64,000 nucleotides of DNA from Emticicia oligotrophica DSM 17448 (lineage in GTDB: Bacteria > Bacteroidota > Bacteroidia > Cytophagales > Spirosomataceae), in NCBI RefSeq assembly GCF_000263195.1, contig NC_018748.1, forward strand, positions 434,001 to 498,000, in the 5' to 3' direction. Below are positions 1-64,000 of the stretch, one piece after another. Below the pieces are notes generated by a model, which ran no database searches, was not told where the DNA came from, and saw only the letters and a program-made list of their open reading frames with translations. Each line of letters opens with the position of its first letter. Position 1 is the first letter of the stretch. The position numbers and the translations under genes are program-made.

Positions 1-728
1 CAAAACTTTGGAATAATAGACACAGAAAAGAAGATATTCAAGGAGCTATCGAAATTACGCTTCGTGATTTACAGTTGGATTATCTCGACCTGTATCTGAT
101 ACACTGGCCAATTGTACTCAGAAATGATATTGATTATCCTCAAAACGGAGAGCACTTGGTAAGTCTCAACGAAGTTTCACTCACAGAAACTTGGATAGGA
201 ATGATTGATTTGCAAACCAAAGGCTTAACCAAGCACATTGGTGTTTCAAATTTTAGTATCAAGAAAATTAAACAAATTACCGACGATACTGGAGTTTGCC
301 CAGAAGTTTTACAGCTTGAACTTCACCCATTTCTCCAACAAAAAGCTATTCTAAATTTTGCTAACGAAAATAATATCTTCCTTACTGGCTATTGTCCACT
401 TGGTTCGGCAGATAGACCTGCCAGTAGGATTTCAGTGGGAGAACCAAAACTATTTGAGAATCAAACAATCATCTCTATTGCTTCCGAAATTGGTTGCTCA
501 CCGGCACAGGTAATGCTTGCATGGGCCGTTTGTAGAGGAACTTCAGTTATTCCTAAATCGGTTAATCCTCAACGTTTAGCTGAAAATTTAGCCGCTGCTG
601 ATATTGAACTCAACACTGCCCAGTTGGCAGCTATGGGCGATTTAGATAAACATTATCGCTATATCAAAGGAGATTTCTGGTGTTTGGCAGGAAGTGACTA
701 CACCGTGGCAAATCTTTGGGATGAGTAA
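1..728 (+). CDS. Aldo/keto reductase, 5'-truncated by window edge
   Basis: NAD(P)H-dependent oxidoreductase of the aldo/keto reductase superfamily, a cytosolic TIM barrel. The reading frame is open to the left edge (frame from base 3), so the annotated part lacks the true N-terminus. The TTG at 75 is not the start, because KLWNN upstream of it belongs to the fold and carries the family's catalytic Lys. Visible family marks are LDYLDLYLIHWP with the catalytic His, GVSNF, and the C-terminal cofactor motif IPKSVNPQRLAENL. About 242 residues are present, against roughly 280-320 for the family. The catalytic Tyr region lies outside the window. The substrate cannot be told. Downstream is a convergent gene. 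Confidence 0.93.
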   Translation, partial: KLWNNRHRKEDIQGAIEITLRDLQLDYLDLYLIHWPIVLRNDIDYPQNGEHLVSLNEVSLTETWIGMIDLQTKGLTKHIGVSNFSIKKIKQITDDTGVCPEVLQLELHPFLQQKAILNFANENNIFLTGYCPLGSADRPASRISVGEPKLFENQTIISIASEIGCSPAQVMLAWAVCRGTSVIPKSVNPQRLAENLAAADIELNTAQLAAMGDLDKHYRYIKGDFWCLAGSDYTVANLWDE

Positions 729-736
729 TAAAACAA

Positions 737-803
737 GAGTCATCCGTAATTTTGAAATAAACATCACTGATTTAAGTTTTGTGCTTATAATTCTGGATGA
801 CTC
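737..803. terminator. Long-looped inverted repeat between convergent genes
   Basis: Nine-base arms gagtcatcc (737-745) and ggatgactc (795-803) lie in the gap between the aldo/keto reductase stop and the convergent DUF4835 stop. The match continues imperfectly inward. The loop is about 49 nt and no strong T-tract follows, so terminator function is only suggested by position. Confidence 0.3.
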
Positions 804-821
804 CTGCTTCTATGAAGTCTC

Positions 822-1724
822 TTACTTGACCAACTTTCTGTAAAGTTCGGTCTTTGAAGGGTCAACTGCCGATAATAATTGAAATGCTTTTTGTTTTTCG
901 TCTTTGGTTGCTTCAGAAAAGATGTTTACCATTTCTTGGTTTTTAGCGTTCAAAAAACTCGTTATTAATACCGAATTAGCCTTTAATTGTTGCATAGTTT
1001 TGATTGAAGAGAGCATATCCATCACCTGCTTCCGTCCACCAACGGGGTCGGTAGTAAAGTTATCTAAAGCCAAACGATGATAATTATACATACCATCTCT
1101 GAATGGAGCTAATTGTTGATTTTGCAAGTTTTCTACCAACCAATAACGATTACGTTGGTCACCCGATTGTTCCCAACCACTCTGCCCAGCACTCGCTGCT
1201 AAATTGGCGATGTTATAAGCACGTGTTAAATATGGATTTCCCCCTAATTTACCGAATGAATCATAATCAACTGTTAGAGCAATTAATGAATAAAATCCTA
1301 AAATTGAGGTGAGGTTATTTGTAAAATTCAACTCATTAAAATTCATTTGTCGGTCTTCTGGTGTAAACGAAACATTGAAGTTTCGGTCAACGTAACTTAA
1401 AAGGATTGTCTCATAAGTAGTATTAAACACTGGACGAATGACCTGAAATTGGGCATTACCTTGATAGACATTTTGTTGAGGCGACTTCGTAAATGTAATA
1501 ATCAAATTACATTTAATTCGCTCTTCTTGGCTATAAATATCGTTTGTCCATCTTTTACCATTCATAAAATCGCTGATTGCAGTTTTCATATCTACAAAAA
1601 CCTGTTTTTCAGCCGACTGTTGAGATTGCAACTGGTCAGACACAATAGTTACATTACAATTCAGTTCTTGGGCAATACTTCCCGTAAAACTTGCCATTAA
1701 GGCCCAAAATATTAGTTTTTTCAT
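822..1724 (-). CDS. DUF4835 family secreted protein
   Basis: A 300-residue protein with a cleavable signal peptide (MKKLIFWALMASFTGSIAQ, cut near residue 19), so periplasmic or outer-membrane associated. The body matches my memory of DUF4835, a Bacteroidota-specific family: ELNCNVTIVSDQLQ at the start, DRQMNFNELNFTNNLTSILGFY in the middle, and the W-Q-S-G-D-QRNRYW region. The family usually sits just after coaBC, as here, with 41 bp between coaBC stop and this start. I recall the name PorD (type IX secretion) being used for this family, but I cannot confirm that from sequence. Probably cotranscribed with coaBC. Confidence 0.85.
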   Translation of the reverse strand: MKKLIFWALMASFTGSIAQELNCNVTIVSDQLQSQQSAEKQVFVDMKTAISDFMNGKRWTNDIYSQEERIKCNLIITFTKSPQQNVYQGNAQFQVIRPVFNTTYETILLSYVDRNFNVSFTPEDRQMNFNELNFTNNLTSILGFYSLIALTVDYDSFGKLGGNPYLTRAYNIANLAASAGQSGWEQSGDQRNRYWLVENLQNQQLAPFRDGMYNYHRLALDNFTTDPVGGRKQVMDMLSSIKTMQQLKANSVLITSFLNAKNQEMVNIFSEATKDEKQKAFQLLSAVDPSKTELYRKLVK

Positions 1725-1765
1725 TGAATTTTTAAACAGATTATCGCTAAATTACTCGAATTTCA

Positions 1766-2962
1766 CTATAATTTTTGTAATATGGTTGCGATAATATCTT
1801 GTGCTACTTCCTTTTTAGATTTTAGTTCAAAATCATATATATTACCTTCACGGTCAATGATTTTTATTTTGTTTGTATCATAACGAAATCCAGCTCCACT
1901 ATCTTGTAAAGAATTTAAAACAACGAAATCAAAATTCTTACGTTCGAGTTTTCCTTTGGCATTTTCAAACTCATTATCTGTTTCAAGAGCAAAGCCTACA
2001 ATTATCTGACCAGCTTTTTTTTGCATACCTAATGTTGCAGCTATGTCGGTAGTTTTTGTAAGTTCGATATTGAAAACATCTTCCTTTTTCTTGATTTTTT
2101 TGTCGGCTACGTGAAGCGGTGTATAATCAGCCACGGCCGCCGAAAGTATTATAATTTCACTTTCTGCAAAATATTTAGTGGTTTCTTCAAACATCTGCTG
2201 AGCCGATTGTACTTTTTCAAGTTTTACTCCTTTGGGTGCTGGAATAGCAACTGGCCCACTCACAAGGGTTACATCAGCACCTGCCATTTCAAAAGCTTCG
2301 GCAATCGCAAACCCCATTTTACCAGAAGAATGATTACTAATAAATCGAACAGGGTCAATTGGTTCTTGAGTAGGACCTGCTGTAATAAGTACTTTTTTGC
2401 CTTTCAAAATAGCAATTCCTGCAAAATAGCGACTAAGTTCATGTACAATTTGCTCTGGTTCCGCCAATCGGCCTTCTCCAACCAAACCACTTGCTAATTC
2501 TCCGAACTCTGCATTAATAATTTGATTACCATAAGATTCAAGCTTCTTTAAATTCTCGAGCGTACTTTGGTGTTTGTACATATCTAAATCCATTGCTGGA
2601 GCAAAAAACACTTTGCACTTAGCAGATAAATACGTGGCTATCAATAAATTATCAGCGATTCCGTGGGCACATTTTGCTAAAGTATTCGCCGAAGCGGGAG
2701 CAATAATCATTACATCGGCCCACAAACCTAACTCTACATGGTTATTCCATTCACCAGTATTACCTTTTGTAAAACTGGATATAACTGTTTTTTTTGAGAG
2801 TGTAGATAAAGTTAGCGGTGTGATAAAATCTTTGGCAGCTTCGGTCATGATTACTTTCACTTCTGCACCTTCTTTTACCAAAAGTCTCACCAATAAAGCA
2901 GATTTATACGCAGCGATGCTTCCCGATACTCCTAATATGACTTTTTTATTTTTTAAGCTCAA
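1766..2962 (-). CDS. coaBC: Bifunctional CoaBC (phosphopantothenoylcysteine decarboxylase/synthetase)
   Basis: Catalyses two steps of coenzyme A synthesis: CTP-dependent joining of cysteine to 4'-phosphopantothenate (CoaB, C-terminal half) and FMN-dependent decarboxylation to 4'-phosphopantetheine (CoaC, N-terminal half). CoaC marks: GVSGSIAAYK near residues 11-20, His75 in NNHVELGLWAD, and PASANT. CoaB marks: LITAGPTQEPIDPVRFISN, SAAVADYTP and KIKKK. The 398-residue length is normal. Two CoaC positions are unusual: the PXMN motif reads PAMDLDMY, with Asp125 where E. coli has Asn, and residue 158 (LASGLVGEGRL) is Ser where E. coli has the catalytic Cys. These may be lineage-typical; I could not check. 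Upstream partner of DUF4835. Confidence 0.97.
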   Translation of the reverse strand: MSLKNKKVILGVSGSIAAYKSALLVRLLVKEGAEVKVIMTEAAKDFITPLTLSTLSKKTVISSFTKGNTGEWNNHVELGLWADVMIIAPASANTLAKCAHGIADNLLIATYLSAKCKVFFAPAMDLDMYKHQSTLENLKKLESYGNQIINAEFGELASGLVGEGRLAEPEQIVHELSRYFAGIAILKGKKVLITAGPTQEPIDPVRFISNHSSGKMGFAIAEAFEMAGADVTLVSGPVAIPAPKGVKLEKVQSAQQMFEETTKYFAESEIIILSAAVADYTPLHVADKKIKKKEDVFNIELTKTTDIAATLGMQKKAGQIIVGFALETDNEFENAKGKLERKNFDFVVLNSLQDSGAGFRYDTNKIKIIDREGNIYDFELKSKKEVAQDIIATILQKL

Positions 2963-3105
2963 TTTCTTTAAAAGTTTAATGTTTTTTTACTGGCATAGTT
3001 TTTTTGACTTTATAAAAGCTACACAAAAGTGTAATATTTTCGAAATAAAATCAAAAAGTTCATGCGAAGAGCGGTTATTCTTCGTTAAAAATACGTATTT
3101 TGAGT

Positions 3106-3118
3106 TAAATTTGTGTTG
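3106..3118 (+). promoter_or_regulatory. TAnnTTTG -7 element directly before tamB ATG
   Basis: TAAATTTG (3106-3113) matches the Bacteroidota -7 consensus and ends 5 nt before the ATG at 3119. The transcript would then start at or next to the ATG, giving a leaderless mRNA. A weak TTCG lies about 21 nt upstream as a possible -33 element. The same spacing occurs before bamD and the first S41 gene. Confidence 0.5.
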
Positions 3119-6100
3119 ATGAAACGATTGCTCCACATAATAGGATGGATATTAGTTGGGATTTTTCTTCTCGTCGGTGGAATATTTTTATATTTGCAAT
3201 CACCTACTGGGCAAGATTTTCTGACGAAAGAAATCGTTTCGTACTTACGAAACAAACTTCAGACAAAAGTTGAAATTGGAAAAGTTCGTTTTGATATCCC
3301 CGACTGGATTTCTCTCGAAAATGTCTATATCGAAGACCTAAGTAAAGACACATTAGTTTCAGGAAAACGGCTTTATCTTGACATCGACATGATGGCGTTG
3401 CTCAGCAATGAAGCAAATATTAATCAATTTGAACTTGAAGGCATTAGATTAAAAGTTAACCGAACGCTGCCCGATACCACTTTCAATTTTAGCTTTATAT
3501 TAAAAGCCTTCGATTCTGGGAATACAGGTACTAAAGCAACTCCGTTTAATATGGGTATGCGGAAAGTCAAACTCACAAACGTACACCTTACCTACAAAGA
3601 TGCAGTTATAGGCACCGATGCCGATGCTAATATTGGCAAGTTCGAAAGTAGTTTCGATAAATTTAGCCTTCTTAAATCTCAATATCATTTAGGTAATGCA
3701 ATTGCAGAAAATACCTCATTCATTGTCAATCTTTACGAACCTGCTCGGAAATCGTCTCCAGCAAATACCCAAACAAAATTAGTTGCTGATACTTTAGACA
3801 TTAATTTTCGAAAACTTAATTTAAAAAATATCAATTGGTTATTCTCAAGTAAAACTGATGGAATCAAGAGTGGAGGAAATATTGATTTAATAAAAGTAGA
3901 GGGTAAAAAGATATATTTATCGAGTCAGCAAATTTCATTGTCTAAAATTTCTATCAATAATGCCGTTGTTTTTGTTGAATTTGAAAAGAAAGTCCAAGTT
4001 GATAATCCAAGCAAAACTCCATCAGATTCGGCAATATCTAAACCATGGATTTTAAATCTTGGTGAATTCGCTGTAAAAAATACTAATATTCGTTACGATG
4101 ATAATAATGCAGCAAGGCAAACGAAAGGCCTTGACCCCTCCCATATAAATCTTTCAGGGATAGACCTTCAACTGAACAAATTTATCTTCAGTGACCAACA
4201 AATTTCAGGTGAATTAAAAAATTCTACCTTTAAAGAACAAAGCGGTCTTTGGCTTCAAAATATCTCTTCAAATTTTAGCTATACCAACAAAGCCATAACA
4301 CTAAAAAAATTACTTATAAAAACCCCTCATACGCTTCTTCAAAACGAGCTACAAATGCAATATGGCTCTATTGAAGATTTCAGTAGAAACTTGGGAAACA
4401 TCGGTATCAAGCTCAATTTAAAACAAAGCCAAATTGCAATCAGTGATTTATTGACTTTAGTTCCTGATTTAGCTAATAATCAAGCTTTTAAGAAAAAAGA
4501 CAACGAAATAATCAAAGCCGATGGGATAATTAGTGGTAAAGTAAATGACCTTGACATTTCAAAAATGGTGGTTGAAGGATTTGGGGAAGCTCGTTTACAG
4601 GCAAAAGGTAAAATTAAAGGTTTGCCAAATACTGATAAACTAGCCGTCGATATTGAATTAGGAGAATTAAGCCTAACAAAAAATGAGATTCTGAGTGTAG
4701 CGGGCGATAGTACGATTCCTAAAAGTATTGAACTCCCACAATTTGTGCGTTTAGAAGGAAAAATTAAAGGTGGAATACAAAACCTTCAACTCGATGCTTC
4801 ATTAGATTCGGATTTAGGAGGAGGTGCATTTAAAGGCATATTGAAAAACATTACTGCCGATAAAAATCAAAGCTATGATGGTCGAATCATCCTTCAAGAG
4901 TTTGACTTTGGAAAACTTACTAAACAACCCGAAAACGTAGGTAAACTTACGCTCGATGCAACTGTTAAAGGCAATGGTTTCGACCCTAAAACAATGAATG
5001 CAATCATTGATGGTACAGCACAAAAAGCCGTTATCAAAGGTTATGAGTATAATAATTTAAGCATTAAGGGTTCGGTAAAAGATAAAATAGCCAATTTTAA
5101 TGCTTCGCTCAAAGATGAAAATGCTAAAATTGTTCTAAATACACGAGTCAACTTATCAGAAGAGTACCCTGCTATTCAAGGAATTGTCAATATTGCAGAA
5201 CTTGATTTAAAAAAACTCAATCTTTACACAGAACCACTACGAATCAAAGGCGATATTCAAATGAATATGTCGTCAACAAACCCAGAAAATCCTTTGGGTC
5301 AAATATCAATTCATAACGCAATCATAGAAAAAAATGGCAAGAGTATTCCTTTAGATGCTATCGACTTTGACATTCGCAATACGAATGGCCAAAGGGATAT
5401 CACGCTTATATCCCCATTTTTAAATGCTCAAATTGATGGACAGTTCATTTATACGCAATTAAGTGATATTCTTTTAACAGAAGTCAATAAATACTTCACA
5501 TTGCCCGATATTTCTTATAAGCCAATTACAACACCCTACAATTTCAGTATCAATGCCAAGCTTAACAATCACCCAATTATTAAGAGTTTTGTAGATGGTA
5601 TAAGCCAATTAGATACTATTAGTTTTCAGGCTCAGATAAATAATTTAAAAGATACTACCCTTCAAGCCAATCTTTTTATTCCCAAAGTAGCTTACGATAC
5701 TTCAAGTGTAGAAAATGCTCGATTTAAGATTATTGGAGCCAATAATAAAGGTGAATACGAAGGAAATGTCGCTCAATTAATTTATGGTGATTATCGTTTT
5801 CGAAGAATTTTTATTGGAGGAAAAGTAGCAGATAATATACTGGGAATCAATCTCCTGACGAAAGATTCGCTCAACAATAATCGTTATGGTTTGGGAGCAA
5901 ATCTTCGTTCTATTGATAAAAAGCTAAGATTATATTTAGCCGAAAAAGGCACATTGATCGACTATAAACCATGGGAAACAGATTCAAGTGGGTATTTGGA
6001 ATATAGCTCCAAAGGTATTTACACGAATAACCTAAGGCTTATGCAAGGCAAGCAAAGCATTGCAATTAACAGCCAAAGTATAGAACCAAATTCTCCATTG

Positions 6101-8038
6101 AATATAAAAATTGATAGCCTTGAAATTAAGCCATTTGTAACCATTGCCACCCAAGATTCAAGCCTAGCAGGCGGAAAACTCAACGGAATTTTTATATTAA
6201 CAGACTATACGAATTCGCCAGAATTTACGGGTGATTTAGGAATTAAGAACTTTGTCTTTACTCAAATCCCGATTGGTGACTTAAAGGTAAATGCCGCCAA
6301 CGAAACTTCTGAAAAAATCAATGTTTTAGCTTCTATTTTAAATAATAATAATGATATAAAAGTCAATGGAAGCTATTTCTTAAAGCAAAAGAAACCGCTT
6401 GATTTTAAAATAAATATTCAAAGAATCGGGGCAAAAACCGTTGAAGCCTTTAGTTTTGGTCAACTTAAAAATGCCCGTGGAAATTTGAAAGGTTTACTTT
6501 CACTTAGGGGCGAACCAAGTAAACCTACACTCGATGGGCAAATTAAATTCGATACCGTTTCGTTTAGTCTCACTCAACTAGGGGCTATTTATCGAATCCA
6601 AAATCAGGCAATGGCTTTTAATAATTCTGTCATTAATTTCAATAAATTCATAATTGCCGATTCGCTTGGGCAAAAAATGAATGTTAATGGTACGCTTTCG
6701 CTGCAAAACATTCCAGATTTTAATTACAAACTAAATATCGACACCAAGAACTTCATGGTGTTAAATGGTAGTAGAAAAGATAATGATTTCTTTTATGGAA
6801 AAGCATTCGTAGATGCAAACCTCAACATCAAAGGTGCAGGTACAAAACCAGCAGTTGAAGGGAGCGTTAAAGTGAAGCAAGGAAGCGATATTACAGTACT
6901 TCTCCCCGACCGAGAAATAGATAAAGCCGAAACTGACGGTATTGTTGAATTTGTCAACCTCAAAAATTCAAAAGTTGAGGAAAAAGAAAAAACTGATTCA
7001 GTTGCAACAACAACTACCTACGATTTTGTAGAAGAAATTTCACTCAATGTTGAAGTAGATGACAAGTCTCAATTAACAATAATCGTTGACGAACTCAATG
7101 GCGATAATATTAAAGTTAAAGGGAATGCACAGCTCAACACGGGTATTACACCTAATGGACAACCTTATGTACTTGGCCTTTATGAACTAAATTCTGGAAG
7201 CTACGACTTATCGTTTCAGTTTTTGAAAAAAGAATTTAACATCAAAAAAGGTAGCACACTCCTATGGACAGGCGACCCAATGCAGGCCCAAGTTGATATT
7301 ACAGCAGTATATAAAATTGAAGCGGAGGTTCCTCGAACTCCAACCAGTACCAAAGTGGTTGGCAAAATACCTTTAGAGGTACAATTATCAATGAGTGGAA
7401 ATTTATCAAATCCTACGATTGATTTCAAAATTGTAGTAGCAGAAAATGCCCCTTCAGAAGCTATCACTGAAATTGAAAAAGATGGTTATCTCAAAAACCT
7501 CTCTCAAAATCCAGTTGATATGAACAAGCAAGTATTTGCTTTGCTTGTTTTAAATAAGTTTTTGGGTGAACAATCAAGCGATTTTTTCTCAGGCATTAAT
7601 CCAGAAGCCATAGCCCGACAAAGTGTTAGCAAATTATTAACCGACCAACTTAATCTTTTAGCTGGTGATTTAATTAAGGGCATTAAACTTGATTTTAACC
7701 TCAACTCAACTTCATTCAACACAGATGCGGGTAATAAGGCTCGTACAGATTTGAATGTGGGTTTAAGCAAGGCATTCTTAAACGACCGCCTAAAAATTGC
7801 TATCGGTAGAAATTTCCAGCTTGAAAATACAACTGGTTCAACGGCCGCTTCAACTGAAATTGTCGATAATATCGCCCTAAATTATAGTTTAAGTAAAGAT
7901 GGCCGCTATCTATTTAGTGCTTATCGTAAAAACCAATATCAAGCGATTCTTGATGGCTTTGTAGTAGAAACGGGCGTAGCATTCACACTAACGCTCGACT
8001 ATGAGTATTTTAAAGAACTATTTGAAAAGAAGAAATGA
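3119..8038 (+). CDS. tamB: TamB-type translocation and assembly module protein
   Basis: A giant (about 1639 residues) AsmA/TamB-superfamily protein thought to bridge inner and outer membranes through the periplasm, serving outer-membrane protein insertion and/or phospholipid transport with its TamA-type partner. N-terminal signal anchor: IIGWILVGIFLLVGGIFLYL after MKRLLH. A long repetitive beta-rich body follows, ending in a DUF490-like C-terminal domain with features such as NTGITPNGQPYVLGLYELNSG and a barrel-like tail. I chose ATG 3119 over the upstream in-frame GTG at 3113, because the GTG overlaps the -7 element. The stop overlaps the tamL start by 4 bp (ATGA), so the two are translationally coupled. 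Confidence 0.93.
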   Translation: MKRLLHIIGWILVGIFLLVGGIFLYLQSPTGQDFLTKEIVSYLRNKLQTKVEIGKVRFDIPDWISLENVYIEDLSKDTLVSGKRLYLDIDMMALLSNEANINQFELEGIRLKVNRTLPDTTFNFSFILKAFDSGNTGTKATPFNMGMRKVKLTNVHLTYKDAVIGTDADANIGKFESSFDKFSLLKSQYHLGNAIAENTSFIVNLYEPARKSSPANTQTKLVADTLDINFRKLNLKNINWLFSSKTDGIKSGGNIDLIKVEGKKIYLSSQQISLSKISINNAVVFVEFEKKVQVDNPSKTPSDSAISKPWILNLGEFAVKNTNIRYDDNNAARQTKGLDPSHINLSGIDLQLNKFIFSDQQISGELKNSTFKEQSGLWLQNISSNFSYTNKAITLKKLLIKTPHTLLQNELQMQYGSIEDFSRNLGNIGIKLNLKQSQIAISDLLTLVPDLANNQAFKKKDNEIIKADGIISGKVNDLDISKMVVEGFGEARLQAKGKIKGLPNTDKLAVDIELGELSLTKNEILSVAGDSTIPKSIELPQFVRLEGKIKGGIQNLQLDASLDSDLGGGAFKGILKNITADKNQSYDGRIILQEFDFGKLTKQPENVGKLTLDATVKGNGFDPKTMNAIIDGTAQKAVIKGYEYNNLSIKGSVKDKIANFNASLKDENAKIVLNTRVNLSEEYPAIQGIVNIAELDLKKLNLYTEPLRIKGDIQMNMSSTNPENPLGQISIHNAIIEKNGKSIPLDAIDFDIRNTNGQRDITLISPFLNAQIDGQFIYTQLSDILLTEVNKYFTLPDISYKPITTPYNFSINAKLNNHPIIKSFVDGISQLDTISFQAQINNLKDTTLQANLFIPKVAYDTSSVENARFKIIGANNKGEYEGNVAQLIYGDYRFRRIFIGGKVADNILGINLLTKDSLNNNRYGLGANLRSIDKKLRLYLAEKGTLIDYKPWETDSSGYLEYSSKGIYTNNLRLMQGKQSIAINSQSIEPNSPLNIKIDSLEIKPFVTIATQDSSLAGGKLNGIFILTDYTNSPEFTGDLGIKNFVFTQIPIGDLKVNAANETSEKINVLASILNNNNDIKVNGSYFLKQKKPLDFKINIQRIGAKTVEAFSFGQLKNARGNLKGLLSLRGEPSKPTLDGQIKFDTVSFSLTQLGAIYRIQNQAMAFNNSVINFNKFIIADSLGQKMNVNGTLSLQNIPDFNYKLNIDTKNFMVLNGSRKDNDFFYGKAFVDANLNIKGAGTKPAVEGSVKVKQGSDITVLLPDREIDKAETDGIVEFVNLKNSKVEEKEKTDSVATTTTYDFVEEISLNVEVDDKSQLTIIVDELNGDNIKVKGNAQLNTGITPNGQPYVLGLYELNSGSYDLSFQFLKKEFNIKKGSTLLWTGDPMQAQVDITAVYKIEAEVPRTPTSTKVVGKIPLEVQLSMSGNLSNPTIDFKIVVAENAPSEAITEIEKDGYLKNLSQNPVDMNKQVFALLVLNKFLGEQSSDFFSGINPEAIARQSVSKLLTDQLNLLAGDLIKGIKLDFNLNSTSFNTDAGNKARTDLNVGLSKAFLNDRLKIAIGRNFQLENTTGSTAASTEIVDNIALNYSLSKDGRYLFSAYRKNQYQAILDGFVVETGVAFTLTLDYEYFKELFEKKK

Positions 8039-10446
8039 GAACAAAGCAGATAGAAAATAACTTTGTAAAAAAGCCCAAAAACATATTCTTTTATACTAAA
8101 AATATATGTTTTTGGGGACTTATTTTCTTGCTTTCTTCTTGTTCGGTGAATAAATATATTCCCGAAGGCGAAAGTCTTTATACAGGTGCTAAAGTAAAAA
8201 CGATTGCCGATTCGAGCCTCAATAGCAAACAAGTTAAATTTCTGAATGAGCAATTAATAACCATCATTCGGCCAGTGCCGAATAGCACCATCATGGGTTT
8301 TCCTTACAAATTATGGCTTTATTCAGTTATTGGAAAACCCAAATCAGAGAAAGGTTTTCGTCAGTGGTTTAGAAAACGTTTTGGTGAAGCCCCTGTATTG
8401 GCCAGTAAAAGAGCCGTGACAATTAACACCGATATTATTAGTAATTATCTCAACAATGAAGGTTATTTTCGTTCAACGGCTACTGGAGAGTTAGTAATCA
8501 AAGGAAAGAAATCTGAAGCTGTCTATATAGCCCATGTAAAACCACGCTACACCATTGATAAAGTTGAATTTGTAAAGAAAGATAGTTCCATCTTTTCTCT
8601 AAATCTGCTAAAAACTAAGGAAAATAGTCTATTAAAAGTTGGTGAGCCTTATCGCTTTGAGCTAGTTAAGTTGGAAAGAGATCGCATTGATAAAGTGCTA
8701 AAGACCAATGGCTATTACTATTTTCGTCCAGACTTCTTAATTGTAAAAGCAGATACCAATCAAAACAAGTGTAAAGTTGATTTATACGTCGAACTAAAGC
8801 CTAATATTCTTCAAACTTCGCTCAAACAATATTCGATTAAAGATATACAAGTGTACATTGATACGCCCGATAGTTCTGGGAAATTGATACAAATTCGTAA
8901 AGGATTAAAAGTTTTCCAACCAAAATATTCTTATAATCCAAAAGTATTTAACGATGCCATTGGCTTCAGAAGTGGCCGATTATATAGTAGTCAAACACAC
9001 GATGCTTCTCTTTCGAGATTGATAAATTTGCGAAATTTCAAATTCGTAAAAAATCGCTTTGAAATGGTCAATCGTTCAGATTCAGCACAAATAAATGTAA
9101 TCTATGACCTAACCTCGCTTAAAAAGAAATCTTTGCAGGCGGAAACAAACTTCCTAACTCGCTCAAATAATTTGGCGGGTACGCAGTTAGGTATCAACTG
9201 GCTAAATAGAAACCTTTTTAAAAGAGCCGAAATTCTTAAATTAGGTATCAATACTGGTTATGACTTTCAGTTGGCTAGTAAACAGCTAAATACTCAACTA
9301 AACAATTACTTCAGAATTGCTGGTGATGCTGACCTGACATTTCCGAGATTTCTTTTACCGTTCTATCAAGTTCGTGCTGGAAGGAATCAAGCTTTGCCTA
9401 AAACCAATATCAATATCGGATACGAAAGATTAGTACAAAAAGGGGTAGGTATCAATATTGACAGCTCGAAATATAGATATAATCAATATACCATCACTTC
9501 CCTCCGAGGTTCAATAAGTTATAGCCTTCGCAAGAGTGCTGCCATTGAACATAATTTTTCACCTTTATCTATAAATCTTATCAGACCCAAAAATATCAGT
9601 GAAGAATTTGTCAATAAAATTTTTAATAGTACAAATATTCAAGATTTACTTCGTTATGACCAAATCTTAAATACTCGGTTAATTTTAGGTGGGCAATATA
9701 ACATTGTTTATACACCCGTACAACCCATTGGAAGCAGGCATTATTTTTATCTGAATGCTGGGGTAGATATGGCGGGAAATATGTCGGGCTTGGTCCGAAA
9801 AAAATTGGAAGATGGTTCTAAGCGAATACTCAATACAGTTTTTGAACAATATGTTCGTTTCGACCTTGAAACACGTTATTACCTTGACCTCTCCCATAGC
9901 ATTCGTTGGGCTAATAGAGCCATTTTAGGTTATGGCTTATCTTATGGAAATTCAAAAAGTTTACCCAATCAAGTTAAGCAATATTCGATTGGCGGAAGCA
10001 ATAGTATTAGAGCGTTTAGAGCTAGGTCTATTGGACCCGGAGATTTTAATATAACGGGTGATAGTACGGCCATTTTTACTAATGCCTATGGCGATGTAAA
10101 GCTTGAGTTAAATAGCGAACTTCGTATAAAATTCAGTCAAATCATCAATTTAGCCGCCTTTGTTGATGCAGGAAATATATGGATGGCCAAATATAATGAA
10201 GCCTTGGGTTATCCAACCAGTAGTACTTTTGGAAAAGATTTTTATAAACAATTAGCCGTAGGGGGAGGATTGGGACTTCGACTTGACTTTACTTATGTAA
10301 AACTCCGACTCGACCTTGCTACGCCTTTTCGTAAGCCTTGGTTAGCGGAAAAAGAACGTTGGGTCATTCAAGAAATCAAACCATTTGAAAGAGCTTGGCG
10401 TAAGCAAAACTTAATTTTAAATATTGCGGTAGATTATCCGTTTTAA
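8035..10446 (+). CDS. tamL: TamL: lipoprotein-type BamA/TamA family outer-membrane barrel
   Basis: An Omp85-superfamily protein of 803 residues: POTRA-type periplasmic domains in the first half and a 16-strand-type beta barrel in the C-terminal half, ending in IAVDYPF with the terminal Phe typical of outer-membrane barrels. Unlike proteobacterial TamA it has a lipoprotein signal, LIFLLSSC, with the lipidated Cys at residue 36. This is the TamL arrangement described in Bacteroidota. The signal n-region is unusually long (about 23 residues) but no later Met would keep the lipobox. It overlaps tamB by 4 bp and is presumably its outer-membrane partner. Convergent with rpoZ. Confidence 0.9.
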   Translation: MRTKQIENNFVKKPKNIFFYTKNICFWGLIFLLSSCSVNKYIPEGESLYTGAKVKTIADSSLNSKQVKFLNEQLITIIRPVPNSTIMGFPYKLWLYSVIGKPKSEKGFRQWFRKRFGEAPVLASKRAVTINTDIISNYLNNEGYFRSTATGELVIKGKKSEAVYIAHVKPRYTIDKVEFVKKDSSIFSLNLLKTKENSLLKVGEPYRFELVKLERDRIDKVLKTNGYYYFRPDFLIVKADTNQNKCKVDLYVELKPNILQTSLKQYSIKDIQVYIDTPDSSGKLIQIRKGLKVFQPKYSYNPKVFNDAIGFRSGRLYSSQTHDASLSRLINLRNFKFVKNRFEMVNRSDSAQINVIYDLTSLKKKSLQAETNFLTRSNNLAGTQLGINWLNRNLFKRAEILKLGINTGYDFQLASKQLNTQLNNYFRIAGDADLTFPRFLLPFYQVRAGRNQALPKTNINIGYERLVQKGVGINIDSSKYRYNQYTITSLRGSISYSLRKSAAIEHNFSPLSINLIRPKNISEEFVNKIFNSTNIQDLLRYDQILNTRLILGGQYNIVYTPVQPIGSRHYFYLNAGVDMAGNMSGLVRKKLEDGSKRILNTVFEQYVRFDLETRYYLDLSHSIRWANRAILGYGLSYGNSKSLPNQVKQYSIGGSNSIRAFRARSIGPGDFNITGDSTAIFTNAYGDVKLELNSELRIKFSQIINLAAFVDAGNIWMAKYNEALGYPTSSTFGKDFYKQLAVGGGLGLRLDFTYVKLRLDLATPFRKPWLAEKERWVIQEIKPFERAWRKQNLILNIAVDYPF

Positions 10447-10461
10447 GAATTACCTTAAACC

Positions 10462-10500
10462 AAAAAAGCAGCCAGAGTTTTCTGACTGCTTGAGTATTTT
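10462..10500. terminator. Bidirectional terminator between tamL and rpoZ
   Basis: Hairpin arms 10466-10475 (aagcagccag) and 10482-10491 (ctgactgctt) pair with one G-U over a 6-nt loop. The A-tract at 10462-10467 gives a U-run for minus-strand transcripts (bamD-rpoZ). On the plus strand gagtatttt follows for tamB-tamL. Confidence 0.8.
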
Positions 10501-10530
10501 AATCGAAAGCTTTAGACCTACTTTCTTAGA

Positions 10531-10836
10531 TTATTCAGCATCTTTAAAGCGATACTCAACCTTATCTTCAAAGAACTCTTCTAAAGAAACTGAAGTTGGT
10601 TTTGGTTGACGCTCATAGAATTTAGAAATTTCGATTTGCTCACGGTTTTCAAAAATTTCTTCCAAATTGTCGATATTTGAAGCAAATTCACCCAATTTCT
10701 GAGTCAATTCTTCTTTAGTTTTAACTGCAATTTGGCGAGCTCTTTGAGAAGCAACATATACAGACTCATAAATATTGCCTGTCTTTGCTGCAAGTTTATC
10801 TACATCTCTTGCAATGATTGAAGGATTTACTGCCAT
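10531..10836 (-). CDS. rpoZ: RNA polymerase omega (Rpb6-like) subunit
   Basis: A 101-residue protein that helps assemble and stabilise RNA polymerase. The N-terminal half has the omega/Rpb6 pattern: IIARDVDKLAAKTGNIYESVYVASQRARQIA, with the conserved NIYE and RARQI stretches. The C-terminal acidic tail (EEFFEDKVEYRFKDAE) is typical of Bacteroidota members. It lies 87 bp after bamD on the same strand. In many Bacteroidota coaBC follows directly, but here the tamB-tamL pair sits between them on the opposite strand. Confidence 0.87.
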   Translation of the reverse strand: MAVNPSIIARDVDKLAAKTGNIYESVYVASQRARQIAVKTKEELTQKLGEFASNIDNLEEIFENREQIEISKFYERQPKPTSVSLEEFFEDKVEYRFKDAE

Positions 10837-10923
10837 ATTCTTTGTGTTTTCTCTTCTATCTTCCAGAAGAGTTTATTTTTTGATGTAATACTAATCTATT
10901 TTCAAATAACCAAAATCGGGAGA

Positions 10924-11853
10924 TTATGGTTTGCTATCGCCTGGTTTTTCTTCTTTTTTAGAGGCTTCTTCTTTTTCTTTGGCTACTCTCGCCGCTTCTT
11001 TGGCTTTCAATTCTTTCACTTCCTGCTCATACTTAACTGCTTTTTCTAATCCTTTTGTTGAGCCTTCGTAAATCTTTTCAGCCTGTTTTAAATATTTACT
11101 CTTCGGGAATTTATCAACAAATTCCTCTTGAAATTTCAAAGCATCAGTAAAACGTTCTTTTTGTTTATTCTCAAAACTAACGCTTGCTAAATCATACTGC
11201 GATTGAACTTTCAAGAATGATAATTCTTCGATATATTCAGAATCAGGAAAATCCTTTTGAAAATTATCAATGGCAACAACTGCTGCTTTGAAATTAGCAA
11301 TTGTTACTCCACTAGTTTTGTAATAAAGCTTAGCTTTTTCGTAAGCTTTCTGCTCTAAACGATGACGTAAATCCTTTAAATCTGCTACACAGTTTTCGGC
11401 ATATTTACTATCTGGGAATGAATTAATAAATGTCTGTAAAGCGTCGATGGCCGTTATTGTACTCGACTGGTCGAGGTTAAAATTAGGGGCATCTTTATAC
11501 ATCGAATTTGCATACATATAAAATGCTTCTTCAGCTTTGGGGCTATTGGCATAAGTAGCATAAAAGCTCTTAAACAAATAAGCACTCATGCTGTATTGTC
11601 TTTGCTGGTATTGTGAATAAGCATTATAAAACTGTGCTATTTCGGCAAGTGAGTCACCTTTGAGCAAAGGAACAATTTCTTCAAAAAGAGTGCCTGCTTT
11701 ATAGTAGTCACCTTTCTTGTAGTATTCGTTCGCAGCTTTGTATTTTTCGTCGGTAGTACCTTTCTTTTGAAGTTTCATGAACTTGCTCGAACAAGCAGAA
11801 AGTAACAAAATACTTACAAACAATAGGGCGATATGTGGTCTTTTCAAAAACAT
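10924..11853 (-). CDS. bamD: Outer membrane assembly lipoprotein BamD
   Basis: Lipoprotein of the BAM complex, which inserts beta-barrel proteins into the outer membrane. The signal ends in the lipobox LLLSAC (Cys21). The body is a row of TPR repeats: NEYYKKGDYYKAGTLFEEIVP, YQQRQYSMSAYLFKSFYATY, AIDALQTFINSFPDSKYAEN and AVVAIDNFQKDFPDSEYIEE. The last 40 residues are Lys/Glu/Ala-rich and probably helical or disordered. At 309 residues it is slightly longer than the E. coli protein because of this tail. Start is ATG at 11853. First gene of a likely bamD-rpoZ transcript; its promoter element lies 5 nt upstream. Confidence 0.92.
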   Translation of the reverse strand: MFLKRPHIALLFVSILLLSACSSKFMKLQKKGTTDEKYKAANEYYKKGDYYKAGTLFEEIVPLLKGDSLAEIAQFYNAYSQYQQRQYSMSAYLFKSFYATYANSPKAEEAFYMYANSMYKDAPNFNLDQSSTITAIDALQTFINSFPDSKYAENCVADLKDLRHRLEQKAYEKAKLYYKTSGVTIANFKAAVVAIDNFQKDFPDSEYIEELSFLKVQSQYDLASVSFENKQKERFTDALKFQEEFVDKFPKSKYLKQAEKIYEGSTKGLEKAVKYEQEVKELKAKEAARVAKEKEEASKKEEKPGDSKP

Positions 11854-11866
11854 GGGTGCAAAGATA
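11854..11866 (-). promoter_or_regulatory. TAnnTTTG -7 element directly before bamD ATG
   Basis: Read on the minus strand, TATCTTTG (11866-11859) is followed by caccc and then the bamD ATG at 11853. The 5-nt gap predicts a transcript starting at the ATG, i.e. a leaderless mRNA. Confidence 0.55.
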
Positions 11867-11937
11867 ATAAAAATGCTACGTTTTTGTAACGAATTTTACA
11901 GCTTAATTATTTCTAAAATGCAAAAGATAAGCAATTT

Positions 11938-12726
11938 TTAGTTTGTTGAGGCCAATTCTACCGATACTTGCATCTCATTCAAATATACAAATCCAAAATG
12001 TGTAGCAAAAGCTACATCACTTGCATCACGGCCATGAGCCAAAACTAATCGATTTCCTTTGGGTTCAGGCTGGGTGGCATCAAAAGTGTACCATTGATTT
12101 TCGAGGTACACCTCATACCATGCATGTAAATCCATTGGCTCAAGTTGGTACAAATAGCCTACTACCATTCGAGCTGGAATATTAATAGCACGGCAAAGTG
12201 AAATGCCTAAATGAGAAAAATCACGGCAAACCCCCACCCCACTATGATTTACACTACACGCCGTAGATGAGGAATTACTAAACCCATATTGATAGCTAAT
12301 ATTATTGTAAACCCATTCACGTATGGCTTCAGCTTTTTGGTATCCCGTTTGGTACTCTTGGGTAATTTCTACCGCCATACTCAAAAAAAGGTCAGATTCA
12401 CAATAGCGGCTCGGTAAAAGATAAATTAAAGTTTCTTCGGGTAAGTTTTCAACTGGAATTATCTCAGCATCGAAGTTTACATCAACAGACTCATTTGTTT
12501 CAGCTATTACAATCGATTCAACTTGAAAATCGCCAATTGGACTCAAAAATCGTTGGCAAGCATTTCCAAATGAATCAACATATTCGGTTAAATTAATCGC
12601 AGGAGAGAGTTGAAAAGTTTCTTCGATAATTTGTTGCCCAATACCGCTTTTCGGGCGAAGCATCATAATGAACGGAACATTATTTGGTGCATTGTATTTG
12701 AGTTGACAAATAGTTTTCACTCTCAT
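11938..12726 (-). CDS. Transglutaminase-like family protein
   Basis: A 262-residue protein of the transglutaminase-like papain-fold superfamily. The catalytic triad is plain: Cys167 in GVGVCRDFSHL, His201 in MDLHAWYEVYL and Asp216 in YTFDATQP. The N-terminal 110 residues form the beta domain often seen before this core in bacterial members. There is no signal peptide, so it is probably cytosolic. Such proteins are usually amidases or peptidases rather than cross-linking enzymes; the substrate is unknown. It is 84 bp upstream of bamD's start region on the same strand, and diverges from ppk1. Confidence 0.88.
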   Translation of the reverse strand: MRVKTICQLKYNAPNNVPFIMMLRPKSGIGQQIIEETFQLSPAINLTEYVDSFGNACQRFLSPIGDFQVESIVIAETNESVDVNFDAEIIPVENLPEETLIYLLPSRYCESDLFLSMAVEITQEYQTGYQKAEAIREWVYNNISYQYGFSNSSSTACSVNHSGVGVCRDFSHLGISLCRAINIPARMVVGYLYQLEPMDLHAWYEVYLENQWYTFDATQPEPKGNRLVLAHGRDASDVAFATHFGFVYLNEMQVSVELASTN

Positions 12727-12897
12727 GTTGAAAGGCTTTTTTCTTAAAAGTAGCTTATTTTTATGATAAGTAAAACCAAAACTAATATTCGGCCTAAATT
12801 CATTAGAATTATACAGTTTTATGTTAAATTATTATTAATTTCTTGAATTTCACGCCATTTTTAACTTATTTCGCAGAATACATTTTGTTGTCGAGCG

Positions 12898-15183
12898 ATG
12901 GAAGATAGTACCAAAAATACTCCAAATGATAAAGGCTCTAAAAGTAGCCTTTTTTCTTTTCTGAACGGTTTAGTACCTAATAATAAAACTACCGAAAATA
13001 AAGGAATCTCTGAAGATTCTAAGATAAATCGGTATGCAGATAGTATCGAACAATCTAACTATCTCAGCCGAGATTTAAGTTGGCTTAAATTCAATGAGCG
13101 TGTACTCGACCAAGCACGTGAAAAAGACTTAAATTTATTTGAACGACTGAAGTTTCTAGCCATTACGGCTTCAAATCTAGATGAGTTCTTCACGATTCGT
13201 TTGGGTAGTTTGTATAATTATTTAGATTTCAATAAAGAAAGAATTGATTATTCAGGTCTGCGTGAAATACCTTTTAGAAAAGCATTGATGCTCTCGGTTA
13301 AGCAATTTTGCCAAGAACAAGACCGTGTTTTTAAAGAAGAACTTGTACCAAAATTTGCAGAATACAAGTTTAGAATCATTAAAATCAATGATTTAACTCC
13401 ACATGAACTAGAAGAGGCAATAGCATATTTCGATAATACTATTTATCCGATGCTTACGCCTATGCTCTTCGACCATACACACGCTTTTCCAGTACTCATT
13501 GCCAAAACGCTCATTTTTGGGGTGGTGACAGATGCCACACGCTCAACACTTTTCCCAGAAGATAGCGAAAACAAAAAACTTTCTTTTGTACAAATTCCGA
13601 GCAATTTACCACGCTTTTATACCATTGAGCGAGGTGAAGAAGTATTGTTTTTACCGATTGAAGAAATTGTCAGACACGAGATAAAAAAACTGTACCGTAA
13701 TGTAGAAATACAATCGGTTAATCTATTTCGAATAGTGCGAAATGGTGATTTCACCCTTGAAGAGTCTGATGATATTGACTCTGATTTCATTGACGAAATT
13801 AAGCAAAAAATTAAAAGTCGCCGTTTAGGAAGAGTTGTTCACATGGAAATTGAACCAAACTCAAATGAATGGATGCTCACAATTTTGCAAAAACGATTTG
13901 AAATTGATAAATACAATATATTTTTCGATGAATACCTAATTGATTATACTTGTTTATGGCAAATTATTCGCCATCCTGAGTTTCAAGAAGATATTAGCCC
14001 TGTTCATCCACCGATTACGCCTGCGAGACTTAAAGACAAAAACTCGGATATTTTTGAGGTAATTCGAGAAAAAGACATATTACTGCATCATCCGTATAAT
14101 AATTTTGAACCAGTACTCCAGCTCATCGAACAGGCTGCCGAAGACCCTGATGTATTGGCTATTAAACTAACCATTTATCGTTTAGCCAAACGCTCTCGTG
14201 TGACGCAGGCTTTGTTGAAAGCGGCAGAAAATGGCAAACACGTTTCGGTGCTTTTCGAGATAAAAGCACGCTTTGATGAAGAAAATAATATCAGAGAGGC
14301 TGACCGCCTGCAAAGAGCGGGTTGCTTTGTAATTTATGGAATTGGGTGGTATAAAACCCATACCAAATTGATGCTCATAGTAAGAAAAGAGGGAAATAAA
14401 GTCACCCAATATGCTCACTTGGCCAGTGGCAACTATAATGAAGATACCGCTCGTCTTTATACAGATATTGGGATTCTCACAAGTAATCCAAACTATACAA
14501 GGGATATCTCAGAATTCTTCAATGTAATTACAGGACATTCTCAGCCTGCTGAGTATAATAATCTCATTACTTCTCCACGTGATATGCGTGATAAACTTAT
14601 TGAGATGATTAGAAATGAAGCAGAAAATGCTAAAAAAGGATTACCAAGCGGAATTTGCATCAAACTCAATTCAATGGAAGACCAAAGAATTATTGATGAG
14701 ATGTATAAAGCATCTCAAGCTGGTGTAAAAATCAAATTAATTATCCGTGGAATTTGCTGCTTACGTCCGGGAAGAAAAGGATTAAGTGAAAATATTACAG
14801 TTCGTTCAATTGTTGGACTTTTCCTCGAGCACGCACGTATTTTTTACTTCCACAACAATAATAATCCTAAGATTTATGGTGGAAGTGCTGATATTATGGT
14901 GCGTAGTTTTGATAAACGCATAGAATCATTGTTTGAAATTGTAGATTCAGATATCAAATATCAAATGATGCATATTCTTGATTATAACCTCCGTGATAAT
15001 GTCAATGCCTATGAGCTGCAAGAAGATGGAACTTATAAAAGAGTAGTATGTTCATTGGGTTCAGACGAACAGCCATTTGATATACATCAAAAGTTTTTTG
15101 AAGTTCGAGAAAGCGATAATGAGCCAATTGTACTTTTTGAACCTGAAGAAAATCAACAGATAAATACGCTAGAAGCAATATAA
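12898..15183 (+). CDS. ppk1: Polyphosphate kinase 1
   Basis: Makes inorganic polyphosphate from ATP through a phosphohistidine. Domains in order: a 50-residue Ser/Asn-rich extension, the N domain beginning NYLSRDLSWLKFNERVL, the head domain, and two phospholipase-D-like catalytic domains. The phosphorylated His is His488 in KTHTKLML, and the second catalytic His is His652 in FYFHNNNNPKIYGGSADIM. The spacing between them is 164, close to the 157 of E. coli. At 761 residues it is somewhat long owing to the N-terminal extension. It stands alone: divergent from the transglutaminase-like gene and ended by a strong palindrome shared with lacI. Confidence 0.97.
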   Translation: MEDSTKNTPNDKGSKSSLFSFLNGLVPNNKTTENKGISEDSKINRYADSIEQSNYLSRDLSWLKFNERVLDQAREKDLNLFERLKFLAITASNLDEFFTIRLGSLYNYLDFNKERIDYSGLREIPFRKALMLSVKQFCQEQDRVFKEELVPKFAEYKFRIIKINDLTPHELEEAIAYFDNTIYPMLTPMLFDHTHAFPVLIAKTLIFGVVTDATRSTLFPEDSENKKLSFVQIPSNLPRFYTIERGEEVLFLPIEEIVRHEIKKLYRNVEIQSVNLFRIVRNGDFTLEESDDIDSDFIDEIKQKIKSRRLGRVVHMEIEPNSNEWMLTILQKRFEIDKYNIFFDEYLIDYTCLWQIIRHPEFQEDISPVHPPITPARLKDKNSDIFEVIREKDILLHHPYNNFEPVLQLIEQAAEDPDVLAIKLTIYRLAKRSRVTQALLKAAENGKHVSVLFEIKARFDEENNIREADRLQRAGCFVIYGIGWYKTHTKLMLIVRKEGNKVTQYAHLASGNYNEDTARLYTDIGILTSNPNYTRDISEFFNVITGHSQPAEYNNLITSPRDMRDKLIEMIRNEAENAKKGLPSGICIKLNSMEDQRIIDEMYKASQAGVKIKLIIRGICCLRPGRKGLSENITVRSIVGLFLEHARIFYFHNNNNPKIYGGSADIMVRSFDKRIESLFEIVDSDIKYQMMHILDYNLRDNVNAYELQEDGTYKRVVCSLGSDEQPFDIHQKFFEVRESDNEPIVLFEPEENQQINTLEAI

Positions 15184-15223
15184 AACAACAATAGGATTCA
15201 AAATTTTGAATCCTATTGTTGTT
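15184..15223. terminator. Perfect 40-bp palindrome, bidirectional terminator of ppk1 and lacI-type gene
   Basis: The left arm 15184-15203 is the exact reverse complement of 15204-15223. It begins right after the ppk1 stop and reaches into the stop codon of the convergent LacI-type gene. No extra T-tract follows, but the arm ends (aacaacaa/ttgttgtt) supply weak A/U pairing. Confidence 0.7.
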
Positions 15224-16232
15224 AATGGATAATCAACTTTGTACCAACCACGATTTCTTCATAAGGCGGCATTTCGTTCTTAGGATTTTCGATAATATCT
15301 ATTAAAAGGTCAGTTGCTTTCACACCCATATTATAAGCAAATTGCTCAACCGATGCCAAAGGTGGATTATCCATATAGAAAGTCATTGGTAAATTAGCAA
15401 AGCTAACGAATAAAACATCTTTGTTGGGTATTAGTCCTTTTTGTTTACAAACCTGCATGGCGTATAAAGCCACGTAGTCGTTGAAGGTTAGAATAGCCTC
15501 AGGTGGTTCTTCTAAGCTGAGAAGTTCTTGCATTTTACCAATTGTATCATCTTTCGATAAATCACAAGCTTTGATATATTTTGGAGAAGTAGGTACATTA
15601 AATTTTTGAACAGCTGTCAAATACCCGTTCAATCGTTCATCACATACTTCAAGATTGGATGGACCATTAAGCAGTGCAATACGATTAACCCCTTTATTAA
15701 CTAAATACTCAATAGCTTCAAAAGCACCATCTGTGATACTACAACGTACTTTATTTGCCTCTAAATTACGTGGCACTCTATCAAAAAAAACCAGTGGCGT
15801 ACCAAAGTTTTCTACTTCTTTAAAATGGCTATAATTATTTGTTTCGGCTGCTACTGAGGCAATTACGCCATCTACTCTACTACTTAAAAAAGATTTTAGA
15901 GCTTTTTCTTCTCTATCGAATTTATCACGAGATTGGCTCACAACCACGTTGTAGCCTCTTTCTAAGGCCACATCTTCGATGCCCGAGATTGCCATTGAAA
16001 AAAACTCTTCTTGTAGGTATGGTAATAAAACGCCAATGGTGAAAGTTCGGTTTTTCTTCAAAAAAATGGCTGCGGGATTAGGAACATAGTGCATTGATTT
16101 AGCTAATTCCCATACTCTCTCACGCGTACGCAGACCTATTCGAGTATTATTTTGTAAAGCTCGTGAAACGGTGGAAATAGAGACACCCAACTTCTGTGCA
16201 ATTTCTTTAATGGTAGCCTGATGTCGTTGCAT
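15222..16232 (-). CDS. LacI/GalR family transcriptional regulator
   Basis: A 336-residue DNA-binding repressor-type protein. The N-terminal helix-turn-helix with hinge is canonical: TIKEIAQKLGVSISTVSRALQN followed by YVPNPAAIFLKKNRTFTIGVLLP. A periplasmic-binding-protein-like effector domain follows (residues about 60-336) and ends in a typical VGTKLIIH. It starts 42 bp after the stop of the CRTAC1-type gene and is probably cotranscribed with the haloperoxidase-CRTAC1 pair, so it is a local regulator. Candidate targets are the palindromes at 24912-24929 and 28534-28551. The effector is unknown, probably a sugar or related small molecule. Confidence 0.95.
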   Translation of the reverse strand: MQRHQATIKEIAQKLGVSISTVSRALQNNTRIGLRTRERVWELAKSMHYVPNPAAIFLKKNRTFTIGVLLPYLQEEFFSMAISGIEDVALERGYNVVVSQSRDKFDREEKALKSFLSSRVDGVIASVAAETNNYSHFKEVENFGTPLVFFDRVPRNLEANKVRCSITDGAFEAIEYLVNKGVNRIALLNGPSNLEVCDERLNGYLTAVQKFNVPTSPKYIKACDLSKDDTIGKMQELLSLEEPPEAILTFNDYVALYAMQVCKQKGLIPNKDVLFVSFANLPMTFYMDNPPLASVEQFAYNMGVKATDLLIDIIENPKNEMPPYEEIVVGTKLIIH

Positions 16233-16274
16233 AAAAGCAAGTTTTCAAATATTAAGGTTGTAGAATTTTAATTT

Positions 16275-17987
16275 TTATCTTTTCTTCCGCCAAAAGTACA
16301 GAGCAATTCCAACAAGTGCAAAGGCAATCAGAAACCATTTTAAAAGTGTTAATTTACTAGTATGAGTTTCTTCTGTAACAGTAACAAGCTGATTTACTTT
16401 CTGATTTTTTAGTGTTTGTTTATATCCGCCCGTCCAATGAACAATGATTTCATCAATTTGTGTAGCGTTTCCTACTCCAAAATGGGCATAAGTAGCATTT
16501 TGCGAAAGATGACTTGAGCCACCACCATCAATCTCACGGTATTGGTGCTTATCTCCTACTACAATTTCTACTTTCGAGGCCAAACCATGAGTTTCTGATT
16601 CAACCCCCTTCAAAGCAATTTTTATCCAATTACCCTTAGCAGAATCATTCCGAAAAAGTTTTGTAGTAGATTCAACAGGATAACCCGCTAAAATTGGATT
16701 TTGATTTACCACTAAAATATCTAAATCTCCATCATTTTCTAAATCAAATACTACTGAGCCACGACCAATTCCATAGTCACCTACCCCTTTCAAACGACCA
16801 ACTTCATTAAACTTCCCACCCACATTATCAAAATAATAATTGGCAATAGGGGTACAATTTGGATTCAAATCGCCATTCACTACATAAAGGTCTAGGTCGC
16901 CATCTTGGTCAAAATCAGCAAAATTTGCTCCCCAGCTAATGGTCATATAACCCAAACCCAATTCACGCGATTTTTCTACAAATGGCTTACCAGCTCCCAT
17001 ATTCACCATAAATTTATTAAAGCGAATATTTGTCACGAAATAATCCATCAAGCCATCATTATTATAATCTCCAACTGCCGAAGCCATCGAATTAATTTTC
17101 AAATCCATGCCCGACTCCTTACTCACATCTTTGAACGAACCCCATGGATACTCATTTTTTAGCAAAATGTCAGGCGTTCTTTTATAGCCAAAATCATGGT
17201 TAATAAAAAGGTCTTGGTCGCCATCGTTATCATAATCGGTAAAAACACCACCAAAACCAAAGCCCTTATGAGTTAGACCATAATCCTTGTAAACATTTTT
17301 AAAGGATTTCCCTTTTTCATTGAGCAATAAATAGCCTTCCGTAATTTGGTTGGCACTAACAATCATATTATCGTTTACAGTACTTAAATCGCCCGGATAT
17401 TCAGTGAAATAATTACCAACATAGAGGTCTGGGTATCCATCCGCATTAAAATCTCCAAAACTGGCCCCCGTACTAAATGAATTAAGCTTTCCTAAACCAA
17501 ACTCGGTGGTAGCATCACGAAATGTATTATTGCCATTATTGATATAAAGTAAATTAATGGCTCTCGGAATTACCTTTTTTTGGCCTTTTGAAGTAATCGT
17601 TGTAATGTATAAATCAACAAAACCATCTCGATTAACATCCGCAGCAACCGCTCCTTGAGTAATGAACTTTTTAGTACCTGTAAGTCCTGATTTTTCGTAG
17701 ATATTCAAAAAACCACCTTTTTTATTGTTCAAATAGAGAACATCATCAGCCATGCCTCCAGTAATAAAAATATCATCAAAGCCATCGTTATTTATGTCAA
17801 AAACACACGCTCCACCACCTAAAAAACCTTCAAAAACCTTAAATTGATGCTTGATACCAGCCTGTTCGGTAATATCGGTAAAAGGGGTTTGAGCCCAAAT
17901 AATTTGGGTGAAAAATAATAGATAGGTATAGATTGAAATTTGTAGAAATCTATACCCAAAGTATAAGTATAATGGCTTTTTTCTCAT
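16275..17987 (-). CDS. CRTAC1-type FG-GAP/ASPIC-UnbV protein with C-terminal membrane anchor
   Basis: A secreted beta-propeller-like protein of about 570 residues. After a signal segment (IYTYLLFFTQIIWAQ) come seven or more FG-GAP/VCBS repeats, each with a calcium-binding DxDxDG-like loop: DINNDGFDD, DVNRDGFVD, DFNADGYPD, DYDNDGDQD, DYNNDGLMD, DFDQDGDLD and DLENDGDLD. An ASPIC/UnbV domain follows (ETHGLASKVEIVVG to VTVTEE). The end is one transmembrane helix plus RKKR, which suggests a membrane-anchored, outward-facing protein. I prefer ATG 17987, which overlaps the upstream stop as ATGA, over ATG 17996. Function unknown. It sits between the haloperoxidase-type and LacI-type genes. Confidence 0.9.
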   Translation of the reverse strand: MRKKPLYLYFGYRFLQISIYTYLLFFTQIIWAQTPFTDITEQAGIKHQFKVFEGFLGGGACVFDINNDGFDDIFITGGMADDVLYLNNKKGGFLNIYEKSGLTGTKKFITQGAVAADVNRDGFVDLYITTITSKGQKKVIPRAINLLYINNGNNTFRDATTEFGLGKLNSFSTGASFGDFNADGYPDLYVGNYFTEYPGDLSTVNDNMIVSANQITEGYLLLNEKGKSFKNVYKDYGLTHKGFGFGGVFTDYDNDGDQDLFINHDFGYKRTPDILLKNEYPWGSFKDVSKESGMDLKINSMASAVGDYNNDGLMDYFVTNIRFNKFMVNMGAGKPFVEKSRELGLGYMTISWGANFADFDQDGDLDLYVVNGDLNPNCTPIANYYFDNVGGKFNEVGRLKGVGDYGIGRGSVVFDLENDGDLDILVVNQNPILAGYPVESTTKLFRNDSAKGNWIKIALKGVESETHGLASKVEIVVGDKHQYREIDGGGSSHLSQNATYAHFGVGNATQIDEIIVHWTGGYKQTLKNQKVNQLVTVTEETHTSKLTLLKWFLIAFALVGIALYFWRKKR

Positions 17988-19324
17988 TTCTTCCATTGCA
18001 AACGAATAATATTTTGAGCTACTTCTTTACCTTTTTCTAAACCTGCTGCATTGTCTTGCGGCACGTGGATTCCTCCATAAAAACGTGAATTGGCTGTTTC
18101 TTCTGCTACCTGCCAAAATGACTCAAAATGACGTGCCTTAAAATCAACATTTCGTAGTTCATCTCGCTTTCTACCCACATGGGCATCATCAGTAAATGAA
18201 AATTTTTCTCCGTATAAACTACTCAATATTGTAGCTGTTGTAGCTGCCTGGATGGCATGCCCCGAAGGAAACGCAGGAAAAGGTGGGTCGGGCCAGAAAG
18301 ACTCCCAAAATTTATCAATATACTTCGGAATGAAGGTATTAGGTCTTTCTGTAAAAAATTTATACTTCCACTTCCAACAATTTGTGAAAGCATCAGCCAC
18401 ACCTATACCTACTTTTGCATAAGTTTCTACGCATTTCATTAGGCTTGGTTTAGCTTTTTTGATTACTAAAGTGGCAAGATAATAAGAGTGTCCCGGAGGC
18501 GTAAAAGTCTCGTCGGGGTCATCTCCCCACCAAATGGCAGCTTCTTTTTGTTCTTGTGTGAGTGTTTTTTCTTTTTGATAAACTGCTAAAAATTGCTTGT
18601 AATAAGCCGAATTGGGTAGTGTATCGTAAGGAATGATGGCAGGATCGGAAATTTGGTGATTAGCTGCCAAAAAAGTACGATTTTCGCCCCAATGCGGTTG
18701 AAGCGGATAATGGCTAAATGATTGACCATAAAGGGGTGGTTGCCAAGAACCTAAGCGACTCGGGTACTTCATTTTTTTATCGAAGTTTCGCAAATAGCCA
18801 CGATGCCCTCCATCTGTTTTCGACCATTCAAAGATAGTTTGGGCAATAGATTTTCCGTAAGATACAGACCTATCTATCAATGCTTTATCAGAATTTTGTT
18901 CGGTATAATATTCAAGAAAAGTTTTTTCTAGCGAATCAATTTTTGCTTTATTGAGGTCTGAGGTTTGATTATAAATATTTTTTAAGATGGTAGCTTGTGC
19001 AGCATTGAGCGAAAGTCGCCAATCATATTTTTTATCTTTTTCAGGCAAAGGCAAAATAGCTAAACTATCTAATTGACCAGCCAAAGAAGTATAGGTCGGG
19101 TCGGAATGAACAAATGATTCATACATTGTCAAACCGATATATCCTAAACAACGAGAAGCATAATTAGGTGAATTAGAAGGCGTATTTTTAGTAATGTAGA
19201 GTGTCATATCGGCCCATTTCAAGGCCAAATCTTGCTCAGTTAGTGTTTCTTTAGGTTTACAACTGATACTGATTCCCCCCACTACAATTGTCAATAACAA
19301 TAATGTAAGTATTTGTTTTTTCAT
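17984..19324 (-). CDS. Secreted vanadium-dependent haloperoxidase / PAP2 superfamily protein
   Basis: A 446-residue member of the superfamily shared by vanadium haloperoxidases and PAP2 phosphatases. The full active-site signature is present with exact spacing: K320-x6-R327-P328, P353-S-G-H356, and S413-R414-x5-H420-x3-D424. In haloperoxidases these residues hold vanadate and His420 is the covalent ligand; in phosphatases they hold phosphate. Sequence alone does not decide between the two. The N-terminus has a signal with a lipobox-like SISC (Cys22), so it is exported. It is coupled to the CRTAC1-type gene by a 4-bp overlap and follows the susD terminator by about 140 bp, so it likely has its own promoter. 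Confidence 0.9.
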   Translation of the reverse strand: MKKQILTLLLLTIVVGGISISCKPKETLTEQDLALKWADMTLYITKNTPSNSPNYASRCLGYIGLTMYESFVHSDPTYTSLAGQLDSLAILPLPEKDKKYDWRLSLNAAQATILKNIYNQTSDLNKAKIDSLEKTFLEYYTEQNSDKALIDRSVSYGKSIAQTIFEWSKTDGGHRGYLRNFDKKMKYPSRLGSWQPPLYGQSFSHYPLQPHWGENRTFLAANHQISDPAIIPYDTLPNSAYYKQFLAVYQKEKTLTQEQKEAAIWWGDDPDETFTPPGHSYYLATLVIKKAKPSLMKCVETYAKVGIGVADAFTNCWKWKYKFFTERPNTFIPKYIDKFWESFWPDPPFPAFPSGHAIQAATTATILSSLYGEKFSFTDDAHVGRKRDELRNVDFKARHFESFWQVAEETANSRFYGGIHVPQDNAAGLEKGKEVAQNIIRLQWKK

Positions 19325-19467
19325 CGGAGGTTTTAAAGGTAGTCAAATAGGTTAGGAAAAGGTTCGAACAATTTTCAATATTATAAATTTTTTACCCAAT
19401 AAGTTTAATAGTATATCAAATTTTTCTTGAAAATTCATACTTTCTAAATTTACACATTGTATAAAAT

Positions 19468-19503
19468 TTAAAAATCTACCCCAAAATAGAGGTAGATTTT
19501 TAA
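19468..19503 (-). terminator. Rho-independent terminator of susC-susD
   Basis: Thirteen-base perfect arms (19468-19480 and 19491-19503) flank a 10-nt loop. On the minus strand the second arm ends in TTTTTAA and an A/T-rich stretch follows. It lies 25 bp past the susD stop and separates susCD from the haloperoxidase operon. Confidence 0.8.
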
Positions 19504-19528
19504 ATGACTATTCAATAGTTGAAAAATA

Positions 19529-21412
19529 TTATTGCGTATGTCCAGGGTTTTGAACCAACTTCGGATTTCGCTTAACTTCATCTCTACTCAAAGCACGGTA
19601 ATACATTTTATCCGTCCACTTACGAGTTTCGTTTGAAGTATTATCTTCAACTGTATAAGTATAATCGTACAATGTTCTATCATATTTGTAAATAGCTGGT
19701 GCTTTTGCTCCCGCCTTTAACTTAGCATCTACATTGATTGATTTAATACCACGACCTACTGTTTCTGCAGGAATCATCCAACGACGAGCATCATGATAAC
19801 GGTGCTCTTCGTACACCAACTCAACGCGGCGTTCGTTACGAAGTCTGTCTCTCAGTGCAGTACCTTTATCAGCAACAGCAGGCATACCCGCTCTAAATCT
19901 GATACGGTTAATCCATTTAAGAGCTTCTGCTTCATCTCCAGTTTCAATACAAGCTTCGGCATAGCTTAATGCCATTTCAGTATAACGAATAAACGGCCAA
20001 GGAATAACCTGTGCAGATGATTGGTTATCGGCTAAAGCTGGATTCGGGTCAATAAACTTGCGAGTATAATAGTGAGTACGGCTACCATTCCAGTTTTCTA
20101 CTGTTGATTCACGGGTATCAATTCCATTAATTTTACCGCCTTTTCCATCATCATAATAACCAGTCTGAATTTGGTTTGCTGGGTCTAAGCCAGCTACATC
20201 TGAAGGTCTTGGTTTCCAAGAAGCACCATCGTAAAGAACAGTTGCATAGAAACGAGGGTCACGGTCATCATAAGGAGCTGCTTTATGCTTAGGATTACTC
20301 CAGCTAAACTTAGTTCCATCCATCATTTCATAATCATCAACTAAGTTTTGGATTGGTGTATTTCCTGCCCAGTTATGGTAACCATTTGGTCCGTTATTAA
20401 TACCATAGTGAATACCGCCTAAAGGCCAGTTATCTTCTTCAGTGTAAAGAGCCGTGTGCGTACGTTGGAAAATCAATTCTGAAGCAGCAGCGGCATCACC
20501 AACTGCACTTTGTCCGCCCATTGCAATTGAGATGTAGTTATTTTTACCTTCTTCAGCTGAAACTGGAGCAGTTAAATTCATTTTATAACCAACACCTGCA
20601 TCTAAAACCGCTTTTGCAGCAGCTTTAGCAGCATTCCATCTTGCAGCACGGTCGCCTGAAGGATAAGCAATTAAATCAAGGTTTGCATAGCTAGCTAAGA
20701 TACTTGATTTTGCTTTTACAGTTGGGCCATCGTGAAGGTCGCTGGCAGCGTATAATAATACACGAGCTTTCAGAGCCATTGCAGCCAATTTCGATGTTCT
20801 ACCTGGTGTAAGAGTCTTGCCATCAAGCTTCTTAATTGCATTATCTAAGTCACTTACAATAAATTTCACACACTCATCATAAGTATTACGAGGGGCTGTA
20901 TAGTCTTCATCTAAACCGTAAGCTTTGCTAATAAGTGGTACACCACCGTAGAAACGAAGTAATTGTTGGTAATAATAGGCACGTAAAAAATAGGCTTCAC
21001 CCAACAATTTTTCCTTTAAAGTTGCATCACTAAATGTTGCTTTTGGAAGATTTTCAATTGCTACGTTAGCTTGTCTGATTGCCAAATACATGGTACTCCA
21101 CTTATAGGTATCACTTTCCCAAGCTAGGTTATTTGGGCTTTCAGTTCCTTCTGTGAAAGTATTGATATTACGACCTGCGTGCGTAAACATCGCCTCGTCA
21201 GTATAAGCAGCTAAAGCTTGTTCTTCAAAACCACCATAGCCAAGAAACGAATAAACATTAAATATAAATGCTTCTGCTAAGGCACCATCGCCCCAAGTAG
21301 CAGCACTCGAAATTTTATCGAGGGGTTTGGTATTCAAAAATTCCTTATCACACGATAAAGCAAAAGCCATTAAGATTGCAAACAGGCTTGCTTTTATTTT
21401 TATATTCTTCAT
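19529..21412 (-). CDS. SusD/RagB family nutrient-binding lipoprotein
   Basis: Surface-exposed substrate-binding lipoprotein that forms the lid on its SusC transporter. The signal ends at ALSC (Cys21), followed by DKEFLNTKPLDKIS, the typical SusD start. TPR-like helices follow: AEAFIFNVYSFLG, LGEAYFLRAYYYQQLLRFYGGVPL and ALKARVLLYAASDL. The RagB/SusD C-terminal domain has IPWPFIRYTEMALSYAEACIETGD, INRIRFRAGMP and RDRLRNERRVELVYEEHRYHDARRW. At 627 residues it is somewhat long. It is 15 bp after susC on the same strand, so they form one operon. The ligand is unknown; no polysaccharide-degrading enzyme is next to the pair. Confidence 0.96.
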   Translation of the reverse strand: MKNIKIKASLFAILMAFALSCDKEFLNTKPLDKISSAATWGDGALAEAFIFNVYSFLGYGGFEEQALAAYTDEAMFTHAGRNINTFTEGTESPNNLAWESDTYKWSTMYLAIRQANVAIENLPKATFSDATLKEKLLGEAYFLRAYYYQQLLRFYGGVPLISKAYGLDEDYTAPRNTYDECVKFIVSDLDNAIKKLDGKTLTPGRTSKLAAMALKARVLLYAASDLHDGPTVKAKSSILASYANLDLIAYPSGDRAARWNAAKAAAKAVLDAGVGYKMNLTAPVSAEEGKNNYISIAMGGQSAVGDAAAASELIFQRTHTALYTEEDNWPLGGIHYGINNGPNGYHNWAGNTPIQNLVDDYEMMDGTKFSWSNPKHKAAPYDDRDPRFYATVLYDGASWKPRPSDVAGLDPANQIQTGYYDDGKGGKINGIDTRESTVENWNGSRTHYYTRKFIDPNPALADNQSSAQVIPWPFIRYTEMALSYAEACIETGDEAEALKWINRIRFRAGMPAVADKGTALRDRLRNERRVELVYEEHRYHDARRWMIPAETVGRGIKSINVDAKLKAGAKAPAIYKYDRTLYDYTYTVEDNTSNETRKWTDKMYYRALSRDEVKRNPKLVQNPGHTQ

Positions 21413-21427
21413 ATTTTAATTTTAGAT

Positions 21428-24400
21428 TTAGAATGATAAACTTAAACCTGTATTGATTACGCGAGATTGTGGGTAGTAAACTCCACTTTGAGCTGTTGCT
21501 TCAGGGTCAAAAATTTTGTTTTTGCTGAATGTCAACAAGTTCAATCCATTTACATAAACTCTTACGTTTCCAAGTTTTACTTTGTCGGTAAATTTCGAAG
21601 GAATAGCATATCCTAATTCTAAGTTTTTCAAACGAATGTAATCTTTGCTAAATAAGTAGTATGTATTATTTCCGTAGTTACCACCTGTATAATAGGTATC
21701 ACCTCTACTTGCCAAACGTGGGTCTGTGCTGCTAGGGTTATCGATTGTCCATCTGTGGTCATAAGAGTATTTCAAGAAATTACCGATATCCCCTGATTCA
21801 GTTTGAATACGGATAGCTGCACCTGCTGCACCTTGGAATAAGATGTTTAGGTCAAATCCTTTATAACGTACATCGATTGTTGCACCGAAGTTGAATGTTG
21901 GTGTTTCGTTTTTGTCCAATCTTACTTGGTCATCACCAGTGATTTTTCCGTCACCGTTATAATCAACAAACTTCATATCCCCTGGTATTAACTTAGAGGT
22001 AACAGCCGAGTAGTCAATCTTATTAGCATCAATCGCAGCGGCATCTTTAAATACTCCATCCGATTTATACACTAAGAAACCATTAATTGGCTTACCTTCT
22101 TGTAATTGGTAGCTTGGTGCACCCGGAATTTCATCCATGAAAATAACACGGTTTTTAGCATAACCACCATTGATGGCTGCTCTGAAAGTAAGGTCTTGTG
22201 TTGCTTTTCCGTTGTATCCGACATTAAATTCAAAACCACGGTTATCAACAATACCTGCATTTACAGGAGGCAATAATGAGTTAATACCAGATGAAGATGG
22301 CGTTGAACCAGTTTTTTGAATCAAGATTTGGTCACGACGATTGTAGAAATATTCTAATGTCGCATCGATTTTTCCATTCAAGAATGTACCATCTAAACCA
22401 ACGTTGTAGTTATTTGCTCTTTCCCAAGTAAAGTTAGGGTTCGCTAATACTGTTTCTTTCAAAGTTGTAACAACTTGGTTGTTGATTGGGTAGCGTCCGA
22501 AACCATAAGTAGATAAGAATGCATATTCTTGTAAACGGCTGTTATAGAATACTTGGTCATTACCCATTTGGCCGTAAGAAGCACGGATTTTCAAATAATC
22601 GATACCTTGTACTTTGAAGAAATCTTCGTTAGTCAAGTTCCATCCAATCAAGAGACCAGGGAAGAAACCAAATCTCTTAGCTTCTGGGAAGATGTACGAA
22701 CCATCATAACGATAGATACCCTCGATGAGGTATTTTTCTTTGTAGTTATATTGTAAACGGCCATAATAACCCAAACGTGCACGATTATACGCACTACCAT
22801 CAGTATTTTGTTGAAGCGAACCACCCGCAAACAATTGGTCAATTGCTGGAGAGATATAATTTCTTCTATATGCCAAGAAATTATCACCCTTAAATACTTC
22901 TTTAGTTACCCCTACTAATGCCGATAGATTATTGTTTTCATTAATCTTCTTATCATAAGTAAGCATGGCAGTAAGGTTGGTATTCAATACAGAGCGGTAG
23001 CTTTGTGTCAAACGTGGGTCTTTAAAGTTAGAGCGAATAGCTCCTTCTAATTTTGGTGTTACACCATCAGCTTCGAAAGATTTTTTATCCCAATAGTATA
23101 ATGACCAAGGTGTTTGCCAAACTTTGGTAGTTTCACTCGTTCTATCAATAGCACCAGATAATGTCAATTTCAAACCATCAATCCAAGGGTTTGTAATATT
23201 TACACCACCATTTGCTTGGATATAATCAGTTGGTGTTTGACGGTAACCGGTGGCATTTGTAGTAATTACATAAGGGTTTTGACCATTTTCGATATCAGGA
23301 CCCGGCATTCCGTTTGGCCATACTTCTGGCTCAGTCGGACGGCCACGCATCAACATTCTAAAAATTGCTCCAGCATCCTCAGTTGGATATCTACGGTCTT
23401 CTCTTCTAACCATAATACCTAAGTTAGTATTGATATACTTATTTACTTTAGCATCAAGGTTTGTACGGAAATTATATTGCTTATAATTAGTTGCCGAGTT
23501 TTTATAGTAAGCATCTTGGCTAACATAGCCCAAAGAAGCCATATACTTAACAGCATCAGTACCACCCGATAACTGTAAATTATGACGTGCTTGTGGCGAG
23601 AATGTCTTGAAAGCATCACCAAACCAATCTGTGTTGGGGTATCTCCAAGGGTCATTACCTGCTGCATAACCTTTCACAGCTTCTGGGCTGTAGTTTGCAC
23701 TCAATGAAGAAACACCCGGTGTTGGAGATTTATAAACGCCTGTTGTTTTGATTGCTTGCCATGCAGAAGACCATTCACTTGCAGGAATTGACTTATAAAT
23801 TGGTAGTTCATTCATAATTGCCGCATACTCAGAAGCACTCGACATCTTCGGAATCATTGCCGGTTGTGAAAAACCTTGGTTAAAATCATAGCTGATTGTT
23901 GGTTTACCTGATTTACCACGTTTGGTTGTTACCAAGATAGCACCATTGGCAGCTCTAGCACCATAGATTGCAGCAGAAGCATCTTTCAAAACCGAAATAG
24001 ATTCAATATCACGTGGGCTCAAACGACCTAAACCACCATCGCGGTCAGGAATACCATCAATAACCACTAATGGGCTACTATTTCCTAGTGTATTTGTACC
24101 GCGAATTGATATTTTTGCTCCGTCATTTCCTGGTTCACCACTTGTCTGGATAACAACTAGACCAGGAAGGCGACCTGCCAATGAGTTTGAAATATCAGTT
24201 GCTGGAGATTTGATGATTTTTTCTCCCTGTACTGCAACAACAGCACCTGTAACAGTTACTTTCTTTTGTGTACCATAACCTACAACAACAACTTCGCTCA
24301 AAGCTTTGGTGTCAGTTTCGAGAGCTACATCAATCACAGACCGACCATTTACAGGTACTTCCTTCGTCACGAAGCCAATGTAAGAAATAACCAAAGTAGT

Positions 24401-24625
24401 ATTTTTACCTGCAGCAATAGAGTAATCTCCATTAACATCAGAAATACTACCTGTATTTGTACCTTTAACCAACACACTCACGCCTGGGAGTCCCTGCCCT
24501 TTGTCGTCAGAGATCTTTCCCTTTACATTTTGTGCTATTGCATTAGTAAAGATAGTGAAAAAAAGCATCGCCAATAAGACATTAAACTTCTTATTGAGAT
24601 GTCTACACCGAGTAGAAATAATCAT
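21428..24625 (-). CDS. SusC/RagA family TonB-linked outer-membrane transporter
   Basis: A 22-strand TonB-dependent barrel that imports the ligand captured by SusD. Order: signal (VLLAMLFFTIFTNAIAQ), CarboxypepD_reg-like domain (VKGKISDDKGQGLPGVSVLV to SYIGFVTKEVPV), the SusC signature region LSEVVVVGYGTQKK, plug domain (SNSLAGRLPGLVV, RGTNTLGNSSPLVVIDGIP, ISVLKDASAAIYGARAANG), then the barrel ending in NTGLSLSF. Length 1065 residues is normal. There is no anti-sigma FecR-type gene nearby, so control by the LacI-type protein is more likely. The start is ATG 24625; the n-region MIISTRCRHLNKKFN is long but acceptable. Its upstream region is 532 bp and holds operator-like sites. Confidence 0.97.
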   Translation of the reverse strand: MIISTRCRHLNKKFNVLLAMLFFTIFTNAIAQNVKGKISDDKGQGLPGVSVLVKGTNTGSISDVNGDYSIAAGKNTTLVISYIGFVTKEVPVNGRSVIDVALETDTKALSEVVVVGYGTQKKVTVTGAVVAVQGEKIIKSPATDISNSLAGRLPGLVVIQTSGEPGNDGAKISIRGTNTLGNSSPLVVIDGIPDRDGGLGRLSPRDIESISVLKDASAAIYGARAANGAILVTTKRGKSGKPTISYDFNQGFSQPAMIPKMSSASEYAAIMNELPIYKSIPASEWSSAWQAIKTTGVYKSPTPGVSSLSANYSPEAVKGYAAGNDPWRYPNTDWFGDAFKTFSPQARHNLQLSGGTDAVKYMASLGYVSQDAYYKNSATNYKQYNFRTNLDAKVNKYINTNLGIMVRREDRRYPTEDAGAIFRMLMRGRPTEPEVWPNGMPGPDIENGQNPYVITTNATGYRQTPTDYIQANGGVNITNPWIDGLKLTLSGAIDRTSETTKVWQTPWSLYYWDKKSFEADGVTPKLEGAIRSNFKDPRLTQSYRSVLNTNLTAMLTYDKKINENNNLSALVGVTKEVFKGDNFLAYRRNYISPAIDQLFAGGSLQQNTDGSAYNRARLGYYGRLQYNYKEKYLIEGIYRYDGSYIFPEAKRFGFFPGLLIGWNLTNEDFFKVQGIDYLKIRASYGQMGNDQVFYNSRLQEYAFLSTYGFGRYPINNQVVTTLKETVLANPNFTWERANNYNVGLDGTFLNGKIDATLEYFYNRRDQILIQKTGSTPSSSGINSLLPPVNAGIVDNRGFEFNVGYNGKATQDLTFRAAINGGYAKNRVIFMDEIPGAPSYQLQEGKPINGFLVYKSDGVFKDAAAIDANKIDYSAVTSKLIPGDMKFVDYNGDGKITGDDQVRLDKNETPTFNFGATIDVRYKGFDLNILFQGAAGAAIRIQTESGDIGNFLKYSYDHRWTIDNPSSTDPRLASRGDTYYTGGNYGNNTYYLFSKDYIRLKNLELGYAIPSKFTDKVKLGNVRVYVNGLNLLTFSKNKIFDPEATAQSGVYYPQSRVINTGLSLSF

Positions 24626-24676
24626 AAGTTTTTGTAGGTTTAAAAATTTGATTTAAAAAAAGGTGAATACAACGAC

Positions 24677-24695
24677 TATCGAATAGAATTCGATA
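24677..24695. repeat. Palindrome in the susC leader
   Basis: tatcgaat (24677-24684) and attcgata (24688-24695) are perfect 8-bp arms around aga. It lies about 52 bp upstream of the susC ATG, where it would fall in the 5' leader or act as a protein-binding site. Function unknown. Confidence 0.4.
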
Positions 24696-24870
24696 TTGAA
24701 CAGGCTTCATAGGTTAGTTTAATTAACATAACTTTTAGTGCGATAAAAATCGCCATGAACAAGGCAAAAAACGTTAAGAGAGAGCATTTAAGCCCTGCAA
24801 GTTGCAATAATGATATAAACAATACAATATTGATTTGTACTATTCAAATTAAAACTTATTTAAAATACCT

Positions 24871-24929
24871 GTGCAATCGTTTGAAATGTATCATTTATTG
24901 AAGCATACCTTTGTGCAAAGGTTTGCACA
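24871..24929. promoter_or_regulatory. Composite operator-like element upstream of susC and the large FG-GAP gene
   Basis: Two sites lie here. Site B, gtgcaatcgtttgaa (24871-24885), is an imperfect palindrome with a central CG, like many LacI-family operators. Site A (24912-24929) is a perfect palindrome, tgtgcaaa-GG-tttgcaca. Their centres are 42 bp apart, about four helical turns. The same two sites recur in mirror image at 28534-28592 with identical spacing. The local LacI-type protein is the obvious candidate binder. The remainder of the 532-bp gap (24626-25157) holds a palindrome at 24677-24695 and a -7 match at 25085-25092. Confidence 0.65.
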
Positions 24930-25084
24930 TATTTGATATTTTTTATTGTAAAAGCCCTATTTTAAGCTGTAAGAAAGATTGTTTTGAGGCTGTCTACCTA
25001 CCTTACTTTGCTAGTACACAGACTTGTTTTTAGAATTCGCTGATATCGAAGAACTTATTATAAATATTAATTACCCAATATCTT

Positions 25085-25092
25085 TATATTTG
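25085..25092 (+). promoter_or_regulatory. -7 promoter element of the large FG-GAP lipoprotein gene
   Basis: TATATTTG matches TAnnTTTG. It implies a transcript start near 25097 and a leader of about 60 nt before ATG 25158. It also argues against the upstream in-frame GTG at 25092 as the start. I do not see a clear -33 TTTG. Confidence 0.4.
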
Positions 25093-25157
25093 TGTGCCTA
25101 TTTTTATTTTTGAGGTATTTCCTGACAAAAAAAGTTTTTAGCCCTATCAAAAAAAAC

Positions 25158-28100
25158 ATGAAAATATTCAAGTTTGTATCCTTATCGATATTCATGTGTT
25201 TATTCATTATTAGCTGTAAAGAAACAGCTCAAAAAACCGATAATGGTACTGAATCTGATAAACAACCCCCAATTTTTAAATTACTTTTTTCTGACAAAAC
25301 TCATATCGATTTTCAGAATATCATCAATGAAGGCCTTAATACCAATGTATTGATGTATGAATACTTCTATAATGGTGGTGGAGTGGCCGTTGGTGATGTC
25401 AATGGCGATGGATTCGAAGACCTCTACTTTACAAGTAATATGCAACAAAATAAGTTGTATCTGAATAAAAAAAACATGGAATTTCAAGACATAACAAATC
25501 AAGCTGGAGTAGCTGGAAGAGAAGGCCCATGGAAAACAGGTACAACAATGGTAGACATAAATGCTGATGGAAAACTAGATATCTACGTGTGTCATTCGGG
25601 CAACCTTATGCCTGAAAAAAAGGCAAACGAACTTTTCATTAATCAAGGTAATGGCCCTGACGGTATCCCGATATTTGTAGAAAAAGCTAAAGAATATGGT
25701 CTTGACAGCCCCGCTTCAAGTACCAATGCCTACTTTTTTGATGCCGATAAAGATGGTGATTTGGATGTTTTTTTGCTCAATCATAATATAAAATCTTTAC
25801 CAGTACTTGATGAAGCTCGTACGGCAGCCCTTATGAAAGAAGACGATGCTGTCAGTGGTTCGAGGTTTTATCGAAACGACAAAGGTTTCTTCCGTGACGT
25901 AACCCGCCAAGTAGGTATCCAAAGTTCGGCACTATCTTATGGCTTAGGTGCTGGAATTGCTGATTTCAACCAAGATAACTGGCCTGATATATATGTAAGT
26001 AACGATTATGCTGTGCCCGACCGCCTTTATATCAATAACAAAAATGGCACATTTAAAGAAGTAAGTCGAGAACAATTGGGGCATACTTCTAATTTCTCAA
26101 TGGGCAATGATGTTGCGGATATCAATAACGACCAATTACCTGATATTTTTACCCTTGATATGCTTCCAGAGGATAATCGCCGTCAGAAGCTTTTAATGTC
26201 ACCCGATAATTATGATAAGTTTGATTTAGGCGTGAAATCTGGTTTTCATTATCAGTATATGCGAAATATGCTTCAACTCAATAACGGCAATGGCACTTTT
26301 AGTGAAATTGGACAGGTTTCTGGCATTTCGAATACCGATTGGAGTTGGGCAGCACTTTTTGCCGATTATGATAATGATGGATGGAAAGATTTATACATAA
26401 CTAATGGTTATTTGCATGATTATACCAATCTTGATTTCTTGAAATATATGGATGACCTCATGGCCAGTAAACAAGGCGGTTTCCAACGTCAAGATGTACT
26501 TGATTTAGTACAAAAAATGCCTTCTTCAAATGTAAAAAATTATATTTTCAGAAATAATGGTTCATTGCTATTCAAAGACCAAACCACCAATTGGGGTATG
26601 GGTGAACAATCGAATAGTAGTGGAGCGGCGTATGCCGATTTAGACAATGATGGAGACTTAGATTTGGTTGTCAATAATATTAATTCTCCTGCATTTATTT
26701 ATCAAAATGAGTCTAACGAAAAAGTTCAAAATCAATACTTAAAAGTTAAACTTAATGGCGAAAATAATAATAGAATGGGCATTGGGGCAAAGATTTACCT
26801 CTATAACGGCACTTCTTCACAATACCAAGAGCAAATGCCTACTCGTGGCTACCAATCGAATGTGAGTTTTACGATGAATTTTGGTTTAGGTAAAAGTAAA
26901 CAAATTGACTCCTTAAAAGTTGTTTGGAATTCAGGCAAAGTACAGGTATTTAAAGGAGTAAAAGCCAACCAAACATTAACATTAGAGGAAAAAAATGCAA
27001 GTGTTCAAAAAAGCTCATCTTCTCCTATCAGCCCTATTTTTAGTTCTATTAATTCACCAATTGCTTCAACTCAAAACACCGTTACAATTAATGATTTCAA
27101 AAGACAAATTTTATTAATTAATTCTGAGTCTTTTGTAAGCCCGATTTTGTCGAAAGGAGATGTAAACAACGATGGCTTAGAAGATATCTTCGTGGGCGGA
27201 AGCTATGGCAAACCATCTGAAATTTTCATACAAATGGCTGGCGAGAAATTTACAAAAAAAACATTCCCAGCCAATCCAAACGCAGATGTATCTGATGCCA
27301 TATTCTTTGATGCCAATGGAGATGGATTCCAAGATATCTATGTAGCCAATGGTGGGTATAATAATTTTACTGAAAATGATGTAAACTTGCAAGACCAGTT
27401 ATTTTTAAATAATGGAAAAGGCGATTTTCAGTTAAGCACCTCTGCCCTTCCGCAAATGCTTACAAGTACGGGATGCGTGCGAGTAGCTGACATAAATAAT
27501 GATAAAAAACCAGACCTTTTTGTAGGTGGAAGAGTTGTTCCTGGAAAATTTCCAATTTCGCCGAGAAGCTATGTACTCATCAATGATGGCAAAGGAAACT
27601 TCAAAGATACGACACCCGAAGAAATGAAGTTTATGGGTATGGTTACAGATGCCGCTTTTGTAGATTTGAATAAGGACAAAAAGCAGGAGTTAATAGTAGT
27701 AGGTGAATGGATGCCTATTACCGTTTTTGAAGCGAATGGCACTTCCTTCACCAACAAAACGGAAGAATACTTTGAAAAAAAGCTATCGGGTTGGTGGAAT
27801 AAACTTGTTGTTGCAGACCTCAACAATGATGGAAGCCCAGAATTACTCATCGGAAATTTAGGTTTAAATTCTCAATGTAAAGTAGATGACAAGCAACCTG
27901 CCGAACTCTATTACAAAGATTTTGATGATAACGGTAGCATAGACCCTATACTTTGTTTCTACATACAAGGACAGAGCTATCCGTATCTTACTCGCGATGA
28001 ACTTTTAGAGCAAGTGCCAAGTAAACGCCCTAAGTTTACCAACTATGATAGTTACTCTAACGCAAAGTTGACAGATATTTTTGGCGAAGACGAATTAACA

Positions 28101-28487
28101 GATGCAAAGAAATTAGAAGTAAACTATTTAAAAACAGCTTATTTTAGCCAAAATAGTAATGGAAAGTTTGAAGAAAAGACATTACCGATAGAAGTACAGT
28201 TTGCACCAATTCACACAATTTCAGTAACAGATTATAATCAAGATGGTAAAAAAGACCTGATTCTTTGCGGAAATATCAATAAAACTCGACTCAAATTTGG
28301 TAAATATGATGCTAATTATGGCCTTTTACTTAAAGGAGATGGCAAAGGTAATTTTAGTGCTATTCCACAGCAAAAATCTGGATTTAATATTCAAGGAGAT
28401 GTTCGCTCGGCATTAGAATTCAAAGATTATATCCTTTTAGGCATTAATCAACAAGGTATCAAAGCATTCAAAAAAAGCAGGCAATAA
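25158..28487 (+). CDS. Large FG-GAP/VCBS repeat lipoprotein with ASPIC/UnbV domain (CRTAC1-like)
   Basis: An exported lipoprotein of about 1109 residues with signal and lipobox IISC (Cys20). It has two blocks of FG-GAP repeats. The first block has seven calcium-loop motifs (DVNGDGFED, DINADGKLD, DADKDGDLD, DFNQDNWPD, DINNDQLPD, DYDNDGWKD, DLDNDGDLD) and ends in an ASPIC/UnbV domain around GIGAKIYLYNGTSSQYQEQM. The second block has DVNNDGLED, DANGDGFQD, DINNDKKPD, DLNKDKKQE, DLNNDGSPE, DFDDNGSID and DYNQDGKKD. ATG 25158 is chosen because it gives a proper signal peptide. It diverges from susC and is bracketed by the mirrored operators. Its role is unknown; such proteins often accompany SusCD pairs in this phylum. 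Confidence 0.9.
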   Translation: MKIFKFVSLSIFMCLFIISCKETAQKTDNGTESDKQPPIFKLLFSDKTHIDFQNIINEGLNTNVLMYEYFYNGGGVAVGDVNGDGFEDLYFTSNMQQNKLYLNKKNMEFQDITNQAGVAGREGPWKTGTTMVDINADGKLDIYVCHSGNLMPEKKANELFINQGNGPDGIPIFVEKAKEYGLDSPASSTNAYFFDADKDGDLDVFLLNHNIKSLPVLDEARTAALMKEDDAVSGSRFYRNDKGFFRDVTRQVGIQSSALSYGLGAGIADFNQDNWPDIYVSNDYAVPDRLYINNKNGTFKEVSREQLGHTSNFSMGNDVADINNDQLPDIFTLDMLPEDNRRQKLLMSPDNYDKFDLGVKSGFHYQYMRNMLQLNNGNGTFSEIGQVSGISNTDWSWAALFADYDNDGWKDLYITNGYLHDYTNLDFLKYMDDLMASKQGGFQRQDVLDLVQKMPSSNVKNYIFRNNGSLLFKDQTTNWGMGEQSNSSGAAYADLDNDGDLDLVVNNINSPAFIYQNESNEKVQNQYLKVKLNGENNNRMGIGAKIYLYNGTSSQYQEQMPTRGYQSNVSFTMNFGLGKSKQIDSLKVVWNSGKVQVFKGVKANQTLTLEEKNASVQKSSSSPISPIFSSINSPIASTQNTVTINDFKRQILLINSESFVSPILSKGDVNNDGLEDIFVGGSYGKPSEIFIQMAGEKFTKKTFPANPNADVSDAIFFDANGDGFQDIYVANGGYNNFTENDVNLQDQLFLNNGKGDFQLSTSALPQMLTSTGCVRVADINNDKKPDLFVGGRVVPGKFPISPRSYVLINDGKGNFKDTTPEEMKFMGMVTDAAFVDLNKDKKQELIVVGEWMPITVFEANGTSFTNKTEEYFEKKLSGWWNKLVVADLNNDGSPELLIGNLGLNSQCKVDDKQPAELYYKDFDDNGSIDPILCFYIQGQSYPYLTRDELLEQVPSKRPKFTNYDSYSNAKLTDIFGEDELTDAKKLEVNYLKTAYFSQNSNGKFEEKTLPIEVQFAPIHTISVTDYNQDGKKDLILCGNINKTRLKFGKYDANYGLLLKGDGKGNFSAIPQQKSGFNIQGDVRSALEFKDYILLGINQQGIKAFKKSRQ

Positions 28488-28533
28488 AGCAGATTCATTA
28501 TATGGTTTCTTGAAATGATGCAAATTTCAATTC

Positions 28534-28592
28534 TGTGCAAAGGTTTGCAATTCAATATTAAAGCTTGAATTCTACTATTCAAACGATTGCAC
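28534..28592. promoter_or_regulatory. Mirror-image copy of the composite operator element
   Basis: Site A copy 28534-28551 (tgtgcaaa-GG-tttgcaat, two mismatches in the right arm) is followed by ttcaaacgattgcac (28578-28592). The latter is the exact reverse complement of site B at 24871-24885. The gap between sites is 26 bp, identical to the first element, although the spacer sequence differs. It lies between the FG-GAP lipoprotein stop and galK. Confidence 0.65.
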
Positions 28593-28647
28593 TGAATGTT
28601 ATCTTGAGTGCTCAGCAAAACTTAGAAAATTATCATTAAAAAATTAG

Positions 28648-28743
28648 TAATTTTGGTTTATAATTAAGTAGAAAGAATCAAAAGTGATTAAGTTAACAAA
28701 ACATTGAGTAGAAGCCCCTAAGTTTCTTGGGGCTTTCTTTTTA
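28648..28743 (+). ncRNA. Possible short transcript or attenuated galK leader
   Basis: A -7 match, TAATTTTG (28648-28655), is followed about 55 nt later by an intrinsic terminator (28712-28743). A transcript of roughly 80 nt with no convincing reading frame is predicted. It could be a small RNA or a prematurely ended leader of galK, whose ATG is 71 bp past the terminator. No clear -33 element is visible, so this is tentative. Confidence 0.3.
28712..28743 (+). terminator. Intrinsic terminator upstream of galK
   Basis: Arms aagcccc (28712-28718) and ggggctt (28729-28735) with a 10-nt loop, followed by the T-rich run tctttttat (28736-28744). Classic rho-independent form. It stops transcripts coming from the FG-GAP gene or from the -7 match at 28648. 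In the 327-bp gap 28488-28814 I see nothing else beyond the operator copy. Confidence 0.8.
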
Positions 28744-28814
28744 TCATTTAATATACAGATTAAGTATATGATTCAAACTGCTTATTGTATTAACGAATAC
28801 TACCGAACTCTCTT

Positions 28815-29990
28815 ATGCTAGATAATATTTTAACCAAAAAGTTTAAAGACTACTTTGGTGAAAATCCTCATTTATTAGTTCGTGCCCCAGGACGTATTAA
28901 CTTAATAGGAGAACACACCGATTATAACAAAGGCTTTGTGCTTCCTGCCGCCATTGATAAAGCAATTTACTATGCTATTGCCCCTCGTAATGATAATACA
29001 TGTGTGGCTTACGCTTTCGACTTAGATGATTCTTTCACATTTTCGATTGATAATTTAGTAAAATCTGAAAAAGGTTGGGCTAATTTCCTGATTGGTGTTG
29101 TTGCCGAAATCATCAATACTGGTGTAGAAATAAAACAGGGCTTTAATGTTATTTTTGGCGGAGATGTTCCTCTCGGTGCAGGCTTATCTTCATCAGCCGC
29201 AGTTGAAAGCGGAATGGGTTTTGCCCTAAATAGTATTTTTGATTTAGGTCTATCTAAACTAGATTTAGCCCTCATTGCCCAAAAAGCTGAGCATAATTAT
29301 GCTGGAGTGAAATGCGGAATCATGGATATGTTTGCTTCAATTCATGGTAAAGAAAATTCAGTAATTAAACTCGACTGCCAAGACCTAAGCTTCGAATATT
29401 TTCCCTTTGCATTCCCTGACTATTCGATTGTTCTTTGTAATACAGGAGTAAAGCATAATTTAGGTGATAGTGAATACAACCAACGTCGTGATGAATGTGA
29501 GGAAGGGGTAAGAATCTTACAAAGAGCCTTTCCACAAATAGAAAGCCTGCGTGATGTCAGTTTCCAAATGCTACGTAGTCAAGCAGATAAATTACCTCCG
29601 GTAGTTTATAAACGCTGTAAATATGTTGTCGAAGAAATTGAAAGAGTTACGAATGCCTGTCAAGCACTTGAAAAAGCAGACCTAGCTACCTTCGGACAAA
29701 AAATGTATGAAACCCACGAAGGATTAAGTAATGAGTACGAGGTGAGTTGTGAAGAACTCGACTTTTTAGTGGAGCAAACACATCATTTAGATACAGTTAT
29801 TGGTGCACGCATGATGGGCGGTGGCTTTGGTGGATGTACAATTAATCTAGTAAAGGCTAATAAAACTACTGAATTTATCGAACAAATGAGTAGTGCATAT
29901 AATAAGCAATTTTCTACCCCTTTGCAGTGTTACTTAGTTCAAATTTCAAATGGAGTTGAGTTATTAACAGAAGAATATTCTATGAGCTAA
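28815..29990 (+). CDS. galK: Galactokinase
   Basis: Phosphorylates alpha-D-galactose at C1 with ATP, the entry step of the Leloir pathway; cytosolic GHMP kinase of 391 residues. All three family motifs are present: GRINLIGEHTDYN near the N-terminus, PLGAGLSSSAAVESG (ATP loop) near residue 120, and GARMMGGGFGGCTINL near residue 335. The start MLDNILTKKFKDYFG fits the family. No galT, galE or galactosidase is in the window, so it stands apart from the rest of the pathway. It is followed 70 bp later by glpD on the same strand. Confidence 0.97.
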   Translation: MLDNILTKKFKDYFGENPHLLVRAPGRINLIGEHTDYNKGFVLPAAIDKAIYYAIAPRNDNTCVAYAFDLDDSFTFSIDNLVKSEKGWANFLIGVVAEIINTGVEIKQGFNVIFGGDVPLGAGLSSSAAVESGMGFALNSIFDLGLSKLDLALIAQKAEHNYAGVKCGIMDMFASIHGKENSVIKLDCQDLSFEYFPFAFPDYSIVLCNTGVKHNLGDSEYNQRRDECEEGVRILQRAFPQIESLRDVSFQMLRSQADKLPPVVYKRCKYVVEEIERVTNACQALEKADLATFGQKMYETHEGLSNEYEVSCEELDFLVEQTHHLDTVIGARMMGGGFGGCTINLVKANKTTEFIEQMSSAYNKQFSTPLQCYLVQISNGVELLTEEYSMS

Positions 29991-30060
29991 TTCATTTTCA
30001 AGAATAATGGCTAAATTGCATACATTACTTTAGCAGTCAATTTTTATTATTTAAGCCTAC

Positions 30061-31686
30061 ATGAACAGAATTAAAAATCTCGAAAGACTACAAAACGAAG
30101 AGTTTGATATTTGCATTATTGGTGCAGGTGCGAGCGGTGCCGGCTGTGCTTTAGATGCAACTTTGAGAGGTTTTAAAGTTGCCTTGATTGAAAAAGAAGA
30201 TTTCGCTGCCGAAACTTCTTCAAAATCAACAAAACTAATTCATGGAGGTGTTAGATATTTAGAACAAGCATTCAAAAACCTTGATTTTGCTCAACTCCGA
30301 CAAGTAAAACATGGCCTTGAAGAACGCCATACAGTGATTCGTAATGCTCCTCATTTGGCACATCCATTGGCATTAATAACACCTGTGTTTAGTTGGTTCG
30401 AAGGTTTTTACTTCAAAATTGGTCTTACTATCTACGGTTTTTTTGCAAAAAATGATCCCATGCCACGTGCAGAGTGGCTAAATAAAAAAGAAACCTTTGA
30501 GCATATTCCTACACTAACGCCTAATTTACATAGTTCGGTAATGTACTATGATGGCCAGCTCGATGATGCTCGCTATTGCCTAGCTTTAGCTCATTCGGCC
30601 GATGAAGCAGGGGCAGTAGTAGTAAACCATGCTTCGATTGTTGGCTTTAGCAAAGATGCTAAAGGGAAATTAAATGAAGCAACGGTGTTGGATAACCTCA
30701 GTGGTAACCATATACAAGTAAAGGCTAAGCTCTTCATTAATTGTACGGGGCCTCATGCTGATTCTATTCGTTTGATGGCCAATGATAAGCAAGAAAAACG
30801 TTTACGACCAAGCAAAGGCGTGCACATCATGCTACCTCCTGACGTACTCAAAAGTCAAGATGCGATGCTTATTCCAAAAACTAAAGATGGAAGAGTAGTA
30901 TTCGTTATACCGTTTGAGGGTGAAGTTATGGTTGGTACTACCGATGACGAATATAAAGCCCTTGATAAAGAACCAATTTTGATTGCTCAAGAAGTAGATT
31001 TCTTGCTTGATACCCTACGCCCTTACTTAGCTAAAGTGCCAGATAAATCTCAAATAAAATCTGGTTTTGGTGGTTTACGTCCACTAATTGGGTCTTCAGG
31101 CTCAAAAGCTACCAAAAAACTCGTACGTGACCATGAGGTAGAATTTGACGAGGAATCAAATTTGCTTAGTTTACTCGGTGGTAAATGGACAACCTATCGA
31201 TTGATGGCCAAAGATACAATTGATGAAGCATGCAAAATTCTGAACAAACAGACCGAATGTAGTACTGAACTTCATTATTTAGTAGGTGGCGAAAATTATG
31301 ATTTTGAATCTTGGCGAAAAATCCAAAAAGACTTTAGTTTAGATGAGGCTACTTCCCAACATTTGGTAAAAAAATATGGTACAAAAGCACGGGCAGTTTT
31401 AGAAATTGGTAAACTTACTGAAAAAATTCACCCTTCATATCCATTCATTAAAGCAGAGGTTATATATACAGTCAAAGAAGAAATGGCTTGTAGTTTAAGA
31501 GATTTCTTTGCTCGTCGCACCCGTATGGAGCTGATTGAGTGGAAAGCAACCCTCGATTCAGTTGAAGTTGTAGCAGAACTAATGGCGAGTGAACTCAACT
31601 GGAATGAAGAACAAAAAAGGTCACAAATTTTAAGATATAAGCAATTACTTAAAACCTTTATCGACCATGCCAATACTCATAAATAA
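30061..31686 (+). CDS. glpD: FAD-dependent glycerol-3-phosphate dehydrogenase
   Basis: Oxidises sn-glycerol 3-phosphate to dihydroxyacetone phosphate and feeds electrons to quinone; a peripheral inner-membrane flavoprotein. The N-terminal dinucleotide-binding fold reads FDICIIGAGASGAGCALDA, followed by SSKSTKLIHGGVRYLEQ, a hallmark of the family. Further marks are FINCTGPHAD, SKGVHIML, VMVGTTDDEY, GFGGLRPLI and GGKWTTYRLMA. The C-terminal helical domain includes CSLRDFFARRTRMELIEW. Length 541 residues is normal. No glycerol kinase or glycerol facilitator is in view. Confidence 0.96.
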   Translation: MNRIKNLERLQNEEFDICIIGAGASGAGCALDATLRGFKVALIEKEDFAAETSSKSTKLIHGGVRYLEQAFKNLDFAQLRQVKHGLEERHTVIRNAPHLAHPLALITPVFSWFEGFYFKIGLTIYGFFAKNDPMPRAEWLNKKETFEHIPTLTPNLHSSVMYYDGQLDDARYCLALAHSADEAGAVVVNHASIVGFSKDAKGKLNEATVLDNLSGNHIQVKAKLFINCTGPHADSIRLMANDKQEKRLRPSKGVHIMLPPDVLKSQDAMLIPKTKDGRVVFVIPFEGEVMVGTTDDEYKALDKEPILIAQEVDFLLDTLRPYLAKVPDKSQIKSGFGGLRPLIGSSGSKATKKLVRDHEVEFDEESNLLSLLGGKWTTYRLMAKDTIDEACKILNKQTECSTELHYLVGGENYDFESWRKIQKDFSLDEATSQHLVKKYGTKARAVLEIGKLTEKIHPSYPFIKAEVIYTVKEEMACSLRDFFARRTRMELIEWKATLDSVEVVAELMASELNWNEEQKRSQILRYKQLLKTFIDHANTHK

Positions 31687-31711
31687 ATCTATTTTACCCA
31701 TAGAAAACCAA

Positions 31712-32290
31712 TTATAGAGAAACACCTAAACTTATTCCCCCTCTGATTTCATACTTTCCCTCTACGTATGAAGGAGTCAGATTAGCTCTTAAGAAAACAA
31801 CTCTTGGATGAGGTGGAATATCAAATACAACCTGCTGGCGAAGACCTAAGATTCCAAAGGAATAAAATCTACTTTCGGCACTACGATAAGCTACTGGTGT
31901 AGCTCCCGCTCCTATCTCTGCAAACCACTCAGAGGCAATTTTTGATGGTGCTGATTTACACTTCAAACTTACACGTCTATTAATACCTTTCCTTAGGTTA
32001 TTAATCAGATAATTATAGGTAACACTTGTTGGTAAAGAGGCACCTCCACCATTGGTCACCATACTTATAGCAGTTGGGTTACCTCCTGGAATAAATCCAA
32101 GCCCAAAACGTGTAGCTAAGAAGCTATTTTTCCACCTTACCGGCAAATACTCGATATTTATAGAACCAAGAGGGCTTATAGCGAAAGATTCTACCATAAC
32201 AGCTGCACGATAACGTGTACGGTACATTATCTGAGCTTGACTTGACTCAAATACAATCAATTGAACTATGAGGATTAGAAAATATTTCAC
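31712..32290 (-). CDS. Hypothetical exported protein, possible small outer-membrane barrel
   Basis: Unrecognised 192-residue protein. The start is a GTG at 32290, which gives a clean signal peptide (MKYFLILIVQLIVFESSQAQ). The mature part alternates hydrophobic and polar residues with many Gly, as in outer-membrane beta-strands: SFLATRFGLGFIPGG, EWFAEIGAGATPVAY, SFGILGLRQQVVF, RVVFLRANLTPSYV. The C-terminus is GGISLGVSL. It is convergent with glpD. Its upstream side is only 94 bp from the left end of the IS element, so the insertion may have touched its promoter region. Confidence 0.7.
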   Translation of the reverse strand: MKYFLILIVQLIVFESSQAQIMYRTRYRAAVMVESFAISPLGSINIEYLPVRWKNSFLATRFGLGFIPGGNPTAISMVTNGGGASLPTSVTYNYLINNLRKGINRRVSLKCKSAPSKIASEWFAEIGAGATPVAYRSAESRFYSFGILGLRQQVVFDIPPHPRVVFLRANLTPSYVEGKYEIRGGISLGVSL

Positions 32291-32384
32291 TCGAAAAAGG
32301 AATTACTTCAAAACTTGAGATAAAAACGTGCCAAAATTTATGTGATTCAAGTTTTAATTAAAATATTTTTGACATTTTATCTAA

Positions 32385-33307
32385 GAACTTGTTTAGGATT
32401 AACTTTTATATTTAATTTTTCGTAAAAAACGAACTGAGAATGCCAATAAATTTAAAGCCACCCAGTTAATTGCTTTCGTTTCAAACCTGACAAGTAATGC
32501 TTTGAAACTATCCATCCAAGCATTAGCGTGCTCAATGAGTACTCGTCGTTTGTATAACTCTTCATCAAAATGCTGATATTCAGTAGATTGATTTTCTATT
32601 TTGTTATTTCGAGAATTAACATCAATATTGGCTTCAATTTCTTTATTTTTACAAATTTGACGAAATTCTTTGCTATCGAATCCAGCATCAGCATTTAGAA
32701 AAAGGCCTCTGAGATTAATTCCTGCTTTTATGAGCATTTGACACAGTTCTTCAAAGAGTTCCTGAATATTATAAAGGTCGTTGTGTTTTCCTTCTTGTGG
32801 GCTGGCACATGCCAACATTTGTCCCTGATTATCAGCTAAAAAGAGCAAATTAGTTGTTTTTGATGCTTTTCGACCTTGATACCCAACAGCTTCACCTCCA
32901 CGTTTGGCAAGTGTATGACTACCATCAAGTTGGATACAAGATAAGTCTAAATATGAATAGTTTGATGCTAAAATATTTATCCAAACTTTTGTCCAAGAGC
33001 CGTCCTTGACCCATTCATTAAAGTGATAATAGACTCCTTGCCATGTTAAAACCTTATTATTAAAAAATTGCTTTACTGGCAGTTGACGCCATTGACAACC
33101 TGTTTTCAAACGATATAAAATTGCTGAAACAATAGCTGTCAACTGTTCTATTTCACACTCTTTTCCACGTAAACCAATACTTAAATTTGGTAATATATAT
33201 TGTTCAATCGTATTTTTACTCAAGATTTCCACTGTAGGTCTTTTTGATGATTCGCACCACAAAATTCAACCTATTTTGGGAATCTTTTTATAATACTAAA
33301 CAACCTC
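32385..33307 (-). mobile_element. Intact IS5-family insertion sequence with TAA target duplication
   Basis: About 923 bp. The ends are inverted repeats of 17 bp with 14 matches: gaacttgtttaggatta (32385-32401) against gaggttgtttagtatta read inward from 33307. Direct TAA copies flank it (32382-32384 and 33308-33310), the 3-bp TNA-type duplication known for some IS5 subgroups. One uninterrupted transposase frame fills it. The element sits between the exported-protein gene and the fadJ terminator. Confidence 0.85.
32399..33262 (-). CDS. IS5 family transposase (DDE)
   Basis: A 287-residue transposase in a single frame. The N-terminal part (IEQLTAIVSAILYRLKTGCQWRQLP) is the DUF4096-like DNA-binding region of IS5 elements. 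The catalytic triad is visible as Asp113 in QLDGSHT, Asp192 in LNADAGFD and Glu244 in RRVLIEHANAW, with the usual Arg-x3-6-Glu arrangement around the last. GGEAVGYQGRKASKTTN is typical of this branch. No frameshift or stop interrupts it, and the ends of the element are preserved, so it may still be active. Confidence 0.95.
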   Translation of the reverse strand: MWCESSKRPTVEILSKNTIEQYILPNLSIGLRGKECEIEQLTAIVSAILYRLKTGCQWRQLPVKQFFNNKVLTWQGVYYHFNEWVKDGSWTKVWINILASNYSYLDLSCIQLDGSHTLAKRGGEAVGYQGRKASKTTNLLFLADNQGQMLACASPQEGKHNDLYNIQELFEELCQMLIKAGINLRGLFLNADAGFDSKEFRQICKNKEIEANIDVNSRNNKIENQSTEYQHFDEELYKRRVLIEHANAWMDSFKALLVRFETKAINWVALNLLAFSVRFLRKIKYKS

Positions 33308-33356
33308 TAATTTTAAACGAAACCATTTAAAAAAAATTACAAATAAAAAGTTAAAT

Positions 33357-33384
33357 AAAAAAGGCGGAATGAACCGCCTTTCAA
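33357..33384 (-). terminator. Terminator of the fadJ-type gene
   Basis: Arms aaggcgg (33361-33367) and ccgcctt (33374-33380) with a 6-nt loop. On the minus strand the hairpin is followed by a U-rich run from the A-tract at 33355-33362. It lies just past the stop of the beta-oxidation gene. Confidence 0.8.
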
Positions 33385-33400
33385 AATTTTAGTTTTAAAC

Positions 33401-35545
33401 TCAAAGATTCATAACCAACTCCTTCTGTTTTGAGCTTAATCTAAATCTTTCGCCATAAGTATCTGCTAATCTTTCTACTTCTTTCAAGAAAGTTTCTTTA
33501 CCAACAAACTCAGGAAAATTAAGTGTTCCACCCGCATAAGGAGGGAAACCCCAAGCTAAAATCGACCCAATATTTCCATCTAACTTTGTAATCAATACTC
33601 CTTCATCCATGCATCGTATTGACTCTACCACCTGACGATATAACAATCGTTTTTTTACTTCTTCTACTTCAGGTTGTATTTTTGAAATTGGGAAATGCTC
33701 AGCTAAACCTTCCCACAAGTATTTTTTACCACTTTCAGGATATTCATAAAAGCCTTTTTTATTTTTCTTACCAAATCTACCTAAATCTTCAACCATCATT
33801 CTGGTAACCTGATAAGCCGCATCTGTTTCACTTAAAGCCCCATCTGCAATTGATTGCTTCGAAATTTTTAAAGCTAAATCTAAAGCTACTTCATCAGAAA
33901 CCGCCAATGGCCCCACTGGCATCCCAGCATTTTTACCTGCATTTTCAATCATAACTGGGTCAACACCATCTTTTAATAAAGCAATTCCCTCTGTTGTATA
34001 AGTTGAAAAGCAACGAGAAGTATAAAATCCGCGAGAATCATTAACAACAATCGGCGTTTTGCGTATTTTCTTTACAAAATCTACTGCCAAAGCAACAGCG
34101 TAATCGGAAGTTTGTTTCCCACGAATCAACTCAACTAACATCATTTTATCAACCGGCGAGAAGAAATGGATTCCGATAAAATTCTCAGGTTTTGCCGAAG
34201 CATTAGCCAAGCCTGTAATCGGAATAGTTGAAGTATTTGAGCCAAAAACTCCACCTTCAGCTAGCATTGGTTCAGCTTCTTTAGTAACAGTCGCTTTCAA
34301 TTCGCGGTTTTCAAATACCGCCTCAATAATTAAATCGCATCCTTTTAAATCTGTAACATCGGCCGTTGGCTTGATTAGACTCAACAATTTTTCACCTTTT
34401 TCTGCCGTTGTTTTTCCACGCTCTACTCCTTTTTGTACTAAACCCCTTGAATAATCCTTGCCTTTTTCAGCATTTTCAAGACTAATATCTTTCAAAACTA
34501 CCTCAATTCCAGCCATTGCTGAAACATAGGCAATCCCTGCTCCCATAAAACCTGCTCCTAAAATACCTATTTTCTTAACATCGGTTGCGGGTATATTTTT
34601 AGGTCTGCTTGCACCCTTATCAGCTTCATTTTTGCCCAAAAACATTACACCAATTAGGTTTTTTGCTTCTGGTGAGGTAGCCACTTTCACAAAATAACGA
34701 GCCTCAATTGGAATTGCACGGTCGATATTTACTTGTAAACCTTCATATACACAAGAAAGAATAGCAATTGGTGCTGGATAATTACCTTTGGTTCTATCCA
34801 TAATCATGGCCGTACCACCAGCAAATGTACGCATTCCAGTAGGCGATTGCACATTTCCTCCCGGAACTTTATAATTTTCACGAGCTTTAATGGCACCCGT
34901 TTTTTTATCAAACTCATCCCACGGTTGAATAGCTTTAGGGTTTGCCAGAATCCATTTCATGGCTTTTTCCATCATTTCTTCACGAGTGGCCGCAAGGTCG
35001 TTTATCATTCCGTAGCCCATGGCTTCTTTAGGCGTAATTCGTTTTCCTTCAACCATCAACATCAGAGCTGCTTCCATGCCAATCAAACGAGGTAAACGCT
35101 GGGTTCCACCACCGCCGGGTAACAAGCCTAATTGTACTTCTGGTAAACCTATCACGGCTTTAGGGTTATCAAGTGCCACTCGATAATGACAAGCCAGACA
35201 TACCTCGTAACCACCACCTAAAGCTGTACCATTCATTGCAGCAACAACTGGTTTTCCACAAGTTTCTAGTTTTCGAAAAATACCATTAAAATCTAAGGAA
35301 AACTTGTGCATTTCGCTCTGGTCTTTATCATTATTCCGCAAAATCATCTTCACATCTGCCCCAGCAATAAACTCATTTTTTTCGGAAGTAATGATGATTC
35401 CTTTTACTTCAGGGTCAGCGTAAGCAGTCTCAAGATGCCCTGCAAATTCTGGAATCGAAATATCATTCATCACGTTCATTGGCGAAGTTGTCATATTCCA
35501 ACTGATAATCGCCACGTTATTTTCTACTTTATAGTTTATTTCCAT
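33401..35545 (-). CDS. fadJ: Bifunctional enoyl-CoA hydratase / 3-hydroxyacyl-CoA dehydrogenase
   Basis: Carries out the middle two steps of fatty-acid beta-oxidation in the cytosol. The crotonase domain (about 1-200) has the oxyanion-hole stretch FIAGADVKM and both catalytic Glu: Glu114 in LGGGYEVC and Glu136 in GLPEVQLGLLPGGGGTQRLP. The dehydrogenase domain starts at KIGILGAGFMGAGIAYV and continues with GSNTSTIPIT and IGIHFFSPVDKMMLVELI. Length 714 residues fits the FadB/FadJ class; the symbol fadJ is by analogy. Its ATG overlaps the preceding stop by one base (TAATG), so it is coupled to the nucleotidyltransferase-like gene. No thiolase lies next to it. Confidence 0.94.
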   Translation of the reverse strand: MEINYKVENNVAIISWNMTTSPMNVMNDISIPEFAGHLETAYADPEVKGIIITSEKNEFIAGADVKMILRNNDKDQSEMHKFSLDFNGIFRKLETCGKPVVAAMNGTALGGGYEVCLACHYRVALDNPKAVIGLPEVQLGLLPGGGGTQRLPRLIGMEAALMLMVEGKRITPKEAMGYGMINDLAATREEMMEKAMKWILANPKAIQPWDEFDKKTGAIKARENYKVPGGNVQSPTGMRTFAGGTAMIMDRTKGNYPAPIAILSCVYEGLQVNIDRAIPIEARYFVKVATSPEAKNLIGVMFLGKNEADKGASRPKNIPATDVKKIGILGAGFMGAGIAYVSAMAGIEVVLKDISLENAEKGKDYSRGLVQKGVERGKTTAEKGEKLLSLIKPTADVTDLKGCDLIIEAVFENRELKATVTKEAEPMLAEGGVFGSNTSTIPITGLANASAKPENFIGIHFFSPVDKMMLVELIRGKQTSDYAVALAVDFVKKIRKTPIVVNDSRGFYTSRCFSTYTTEGIALLKDGVDPVMIENAGKNAGMPVGPLAVSDEVALDLALKISKQSIADGALSETDAAYQVTRMMVEDLGRFGKKNKKGFYEYPESGKKYLWEGLAEHFPISKIQPEVEEVKKRLLYRQVVESIRCMDEGVLITKLDGNIGSILAWGFPPYAGGTLNFPEFVGKETFLKEVERLADTYGERFRLSSKQKELVMNL

Positions 35546-36021
35546 TAGATGGTTGAATATTTAGTTTGTTCTATAATTAGATTTGCTTTTTTTAAGTCTT
35601 TATCTCGACCAAATAGCTTAAAGATTCTATATTGCTCTAATAAAGTGGGAATTTTTAACTTCAAACCTTCAATTTCTATTTCTTCCCAATTTTCTATTTT
35701 TAAGGGTACCCATTCACCATTCTGATATACCTTCAACTCGCCCATCACTTCTACCATCAATTCGCCCCACTTATATCTCCCAAAATTTGATAGAAATTTA
35801 TCTGCGTTGGCTGGTAAATAATCATTTAGTTTTTTTGTTACCCATTGCTGTTTTAGCCAGTCAGCATCTCGATTAGATGTTAGTAAATCAACATCATCAA
35901 TGGCTTCGAGTTGTATGCCTGCCAAAACTAATGCCGAGCTTCCGATTAACCAATATGGGTCTTGAAGCTGAGCTAATTTATCGGAAATCAATGAAATTGT
36001 CTGTTTGATTTTTTCATTCAT
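35545..36021 (-). CDS. Nucleotidyltransferase-fold protein of unknown function
   Basis: A 158-residue cytosolic protein. The pattern WLIGSSALVLAGI followed by DDVDLLTS is the Gly-Ser plus Asp-x-Asp arrangement of the nucleotidyltransferase superfamily (AbiEii/MNT-like or DUF6036-like). The rest, including KIPTLLEQYRIFKLFGRDKDLKKANLI, resembles the helical tail of such proteins. I cannot assign a substrate. It overlaps the fadJ-type start by one base, which suggests translational coupling, though no functional tie is obvious. No antitoxin-like partner is seen. Confidence 0.7.
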   Translation of the reverse strand: MNEKIKQTISLISDKLAQLQDPYWLIGSSALVLAGIQLEAIDDVDLLTSNRDADWLKQQWVTKKLNDYLPANADKFLSNFGRYKWGELMVEVMGELKVYQNGEWVPLKIENWEEIEIEGLKLKIPTLLEQYRIFKLFGRDKDLKKANLIIEQTKYSTI

Positions 36022-36114
36022 ACGCCTATACAGTATGCAAGCATACTATTTGCAAATATATAAAATTTAGATTTAATTTTTGGGAGAAATCTCTCTAAAA
36101 AATATCAAATAAAA

Positions 36115-36144
36115 AAAGAGGAATACTTTAGGGTATTCCTCTTT
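36115..36144. terminator. Terminator of the S66 peptidase gene
   Basis: Perfect 12-bp arms (36115-36126 and 36133-36144) with a 6-nt loop. The A-run at 36111-36117 gives a U-tract for the minus-strand transcript. Confidence 0.8.
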
Positions 36145-36160
36145 AAAATCTAACTAATAC

Positions 36161-37075
36161 TCAAATTTTCGATTCAAAAATTAGACTAACCTCTTCTTCA
36201 TCAACAACAAAATCAGCTACTCTCCCACAAGGTATCGCCCAATTGATGGCTTCGTGCCCAGTTGGGAAATCGTAGCATATCGGATAATTATATGCTGAGG
36301 TATGCTCGGCAATAATTTCTTGTACATTTTTACCAAATGGTTCATCGTTTTCTTTCAAATCAGAAAAATCCCCAACGATTAAGCCAGCTAAATTCTTCAA
36401 CTTTCCTGCTCGTTTAAGTTGAATCATCATTCGGTCAATATTATAAAGGTACTCAGAAATATCTTCTATGAATAAAATCTTTCCGTCAGTATCAAGGTCT
36501 GATGGTGAACCAATTAAATGAGCCAACATGCATAAATTTCCACCTACAAGCTGCCCTTTTCCACTACCCAAACGATTATGAGATTTCGATGGAATTTTAT
36601 ATGCAATTTCATTCCCAAACAATACATCTTTGAGTGTTTCAACCGAATCATAGTTTCGCATGAAGGTCTTTGGCATTGGGCCATGAATACTCTGAAAACC
36701 CATAGCCTGTATTTGTGCATGTACGGTTGTAATATCAGAAAAACCTATTATCCACTTGGGGTTCTGTTTAAATTTTGAAAAATCAACTGCATCAATAATT
36801 CTTGAACTTCCATACCCACCCCTCGCTGAAAAAATTGCTTTTACTTCAGGATTATCAAGATAAAACTGGAAATCTCGAAGTCTTATTTCATCTGTACCCG
36901 CAAAATTAAAATAAGCCGCACTAACCGACTCTCCGACCAATACTTCAACACCCCAATTTACTTGCATTAAATTAATAGCGGCCTTAATATCAATAGGGTC
37001 GAGCTTACTGGCCATGGCAACAATAGCTACTTTATCTCCTTTTTGGAGCGAAGAAGGTTCAAAAAGTGATTTCAT
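36161..37075 (-). CDS. ldcA: LD-carboxypeptidase (peptidase family S66)
   Basis: Serine peptidase that removes the terminal D-alanine from murein tetrapeptides in peptidoglycan recycling; usually cytosolic. The S66 triad is clear: Ser113 in IGFSDIT, Glu204 in LFIEDISEYLYNIDRM and His274 in FPTGHEAINWAIPCG. The N-terminal marks KGDKVAIVAMAS and FSARGGYGSSRIID also fit. Length 304 residues is normal and there is no signal peptide. It is 55 bp downstream of the Kir channel gene on the same strand. Family assignment is firm; exact substrate is inferred. Confidence 0.93.
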   Translation of the reverse strand: MKSLFEPSSLQKGDKVAIVAMASKLDPIDIKAAINLMQVNWGVEVLVGESVSAAYFNFAGTDEIRLRDFQFYLDNPEVKAIFSARGGYGSSRIIDAVDFSKFKQNPKWIIGFSDITTVHAQIQAMGFQSIHGPMPKTFMRNYDSVETLKDVLFGNEIAYKIPSKSHNRLGSGKGQLVGGNLCMLAHLIGSPSDLDTDGKILFIEDISEYLYNIDRMMIQLKRAGKLKNLAGLIVGDFSDLKENDEPFGKNVQEIIAEHTSAYNYPICYDFPTGHEAINWAIPCGRVADFVVDEEEVSLIFESKI

Positions 37076-37130
37076 TTATTCAAATGCTTTCTGAAATTGC
37101 AGAGAAAGCTTTAAGAGACATTTTAATAAT

Positions 37131-38090
37131 TTAAGGATTCAAAGATACTAAGTCGAAATCATGAATTTTGCGTAAATCTAAAATATAACTTTCTTCTCCA
37201 TCATTTTCAAGCATGGGTTTATACTTTGCTCCCCAAACAAGCTCATTATTAAAATACGAATGTCGTTTATAAACTGCATCTGCAAAAGTATCATCAATCC
37301 CCTCAGTTGCAATCATAAATTCGGCGTCAGAGGCAGCTAAAGATTCTGGAGTTTCTCCGTACAATGGGCTATCTTCAGTTATTGCGTGAACGATTGTCCA
37401 ATTAGTTGGGAAAAAATTCACTTTCGAACGTTCGAGTGTAAGTCCATAGTACTGACGATTCCTAACGCCATTTTTTTCTTCAACTTTTGAGAAAACCACA
37501 CTAACGCTCATATTAATTATCTGATTACTTTTTTCGTTTACCATTCTAAACATAAAAGCATTGGTATCGAGGTAAGGTGCAATGATAGCATTACGACTAA
37601 ATAAGATTCTAGGATTAGGTCTAGAAAAGCGACCATAAAGTAAGCCCGTTATAATTGCAAACATCATCAAACCAGTAAGGGCTTCTAAGCCTGCAACAAA
37701 ACTTGCGGCAAAACCAACGGGGGCAATTCGACCATAGCCAACCGTAGTAAGCGATTGAGCAGAGAAGAAAAAAGCATCCCAGAATTGAGAATGCGTATTG
37801 GTCATATCAACACCTGCCAGATGTTCTACACCAATAAAATAATACAGACCAGCAAAAAAGAGATTTAAAATGAGGTAAACTAAAAGAGCTATAAAAAAGA
37901 AGGTGATCCAACGAATCGTAATGAGGCGATTGTAGAGATTAAGCCAAGCCTCAAAAGACTGTCCAACTCTTTTTACATTAAATTGTCCTGCACCAGTGAT
38001 TAAGCGAGTTTGGCGGTCGGTCATTTTTGTTCCAAACCCTAAGTCTTCACGTTTGCGTTCTTTTTCTACAAGGGTATATTTTCTATTCAT
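37131..38090 (-). CDS. Inward-rectifier (KirBac-type) potassium channel
   Basis: An inner-membrane tetrameric K+ channel of 319 residues. Two transmembrane helices (about residues 57-85 and 128-148) flank a pore loop with the selectivity filter TTVGYGR. The cytoplasmic C-terminal Kir domain, an immunoglobulin-like beta fold, runs from PNPRILFSRNAIIAPY to the end. A basic amphipathic slide-helix region (FEAWLNLYNRLITIRW) precedes the first helix. All parts of the family are present. Gene context gives no hint of regulation. Confidence 0.93.
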   Translation of the reverse strand: MNRKYTLVEKERKREDLGFGTKMTDRQTRLITGAGQFNVKRVGQSFEAWLNLYNRLITIRWITFFFIALLVYLILNLFFAGLYYFIGVEHLAGVDMTNTHSQFWDAFFFSAQSLTTVGYGRIAPVGFAASFVAGLEALTGLMMFAIITGLLYGRFSRPNPRILFSRNAIIAPYLDTNAFMFRMVNEKSNQIINMSVSVVFSKVEEKNGVRNRQYYGLTLERSKVNFFPTNWTIVHAITEDSPLYGETPESLAASDAEFMIATEGIDDTFADAVYKRHSYFNNELVWGAKYKPMLENDGEESYILDLRKIHDFDLVSLNP

Positions 38091-38169
38091 ATATTTTGGG
38101 GATTCCTAAACAAGGTATCGAAATTTTAAATTATTTCTCAAACAACATGAATTTACCCCAAAAAAGTTT

Positions 38170-38475
38170 TCAAAGAAAAACAACATCATCCACAACAGAC
38201 TCTCCAACATCTTTATTAATCAATGCAATCAGTTTAGTTTTTGCCATAAATAATTCTTGTCGAAGTGGCGAAGAATCAATTCGAAGATAAAGTACCCTAT
38301 TTCTAACGTAAATTTCTTTCGTGCGAGAAGCAATCGTTTGCCCCATCATTCTTTCCCAAAAGGCTATCAGATAAGTTTCATTGAAGCGAGTTTTTAGGTC
38401 GAATGTTTTCAGGAATGCATCAATAGCATCTTTTAAAGGGGTAGCTTGTGAGCGGCGTGTAGTCTCTGATGGCAT
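38170..38475 (-). CDS. DUF721 (DciA-like) protein
   Basis: A small DUF721-family protein of 101 residues from the ATG at 38475; the longer frame begins with a TTG and is less likely. Typical stretches are LKDAIDAFLKTF, AFWERMMGQTIASRTKEIYVRNRVLYLRIDSSPLRQELFMAK, and a valine-rich end. The family includes DciA, which helps load the replicative helicase in many bacteria. A replication role is possible here but unproven. It follows the YbbR-like gene by 73 bp on the same strand. Confidence 0.83.
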   Translation of the reverse strand: MPSETTRRSQATPLKDAIDAFLKTFDLKTRFNETYLIAFWERMMGQTIASRTKEIYVRNRVLYLRIDSSPLRQELFMAKTKLIALINKDVGESVVDDVVFL

Positions 38476-38548
38476 CGTATTAACAGATTTGCCTATGTTG
38501 AAAATCAATACTTACGCTAAATGTAAGTCTATTTATTAAACCAAATTC

Positions 38549-39202
38549 TTACTTTAATAATTCAGCTACTTCAAAACTCACCATTACTTTATCAATATTT
38601 GACTTGAGAAGTGGATTTTTTGAAATGCCTAAATTTACCTGTTCATCAAAGTTTGTACCCAGTTTTTTGGTTGGTATTTTGATAAGTATTGTTTCATCAA
38701 AAGTGTCAATCATTGACTCTGGTCCTTCAATTTCAATACTAACAGGAGAAATATTTATTACACTTGAAACCACGAAGTTTTTTCGTAAGTCAATACCTAA
38801 GCTATCGACTTTTAGTTTAACGATTTTTGATTTTTTCTTCTCAAAACTAATAGTAGTAGTATCAGCTAAAAGGTAATTCAAACGAGTATTTTTCAACTCA
38901 CTTGTCAGCCTTTCCATCAACACAATATTATCTAACTGATTAGTAGTAAGTGGATTACCAATTTCATAAACTAATGGTTTTACATTTGAAACCAAAGAAT
39001 ATCTTAATAATTCCCAGCCAGTACTTGATAAACTCACACCAATGGTTTGAGGTAGAGGTTTTATTGGCACAAACGCTGATTCATTATATTTAATCGTTAT
39101 GGGGTAGCTAATTTTTGTAGTATATCCTGACTTATTGAGGGCATTAAGCAACCAGAAAATAAAAGCTGCTAGAAAGCATGGAGCTAAAATTCGTAGATTC
39201 AT
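38549..39202 (-). CDS. YbbR-like domain protein
   Basis: A membrane-anchored protein of about 217 residues. One N-terminal helix (LRILAPCFLAAFIFWLLNAL) leads to an extracytoplasmic part with YbbR-like beta repeats (PITIKYNESAFVPIKPLPQTIGV; VKLKVDSLGIDL; PVSIEIEGPESMIDTFDETILIKIP). I chose ATG 39202, because the earlier ATG at 39235 lies inside a hairpin that ends the yajC unit. It follows yajC, the usual Bacteroidota neighbour. Its role is unknown; in Firmicutes YbbR domains occur in CdaR, a regulator of diadenylate cyclase, but no such cyclase is here. Confidence 0.75.
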   Translation of the reverse strand: MNLRILAPCFLAAFIFWLLNALNKSGYTTKISYPITIKYNESAFVPIKPLPQTIGVSLSSTGWELLRYSLVSNVKPLVYEIGNPLTTNQLDNIVLMERLTSELKNTRLNYLLADTTTISFEKKKSKIVKLKVDSLGIDLRKNFVVSSVINISPVSIEIEGPESMIDTFDETILIKIPTKKLGTNFDEQVNLGISKNPLLKSNIDKVMVSFEVAELLK

Positions 39203-39216
39203 TATAAAAGTCGTTG

Positions 39217-39247
39217 GACGGTAGTTTAATGGCATTAAACTACCGTC
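39217..39247 (-). terminator. Hairpin between yajC and the YbbR-like gene
   Basis: Perfect 15-bp arms (39217-39231 and 39233-39247) around a single base. On the minus strand cttttata follows. It lies 17 bp after the yajC stop and overlaps the upstream candidate ATG of the YbbR-like gene, which argues for the later start. Confidence 0.65.
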
Positions 39248-39263
39248 AGTTGACTATTGGGTT

Positions 39264-39542
39264 TTATTTTTTTCTTGCAACAGCAGTTTTTTCAAAAGTA
39301 AGTCTAGCACCGCCACCAGCAGAAACCGTAACAGTTGTTTCATCTTTTGCTACAATTTTTCCATGCAAACCACCGAAAGTTACAATTTCATCACCTTCTT
39401 TTAATTCCTCAACCATTTTCTTTTGGTCTTCGGTCTTTTTTTGTTGTGGGCGAATCATGAAGAAATAGAATACGGCAATCATACCGACCATCATGATAAT
39501 TGAAAACATTCCGTTTCCACCCTGTGCTTGTAAAAGAATCAT
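39264..39542 (-). CDS. yajC: Preprotein translocase accessory subunit YajC
   Basis: A 92-residue inner-membrane protein associated with SecDF. One transmembrane helix (MFSIIMMVGMIAVFYFFMIRP) is followed by the family hallmark RPQQKK and the domain GDEIVTFGGLHGKIVAKDETTVTV. Length and layout are normal. It is 38 bp after the DUF1573 gene, part of the common Bacteroidota order nusB - DUF1573 - yajC - YbbR. Confidence 0.95.
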   Translation of the reverse strand: MILLQAQGGNGMFSIIMMVGMIAVFYFFMIRPQQKKTEDQKKMVEELKEGDEIVTFGGLHGKIVAKDETTVTVSAGGGARLTFEKTAVARKK

Positions 39543-39580
39543 TATTTTAATTTTTTTGGTTAGAATAATTGCTTGTAATT

Positions 39581-40060
39581 TTATTTTTTGCTGGCATCCG
39601 CACTTGGCACATTACTATCTTTGGCATTAACGATTGCAGTAAATGCTAAAACAGTTTGCGGAGGATTCGCATTCGAATAGATAGTAACAAACTTTTTGTT
39701 AGTACCTGCCTTACCTTGGCTATTGAAACGTACAACAATTTGGTCTTCTTGTCCTACACCTACTGGATGGTCAGGCTTAGAAGCAACCGTACAACCACAC
39801 TGTACTTGTACATCAGTAATGGTAAGCGGACTTTTTCCTACGTTTTTAAACTTAAAAACATGCGAAACAGTATCGCCTTCAGTGAGTGTACCGAAATCAA
39901 CTACCTCTTTATCAAATTGAATGATTGGTGCGTTGGCAATAGCAGCTAAAGAATCTTCTTTGCTCATTGATTCCTGATTTTTGGCACCAACTAAGTTGCA
40001 AGAAAAATTGATACTTGCTAAAATAACTGTTGAAGTAAGGGCTAAAAATATTCTTTTCAT
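39581..40060 (-). CDS. DUF1573 domain lipoprotein
   Basis: A 159-residue exported protein. The signal ends at NFSC (Cys21), so it is probably a lipoprotein. The DUF1573 domain, an immunoglobulin-like fold, reads FDKEVVDFGTLTEGDTVSHVFKFKNVGKSPLTITDVQVQCGCT, followed by GKAGTNKKFVTIYSNANPP. The CGC motif is typical of the family. It lies between the YtxH-type gene and yajC on the same strand. Function unknown. Confidence 0.9.
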   Translation of the reverse strand: MKRIFLALTSTVILASINFSCNLVGAKNQESMSKEDSLAAIANAPIIQFDKEVVDFGTLTEGDTVSHVFKFKNVGKSPLTITDVQVQCGCTVASKPDHPVGVGQEDQIVVRFNSQGKAGTNKKFVTIYSNANPPQTVLAFTAIVNAKDSNVPSADASKK

Positions 40061-40081
40061 AGTGATTTATTGGAAACTATT

Positions 40082-40108
40082 GTAGGCAGAATTTACTAAG
40101 CTGCCTAC
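40082..40108 (-). terminator. Hairpin between the YtxH-type and DUF1573 genes
   Basis: Arms gtaggcag (40082-40089) and ctgcctac (40101-40108), 11-nt loop. The following T content on the minus strand is weak, so it may be an attenuator or mRNA-processing hairpin rather than a full stop. Confidence 0.45.
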
Positions 40109-40116
40109 TTTAAAAT

Positions 40117-40437
40117 TTAATTTTTTGCCTTAATTTGACTCATAAGAGATTCTACGTCTTCTAGTAGCTTCTCAGCCTTTTGACGAGCCTCGCTTACTAC
40201 TTTCTGGCCTTCAGATTTGGCAGAGCTATCTCCTCCTACCACTTCCATAGCCACTTCATCTCCACGCTCGATGAGGTCATTGATGAATTTTTGTAATTGC
40301 TCGCGGTATTTCGATAAACGAAACGACAGCTTATCACGTGTTACTTCTCCTTTATCAGGAGCATATAAAATACCGATAGCTGCTCCAGTAGCTACTCCTG
40401 CTAAAAATGCGATAAAACTTCTTGATGAATTGCTCAT
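40117..40437 (-). CDS. YtxH domain protein
   Basis: A 106-residue small protein with one hydrophobic, glycine-rich N-terminal segment (FIAFLAGVATGAAIGILYAP) followed directly by DKGEVTRDKLS, the standard YtxH pattern. The remaining helix-forming, charged region (ARQKAEKLLEDVESLMSQIKAKN) likely makes a coiled coil. YtxH proteins are often linked to stress, but the function is not known. It is downstream of nusB by 93 bp. Confidence 0.85.
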   Translation of the reverse strand: MSNSSRSFIAFLAGVATGAAIGILYAPDKGEVTRDKLSFRLSKYREQLQKFINDLIERGDEVAMEVVGGDSSAKSEGQKVVSEARQKAEKLLEDVESLMSQIKAKN

Positions 40438-40530
40438 AAAATTCTAATGAGTGAATGTTGCGAATTTTGAATAAGTAAGTGCTGAAACCAACACTAAAAC
40501 CTTGTGACTTATAGAGAACTCTTTTTTTGA

Positions 40531-41670
40531 TTATTTATTATCTAACATACCTCGGCCACTCTTACGAAGTTTACCAGAATCTTTCAATTCTTTAGCTACT
40601 CCATCTAAAATACCATTAACAAATTGACCGCTTTTCGGTGTGCTATATTCTTTGGCAATTTCAATAATTTCGTTTATGGTTACTTTCACTGGAATGCTCG
40701 GATAATTGAGCATTTCAACTACTGCCATTTTCAATAAAATTTGGTCGGTTCCAGAAATACGCTCAATTTCCCAATTTTTAAGCTTCGGAATCAGAATTTC
40801 TTCTAAATCTTTGGTTTCAAGAATTGATTTCTGATACAAAGTTTGTAAAAATTCTTTTCTTTCCTCCCATTCTTCATCTAAAAGAGCAATTTTTAATTTT
40901 CCTTCTTCAACAAAGGATTGGAAAGTATGCGTAACTGCCGCCCTGAGGGTCTCGATATCATCAATCCAATATAAATCTTGCTTCTCAAAAAACTCCCAAG
41001 CAATTTCGTGTTTCAATATTACGTTTTTGAGTAAATATTTCAAAATTGCAAAGTCTTCTTCAAGCGTATGATTAATTTTCGAAACATATTCTTTAAAGCG
41101 TTCGTTTGAGCGAATTGCCTCACGATAAAGTTTAGCCACAAACACTTGTTCGTTTGATAAACTCACACTTCTACGAATTGCCTGAGTTTCGAGCACTTTC
41201 TCAGCACGTAAAGCTTTGACTATTTGATTATCGCTAAATTTTGATTTGGCATCACTTCCGTTTCCGTCTTGAATAGAGCGGTCGGCTATATCGATAAAGA
41301 GCAACAAGATTTGGAGATAAAGTTCGTAAACTCGCTCTGCCTCGATTAGCATACGGCTGGCATAATGCTGAACGTCCTTTTTATTTTTGAGAAGATAAAA
41401 TTCTTTGGCTTGCTCGACGGTTCTCAGCACTTCGGCGGGTGCATCAAATTTTTCGGCTTCTCGACGAGAAAAGGCTTCTTGTAAAAGATTTTGACCTAAT
41501 TTTTTTAGTCCTTCCAGCTTTTCTTTGTCTTGATACTCCATTGAGTTCAAATCTGGTGAAAAATGGTCAGCAATTAAGTCTAAAGCTAATTGGAAATTTG
41601 CACCCTCAGCTTGTTTATAAGCAAAAAGGGCTTGCATCGCACGAATACGTATGAGACGTCTGTTAAGCAT
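40531..41670 (-). CDS. nusB: Transcription antitermination factor NusB
   Basis: RNA-binding factor that works with NusE (S10) in rRNA antitermination. The N-terminus LNRRLIRIRAMQALFAYKQAEG and the C-terminal core (LIPKLKNWEIERISGTDQILLKMAVVEMLNYPSIPVKVTINEIIEIAKEYSTPKSGQFVNGILDGV) are clear NusB. At 379 residues it is more than twice the E. coli length, owing to the long insertion between these parts; that is normal for Bacteroidota. A -7 match lies upstream at 41707-41714 (TATTTTTG on the minus strand). Confidence 0.94.
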   Translation of the reverse strand: MLNRRLIRIRAMQALFAYKQAEGANFQLALDLIADHFSPDLNSMEYQDKEKLEGLKKLGQNLLQEAFSRREAEKFDAPAEVLRTVEQAKEFYLLKNKKDVQHYASRMLIEAERVYELYLQILLLFIDIADRSIQDGNGSDAKSKFSDNQIVKALRAEKVLETQAIRRSVSLSNEQVFVAKLYREAIRSNERFKEYVSKINHTLEEDFAILKYLLKNVILKHEIAWEFFEKQDLYWIDDIETLRAAVTHTFQSFVEEGKLKIALLDEEWEERKEFLQTLYQKSILETKDLEEILIPKLKNWEIERISGTDQILLKMAVVEMLNYPSIPVKVTINEIIEIAKEYSTPKSGQFVNGILDGVAKELKDSGKLRKSGRGMLDNK

Positions 41671-41813
41671 AGTAGGCGTTCAAAGAACTGATTTTTTATT
41701 ATGCTGCAAAAATAGTAAAAAATAAAGAAACCCCCTAAAGCATTGTTATGATTTTTCTAAAACACAGCATAATTTATTTTGTTACTCTATTTAGAAAAAT
41801 GCTTATTTAAACG

Positions 41814-41826
41814 TAGATTTGAATAG
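41814..41826 (+). promoter_or_regulatory. TAnnTTTG -7 element directly before the first S41 gene
   Basis: TAGATTTG (41814-41821) ends 5 nt before ATG 41827, the same spacing as at tamB and bamD. A leaderless transcript is predicted. No convincing -33 TTTG at the right distance. Confidence 0.5.
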
Positions 41827-43338
41827 ATGAAAAAAGCTAAGATGAAGTTATTCCTACGATATACATTAGGTATTCTGCTCGTTATCAGTCAAATGCATAG
41901 CGTTGCACAGACCTATTCCGCCTCTGAAATAAAGGAAGACCTGACAAAACTTAAAAACGAACTTGAGCAATATCACCCAGACCCATATAAATACATTTCA
42001 AAGGAGCGATTTGCATTTTTATACGATTCGCTTACGCAAAAAATATCGGGTAAATATTCACTTCGTGAGGCGTATTTTTTATTTCTACCACTCGTACAAG
42101 CAATTGGCTGTGGCCACACGCACATGGCTCCAGACCGAAGATTATTATCAAAAGCCAATGCTTATAGCCAACAACCAAAGTTCTTCCCGTTTAGTGTAAG
42201 ACTTATCAATAATAAGCTATTGGTTTCGAGAAATTACTCAGCCGACAAAAAGATTACTCGCGGCACTGAAATTATTGAAATTGATGGGCAACCCATCAGC
42301 ACAGTTCTATCACAATTAGAAAAAATTTCTTATTACAATGGCGATGGCATCAACCCCGAAGCTAGAAAATATTACACCATAAGGGAGTTTCGAAAATTGT
42401 ATTATTTATGGAAAGGTGAAAAAGAAAACTTCCTCATCAGTTATTTAAAGCAAGGGCAAAACAAACCTAAAACCGCGAAGATTGAAGGGCAAAGTATTGA
42501 TTACATGGAAAAAATGCTCGAAACACGCTATCCCGATGTAGATGAAGATACAACTGGTATTGTATCCTACCGTTTAATTGATTCAACCCAAAAAGTAGCT
42601 ATGGTTGATATTAGGTCGTTTATGTATGGTGCGAAAGATTATGGTCGGAATATGAATTTTGAAGGAGAAACACGAAAAATCTTCAGAAAATTAGAAGAAA
42701 ATAAAATCGAAAACTTAATTCTTGATTTGCGTGGAAACTCTGGAGGTATCATCGAATACTCAGTTTTCTTCTTGAGATATTTTGCTAATCAACCATTCGA
42801 TGCCTATAAAGTTGGTTTTAAAGAAGAAGGCTTGCAGCGTCTCAAGCAAGATTACAAGAAATACGATGCCTATTTGGCGAAAGAAGCAGCAGCACGCATC
42901 AATCGTGAGTTTACATTGAAAAATTCAGAGGGTTATTTGGAAAGTAAATATCAACAAAAACAACGACCTCATGACGAATTTAGGTATAACAAAAATTTAT
43001 ACGTATTAATAAATAGTGGCACTTTTTCAGCAGCAGCTTTGTTGGTTTCGAAATTACATAACATGGGCATGGGCACCTTTGTTGGTATGGCTTGTGGTGG
43101 AGCTTATGATGGCTGTTCGGCAGCACAATTTTCATCAATAAAATTACCAAATACTGAGCTTGAAGTTTCATTGCCTTTAGGGCGAGTTTTATACAATATT
43201 GATTTGAATAAATATAGTAAACCCATTCTCAAGCCCGATTTTGAAGTAAATTCTAATGTAGAGGATTTTCTTAACAATGAAGATACGGTCTTGAAATATA
43301 CCCTAAATTTAATAAAAAGTAAGGTAAAGGTCAGGTAA
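41827..43338 (+). CDS. Exported S41-family peptidase-like protein (copy 1)
   Basis: A 503-residue protein with a signal peptide (FLRYTLGILLVISQMHSVAQ), so periplasmic or outside. The N-terminal region (EIKEDLTKLKNELEQYHPDPYKYISKERF) and a PDZ-like middle (RGTEIIEIDGQPISTVLSQL) lead to the S41 core: NLILDLRGNSGGIIEYSVFFLRYF, then the nucleophile region INSGTFSAAALLVSKL, then GMACGGAYDGCSAAQ. The Ser in GTFSAAA is the likely nucleophile. Substrate unknown. It is followed 61 bp later by a paralogue of the same layout; the pair probably arose by tandem duplication. Confidence 0.87.
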   Translation: MKKAKMKLFLRYTLGILLVISQMHSVAQTYSASEIKEDLTKLKNELEQYHPDPYKYISKERFAFLYDSLTQKISGKYSLREAYFLFLPLVQAIGCGHTHMAPDRRLLSKANAYSQQPKFFPFSVRLINNKLLVSRNYSADKKITRGTEIIEIDGQPISTVLSQLEKISYYNGDGINPEARKYYTIREFRKLYYLWKGEKENFLISYLKQGQNKPKTAKIEGQSIDYMEKMLETRYPDVDEDTTGIVSYRLIDSTQKVAMVDIRSFMYGAKDYGRNMNFEGETRKIFRKLEENKIENLILDLRGNSGGIIEYSVFFLRYFANQPFDAYKVGFKEEGLQRLKQDYKKYDAYLAKEAAARINREFTLKNSEGYLESKYQQKQRPHDEFRYNKNLYVLINSGTFSAAALLVSKLHNMGMGTFVGMACGGAYDGCSAAQFSSIKLPNTELEVSLPLGRVLYNIDLNKYSKPILKPDFEVNSNVEDFLNNEDTVLKYTLNLIKSKVKVR

Positions 43339-43399
43339 ACTTCCTAGTTTAAACTAAATTGACTTTAATGACTTCCGGAAAATTCATTCAAAATTTCTC

Positions 43400-44857
43400 A
43401 TGCAAAAATTTATTGTCTTATTATTATTTCCCATTTTAGTTCAAGCTCAAAAATTTAAAGAGATATATACCCCTGAAGAGGTGAAGGAAGACATGGCATT
43501 CTTGAAAAAACGTTTCGAGAAAATACATCCCGGCATGTACTTCTATACAGGTCGTGAAGCGTATAAAGAAATGTTTGATTCGCTTTATAATTCAATTGAT
43601 AAACCACTCAATTATTTAGAAACATTTAGAATACTATCTGTTTTAGTGACAAAAGTGAAAGATGGACATACGAACCTTCGGTACGATAAAAACCGATTTA
43701 AGAAAAAAAATGCCAAGTTCGTACCATTTTATCTAAGAAAAATAGGTGAGAAATTTTACCTTGCTTTAAACTACTCTCGTGATTCGACCATTATTAGGGG
43801 TAGTGAAGTTCTAACATTCAATGATATATCTACCGAACAGCTCATTGAAAAATTCAAAACCTTAGTTTCGAGTGATAACGATAATCAACAGGTTAAAGAA
43901 TATTATACTACGGGTGCCTTTCCTACTTATTTTAAAAGGTATTATGGAGAAGTAGATTCCATAAAAATTTGCTATCGTTTGCCGAATATTGATTCTGTTT
44001 TTTGCAAAAAGGTAGCCTGCATGACCAATGCTGAAATATTAAAAATTGACAAAAAACGTTATAAAAACCTTAATAGAGCGAACCTTTCTCTTAAACTCTT
44101 GGATAGTGCAAACCACATTGCAAAACTTGACATTACTGAGTTTATGATGAAAGCTACCGCATTGGATTTTAGACAACAGAAGTTTAAAAGAGTACTCAAC
44201 GAACGTTTCAAGACCATTAAACAACTAAAAGTAGAGCACCTTATCATTGATTTTAGAGCTAATGGCGGTGGCTATATCCCTAACATCTCAAGGCTTTTGA
44301 AATACCTATCTCCTACGCCTTTCACGCTGGTTGATACTCTCGCATTCAAGAAAAAAGCCTATTTTTCGATATTTAGGCCTTATTATCTGGGTCCACCAAT
44401 AATAGCTTGGCTTGGATTTCCTAAAAGAGATGGCGAATTTATGTATCGAGTAAATAAGAAGAATGATAAGCAAAAACCTAATAAATCCTTGAGTTTTAAA
44501 GGAAAAACCTATTTCATAACCGACCCCGGTTGTTATTCAGCAACTACTTTCACACTTAACTTAGCCAAGGATTTGGGAATTCCTGAAAAAATCATCGGAC
44601 AACAAGTTGGGGGAGCTACTTGGGGGAGTTTTGCTGTTGACTGGAGTGACTTTAAACTACCCAACACTAAATTTATTGTTCATACACCACTTATTAAAAT
44701 CAATCATAAACTACCGAATAAAGCCAATAAAAACTTCTTTTTACAACCCGATTATGAAGTAAATAGAAATAGAGATGAATTACTCAAAAACAATACTAGC
44801 GTAGTAGATTTTACGGTTGAAATGATTAGAAAAAGTGAAATTCAAAAACGTCAATAA
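43400..44857 (+). CDS. Exported S41-family peptidase-like protein (copy 2)
   Basis: A 485-residue paralogue of the preceding gene, with signal peptide MQKFIVLLLFPILVQAQ. Matching stretches are YTPEEVKEDMAFLKKRFEKIHPGMYFYT, KVKDGHTNLRYD, RGSEVLTFNDIS, HLIIDFRANGGGYIPNISRLLKYL, ITDPGCYSATTFTLNLAKDL and GQQVGGATWGSFAVDWSDFKLPNT. The nucleophile candidate is the Ser in GCYSATT. Copies 1 and 2 share fold order but have diverged widely, so the duplication is old. Probably cotranscribed with copy 1. Confidence 0.85.
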   Translation: MQKFIVLLLFPILVQAQKFKEIYTPEEVKEDMAFLKKRFEKIHPGMYFYTGREAYKEMFDSLYNSIDKPLNYLETFRILSVLVTKVKDGHTNLRYDKNRFKKKNAKFVPFYLRKIGEKFYLALNYSRDSTIIRGSEVLTFNDISTEQLIEKFKTLVSSDNDNQQVKEYYTTGAFPTYFKRYYGEVDSIKICYRLPNIDSVFCKKVACMTNAEILKIDKKRYKNLNRANLSLKLLDSANHIAKLDITEFMMKATALDFRQQKFKRVLNERFKTIKQLKVEHLIIDFRANGGGYIPNISRLLKYLSPTPFTLVDTLAFKKKAYFSIFRPYYLGPPIIAWLGFPKRDGEFMYRVNKKNDKQKPNKSLSFKGKTYFITDPGCYSATTFTLNLAKDLGIPEKIIGQQVGGATWGSFAVDWSDFKLPNTKFIVHTPLIKINHKLPNKANKNFFLQPDYEVNRNRDELLKNNTSVVDFTVEMIRKSEIQKRQ

Positions 44858-44910
44858 AACATTTTTAGCCTCGAAAAGTTTTACAGAAAATATTACCCAA
44901 TCGTAAAACT

Positions 44911-45099
44911 ATGCCGAAGCGAACCTCAATTAATGATATCAAAGTAATTGATGATTTGAACTATTTAGAACGGATTGTTCAAGATAAACGCAATGATAAA
45001 CGAGCAGATGCAAAGAAAAATCGGCGAAATCGCCATTACACCAAAGTATTGATAAAATACCAGTTAAAAGAGGATTTGTTTAATTATGAACAATATTAA
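44911..45099 (+). CDS. Small basic hypothetical protein
   Basis: A 62-residue protein, Lys/Arg/Asn/Asp-rich, with no signal or membrane segment. The middle RNDKRADAKKNRRNRHYTK is strongly basic and might contact nucleic acid; that is a guess. Support for being real: an ATG start, position 53 bp after the S41 pair in the same direction, and a strong terminator beginning at its stop codon. I do not recognise the family. Confidence 0.5.
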   Translation: MPKRTSINDIKVIDDLNYLERIVQDKRNDKRADAKKNRRNRHYTKVLIKYQLKEDLFNYEQY

Positions 45100-45142
45100 A
45101 AATGGGTATCTCTAATAAATAGATTTAGAGATACCCATTTTT
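45098..45142. terminator. Bidirectional terminator between the small basic gene and the symporter
   Basis: Perfect 17-bp arms (45098-45114 and 45126-45142) with an 11-nt loop. A-rich on the left and T-rich on the right, so it works for both convergent transcripts. Confidence 0.85.
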
Positions 45143-45157
45143 AATACTTATAAAATC

Positions 45158-46813
45158 TTACCAAAAAATCGTGTAAATCAACGTAAAGATAGTAACTACT
45201 ACTACCGCTCCAATGGCGAAAGATTTATCGACCTTAAACCATGCTTTATTTACTTCAAAAGCATTTTCTTGGTCTTTACCTTTTCCTTCAATTAAACTTA
45301 TGGATATATGAACTAATGAGCATATCCAAAATACTACACCCATGCGGTTCATGAAAGGAAATGTTGGATATAAACTTTCAATGATAGCTGATAATACAAT
45401 ACTTAATACAGCTGCGGTAAGTGCTCCGTTAGCAGTAGCCTTTTTCCAGAAAAATCCTAATAAGAAAATACTCAAAATACCCGGTGAAATATAACCTGTA
45501 TATACCTGAATATACTCAAACGCTTGTCCGAAATTTGCCAATAGTGGACTCACAATTAAAGCGATGATAAATGCAATAACAATTGCCACTCGACCCGTCC
45601 AAACTGTTTGTTTTTCGGTAAGATTTTGATTAAAAAACTTCTTGTGAATATCCAATACATAAATGGTAGAAATACTATTTGCTTTACCAGCCAACGATGC
45701 CACAATAGCCGCGGTTAAGGCTGCAAATGCCAATCCTTTCAAGCCTACTGGCAATAAATTCAATAAAACTGGATATGCATTATCGGGTTTTACAATGCCA
45801 TTTTGCGTGATTCCATTTACAATTGAAGCATCGGCATTTTCTTGGAAAATCACAAAAGCAGCTAAACCTGGAAGTACAACAATAATTGGCATTAACATCT
45901 TCATAAAAGCCGCAAACAATACCCCATTACGAGCCGTTGAAATATCTGCTCCCAAAGCACGCTGAGTCATGTACTGATTACAGCCAAAATAGTTAAGGTT
46001 ATTTACCCATTGTCCACCAATAATAAACATCATAATACCCGGCAACTGGCGATACGCATCAATAAAACCACCTTTCCCATCATGAACCTGATATTGGTTT
46101 TCCTTGAAAATCATGTGTAAATGACTATCAGCTTTTTGAGCAATTAGGTTTACACCTTCAAACACACCTGCTCCTGTTCCTACTTTATTAGAAAGCAAAT
46201 CGAGAGCTAGATAAGTAGTAGCCAATCCTCCAAAAATCAAACAAACAACTTGAATCACATCGGTATAACCAATTACTTTCATGCCTCCAAGTGTAATGAT
46301 TACAGCAAAAACTGTTAGGAAAATGGCACAAGTCATGAAGCTAAAACCTGTCATTTTCTCTAAACTCAAACCTCCGAGGTAAATAATTGAAGTAAGATTA
46401 ACGAATATATAGAGAAATAACCAGAAAACAGCCATGATTGTAGCTAAGCGACTATCATAGCGTTTGGCCAAAAATTGAGGCATTGTAAAAATCTTATTGT
46501 TGAGATACATAGGTAGAAAATATACCGCCACAATCAAAAGAGAAACACCACCTAATAATTCATAAACTGAAATGGCAATACCTAATTGAAAAGCTTGTCC
46601 ACTCATGCCAATGAATTGTTCAGCCGAAATATTTGATGCGATAATTGAAGCTCCAATGGCCCACCAAGTGAGGGAGCCCTCGGCTAAAAAGAAGTCCTTA
46701 CTATCGGCCGATTGTTTGCCTTTGTTTTTATAAATCCAGTAACCGTAAGAGGAAACGATTATGAAATAGACCAAAAAGATGATGTAATCGAGCGTTTCGA
46801 GTCCGAGTGTCAT
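45158..46813 (-). CDS. Sodium/solute symporter (SSS family), probable sugar transporter
   Basis: An inner-membrane symporter of 551 residues with about 14 helices. Family marks: DYIIFLVYFIIVSSYGYWIY, the stretch DFFLAEGSLTWWAIGASIIASNISAEQFIGMSG typical of SGLT-like members, LGGMKVIGYTDVIQ, and the C-terminal GYISPGILSIFLLGFFWKKAT. The N-SAEQFIG region contains the conserved Na+ site environment. It is the third gene after GH51 arabinofuranosidase and methylglyoxal synthase, which hints at a pentose or other sugar. Substrate not proven. Confidence 0.92.
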   Translation of the reverse strand: MTLGLETLDYIIFLVYFIIVSSYGYWIYKNKGKQSADSKDFFLAEGSLTWWAIGASIIASNISAEQFIGMSGQAFQLGIAISVYELLGGVSLLIVAVYFLPMYLNNKIFTMPQFLAKRYDSRLATIMAVFWLFLYIFVNLTSIIYLGGLSLEKMTGFSFMTCAIFLTVFAVIITLGGMKVIGYTDVIQVVCLIFGGLATTYLALDLLSNKVGTGAGVFEGVNLIAQKADSHLHMIFKENQYQVHDGKGGFIDAYRQLPGIMMFIIGGQWVNNLNYFGCNQYMTQRALGADISTARNGVLFAAFMKMLMPIIVVLPGLAAFVIFQENADASIVNGITQNGIVKPDNAYPVLLNLLPVGLKGLAFAALTAAIVASLAGKANSISTIYVLDIHKKFFNQNLTEKQTVWTGRVAIVIAFIIALIVSPLLANFGQAFEYIQVYTGYISPGILSIFLLGFFWKKATANGALTAAVLSIVLSAIIESLYPTFPFMNRMGVVFWICSLVHISISLIEGKGKDQENAFEVNKAWFKVDKSFAIGAVVVVTIFTLIYTIFW

Positions 46814-46952
46814 TTAAAAAAATTTATTAGGGTTAATTAAGAGTCGTGAATATATCAATAAAATCTTTAAATAATCATATTTTAATTATCAATTTACCAT
46901 TTTTCGACAAAATAGTACCAAATTCAAATGCATAGAAATTTCAAATACTGCT

Positions 46953-47414
46953 TTATATGCGTCTTTTAAGATAATTTCTATAATCAGGTACCACCGTTTC
47001 ATATTCTGTGTGCATGAGCGAAGAGGTCAAAAGATAATCGGCAGTAGCACGGTCGCAAGCCATAGGGATATTCCAAACAACACCCAAACGTAAAAGAGCT
47101 TTAATATCTGGGTCATGTGGTTGTGCCTCCATGGGGTCCCAGAAGAAAAACAAAATATCTATCTTTCCTTCAGCAATTAATGCCCCTATTTGTTGGTCAC
47201 CACCGAGCGGGCCACTCAAAAGCCTGACAACTGAAACATCAAGTGCTTCTTCAAGCAATCTTCCAGTTGTACCTGTGGCAAAAAGTTGATGTTTAGAAAG
47301 GACAGCTTTATTGTAAACTGCCCAATCAATCAAGTCATCTTTTTTGTTATCGTGAGCCACTAAGGCGATGCGTTTTCTTGCAGAAACAATTTTCTTTTTA
47401 ATCGAATCTTCCAT
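46953..47414 (-). CDS. mgsA: Methylglyoxal synthase
   Basis: Converts dihydroxyacetone phosphate to methylglyoxal plus phosphate, a bypass relieving sugar-phosphate stress; cytosolic homohexamer. Conserved stretches are RIALVAHDNKK, LFATGTTGRLLEE, the phosphate-binding LSGPLGGDQQIGALIAEG with the catalytic Asp, and FFWDPMEAQPHDPDIKALLRL. The start is ATG 47414 (about 153 residues); the longer frame begins at a TTG. It lies between the arabinofuranosidase and the symporter with gaps of 40 and 139 bp, so at least the first two genes likely share a transcript. Confidence 0.95.
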   Translation of the reverse strand: MEDSIKKKIVSARKRIALVAHDNKKDDLIDWAVYNKAVLSKHQLFATGTTGRLLEEALDVSVVRLLSGPLGGDQQIGALIAEGKIDILFFFWDPMEAQPHDPDIKALLRLGVVWNIPMACDRATADYLLTSSLMHTEYETVVPDYRNYLKRRI

Positions 47415-47454
47415 TATTTTTATCAAGTAACTTCAATGATAAATTATCTAACTA

Positions 47455-49428
47455 TCATTTTTTAATTCTATAAACCTTGAATGAATAAGGCTCTAAAGTA
47501 AGCATTGTTTTACCTTTTTCGATAGAAATTACGGATTCAGTTGGAACAATTTTACTCGGCTCGGTAATAGTATTATAATTTTTAAGGTCTTTTTCTACCA
47601 TAGAAATAACTTTACCATTTGTTTTCACACCTAAACCACTTATATTCAAATCAATACGTTGAGCATCGGCAGAAGTATTGACTAATTTAATAATAACTTC
47701 ATTACTTTTTTCATCAACCGATGCTGCTCCATAAAGTCCATCTTTGCCCGTAAGATTTTGTCCATTCGATTTTATGCCAATTGTTTTCGTACCCGCATTA
47801 TTCGCGTATAACTTTTGTACAAAATAATTGGCCGTACCAAAAGAGGTGAGATTATCGAACCAAATTAGATCGGGAGTCCATTGCCACCTATTTACATGAG
47901 CAAAAAGTGGTGCATAAGACGTCATGTAAACTACATCCGCATTTCGCTCCAAGCCTGTCAAATACGCTGCTTCAGATAAAGCACATTCCCAATTATTTTT
48001 ATTTTCAGGTGAGGCCACCGCACTACTTTGAGCAGCATATTCGCCCGCAAAAATTTTATAGCGATTACGGTCATAATTATCATAACGCGTAGCATTATCT
48101 CTAAACCATTGTGGTTCTTTGTAATAGTGCTCATCTACAATCTGAGCATTTAATTTTGGTAATTCTTTTTCTGCTTGCTCGAATAATTCACCATCTGAAG
48201 CGGGACCTGTACCAGAAATAATCTTAATATTTGGGTATTTCGCATGAATTGCCTTCGAAATGATAGCATATCGCTCAAAATATTCCTCACCCCACTGCTC
48301 ATTGCCAACCCCAAGCATTTGTAAATTAAACGGTGCAGGATGGCCCATTTCAGCACGTAAAGCCCCCCATTTAGTATCTGTACCTCCATTGGCAAATTCA
48401 ATTAAGTCGAGAGCATCTTGCACAAAAGGGTCGAGTTCTTCCAAAGGTTGCATTTCTGAAGAATTGAACTGACATGCCAAACCACATGAAAGAATAGGTA
48501 ATGGCGTTGCACCAATATCTTCACACATCAAAAAATACTCAAAGAAGCCTAAACCAAAAGTTTGATAATAATCAGGTGCTGGTCGGTGCTTAAATTCCAT
48601 ATTCCAACGATTGACAATTTGTTGGCGATTTTCAATTTTCCCAACCGTTTTTTTCCATTGATAACGCTCAGCAAGCGTACGTCCTTCAACAATACACCCC
48701 CCCGGAAAACGAACAAACCCAGGCTTTAAATCGGCCAATAATTGCACTAAATCTTTGCGGAGCCCACCTTTACGGCCTTTCCAAGTATCTTGTGGAAAGA
48801 GTGAAATCATATCAATATCTAACTGCCCTGCTCCTTTAAAAAACACATTTATTTTGCACTTAGGGTCGGTATCAGTAGCAGTAATTACTCCTTCAATTTT
48901 TTGCCAATTAGAGCCTAGTAAATTCAAAACTGTACTGCCAATAACTTGGTCTTTGCTATTCAAAATTTCTACTAAAAGACTAATACTTCCTCTATTAAGG
49001 CGGGCTAAGGCAGAAAAATCATACTTTTCGCCTTTTTTGATACCAATTCCATCGAATCCTTCATTTTGTAGTCCGAGAGATTTTTTTTCATCACGTTTAT
49101 CTACTCGTACAACTCTTGGGTTGTTAGGATTTCCCTTTGAATTATTATAAATAGTCAATTCATTTTGTGTATTGAAACGGGTTTCGGCCTCTGGAAGGTG
49201 CTTCCAAGCCATCCAAGGATATTCAAATTCAAACGAACGATTTTTAATGAGTTCTGCATACAAACCTCCATCAGCGGCAAAGTTGATATCCTCAAAGAAA
49301 ATCCCATACATGGTTGGCTGAATCGTTACTAATGGTTTAGTGGCGTCAACTTCAACTTTAGTCGTTTTTTGGGCGATGGTCTGAAAACAAACCAAGAAAA
49401 ATGCAAGGTATGATGATAATCTTTTCAT
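47455..49428 (-). CDS. Alpha-L-arabinofuranosidase, GH51
   Basis: Exported glycoside hydrolase of 657 residues that releases terminal L-arabinose from arabinan or arabinoxylan side chains. The signal peptide is LAFFLVCFQTIAQ. A carbohydrate-binding-like insert (about 95-210) precedes the TIM barrel, which has LKPGFVRFPGGCIVEG, the acid/base Glu377 in GVGNEQWGEEYF and the nucleophile Glu463 in IFAGEYAAQSS. The C-terminal beta domain ends SIEKGKTMLTLEPYSFKVYRI. First gene of a likely operon with mgsA and a symporter. No SusCD or other hemicellulose enzyme lies beside it. Confidence 0.94.
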   Translation of the reverse strand: MKRLSSYLAFFLVCFQTIAQKTTKVEVDATKPLVTIQPTMYGIFFEDINFAADGGLYAELIKNRSFEFEYPWMAWKHLPEAETRFNTQNELTIYNNSKGNPNNPRVVRVDKRDEKKSLGLQNEGFDGIGIKKGEKYDFSALARLNRGSISLLVEILNSKDQVIGSTVLNLLGSNWQKIEGVITATDTDPKCKINVFFKGAGQLDIDMISLFPQDTWKGRKGGLRKDLVQLLADLKPGFVRFPGGCIVEGRTLAERYQWKKTVGKIENRQQIVNRWNMEFKHRPAPDYYQTFGLGFFEYFLMCEDIGATPLPILSCGLACQFNSSEMQPLEELDPFVQDALDLIEFANGGTDTKWGALRAEMGHPAPFNLQMLGVGNEQWGEEYFERYAIISKAIHAKYPNIKIISGTGPASDGELFEQAEKELPKLNAQIVDEHYYKEPQWFRDNATRYDNYDRNRYKIFAGEYAAQSSAVASPENKNNWECALSEAAYLTGLERNADVVYMTSYAPLFAHVNRWQWTPDLIWFDNLTSFGTANYFVQKLYANNAGTKTIGIKSNGQNLTGKDGLYGAASVDEKSNEVIIKLVNTSADAQRIDLNISGLGVKTNGKVISMVEKDLKNYNTITEPSKIVPTESVISIEKGKTMLTLEPYSFKVYRIKK

Positions 49429-49453
49429 GAGTTTTTAATCTTTATTTTTACAA

Positions 49454-49476
49454 TAAAGTGTCATTTAAACACTTTA
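49454..49476. repeat. Inverted repeat upstream of the GH51 gene
   Basis: Eight-bp arms taaagtgt (49454-49461) and acacttta (49469-49476), 7-nt spacer. It starts 26 bp upstream of the GH51 ATG; possible operator or leader hairpin. The rest of the 258-bp divergent gap is A/T-rich without other clear signals except the repeat at 49636. Confidence 0.4.
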
Positions 49477-49635
49477 ATTTACAAATTAAACTAATTTTCA
49501 AACAAGTTTGTGGAATAACTAAGTATTTACCGAAAACCAAAACTATTATTCTTGTTAATAAATCTATCATTCAATAAATCTCGAAAATTCTATTATTAGT
49601 CTATTTTATAAGTATTTTCTTCGTAAAATAGTCAT

Positions 49636-49668
49636 AATTCATTAAAAATGAATTATTTTTAATGAATT
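49636..49668. repeat. Inverted repeat just upstream of the DUF5916 gene
   Basis: Perfect 14-bp arms (49636-49649 and 49655-49668) around gaatt, ending 18 bp before ATG 49687. All A/T except three or four bases per arm. It could be a leader hairpin or a binding site. Confidence 0.45.
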
Positions 49669-49686
49669 TTACATTACCTAAACTAA

Positions 49687-51966
49687 ATGAAAATAAAACT
49701 TTACTACTTACTTCTTACCACTGTTGTTTTATGTTTTGAATTATCTGCTCAGACAATCAATGAGCAGAAGTATAAAATTCATATCAAACGAACCACTGAA
49801 AAAATAAAAATTGATGGTATTTTAGACGAACAAACATGGAAAAATGCCGAGAAGACTCCTCCGTTTCGTCAGCAGTTTCCTTATGATACCTCAACAGCTA
49901 TTCAACAAACTTCTGCTCGTGTAGCTTTCGATGATGAATTTCTTTATTATAGTTTTGTAGTTGAGCAGCCTCGAAAATATGCGGTTTTATCTTTGAAAAG
50001 AGATTTTCCATCAGGCGGGGGAACAGATTTAGTTATCTTCAATATTGATACTTTCAAGGATAAACAAAATGGTTTTCATTTTGCCGTAAATCCTTATGGT
50101 GTACAACGTGAAGCCCTCATTTCAAACGGAAATGTGGTATCCAATGATTGGGATAATAAGTGGTACACAGCCGTTAAAAACTACGATGACCATTGGGTAG
50201 TAGAATGTGCTATTCCATTTAAAACACTTCGTTACAAATTAGCTGAAAATGGTCAAAATACTTGGAATGTAAACTTCTTCCGAAATAATCTTTTTTTGAA
50301 TGAACGCTCATCTTGGGCTCAACTTCCTCGTAGTGGTAAAGGTACAGATTTGGCATTTTCGGGCACTCTGATTTGGGATGATGCTCCCCCAAAACCAGGC
50401 CCAAACATTTCGATAATTCCTTATAGTATTGCCTCAGTTGGCCAGGAATTTATCAATGAACGTCCATTAGAAAAAAAAGCCAATATTGGTTTTGATACTA
50501 AAATTGCGGTTACACCTTCTTTAAATTTAGACATTACTGTCAACCCAGACTTTTCACAGGTTGAAGTTGATAGACAAGTAACTAACTTGAGCCGTTTTGA
50601 AATTCTTTTCCCAGAAAGACGACAATTTTTCTTGGAAAACAATGACCTTTTTGGCTCTTTCGGCACAGACAATATTACTCCCTTTTTCTCTCGCAGAATC
50701 GGAATCACTAAAAATCCTTTAACTGGTAATAGCCAACAAGTGAAAATTTTGGGCGGAGCAAGACTCAGTGGTAAACTCACTGATAATTGGCGAATCGGCT
50801 TAATGTCGATGCAAACCAAAGGAACTAAATTCGATGATAAAATTGGGCTAGCAGGTGCAAACTATACAGTTGGAGCGATTCAACGAAAAATGTTTACGAG
50901 GTCGAATATATCATTGATGGTTGTTAATAAGGAAAATGCGATTGGTAAATTAGAAACCCCTCAGGCTGTTGATTCACTGAAATTTCATCGAATTGTGGGC
51001 ATAGATTACAATATGGCCTCAAAAAATGGTTATTGGAGAAATAAGTTTTTCTATCATCAATCATTTACTCCCACTAGTTTGAAAGGGCAAAATTCAGCGG
51101 GAATTATTATTTTGAAAGACTCCCCTACTTGGTTTATTAGCTCAGGAAGTACTTATGTAGGCGAAAACTACTTCGCTCCAGTTGGATATGTTCCTCGTCA
51201 AAATTTTCTACGTAATGAATCAAATTTTGGCTATACATTTTATCCAAGAAGCCCTAAAATAAATCGTGTATTAAACAACTTCGGATTAGGTGTAGATTGG
51301 GACTACTTCACCCGAAAATCTGATTTTAAAACTATTGACTATGATTTTACGCCAGTATTTTTTGTACTTCAGTTTACCAATAATGCCAACCTTACCTTCT
51401 TCCCGTACCGATTTATGTACACGTATTTGTTCACCGATTTTGACCCTACCAATACTGGAGGGAAAACTCTCGCTCAAAATCAAGGATTTTACTACAAACA
51501 AACTCGTTTTAGCTTTCAATCAAATACGAATAAACCATTTTTCTTCAACATAAATGGTAGGGCGGGCGAATATTACAATGGACACTTTCTATCGCTCGGT
51601 AGTACAGTAAATTATCGTTTTATACCATACGCCTTGCTTTCAGTTGATATTACGCATAATCGAATCAAATTACCTAAACCATACAGTTCTGCGGTTTTAT
51701 GGTTGGTGAGTCCACGGGCTGAAATTACATTCAATAAAAATGTTTTTTGGACAACTTTCGTGCAATATAATAATCAGGCGAACAATGTAAACATCAATTC
51801 TCGTTTTCAGTGGCGATTCAAACCCGCCAGTGATTTCTTCATTGTTTATACTGATAATTATTTCGCAACTGACCCAGAAATGCTTGAAAAACCCTATAAT
51901 TTGGGGGCATTGAACAGCAAAAGTCGAGCATTAGTAATGAAACTAACTTATTGGTTTAATATATAG
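49687..51966 (+). CDS. DUF5916 outer-membrane protein with CBM9-like N-terminal domain
   Basis: A 759-residue exported protein. After the signal peptide (LLLTTVVLCFELSAQ), the family-9 carbohydrate-binding-like domain reads KIDGILDEQTWKNAEKTPPFRQQFPYD and VAFDDEFLYYSFVVEQP. The DUF5916 part includes DLDITVNPDFSQVEVDRQVTNLSRFEILFPERRQFFLEN, the family hallmark, and then a beta-barrel-like region rich in aromatic strands up to ALVMKLTYWFNI. It probably sits in the outer membrane. Function unknown. Divergent from the GH51 gene. Confidence 0.9.
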   Translation: MKIKLYYLLLTTVVLCFELSAQTINEQKYKIHIKRTTEKIKIDGILDEQTWKNAEKTPPFRQQFPYDTSTAIQQTSARVAFDDEFLYYSFVVEQPRKYAVLSLKRDFPSGGGTDLVIFNIDTFKDKQNGFHFAVNPYGVQREALISNGNVVSNDWDNKWYTAVKNYDDHWVVECAIPFKTLRYKLAENGQNTWNVNFFRNNLFLNERSSWAQLPRSGKGTDLAFSGTLIWDDAPPKPGPNISIIPYSIASVGQEFINERPLEKKANIGFDTKIAVTPSLNLDITVNPDFSQVEVDRQVTNLSRFEILFPERRQFFLENNDLFGSFGTDNITPFFSRRIGITKNPLTGNSQQVKILGGARLSGKLTDNWRIGLMSMQTKGTKFDDKIGLAGANYTVGAIQRKMFTRSNISLMVVNKENAIGKLETPQAVDSLKFHRIVGIDYNMASKNGYWRNKFFYHQSFTPTSLKGQNSAGIIILKDSPTWFISSGSTYVGENYFAPVGYVPRQNFLRNESNFGYTFYPRSPKINRVLNNFGLGVDWDYFTRKSDFKTIDYDFTPVFFVLQFTNNANLTFFPYRFMYTYLFTDFDPTNTGGKTLAQNQGFYYKQTRFSFQSNTNKPFFFNINGRAGEYYNGHFLSLGSTVNYRFIPYALLSVDITHNRIKLPKPYSSAVLWLVSPRAEITFNKNVFWTTFVQYNNQANNVNINSRFQWRFKPASDFFIVYTDNYFATDPEMLEKPYNLGALNSKSRALVMKLTYWFNI

Positions 51967-51970
51967 ATTT

Positions 51971-52012
51971 AAGTGGGGCACATCTGGCAGATGTGCCTCA
52001 CTTGTTTTAAAA
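51971..52012 (+). terminator. Terminator of the DUF5916 gene
   Basis: Arms 51971-51986 and 51988-52003 are complementary with one G-U pair. The apex must open by a few bases. A T-rich stretch (cttgtttt) follows. Confidence 0.8.
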
Positions 52013-52147
52013 ATAATATTGGCCAAGAGGTATCCCTACTAAATTAAATTTTCTTTATCTTAAGGATTAGTACCCTCCTACAAATTTCTCAAATCATAAA
52101 AATATTGTAACTTACGGCAGTTTTTAGATACTCCCCAAAAACATAAA

Positions 52148-54649
52148 ATGGCAACTAAAAGACTTTCAAAAAGCAAATCTGCCAGTAAAAAAAAGGTAGA
52201 ATCGCCTAAGAAAATTCCCTATTACCGAAAACCCGATAACCTAACACTCGACCAATGGCAAATTGCTTTAAGAAAACAATTTGGACAGGAAAACGAATTT
52301 GAAGTTACGAATATCGGTCAGGAGAAGTTTTTTTCTGATTTTCAGGTAGTTAATAAAGCTACAAACAATGCTTATAAAGTTGCCATCAGAAGCACCGATG
52401 ACTCCAAGAATTTCTGTGAATGTCTTGATTTTAAAACCAATCGCTTAGGGGTTTGTAAACATATTAGTGCTACTTTACATCATTTAAGTGGAATTCACGG
52501 TGCAAAAAAAGCATTCAAAGAAGGAAGTTTTGAGCCTACATATAGCTCTGTTTATTTAGATTATCGAAACGGCCGACAAATAAAGATTCGAATTGGAGAA
52601 GAAAATAAAAGTGATTATACAAAGCTTGCCCAGCAATATTTCGACGAAAATAATAACCTAAAACCCGCCTCCTTTCCTATTTTTGAAATCTTCCTTGAAG
52701 AAGCCAAGAAAATAAACAAGCGTTTTAGATGCTACGCCGATGCCCTCGATTTTGTAATTGCCGAAAGAGATAAAATTCGCCGAAAAGAATTTTTCACAAA
52801 ACTAATTCCCGAAGGGTATGAAGACTTAAGTTTTGAAAGTTTAGTTAAAATCGAACTCTTTCCCTACCAAAAGAAAGGCGTATTTTTTGCAGCTACTGCG
52901 GGCCGAAGTCTTATTGCCGATGAAATGGGTCTAGGCAAAACCTTGCAAGCAATTACCACAGCAGAGTTATACAAGAAAGAATTAGGCATTAATCGAGTGT
53001 TGATTGTCTGCCCGACTTCATTAAAATATCAATGGAAATCTGAAATTGAGCGATTTACGGAAAGCACCGTACATGTCATCGAAGGGACACTCATCAAACG
53101 TGCCGCACAGTACCAATATGTTGATGCCTTTTACGTAATTGTGAGTTATCATACAACTACTCAAGACCTTGATTTGCTAAATAAAATGGAGGCCGACATG
53201 GTGATTCTCGACGAAGCCCAACGTATCAAAAACTGGAAAACAAAGGTTTCGCAACAAATCAAAAAACTCAATACCCCTTATGCTTTAATTCTGACAGGAA
53301 CACCTCTCGAAAATAAGCTCGAAGAGCTTTATTCAATCACTCAACTCATTGATGTTTATCGCTTAGGGCCTGTTTATAGATTTTTAGACCAACACCAAAT
53401 TTCAGATGAATCGGGTAAGGTTGTTGGCTACAAAAACCTTCACGAAATCTCGAAATTATTATCAGATATTCTGATTCGTCGCACCAAAAAAGAGGTACTC
53501 TCGCAATTACCGAAACGAATGGATAAAAATTTGTTTGTGCCAATGACACAAGAACAAATGAATATTCATAACGAATTGGGCGATAATGTAGCAAAATTAG
53601 TGAATAAATGGCGAAGATATGGATTTTTAAATGAAACCGATCGCCGTCGATTGATTCTCTCATTAAGTCAGATGAGAATGGTTTGTGATAGTACTTTTAT
53701 ACTTGACCAAAAAACTCGTCACGATACAAAAATTGAGGAAGTAATGAATATTTTGGAAGAGTTTCTCGAAAACTCCGAAGAAAAAGTAGTTATTTTTAGT
53801 CAATGGGAAAGAATGACCCGATTGGTTGCACAGGAGCTTACTGATAGGGAAATCAAATTTGAAAACCTTCACGGAGGAATTGAAAGTACGAAACGTAAAG
53901 ATTTACTCGACAATTTCCAAAACGACCCCGCAAGCAGAGTTTTTCTATCGACTGATGCTGGTGGAGTTGGCCTAAACCTGCAAGCGGCATCTTTACTTAT
54001 CAATCTTGATATTCCGTGGAATCCTGCCATTTTAGAACAACGAATTGCTCGTATTTACAGGCTTGGTCAAGAACGAAATGTTTCAATCATTAATCTCATT
54101 TCAACTGGGACGATTGAACACAAAATGCTTGATGTCTTGAAATTCAAAGGGGCGATGGCCGAAGGAGTTCTAGACGGCGGCGAAGACACCATCTTCTTAG
54201 GCGAAGATAAGTTCAAGCAATTCATGAACTCGGTTGAAAGTTTAACCGATGCTCCGCAAAACGAGAATACTATCATTGATTCTTCCGAAGAACACGAAGC
54301 TGAAGAACAAGATTCGGTCAATCATGCTGAAAGCTCACTGGTTAGCTTACCCGAAAGTGCTACCACATTTTTTGGTGACGATGATGTAAGCGAAGAAACA
54401 ATGGTTGATTTATCGGTGAGTGAAAGTGCCAACCCGAATGAAGAACTTATCAAGAATGGGGTTCAGTTTTTTACGCAACTAGCTCAAACACTCAAAAATC
54501 CAAACGATAGTCGAGAATTAATCGAACACCTCATTCAAAAGGACGAAACAGGAAAATTATTCCTAAAAATTCCAATAGAGAGCGAATCCATCGTGACAGA
54601 TACATTACAAAGTTTAGGTGCTATATTTGGAGCTTTACTGAAAAAATAA
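52148..54649 (+). CDS. SWIM zinc-finger SNF2-type helicase
   Basis: A cytosolic SNF2/RapA-superfamily ATPase of 833 residues. A basic N-terminus leads to a SWIM zinc finger with exact CxCx(n)CxH spacing: Cys90, Cys92, Cys103 and His105. The helicase core has motif I DEMGLGKT (258-265), motif II DEAQ (355-358), LTGTPLENKLEELYSI, and the second lobe with VVIFSQWERMT, FLSTDAGGVGLNLQAASLLINLD and PWNPAILEQRIARIYRLGQ. An acidic 150-residue tail follows. Such proteins translocate on double-stranded DNA; the partner here is unknown. A likely transcript continues to the OmpA-family gene 45 bp away. Confidence 0.93.
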   Translation: MATKRLSKSKSASKKKVESPKKIPYYRKPDNLTLDQWQIALRKQFGQENEFEVTNIGQEKFFSDFQVVNKATNNAYKVAIRSTDDSKNFCECLDFKTNRLGVCKHISATLHHLSGIHGAKKAFKEGSFEPTYSSVYLDYRNGRQIKIRIGEENKSDYTKLAQQYFDENNNLKPASFPIFEIFLEEAKKINKRFRCYADALDFVIAERDKIRRKEFFTKLIPEGYEDLSFESLVKIELFPYQKKGVFFAATAGRSLIADEMGLGKTLQAITTAELYKKELGINRVLIVCPTSLKYQWKSEIERFTESTVHVIEGTLIKRAAQYQYVDAFYVIVSYHTTTQDLDLLNKMEADMVILDEAQRIKNWKTKVSQQIKKLNTPYALILTGTPLENKLEELYSITQLIDVYRLGPVYRFLDQHQISDESGKVVGYKNLHEISKLLSDILIRRTKKEVLSQLPKRMDKNLFVPMTQEQMNIHNELGDNVAKLVNKWRRYGFLNETDRRRLILSLSQMRMVCDSTFILDQKTRHDTKIEEVMNILEEFLENSEEKVVIFSQWERMTRLVAQELTDREIKFENLHGGIESTKRKDLLDNFQNDPASRVFLSTDAGGVGLNLQAASLLINLDIPWNPAILEQRIARIYRLGQERNVSIINLISTGTIEHKMLDVLKFKGAMAEGVLDGGEDTIFLGEDKFKQFMNSVESLTDAPQNENTIIDSSEEHEAEEQDSVNHAESSLVSLPESATTFFGDDDVSEETMVDLSVSESANPNEELIKNGVQFFTQLAQTLKNPNDSRELIEHLIQKDETGKLFLKIPIESESIVTDTLQSLGAIFGALLKK

Positions 54650-54694
54650 AAAGGAACCCTTTACCTAAAAAGCAAAATACTTATATCTCTCATA

Positions 54695-56026
54695 ATGAAA
54701 ATTCGTACTTTGATTTTATTCTTTTTCATGATAATGGTAAAGTTGGCTTTCTCCCAAGAACAAGCCCGCCTCAATATCAAAGGCTTCGTAAGAGACCAAA
54801 AGAGTAATATACCGTTAACAGCACAATTGAAAGTAATTTATAATGATATTAGTCTAAAAAGTGTAGAGGCTACAAGTAAGGAAGATGGCAGTTTTGAGCT
54901 AAAAACTTTGACCAAAAACTTTATTCTACAAGCTAAGGCCGATGGCTACATCGTTTCGAATGTGGTGATGAATATCGAATATTCGATTTCACAAACCATT
55001 ATTGTTGAAATTCCAATGGTGGCCAACAGTAAACTAAAAAATAATCAATTAAACGTTGAATTTGCCACTCGCATACAAGAGAATAAGATTAAAGAATTGC
55101 ATAGCAAACAAATATTTCAAGCTGTCGATGCCATTAATGGGAGTGTTTTAGGTGCACGATTTAGATTATTAAGCACTAATCAGAATGAGGTAATTAGTAC
55201 TCGTACAAGTATAGAAGAACCTATTTTTGAGCATGACTTCACAAAAAAAGAAAAAATCTTACTTGAAGTAACTACTGACGGTTATCAAAAATTTTCAGAA
55301 TACATTGACATTAACTCACTCGATGCAACGGTTCATACAAATACAGCTAGACTTATCAAGAAAATTTCATTTTTCAATTTAATCATTAAAAATGAGCCTG
55401 AATTACATAGTGTACAAGTAACAGAAATGGGTAATTTAAACCCCAAAAGCATTAAACTTGTCAATAATGAAGGTATTTATTTTGGACTCCTCGAAACCGA
55501 CCATAAATATGTGATTAAAGCAAATACCAAAGGAAATGAAGCGATAGTTAAAGAACTCATAGCTGCGGAAGGGTTCAATCAAAATATTATAATTCTTGAG
55601 CATAAAATCAATGCCTCAAATGTAAGTGAAAAGGTTGTACATGCTGAAAAACAAGCCTATCAGCCAGAAAACAGAGCCGTACAATTAGAGAATCAAACCC
55701 TATTTTTTGAACAAGGAAGCTACGCACTAAAACCCGAATCAAAAGTATTATTAGAGAATATTGGTAAACAAATGCTTGAATTTCCAGAAGTGAATATTGA
55801 AATTACTGGATACACAGATAATATTGGAGACATTCGTCAAAATCAATATCTCTCAGAATTTAGAGCAAAAGTGATTTCAAATTTTCTCTTCAACAAGGGC
55901 ATAAAAAGTAATCGTATTACACTCAAAGCAAATGGTTCTAACTCACCTTTTGCCGACAATGATTCTGAAACCAATCGCCAACGTAATCGCCGAGCCGAAC
56001 TACGATTTTTTGCAGCGAAGCAGTAA
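54695..56026 (+). CDS. OmpA-family protein
   Basis: A 443-residue exported protein with signal peptide MKIRTLILFFFMIMVKLAFSQ. A carboxypeptidase-regulatory-like beta domain (ARLNIKGFVRDQKSNIPLTAQLKV to DGYIVSNVVM) is followed by a poorly recognised middle and a C-terminal OmpA domain: LFFEQGSYALKPESKVLLENIG, EITGYTDNIGD, SEFRAKVISNFLFNKGI and NRQRNRRAELRF. The OmpA domain binds peptidoglycan and anchors the protein to the wall. The GNAT gene begins 5 bp after its stop, so they are probably cotranscribed. Confidence 0.9.
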   Translation: MKIRTLILFFFMIMVKLAFSQEQARLNIKGFVRDQKSNIPLTAQLKVIYNDISLKSVEATSKEDGSFELKTLTKNFILQAKADGYIVSNVVMNIEYSISQTIIVEIPMVANSKLKNNQLNVEFATRIQENKIKELHSKQIFQAVDAINGSVLGARFRLLSTNQNEVISTRTSIEEPIFEHDFTKKEKILLEVTTDGYQKFSEYIDINSLDATVHTNTARLIKKISFFNLIIKNEPELHSVQVTEMGNLNPKSIKLVNNEGIYFGLLETDHKYVIKANTKGNEAIVKELIAAEGFNQNIIILEHKINASNVSEKVVHAEKQAYQPENRAVQLENQTLFFEQGSYALKPESKVLLENIGKQMLEFPEVNIEITGYTDNIGDIRQNQYLSEFRAKVISNFLFNKGIKSNRITLKANGSNSPFADNDSETNRQRNRRAELRFFAAKQ

Positions 56027-56031
56027 AATTT

Positions 56032-56553
56032 ATGACAAAAATCCTCGAAACTCAACGCTTAATTCTCCGTCAGTTTACACTTGATGATGCTCCATTTATT
56101 CTTGAATTGCTTAATACTCCCACTTGGTTACAGTTTATTGGCGATAGAGGTGTTCATAATATTGTAGATGCCGAGAATTATTTGCGAAATGGTAGCATGA
56201 AAAGTTATGTCGAGTTTGGCTTTGGGTTCTACGCTGTCATTGAAAAAGCTACTGGAAATACTATCGGCATGTGTGGGCTCATCAAAAGAGATAATTTACC
56301 AGATATTGACATCGGTTTTGCATTTTTACCCCACCTAATAAGTAAAGGATTAGGTTATGAAATTGCCTCTGCCACACTTGACTATGCTCTTAATACTTTA
56401 AAATTAGGTAAAATCATTGCCATTGTCAACCCAGATAATGAAAAGTCAATAGGACTAATTAAAAAGCTGGGAATGGTATATGAATCAATTATCCCATTTG
56501 GAGAAAAAGAAGTAATGGTTTTTGGGATAGTTTCAAAGGAAGGCTTCGCTTGA
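56032..56553 (+). CDS. GNAT family N-acetyltransferase (RimJ/RimL type)
   Basis: A 173-residue cytosolic acetyltransferase. ETQRLILRQFTLDDAPFILELLNTPTWLQFIGDRGV is the usual RimJ/RimL opening. The acetyl-CoA-binding part includes FAFLPHLISKGLGYEIASATLDYAL and VNPDNEKSIGLIKKLGM. The acceptor is unknown. Its last 22 coding bases lie inside a 40-bp repeated terminator hairpin, so the C-terminal residues SKEGFA come from that repeat. Confidence 0.9.
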   Translation: MTKILETQRLILRQFTLDDAPFILELLNTPTWLQFIGDRGVHNIVDAENYLRNGSMKSYVEFGFGFYAVIEKATGNTIGMCGLIKRDNLPDIDIGFAFLPHLISKGLGYEIASATLDYALNTLKLGKIIAIVNPDNEKSIGLIKKLGMVYESIIPFGEKEVMVFGIVSKEGFA

Positions 56554-56571
56554 AGCGAAGTCTTCCTTATT
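56532..56571. terminator. Repeated terminator hairpin, copy 1
   Basis: Arms 56536-56551 and 56553-56568 with one G-U. Identical to copy 2 (56978-57017) in 39 of 40 bases, in direct orientation, 446 bp apart. It overlaps the end of the GNAT gene. Confidence 0.8.
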
Positions 56572-56576
56572 AAGAA

Positions 56577-56876
56577 TTAAAAAAGATATTCATCTTTAAA
56601 GTTACCTATATGAATTTTGCTTTGTTTGATTTTTTTTCTTTGAATAAAGTAATTTATTATGCCATAAATGAATATTATTCCTGAAAAGCTAAAAAAAATA
56701 TACTTATAGGCAATATTACTCTTTAATAAATTATCAATTGATAATCCTGCAATTAGAAAATACATGGAAGTACGCAAAAATGCTAAAATAGTTGATTGAT
56801 TCGCAAGTATCGTACGTTGAATAGCCAAGTTTTCTCGCAAAATCAAATCTTTATTGACTCTTTCTTCATTTTTCAT
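56577..56876 (-). CDS. DUF202 family small membrane protein
   Basis: A 99-residue protein. LAIQRTILANQSTILAFLRTSMYFLIAGLSI is the DUF202 pattern (an R-T-xLA and R-T-xM pair before the first helix). Two transmembrane helices follow, at about residues 37-50 and 58-78, with a basic end (RKKIKQSKIH). Function unknown. It is flanked on both sides by the same 40-bp hairpin, which suggests that the gene entered between two copies of an earlier single terminator. Confidence 0.8.
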   Translation of the reverse strand: MKNEERVNKDLILRENLAIQRTILANQSTILAFLRTSMYFLIAGLSIDNLLKSNIAYKYIFFSFSGIIFIYGIINYFIQRKKIKQSKIHIGNFKDEYLF

Positions 56877-56977
56877 ATTCGTTTTTTAAGTAATCAGTAT
56901 CAACTTAATTAGATGTTTCAAAGGTAAAATATATTACAATTTACTCTCGTGACTTTTATTACAGAACAAAAATATAA

Positions 56978-57017
56978 TTCAAAGGAAGACTTCGCTTGAA
57001 GCGAAGTCTTCCTTATT
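56978..57017. terminator. Repeated terminator hairpin, copy 2
   Basis: Perfect 16-bp arms (56982-56997 and 56999-57014) around one base. It ends the MocR-type transcript (minus) and is a direct repeat of copy 1. Confidence 0.8.
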
Positions 57018-57037
57018 TATTAATTGTTAACCCTTAA

Positions 57038-58495
57038 TCATATACTTTTCTTTAATATCTCTACACACTTCTCTAACTCTTCAATCTTAGAAGAAGCAAA
57101 ACCCAATCGAGTAGCATTGAGATTACGGTCTGACAAACTATGTTGTACGCCATTCGAGAAATAAAGCCCATTTTTTAAGGCGTTTTCGGCTGTTTTTACC
57201 AAATCAATACTTTTATCAAATTTCGTCCAAACCGACATCCCACCTTCAGGAATCTGAAAACTGACTTCATTTCTGAGCTTTTGCTGCAATAATTCACAGA
57301 AAAAGTCTCGTCTTTCTCGGTATTCTCTCAGTGATTTTCTAAGATACTTCTGAATAACTCCTTCGTGTAGCAATTCAGCAATGGCATTTTCAAGCATGGT
57401 ATCTCCCTGTCGGTCAATAATTCTCCGATGATACGATAAATGTTCAATCACTTCTTCGGGAGCAACCAAATAACCAACCCGAAATGCGGGCGAAATACTT
57501 TTTGTAAAAGAGCCAGAGTATAGCACCACTCCTACCTCATCGGCACTAGCCAGTGGCAAAAGTGGCTTACTTTGATAGTGAAAATCGTAATCATAATCAT
57601 CTTCAAAAATGATAAAACGATACTTTTCGGCCAATTTCAAGAGCTTTATTCGTCGGTCAGCTTTCAGCGTAACGGTTGTTGGGTAATCGTGATGTGATGT
57701 GACATATATCAATCTTATTGGGTATTTTTCACATAACTCTTCTAAAGCATCAACCACAATTCCATTTTCATCGGTCGGAATGTTTAGGATTTTTGCTCCT
57801 GCATGTTGAAAATTAATCTTGGCACTGGCCCAAGTCATTTCACCTAAAACTACAAAATCGCCTATCTTCACAAAAGCCGTCGTGAGTAAATACATGCCCA
57901 TCATCGTCCCTCGCACAATCAACACGTTTTCGGCGGTAATTTTCAATCCCCTACTTTCATTCAAATAAGTAGCCAATTCTTGTCTGAGCCAATACGAACC
58001 TTTGGTATCGCCATACCCTAACTTTACATAGGAATTCCCATGAATTAAATTCCCTCGATACGCTCTTGCTAAATCAAGTAACGGAGCTAAGCGTGGGTCA
58101 GGAAAACCATCATCTAAATGTAGTTTATCGAAAGCTTTTACTACTTCTCTACGTAAAACTGGCTTTTGTTCAAAATTAAACCCAGCTTTTTTAGGTAGGC
58201 TGATGGGCATTTCGATAAGTTTTTCGCTCACTATTTCGGGTAAATTATTCGCCACAAATGTGCCACTACTCTGTTTAGTTTCTAACCAACCTTGCAAAAT
58301 CAGCTCTTCATAAGCAATCGTGATGGTTTTTCGGTGCAAACCCAAAAGTTCACTTAGCTTGCGTGAACTCATGATTTTTTGTCCCTTTTTCAGCGTACCT
58401 ACTTGAATCAAGCTAATAAATCGCTCAATAATCTGCTGATAAATAGGCACTTTTGAATCTTTGTTTACATGGATTAGCGTATTCAATGGCAACAT
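57038..58495 (-). CDS. MocR/PdxR-type PLP-dependent transcriptional regulator
   Basis: A 485-residue fusion of a GntR winged helix and an aminotransferase-like domain. The N-terminal part reads VPIYQQIIERFISLIQVGTLKKGQKIMSSRKLSELLGLHRKTITIAYEELILQGWLETKQSSGTFV. The fold-type I domain has YVTSHHDYPTTVTL, IFEDDYDYDFHY and YSGSFTKSISPAFRVGYLVAP with the PLP lysine. MocR proteins sense PLP or amine metabolites and usually regulate the divergent gene, here an EamA exporter. The 88-bp gap contains three half-sites that fit that role. Confidence 0.95.
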   Translation of the reverse strand: MLPLNTLIHVNKDSKVPIYQQIIERFISLIQVGTLKKGQKIMSSRKLSELLGLHRKTITIAYEELILQGWLETKQSSGTFVANNLPEIVSEKLIEMPISLPKKAGFNFEQKPVLRREVVKAFDKLHLDDGFPDPRLAPLLDLARAYRGNLIHGNSYVKLGYGDTKGSYWLRQELATYLNESRGLKITAENVLIVRGTMMGMYLLTTAFVKIGDFVVLGEMTWASAKINFQHAGAKILNIPTDENGIVVDALEELCEKYPIRLIYVTSHHDYPTTVTLKADRRIKLLKLAEKYRFIIFEDDYDYDFHYQSKPLLPLASADEVGVVLYSGSFTKSISPAFRVGYLVAPEEVIEHLSYHRRIIDRQGDTMLENAIAELLHEGVIQKYLRKSLREYRERRDFFCELLQQKLRNEVSFQIPEGGMSVWTKFDKSIDLVKTAENALKNGLYFSNGVQHSLSDRNLNATRLGFASSKIEELEKCVEILKKSI

Positions 58496-58498
58496 AAC

Positions 58499-58542
58499 TG
58501 GACTACTAAATATTTCATTTTTGGACTAAAACAATAGTCCAA
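58499..58542. promoter_or_regulatory. MocR operator candidate (three ggacta half-sites)
   Basis: tggacta occurs at 58499-58505 and again, as ttggacta, at 58521-58528, a direct repeat 23 bp apart. An inverted copy, tagtccaa, is at 58535-58542, forming a perfect 8-bp-arm palindrome with a 6-bp spacer. It lies between the divergent regulator and exporter genes. MocR proteins are known to bind mixed direct and inverted repeats. Confidence 0.6.
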
Positions 58543-58550
58543 ATTTACAC

Positions 58551-58558
58551 TATTTTTG
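58551..58558 (+). promoter_or_regulatory. -7 promoter element of the EamA operon
   Basis: TATTTTTG fits TAnnTTTG, predicting a start near 58564 and a leader of about 20 nt before ATG 58584. The operator candidate lies directly upstream. Confidence 0.4.
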
Positions 58559-58583
58559 TATCAGATAATCAAAGAACTACAAT

Positions 58584-59486
58584 ATGTTTTCATTCAAATT
58601 CAAAATAATCTGTGCATTTACTGCCATTTATTTGGTTTGGGGCTCAACGTATCTGTTTGTCAAGATTTCACTCCATTCGTTTCCACCATTTATGCTCTCT
58701 ACCCTACGATTTTTTATTGGTGGTGGGGCATTATTGATTTATACATTAGCCATAAAAGATACCTTACCGAAGTCGAAAGAGTTAATCAGGCAAGCCATTT
58801 TGGGTTGTGTTACTTTCATTGGCGGCATCATGTCGGTTGTTTGGGCTCAACAACATTTATCATCAAGCTTAGCTTCTACCATTATCACCACACCTTTTTG
58901 GTTTGTGGTATTAGACAGTAAACAATGGCGATATTACTTCTCCAATTTCCACATCCTTATTGGCTTACTGTTGGGCTTAGTGGGTGTGAGCCTCTTGATG
59001 ATACTAAAAACCAATACTCACATTAGCGGCCCAATTTCTATGCAGTTGATTAGTATTTTGGTCATCATTGCCGGAAGTTTTCTTTGGGTTTTAGGCTCGC
59101 TTTATCTTAGAAATAATCCGAGTTCGACTTCGGTTTACGCCAATACTACGGTACAATTATTCGCAGCAGGAATTTGTTGTTTGTTTATTAGCCTCTTCAA
59201 TGGGGAAATGAATCATTTCAATCTATCACAAACTCGACTTGATGGCTGGTTATCAGTTACTTACTTAGCTATTTTTAGTAATACCCTTACATTTTTGGCT
59301 TTTGTTTGGCTAATCAAAATTAAACCTCCAGCCATTGTTAGCACATACTCCTACGTCAATCCAATGGTAGCTACGCTTTTGGGTTGGAGTTTAGGAAACG
59401 AACACATTACGTTGGTGCAAATTTTAGCCCTTAGCCTGATACTTTCGGGTGTATTATTTGTGAATTTAGGAAGAAATAAAGTTTAA
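58584..59486 (+). CDS. EamA/DMT family exporter
   Basis: A 300-residue inner-membrane protein with ten predicted helices in two EamA repeats. AIYLVWGSTYLFVKISLHSFPPFMLSTLRFFIGG opens the first repeat and SNTLTFLAFVWLIKIKPPAIVSTYSYVNPMVATLLGWSLGNEH lies in the second. Members export amino acids, purines or other metabolites; substrate unknown. First gene of an operon with a GNAT enzyme (5 bp later) and a flavoprotein. Probably controlled by the divergent MocR regulator. Confidence 0.93.
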   Translation: MFSFKFKIICAFTAIYLVWGSTYLFVKISLHSFPPFMLSTLRFFIGGGALLIYTLAIKDTLPKSKELIRQAILGCVTFIGGIMSVVWAQQHLSSSLASTIITTPFWFVVLDSKQWRYYFSNFHILIGLLLGLVGVSLLMILKTNTHISGPISMQLISILVIIAGSFLWVLGSLYLRNNPSSTSVYANTTVQLFAAGICCLFISLFNGEMNHFNLSQTRLDGWLSVTYLAIFSNTLTFLAFVWLIKIKPPAIVSTYSYVNPMVATLLGWSLGNEHITLVQILALSLILSGVLFVNLGRNKV

Positions 59487-59490
59487 AGAT

Positions 59491-59910
59491 ATGGAAATCC
59501 AAACCGCTCAAACCAAAGAAGATTTTTTGAAATGTTTTGAGGTGATGCAAGCCCTGCGTCCACACCTTACACCCGAATTGCTTTTGGAATTATTACCCCA
59601 AATGCAAAAAGAAAACTACACCTTAATTTTTATCAAAGAAAATGGCAAGGCTATTTCTGCTTGTGGTTTTAGGTATTTAACTAGCTTATTTGATGGCCGA
59701 TATATCTACATCGACGACCTGTCTACCTTACCAGAAGCTCGTGGAAAAGGCCACGCAGGAGCGTTGTTTGATTATGTAGTAGAAAAGGCAAAAGCCGAAA
59801 ACCTTTCAGCTGTTCATCTCGATTCTGGGCATCACCGTTACGATGCTCACCGTTTATATTTAAACAAAAAAATGAAGATTGTCTATCATCATTTTAGACT
59901 TGAATTATAA
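59491..59910 (+). CDS. GNAT family N-acetyltransferase
   Basis: A 139-residue single-domain acetyltransferase. The acetyl-CoA loop is LSTLPEARGKGHAGALFDYVVEKA, and the C-terminal part has HLDSGHHRYDAHRLYLNKKMKI. It starts 4 bp after the EamA stop, so it is translated from the same mRNA. It may acetylate a compound handled by the exporter, which would fit a detoxification role; that is inference. Confidence 0.9.
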   Translation: MEIQTAQTKEDFLKCFEVMQALRPHLTPELLLELLPQMQKENYTLIFIKENGKAISACGFRYLTSLFDGRYIYIDDLSTLPEARGKGHAGALFDYVVEKAKAENLSAVHLDSGHHRYDAHRLYLNKKMKIVYHHFRLEL

Positions 59911-59928
59911 AAACACCTACACAAAATT

Positions 59929-60558
59929 ATGATAAAGCAAACTCCTCGCACGGTCACGAGCCGCATGCCCAAACGTACGCAGTATGATGAAACATTGATT
60001 TATTCAATTTTAGATGAAGCCTTGTTTTGCACCATTAGTTATTCGATTGATAATCAACCATTTTCAATTCCTACCGCCTTTGTTCGTAAAGGTGATAAAC
60101 TCTACATTCATGGGTCAGTAGGAAGTCATTTTTTGAGAGGAATTGAATCGGGCATACCTGTTTGTATTTCGGTGATGCTTACCGATGCCTTGGTTGTGGC
60201 CAAATCGGCGTTTCATCATTCGGTCAATTATAGGTCAGTGATTATTTTCTCAAATGCAGAAAGAATTGATGATTACGAAATAAAATATCAATTCTTCAAG
60301 GAATTAACCGAAAAAATTGTTCCGAATAGTTGGGAATATTTACGGCCAATGAAACCTTCCGAAGTAAACAAAACTATGCTTCTGGTTTTTGATATTTCGG
60401 AAGCATCAGCACGACAACGCACAGGGATGCCCAATGATGACGAAGAAGACAAAAGCCTGCCAATATGGTCAGGACTTATTCCGATTCCACCCAATAGACT
60501 CACACCAATTGCTGATGAAAATAGTGTTGGAATTCCGTTACCCAAGCATTTGAGCTGA
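59929..60558 (+). CDS. Pyridoxamine 5'-phosphate oxidase-like FMN-binding protein
   Basis: A 209-residue split-barrel flavoprotein. RMPKRTQYDETLIYSILDEALFCTISYSIDNQPFSIPTAFVRKGDKLYIHGS is the FMN-binding barrel, followed by SVNYRSVIIFSNAERI. The C-terminal GMPNDDEEDKSLPIWSGLIPI is shared by the subgroup often found next to MocR regulators. The substrate is unknown. Third gene of the EamA operon, 18 bp after the GNAT stop. Confidence 0.9.
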   Translation: MIKQTPRTVTSRMPKRTQYDETLIYSILDEALFCTISYSIDNQPFSIPTAFVRKGDKLYIHGSVGSHFLRGIESGIPVCISVMLTDALVVAKSAFHHSVNYRSVIIFSNAERIDDYEIKYQFFKELTEKIVPNSWEYLRPMKPSEVNKTMLLVFDISEASARQRTGMPNDDEEDKSLPIWSGLIPIPPNRLTPIADENSVGIPLPKHLS

Positions 60559-60596
60559 TTTTCACGTCATAAACATAACCATTCATCATTAATTTT

Positions 60597-60628
60597 AATA
60601 CTGTCATCAAAAAAATGACAGTATTTTT
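60597..60628 (+). terminator. Terminator of the EamA-GNAT-flavoprotein operon
   Basis: Perfect 11-bp arms aatactgtcat (60597-60607) and atgacagtatt (60615-60625) around a 7-nt loop, then a T-run to 60628. Confidence 0.85.
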
Positions 60629-60650
60629 AATTTTTAAATACCTCGTATTA

Positions 60651-60680
60651 CAAAGTATATAAAATTTTATAATACCTTTG
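60651..60680 (+). promoter_or_regulatory. PadR operator/promoter, near-leaderless start
   Basis: A 12-bp perfect A/T palindrome (60659-60670) is flanked by gtat on the left and atac on the right with a one-base offset, and by outer caaa/tttg. The right end contains TACCTTTG (60673-60680), a -7 match ending 4 nt before the PadR ATG. The overlap suggests autorepression by PadR. Confidence 0.55.
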
Positions 60681-60684
60681 CATC

Positions 60685-61014
60685 ATGAAAAACGAATTCT
60701 TAAAAAACTGGGATACGCAACTCAAAAAAGGACTCCTACCCTTTTATGTTTTGCAAGCACTTAATCAGAAGGAATGCTATGGCTATGAGCTTATTCAAAC
60801 GCTCAAAGACACTTTGGGCATTGAAGTAACCGAAAGCACAATTTACCCATTATTGATTCGACTAATGAAAGATAATTTATTGATACACAAGTGGATAGAA
60901 CAACAATCGGGAATTCCTAGAAAGTATTATTTCATTACTGAAGAGGGTAAAAACAATGTAGCAGAAATGCAAAAAAGTCTTGTAGAAATTATTGAAAAAA
61001 TACAAAAACAATGA
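60685..61014 (+). CDS. PadR family transcriptional regulator
   Basis: A 109-residue winged-helix repressor. LLPFYVLQALNQKECYGYELIQTLKDTLGIEVTESTIYPLLIRLMKDNLL carries the PadR hallmarks (YGYEL and STIYPLL), then RKYYFITEEGK. Its stop overlaps the start of the next gene by 4 bp (ATGA). PadR genes coupled to HAAS-domain genes are common and usually regulate their own operon; a palindrome over the promoter supports this. Confidence 0.95.
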   Translation: MKNEFLKNWDTQLKKGLLPFYVLQALNQKECYGYELIQTLKDTLGIEVTESTIYPLLIRLMKDNLLIHKWIEQQSGIPRKYYFITEEGKNNVAEMQKSLVEIIEKIQKQ

Positions 61015-61589
61015 AATTAATCGAATTTAAAAATACAAATGCACAGAGAATTTACACCGATTACATCAACAGAAGTAAACGAGTTACTAAAATTCTTTCT
61101 AACGAAGACCAAGAAGATTGCTTAATGGAGCTGAATAGTTATATCTATGAGTATATCCAAAACCACCAAAACGAAGATGAAACCACAGCCTTACTCAACA
61201 TTATAGAGCGATTAGGTTCGCCCGAAATTACTCTAAAAGAAGTAGTTGCTGCAAAAAAAATCGACCAAGCTGTTAGGACTTTCAATCTAAAACACCTGAT
61301 TCAAGCACTTTTCCTAAACCTTCGTAATGGATTAGTATATATCGTCTTATTCATTTTAACAATTATGCTAGCTTCGTTTCCAATTCTAATTGTATTGGAA
61401 CTTTTACATCCAATTGAAACTGGATTATTTATAGGAAAAAGAAAATTCTTTTTCGGAATTGCTAATCCAAATGCTGGATTTTATGAAGTGCTTGGCAATA
61501 CCTTTATTCCGGTTGTTATCCTACTAGGAGTTGCCTTCTACTTCCTTATTATATTCTTATTAAAACTTGTTAAAAATAAAAAATCATGA
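61011..61589 (+). CDS. HAAS (DUF1700-like) domain membrane protein
   Basis: A 192-residue protein. The N-terminal helical HAAS-type domain (about 1-85) has EDQEDCLMELNSYIYEYIQN and ALLNIIERLGSPEITLKEVV. Two transmembrane segments follow (LVYIVLFILTIMLASFPILIVLELL and FIPVVILLGVAFYFLIIFLLKL). HAAS domains are thought to sense or relay signals beside PadR regulators. It overlaps both the PadR gene and the hydrolase gene by 4 bp, so the three are tightly coupled. Confidence 0.85.
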   Translation: MKLIEFKNTNAQRIYTDYINRSKRVTKILSNEDQEDCLMELNSYIYEYIQNHQNEDETTALLNIIERLGSPEITLKEVVAAKKIDQAVRTFNLKHLIQALFLNLRNGLVYIVLFILTIMLASFPILIVLELLHPIETGLFIGKRKFFFGIANPNAGFYEVLGNTFIPVVILLGVAFYFLIIFLLKLVKNKKS

Positions 61590-62983
61590 AAAAGCTACTA
61601 TTAATATTGTTTGCAATCTCTTTCATCGGGAAAAAAGGTTTAGCACAAGATATCACTGGCTCTTGGAATGGTACGTTGAAAGTAGGTACAGTTCAGCTAA
61701 GGCTAGTTGTGAATATTTCAAAAACGGGAAATGCTTATAATTCTACTTTAGATAGCCCTGATCAAGGGGCAAAGGGAATTGCGGTTACGAAAACTACTTT
61801 CGAAAATGCAAAACTAAAATTTGAAATACCAGTGGCTCAAATTGAATACGTTGGCGATTTCAAAAACGATAAATTTTTCGGTACTTTTAAACAAAGTGGG
61901 AAAGAATTTCCTTTGGAATTGAGTAAAGGCGGCATTTCAGTGGCGGCGGTAAAACGGCCACAAGAACCCCAAAAACCATTCCCATATTACTCAGAAGAAA
62001 TTACTTTTGAAAACCCAAAAGCTCAAATTACATTGGCTGGTACACTTACACTACCCCAAAAAGAGGGTGTTTTTCCCGCCGTTATTCTAATTTCAGGAAG
62101 TGGCCCACAAAATCGTGATGAAGAGTTACTTGGTCATAAGCCGTTTTTAGTAATTTCTGATTATTTAACTCGCCATGGCATTGCAGTTTTACGCTTCGAT
62201 GATCGTGGAGTTGGGCAATCGAAAGGAGTTTTCAAAACTGCCACTTCAGCAGACCACGCTAGCGATGTAGCCAGTGCAGTGGCTTATTTGAAAACTCGTA
62301 AGGAAATCAACCAAATTGGACTCATGGGCCATAGCGAGGGAGGTTTGATTGCACCGATGGTTGCAGCCAATAATAATCAAGTATCATTTATTGTGCTTTT
62401 GGCGGGAACAGGCATTAGTGGAGATAAACTCTTATTGATGCAACAAGAACTAATTTCAAGAGCCAATGGTGTGAGTGAACCAGAAATTGCTTTATCGAAG
62501 AAAATCAACGAAGGGGCTTTTAAAATAATTGTACAATCGAATGATGATGAACAATTGAAAAAGGATCTAGCAACCTACATAGGCAAGATGGTTAACGAAA
62601 ATCCTGAAATTAATCCTAAAGGAGTAAAAGAAGAGGATTTTATTGCACAACAAGTAAAAAGTGCCATGAGTCCGTGGCCATGGATGCAGTATTTCTTAAA
62701 ATATGACCCTGTCGAAAACTTAAAGTTAGTAAAATGTCCAATTTTGGCAGTTAATGGCGAAAAAGACTTGCAAGTGCCTGCTAAAGAAAACCTTTCAGCA
62801 ATTGAAAATATTGTCAAAAAAGCTGGGAACAAAGATGTAACAACAAAAGCTTACCCCAATTTAAATCATTTATTTCAAGAATGTAAAACGGGTAGTCCAG
62901 CCGAATATTCCACTATTGAGCAAACATTTTCGCCGCTCGTAATGGAGGATTTTACAAAATGGATAAAAATAAAGACTAAGTGA
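61586..62983 (+). CDS. Exported alpha/beta hydrolase
   Basis: A 465-residue secreted hydrolase with signal peptide ending near GLAQ (residue 21). Residues about 22-115 form a beta-rich lipocalin-like domain (DITGSWNGTLKVGTVQLRLVV). The catalytic domain has VILISGSGPQNRDEE, the nucleophile Ser250 in LMGHSEGGLIAPM, the acid Asp in AVNGEKDLQVP and the His in YPNLNHLFQ. Similar enzymes are acyl-ester or amide hydrolases. It is the last gene of the PadR-HAAS operon, so its expression follows the PadR ligand. Confidence 0.92.
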   Translation: MKKLLLILFAISFIGKKGLAQDITGSWNGTLKVGTVQLRLVVNISKTGNAYNSTLDSPDQGAKGIAVTKTTFENAKLKFEIPVAQIEYVGDFKNDKFFGTFKQSGKEFPLELSKGGISVAAVKRPQEPQKPFPYYSEEITFENPKAQITLAGTLTLPQKEGVFPAVILISGSGPQNRDEELLGHKPFLVISDYLTRHGIAVLRFDDRGVGQSKGVFKTATSADHASDVASAVAYLKTRKEINQIGLMGHSEGGLIAPMVAANNNQVSFIVLLAGTGISGDKLLLMQQELISRANGVSEPEIALSKKINEGAFKIIVQSNDDEQLKKDLATYIGKMVNENPEINPKGVKEEDFIAQQVKSAMSPWPWMQYFLKYDPVENLKLVKCPILAVNGEKDLQVPAKENLSAIENIVKKAGNKDVTTKAYPNLNHLFQECKTGSPAEYSTIEQTFSPLVMEDFTKWIKIKTK

Positions 62984-62989
62984 GTTAAT

Positions 62990-63034
62990 TTGTTTCTGCC
63001 AACCCCTAAGTCTGGGGTTAGCAGAAACAATTTT
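62990..63034 (+). terminator. Terminator of the PadR-HAAS-hydrolase operon
   Basis: Long hairpin: arms 62990-63006 and 63014-63030 pair except one mismatch, 7-nt loop, followed by tttt (63031-63034). Confidence 0.8.
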
Positions 63035-63146
63035 CTTGGTGATTACAGCCTTGAATTTTAATCTAATTTAAAATGCTTTTACGCATTTTTATCAAATTCT
63101 TAGGGGATTTGTTCCTAAAGGAAGTCTGTCACTTTATGGCAAATAA

Positions 63147-63683
63147 CTATTTTTTAGTATAAGTTTCATTGATTGTAAGTTCTGAATAAGTCCCTCTAAT
63201 GAATGTTTTTACTAACTCTAAGGCATCTATGTCTGATTTACTGGTTAATGATTTTTTAACAGAATCAAGAAAAGTAATCATTGAAGTAAGATTGGTGGTA
63301 AGTTTTAAAGACGTTCCTGTTAAGGCTAAATCATAACTAATGTCAACCTTAGAATCTGCATAATCATCGAATGTGAGTTCTAATTTATTATTTGATAGCG
63401 TATAAGTTCCGTTATACGTGTCGCCGTAATTATCTAATAATGAAAACTTACCTCCATCATTAAAGGTATAACTTTTTGCTTCAAAAAAATTAAAATTTGA
63501 TAACTCATCTTTTGTTAAAGGTTTAGTTGTTGTTTCCCCCATTTTTTTACCCGTACCATCTGTGCTTGTAATTGTCCAAGTACCTACAATATCCACAGGT
63601 TTAACATCTTCATTTTTGGAACAAGAAGCAGTAAATAGACCAATAAAAATAATAAGAGCATAAGTTTTAAATGTAGATTTCAT
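63147..63683 (-). CDS. Lipocalin-like domain lipoprotein
   Basis: A 178-residue lipoprotein with lipobox LFTASC (Cys21). The mature part has the lipocalin-like opening VDIVGTWTITSTDG and short beta-strand motifs (SYTFNDGGKFSLLDNYGDTYNGTYTLSNNKLELTFDD), as in Bacteroidota DUF4923 or lipocalin-like families. The C-terminal half is helical and less typical. Function unknown. It is convergent with the hydrolase operon. Upstream, 63684-63903 holds no gene I can support. Confidence 0.75.
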   Translation of the reverse strand: MKSTFKTYALIIFIGLFTASCSKNEDVKPVDIVGTWTITSTDGTGKKMGETTTKPLTKDELSNFNFFEAKSYTFNDGGKFSLLDNYGDTYNGTYTLSNNKLELTFDDYADSKVDISYDLALTGTSLKLTTNLTSMITFLDSVKKSLTSKSDIDALELVKTFIRGTYSELTINETYTKK

Positions 63684-63903
63684 TTGTTTGATTGTGTTTA
63701 TATAAAAAAAAATTAAATTCTAATATTTACTTTTTCATGAAAGAGGTATTCTTTCTGTTTAAAAATTCAAAATCTTTGAAGTGGGAGAAACTTGTGGCTA
63801 AACCATAAAAGCCTCATAAAATGCCCATTGAAGCAACACTTGCAGAGATTAAAAGTCCGTGTATATCGCTTGTGTATGCGAGAGAGATTGAAATGTAGAG
63901 GCA

Positions 63904-64000
63904 TTATCTCAGAACACCACCAGAATCTCCTGTACCCAAAGTATATGGAGGTTCTAATGGAACATAATCTATTTTATTCAATATCACTTCGTTTAATCCA
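63904..64000 (-). CDS. C-terminal tail of an unidentified gene running off the right edge
   Basis: On the minus strand a frame is open from the right edge for 31 codons to a TAA at 63904-63906. It reads GLNEVILNKIDYVPLEPPYT, then LGTGDSGGVLR. GDSGG recalls the trypsin-family Ser motif, but in a complete trypsin domain more sequence would follow it, so this could be chance or a truncated gene. Too short to assign. Confidence 0.3.
   Translation of the reverse strand, partial: GLNEVILNKIDYVPLEPPYTLGTGDSGGVLR

Follow-up and report, generated by a model that had tools for sequence, protein, structure and literature searches.

Predicted operator pairs between susC and galK

All coordinates are positions in the window, the 64-kb stretch of DNA that was analysed. 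A minus-strand run comprises susC (21428-24625), susD (19529-21412) and the genes for a PAP2/vanadium haloperoxidase-like protein (17984-19324), a smaller FG-GAP/UnbV-ASPIC protein (16275-17996) and, in last place, a LacI-family regulator (15222-16232). On the plus strand lie a gene for a large FG-GAP/UnbV-ASPIC protein (25158-28487, ATG at 25158), which is located between two pairs of predicted operator sites, and the galactokinase gene galK (28815-29990). Pair 1 (24870-24929, minus strand) consists of the susC-proximal operator A1 (24870-24887), which has a CG centre and counterparts in G004, G005 and G007, and the susC-distal operator B1 (24912-24929), with the centre GG/CC. Pair 2 (28534-28593, plus strand) is its mirror image, with the galK-distal operator B2 (28534-28551), which has counterparts in six other Emticicia genomes, and the galK-proximal, CG-centred operator A2 (28576-28593). 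The counterpart of A2 is degraded in G006 and decayed in G009.

The repeats and spacings that the sequence-only reading had described were confirmed: GTGCAATCGTTTGAA at 24871-24885 returns as its exact reverse complement at 28578-28592, the palindrome TGTGCAAAGGTTTGCA is present at both 24912 and 28534, and the site centres are 42 bp apart both times (24878.5/24920.5 and 28542.5/28584.5), with spacers that are unlike between the two pairs and among species. The 18-mers of B1 and B2 are identical at 16/18 bases, B2 ending in AT and B1 in CA. Four exact matches to the shared motif GTGCAAWSGTTTGMA were found in the 5,220,361 bases of the genome, all of them the four operator sites, so that the many equally good, randomly spaced copies set beforehand as the refuting outcome were absent among exact copies genome-wide. 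Near-matches are common, as 56 forward and 49 reverse matches were obtained genome-wide at two or fewer mismatches, while the reversed-pattern control gave 28 and 27. No further place in the window lies within four mismatches of TGTGCAAACGTTTGCACA. A single site, GTGCAATCGTTTGCTC, flanked by a HEAT/DUF7133 gene and a ROK gene, was seen at locus L090, with no partner by eye.

The order of the pairs is inverted in the sequence, as had been claimed, but is the same relative to the gene faced, with B far from it and A near to it, whether this gene is susC, on the minus strand, or galK, on the plus strand; the mirror-image arrangement arises because the pairs follow gene direction. Similarly, the description of the pairs as bracketing the large FG-GAP gene is correct for gene order in this genome, but what they face is susC on one side and the galK leader on the other. 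The sequence-only reading had also raised looping over 3.6 kb, and the inverted order would fit a single long-range loop joining both pairs. Such a loop is very unlikely, as gene direction explains the inversion and the distance between the pairs, 3.62 kb here, is 3.74 kb in G007 but reaches 9.08 kb in G004. In addition, only one pair was present in the sequence examined of G010, G006 (degraded), G045 and G202, a comparison in which the susC side was left out for G043 and G089. The 3.6-kb loop was consequently rejected as an essential feature.

Spacing among relatives and the LacI-family regulator

The distribution of paired sites was analysed at three taxonomic levels. Pairs spaced 25-55 bp apart were found at 15 distinct places in 222 family genomes, 10 of them at 42-43 bp (nine in Emticicia and one in G045) and the remaining five at 26, 32, 33, 51 and 55 bp, with one forward and two reverse matches for the reversed-pattern control. 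When spacings of 16-46 bp were considered in 91 family genomes, all 15 places had a spacing of 20, 22, 42 or 43 bp, with one control match. Among 296 class genomes (three from the family), none of the 11 places outside the family was at 42-43 bp (21, 21, 22, 27, 28, 30, 33, 33, 39, 40 and 45 bp). A looser pattern gave 39 distinct places within the genus, 11 of them at 42-43 bp, along with many chance spacings and control matches; two of these 11 (G005:C35 and G009:C3) are off-locus, within a 1046-aa reading frame, indicating that chance does yield 42-bp spacing. No 42-43 bp pair was found in the four Emticicia genomes without the LacI orthologue (G001, G002, G003 and G008).

The nearby LacI-family gene anticipated from the LacI-type sites is that at 15222-16232, whose product has Pfam LacI and Peripla_BP_1 domains and solved relatives that include CcpA and PurR. 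The two best upstream sites were compared for 17 LacI orthologues from other genera (59-67% identity), and were 42 or 43 bp apart in 4/17 (G045, G043, G089 and G202). The pair lies between lacI and a divergent galK in G045, G043 and G089, and between lacI and a divergent susC in G202, where galK closes the sus run. No clear 42-43 bp pair was present upstream of the other 13/17 orthologues, and the pair is thus not essential to this LacI group. More distant LacI relatives (53-57% identity) have a spacing of 21-22 bp in 6/7 cases. The fixed, helically phased spacing put forward in the sequence-only reading therefore holds for 10/15 family places and 4/17 orthologues of other genera and, judged from these genomes, is conserved in only part of the LacI group. 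The same data bear on descent: site sequences of 15-16 bp are common to both pairs of the locus, as expected of remnants of a duplicated intergenic region that kept their spacing by descent only, yet the spacers are unalike within and between species while 42-43 bp recurs in several genera. A duplicate origin of this kind is most improbable, in agreement with the earlier argument against recent duplication.

The sites are even palindromes of 16-22 bp, as in LacI-family operators. A and B have the same half-site, GTGCAA, and the same half-site spacing; B combines strong half-sites with the lack of the usual CG centre, and A combines a CG centre with a poor inner half-site that leaves the palindrome imperfect. 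In the 12 pairs tabulated, the centre is CG in 10/12 A sites and 0/12 B sites. Due to this systematic difference two proteins could bind, and the genome has six LacI-like matches at E 0.001. It is nevertheless rather unlikely that A and B each have a LacI-family protein of their own, creating an AND or OR gate, given the common half-site and half-site spacing, the co-occurrence of the pairs with this single LacI orthologue, and the presence in G045 of both sites beside its lacI. Three dimers spaced in steps of 21 bp, with an additional weak site halfway from A to B, were also considered and rejected, as scores at offset 21 averaged 6.59, with no peak.

The site pairs co-occur, at their conserved spacing, with this LacI and with galK, and we propose, with a probability of about 0.68, that both are double operators for the LacI-family protein of 15222-16232, bound by two dimers on one DNA face; the two pairs probably serve one sugar-sensing regulator. 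The dimers would be separated by four helical turns, the one on A lying nearer to the regulated gene than the one on B, with putative mutual contact. As A and B are each imperfect alone, joint occupancy probably sets the response. Pair 1 would control the susC-susD-PAP2-FGGAP-lacI run, and since lacI ends this run it is probably controlled too; pair 2 would control the transcript that enters galK via a conserved terminated leader. The identity of the binder, its cooperativity and the sign of regulation are what we infer, and the effector would probably be galactose or a sugar related to it. In five Emticicia genomes only one site is recognisable at the susC' paralogue, which counts against the double-operator model.

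The terminated element upstream of galK

A conserved element of approximately 75 nt (28667-28742, plus strand), closed by an intrinsic terminator (28710-28742), lies between pair 2 and galK. In the terminator, one C-G pair is changed to U-A on both sides in 2/7 genomes. The sequence TAATTTTG (28648-28655, plus strand) is presumably the -7 element of the leader transcript, by the consensus TAnnTTTG; relatives mostly have TATTTTTG, or else TATATTTG, a few bases further downstream. The A2 centre lies 64-70 bp upstream of the putative -7 element. This is not the classical repressor position and counts against the double-operator model. The terminated element is single-copy in 7/7 Emticicia genomes with the LacI orthologue and in 0/4 without it. 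A BLAST search of 58 genomes gave, outside Emticicia, weak partial matches only, in three distant genomes, and G089, G043 and G045 have a different terminated element. Rfam analysis of 24500-29000 at E ≤1 found nothing at 28667-28742, the sole match (26958-27074) scoring far below the gathering score. A third exact genome copy of the 5′ motif of the RNA (G000:C5:173958) lies within an open reading frame.

The element may be a galK leader or a small RNA, and its potential to pair with the susC start is suggestive at most. Pair 2 could mainly drive a small RNA rather than galK, with the RNA 5′ end pairing with the susC start and tuning SusC synthesis. The distribution of the element would fit this, as would the ungapped complementarity, by which susC ranks top among 358 sampled gene starts, and the invariance of the first six susC codons in four genomes. 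By duplex energy, however, susC ranks 13th of 358 and 169/2000 shuffled RNAs do equally well, while susC contains invariant stretches of 6-7 codons at four further places. The seed is changed in 2/3 genomes without this susC but kept in G009, and the second lineage is without such complementarity (susC itself examined for G045 only). The gap between the T-run and the galK ATG is 26-36 nt in six relatives, too short for a separate promoter, so a galK leader fits better, and the small RNA is on balance unlikely. Also doubtful, and distinctly so, is the fuller scheme in which one LacI-type regulator would act through four-turn double operators on both the sus uptake operon and a short RNA upstream of galK whose 5′ end would base-pair around the start codon of susC, matching uptake to galactose phosphorylation through a transcription and RNA feed-forward loop.

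Comparison with known systems

The locus offers a candidate regulon of a sus transporter, FG-GAP and haloperoxidase-like proteins, galK and lacI, along with a candidate leader or small RNA adjoining galK. Tandem operators of the LacI family were reportedly studied by Ravcheev et al. in 2014. The FopS small RNAs of Bacteroides thetaiotaomicron are described as binding near the susC mRNA start codon and as 14 paralogues with canonical sigma-ABfr promoters (PMC11697453). The candidate small RNA here would resemble what is described there in its possible pairing with the susC start, but is one putative, genus-restricted element adjoining galK, below LacI-type operators, and is marked by a terminator and a putative promoter.

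According to a survey of LacI-family operators, these are palindromes of even length, 16-22 nt, an operon may be preceded by more than one of them, and tandem sites are spaced by multiples of the helix step, with peaks at 13, 22 and 32 bp, read as two dimers binding cooperatively (PMC4052901). The survey also gives a central CG in the even motifs of 1173/1251 transcription factors and double sites at 21-22 bp for RafR (Enterobacteriales) and ScrR (Burkholderiales), and has 0 occurrences of the word Bacteroidetes (PMC4052901). The sites described here are alike in being even palindromes, in their multiplicity upstream of genes and in helix-multiple spacing, but differ from the published peaks in their spacing of 42-43 bp and from the mostly CG-centred even motifs in that the B sites lack a central CG. 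Some orthologues at 42-43 bp and several more distant relatives at 20-22 bp form a natural series for possible cooperation between LacI-type dimers. The paired sites are a real, slightly unusual version of a well-known gene switch: like those of RafR and ScrR, they mark a regulator group with a fixed double-site spacing, kept here in part of the group, which is four turns (42 bp) here and two turns (21-22 bp) there.

Paired LacI-type sites between susC and galK

Site A (GTGCAATCGTTTGAA) was found at 24871-24885 and as a reversed copy at 28578-28592, and site B (TGTGCAAAGGTTTGCA) at 24912 and 28534, confirming the positions in the sequence-only reading, the 42 bp between A and B centres in both pairs, and the divergence of the A-B spacers, which fail to align. 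Many equally good copies elsewhere had been named as the outcome that would speak against the sites; exact matches to the shared motif genome-wide (5,220,361 bases, 6 contigs) number four, all being these sites, and no further window position matches the idealised 18-mer with ≤4 mismatches. At ≤2 mismatches there were 56 and 49 genome-wide motif matches versus 28 and 27 for the control; as such near-matches are common, the case for the sites rests on the exact copies and their spacing.

Pair 1 (24870-24929) faces susC (24625 to 21428, minus strand), after which come susD, a PAP2/vanadium-haloperoxidase-like gene, a smaller FG-GAP/UnbV gene and lastly lacI (16232 to 15222, minus). With distances between successive genes of 15 bases, 204 bases, a 13-base overlap and 42 bases, the susC run probably ends with lacI, although the 204-base gap could hold a promoter. 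On the plus strand lie the large FG-GAP gene (ATG at 25158), galK (start 28815), which pair 2 (28534-28593) faces, and a glycerol-3-phosphate dehydrogenase-like gene listed after galK. The mirror-image order noted earlier is present and is accounted for by the direction of transcription, since B precedes A towards each of the oppositely transcribed genes susC and galK. The double operators are real, conserved and helically phased, and most likely belong to a galactose-linked LacI regulator; we infer LacI binding, cooperativity and the sign of control at the pairs. Looping between the pairs across 3.6 kb, as first proposed, is disfavoured.

A short odd palindrome, TGCAAGTTGCA (24796-24806), perhaps near the susC promoter, is conserved upstream of susC in four genomes, and TATATTTG (25085-25092), a putative -7 element of the large FG-GAP gene, also occurs in the four relatives compared. 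An IS4/5-type transposase gene (32399-33262) lies downstream of the locus.

Conservation of the pairs and their spacing

A LacI orthologue (81-100% identity) is encoded in 7 of 11 Emticicia genomes. The 42-bp pair upstream of susC is present in all four genomes with this susC (G000, containing the window, G004, G005 and G007). Upstream of galK the spacing is 42 bp in G000 and G007 and 43 bp in G004, G005 and G010; in G006 A, 42 bp from B, is degraded, and in G009 A has decayed past recognition (placed by hand). Spacers from different species fail to align as well. A susC paralogue (susC′, 54-55% identical) occupies the same locus in G004, G006, G009 and G010 and a separate contig, together with galK, in G005; one recognisable site only was found upstream of it. 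In G004 (locus L061), the susC and susC′ pair are both present, head to head, in a single locus. A looser pattern (16-46 bp) matched 39 distinct places in the 11 genomes, 11 of them at 42-43 bp: nine at this locus, and two elsewhere (G005 and G009), each inside a 1046-aa reading frame and best read as a single chance match inherited by both.

Scanning 222 family genomes with TGCAAWSSWTTG-N(15-45)-CAAWSSWTTG gave 15 distinct places, ten at 42-43 bp and the other five at 26, 32, 33, 51 and 55 bp; the reversed-pattern control gave 1 forward and 2 reverse matches. Nine of the ten are in Emticicia and related by descent, and so are not independent events; the tenth, in another genus (G045), sits between galK and a divergent lacI whose product is 59% identical. 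A home-made score applied to 700 bases upstream of lacI at 24 non-Emticicia loci added G202, G089 and G043, each with a 43-bp spacing. Among the 17 of these loci with LacI at 59-67% identity, the 13 other than these three and G045 lack a convincing partner site at 42-43 bp; they have weak second sites at other distances, with a weak one at 43 in G077. Of the seven at 53-57%, five have 22 bp (G196, G197, G074, G097 and the second G011 copy), G015 has 21 bp, and G112 has no clear pair in those 700 bases. A 16-46 bp scan of 91 family genomes gave 15 places, every one at 20, 22, 42 or 43 bp, and a single control match; among 296 class genomes the 42-43 bp pair was not found outside the family, where a mixture of other spacings was seen.

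Double sites at 22 bp were also seen directly upstream of lacI, near susC, in other genera (L156:8571-8607, L155:7915-7951, L157:8319-8355). A 21-bp LacI-type double site (L089:6386-6427; G000:C5:1132390-1132420), also found in G004, G005, G007 and G010, lies upstream of a different susC/susD pair, after which comes a myo-inositol oxygenase gene; another LacI-type site is at L089:11635.

A terminated element before galK

The element at 28667-28742 (plus strand), a candidate terminated leader or small RNA, starts after a TAnnTTTG-like element and closes with a terminator; in two of seven genomes U-A replaces one of its C-G pairs. It is conserved in single copy in 7/7 Emticicia genomes that encode the LacI orthologue and 0/4 that lack it, has no Rfam match, and folds slightly more stably than shuffled sequences (z -2.71 for 80 nt, -1.66 for 77 nt). 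The T-run ends 72 nt before the galK ATG here and 26-36 nt before it in six relatives, where hardly any room is left for a separate galK promoter and galK is probably reached by read-through. In Emticicia, the large FG-GAP gene may likewise use this terminator. A home-made terminator scan of 16 lacI-galK gaps in other genera (galK strand) found one in three, G045, G043 and G089, exactly those with the 42-43 bp pair; they represent two lineages, as two share a genus, and since the gene upstream points the other way, the transcript stopped by this terminator should be one that begins in the gap. Upstream of galK in these gaps (L167, L168 and L172) a conserved block, AAGGTTAAAATTTAGGTAGA, precedes a GAAACTATGC hairpin and a T-run.

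Small RNAs repressing susC translation are known in Bacteroides (PMC11697453). Pairing of this RNA with the susC start is a lead: its AGUAGAAAGAAUCA can pair with UGAUUAUUUCUACU with one mismatch, and susC ranks first by ungapped complementarity among 358 gene starts (the window, five loci picked for site-like matches and 20 spaced 20 kb stretches). Across four genomes codons 1-6 of susC are unchanged and those after them diverge fast, but susC has four other stretches of six or seven unchanged codons and the susD start is likewise well conserved. By duplex energy, however, susC ranks 13 of 358, and 169 of 2000 shuffled RNAs reach as good a value. The seed is kept in G009 although this susC is absent, and the second lineage, where the DNA compared included susC for G045 alone, has no parallel complementarity.

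Site asymmetry and comparison with known LacI operators

Across 12 tabulated pairs, the centre of B is CC (6), GG (3) or GC (3), and that of A is CG (10), TG (1) or GC (1); read by eye, B and A centres are TG and CG in G202, TG and CA in G089, and AG and CA in G043. Even LacI motifs of a published set mostly have a CG centre (PMC4052901); we infer that A and B are each suboptimal individually. Literature searches for LacI operators with helical or 42-bp spacing found no paper, and the papers listed for Emticicia together with LacI have titles on apparently unrelated subjects. In the same comparative regulon study 1118 operons are preceded by tandem sites, whose spacing peaks at 13, 22 and 32 bp, the latter two read there as indicating cooperative binding (PMC4052901). 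Compared with those peaks, the 42-43 bp observed here forms a four-turn class new to the literature searched, though it extends a known type of arrangement only modestly.
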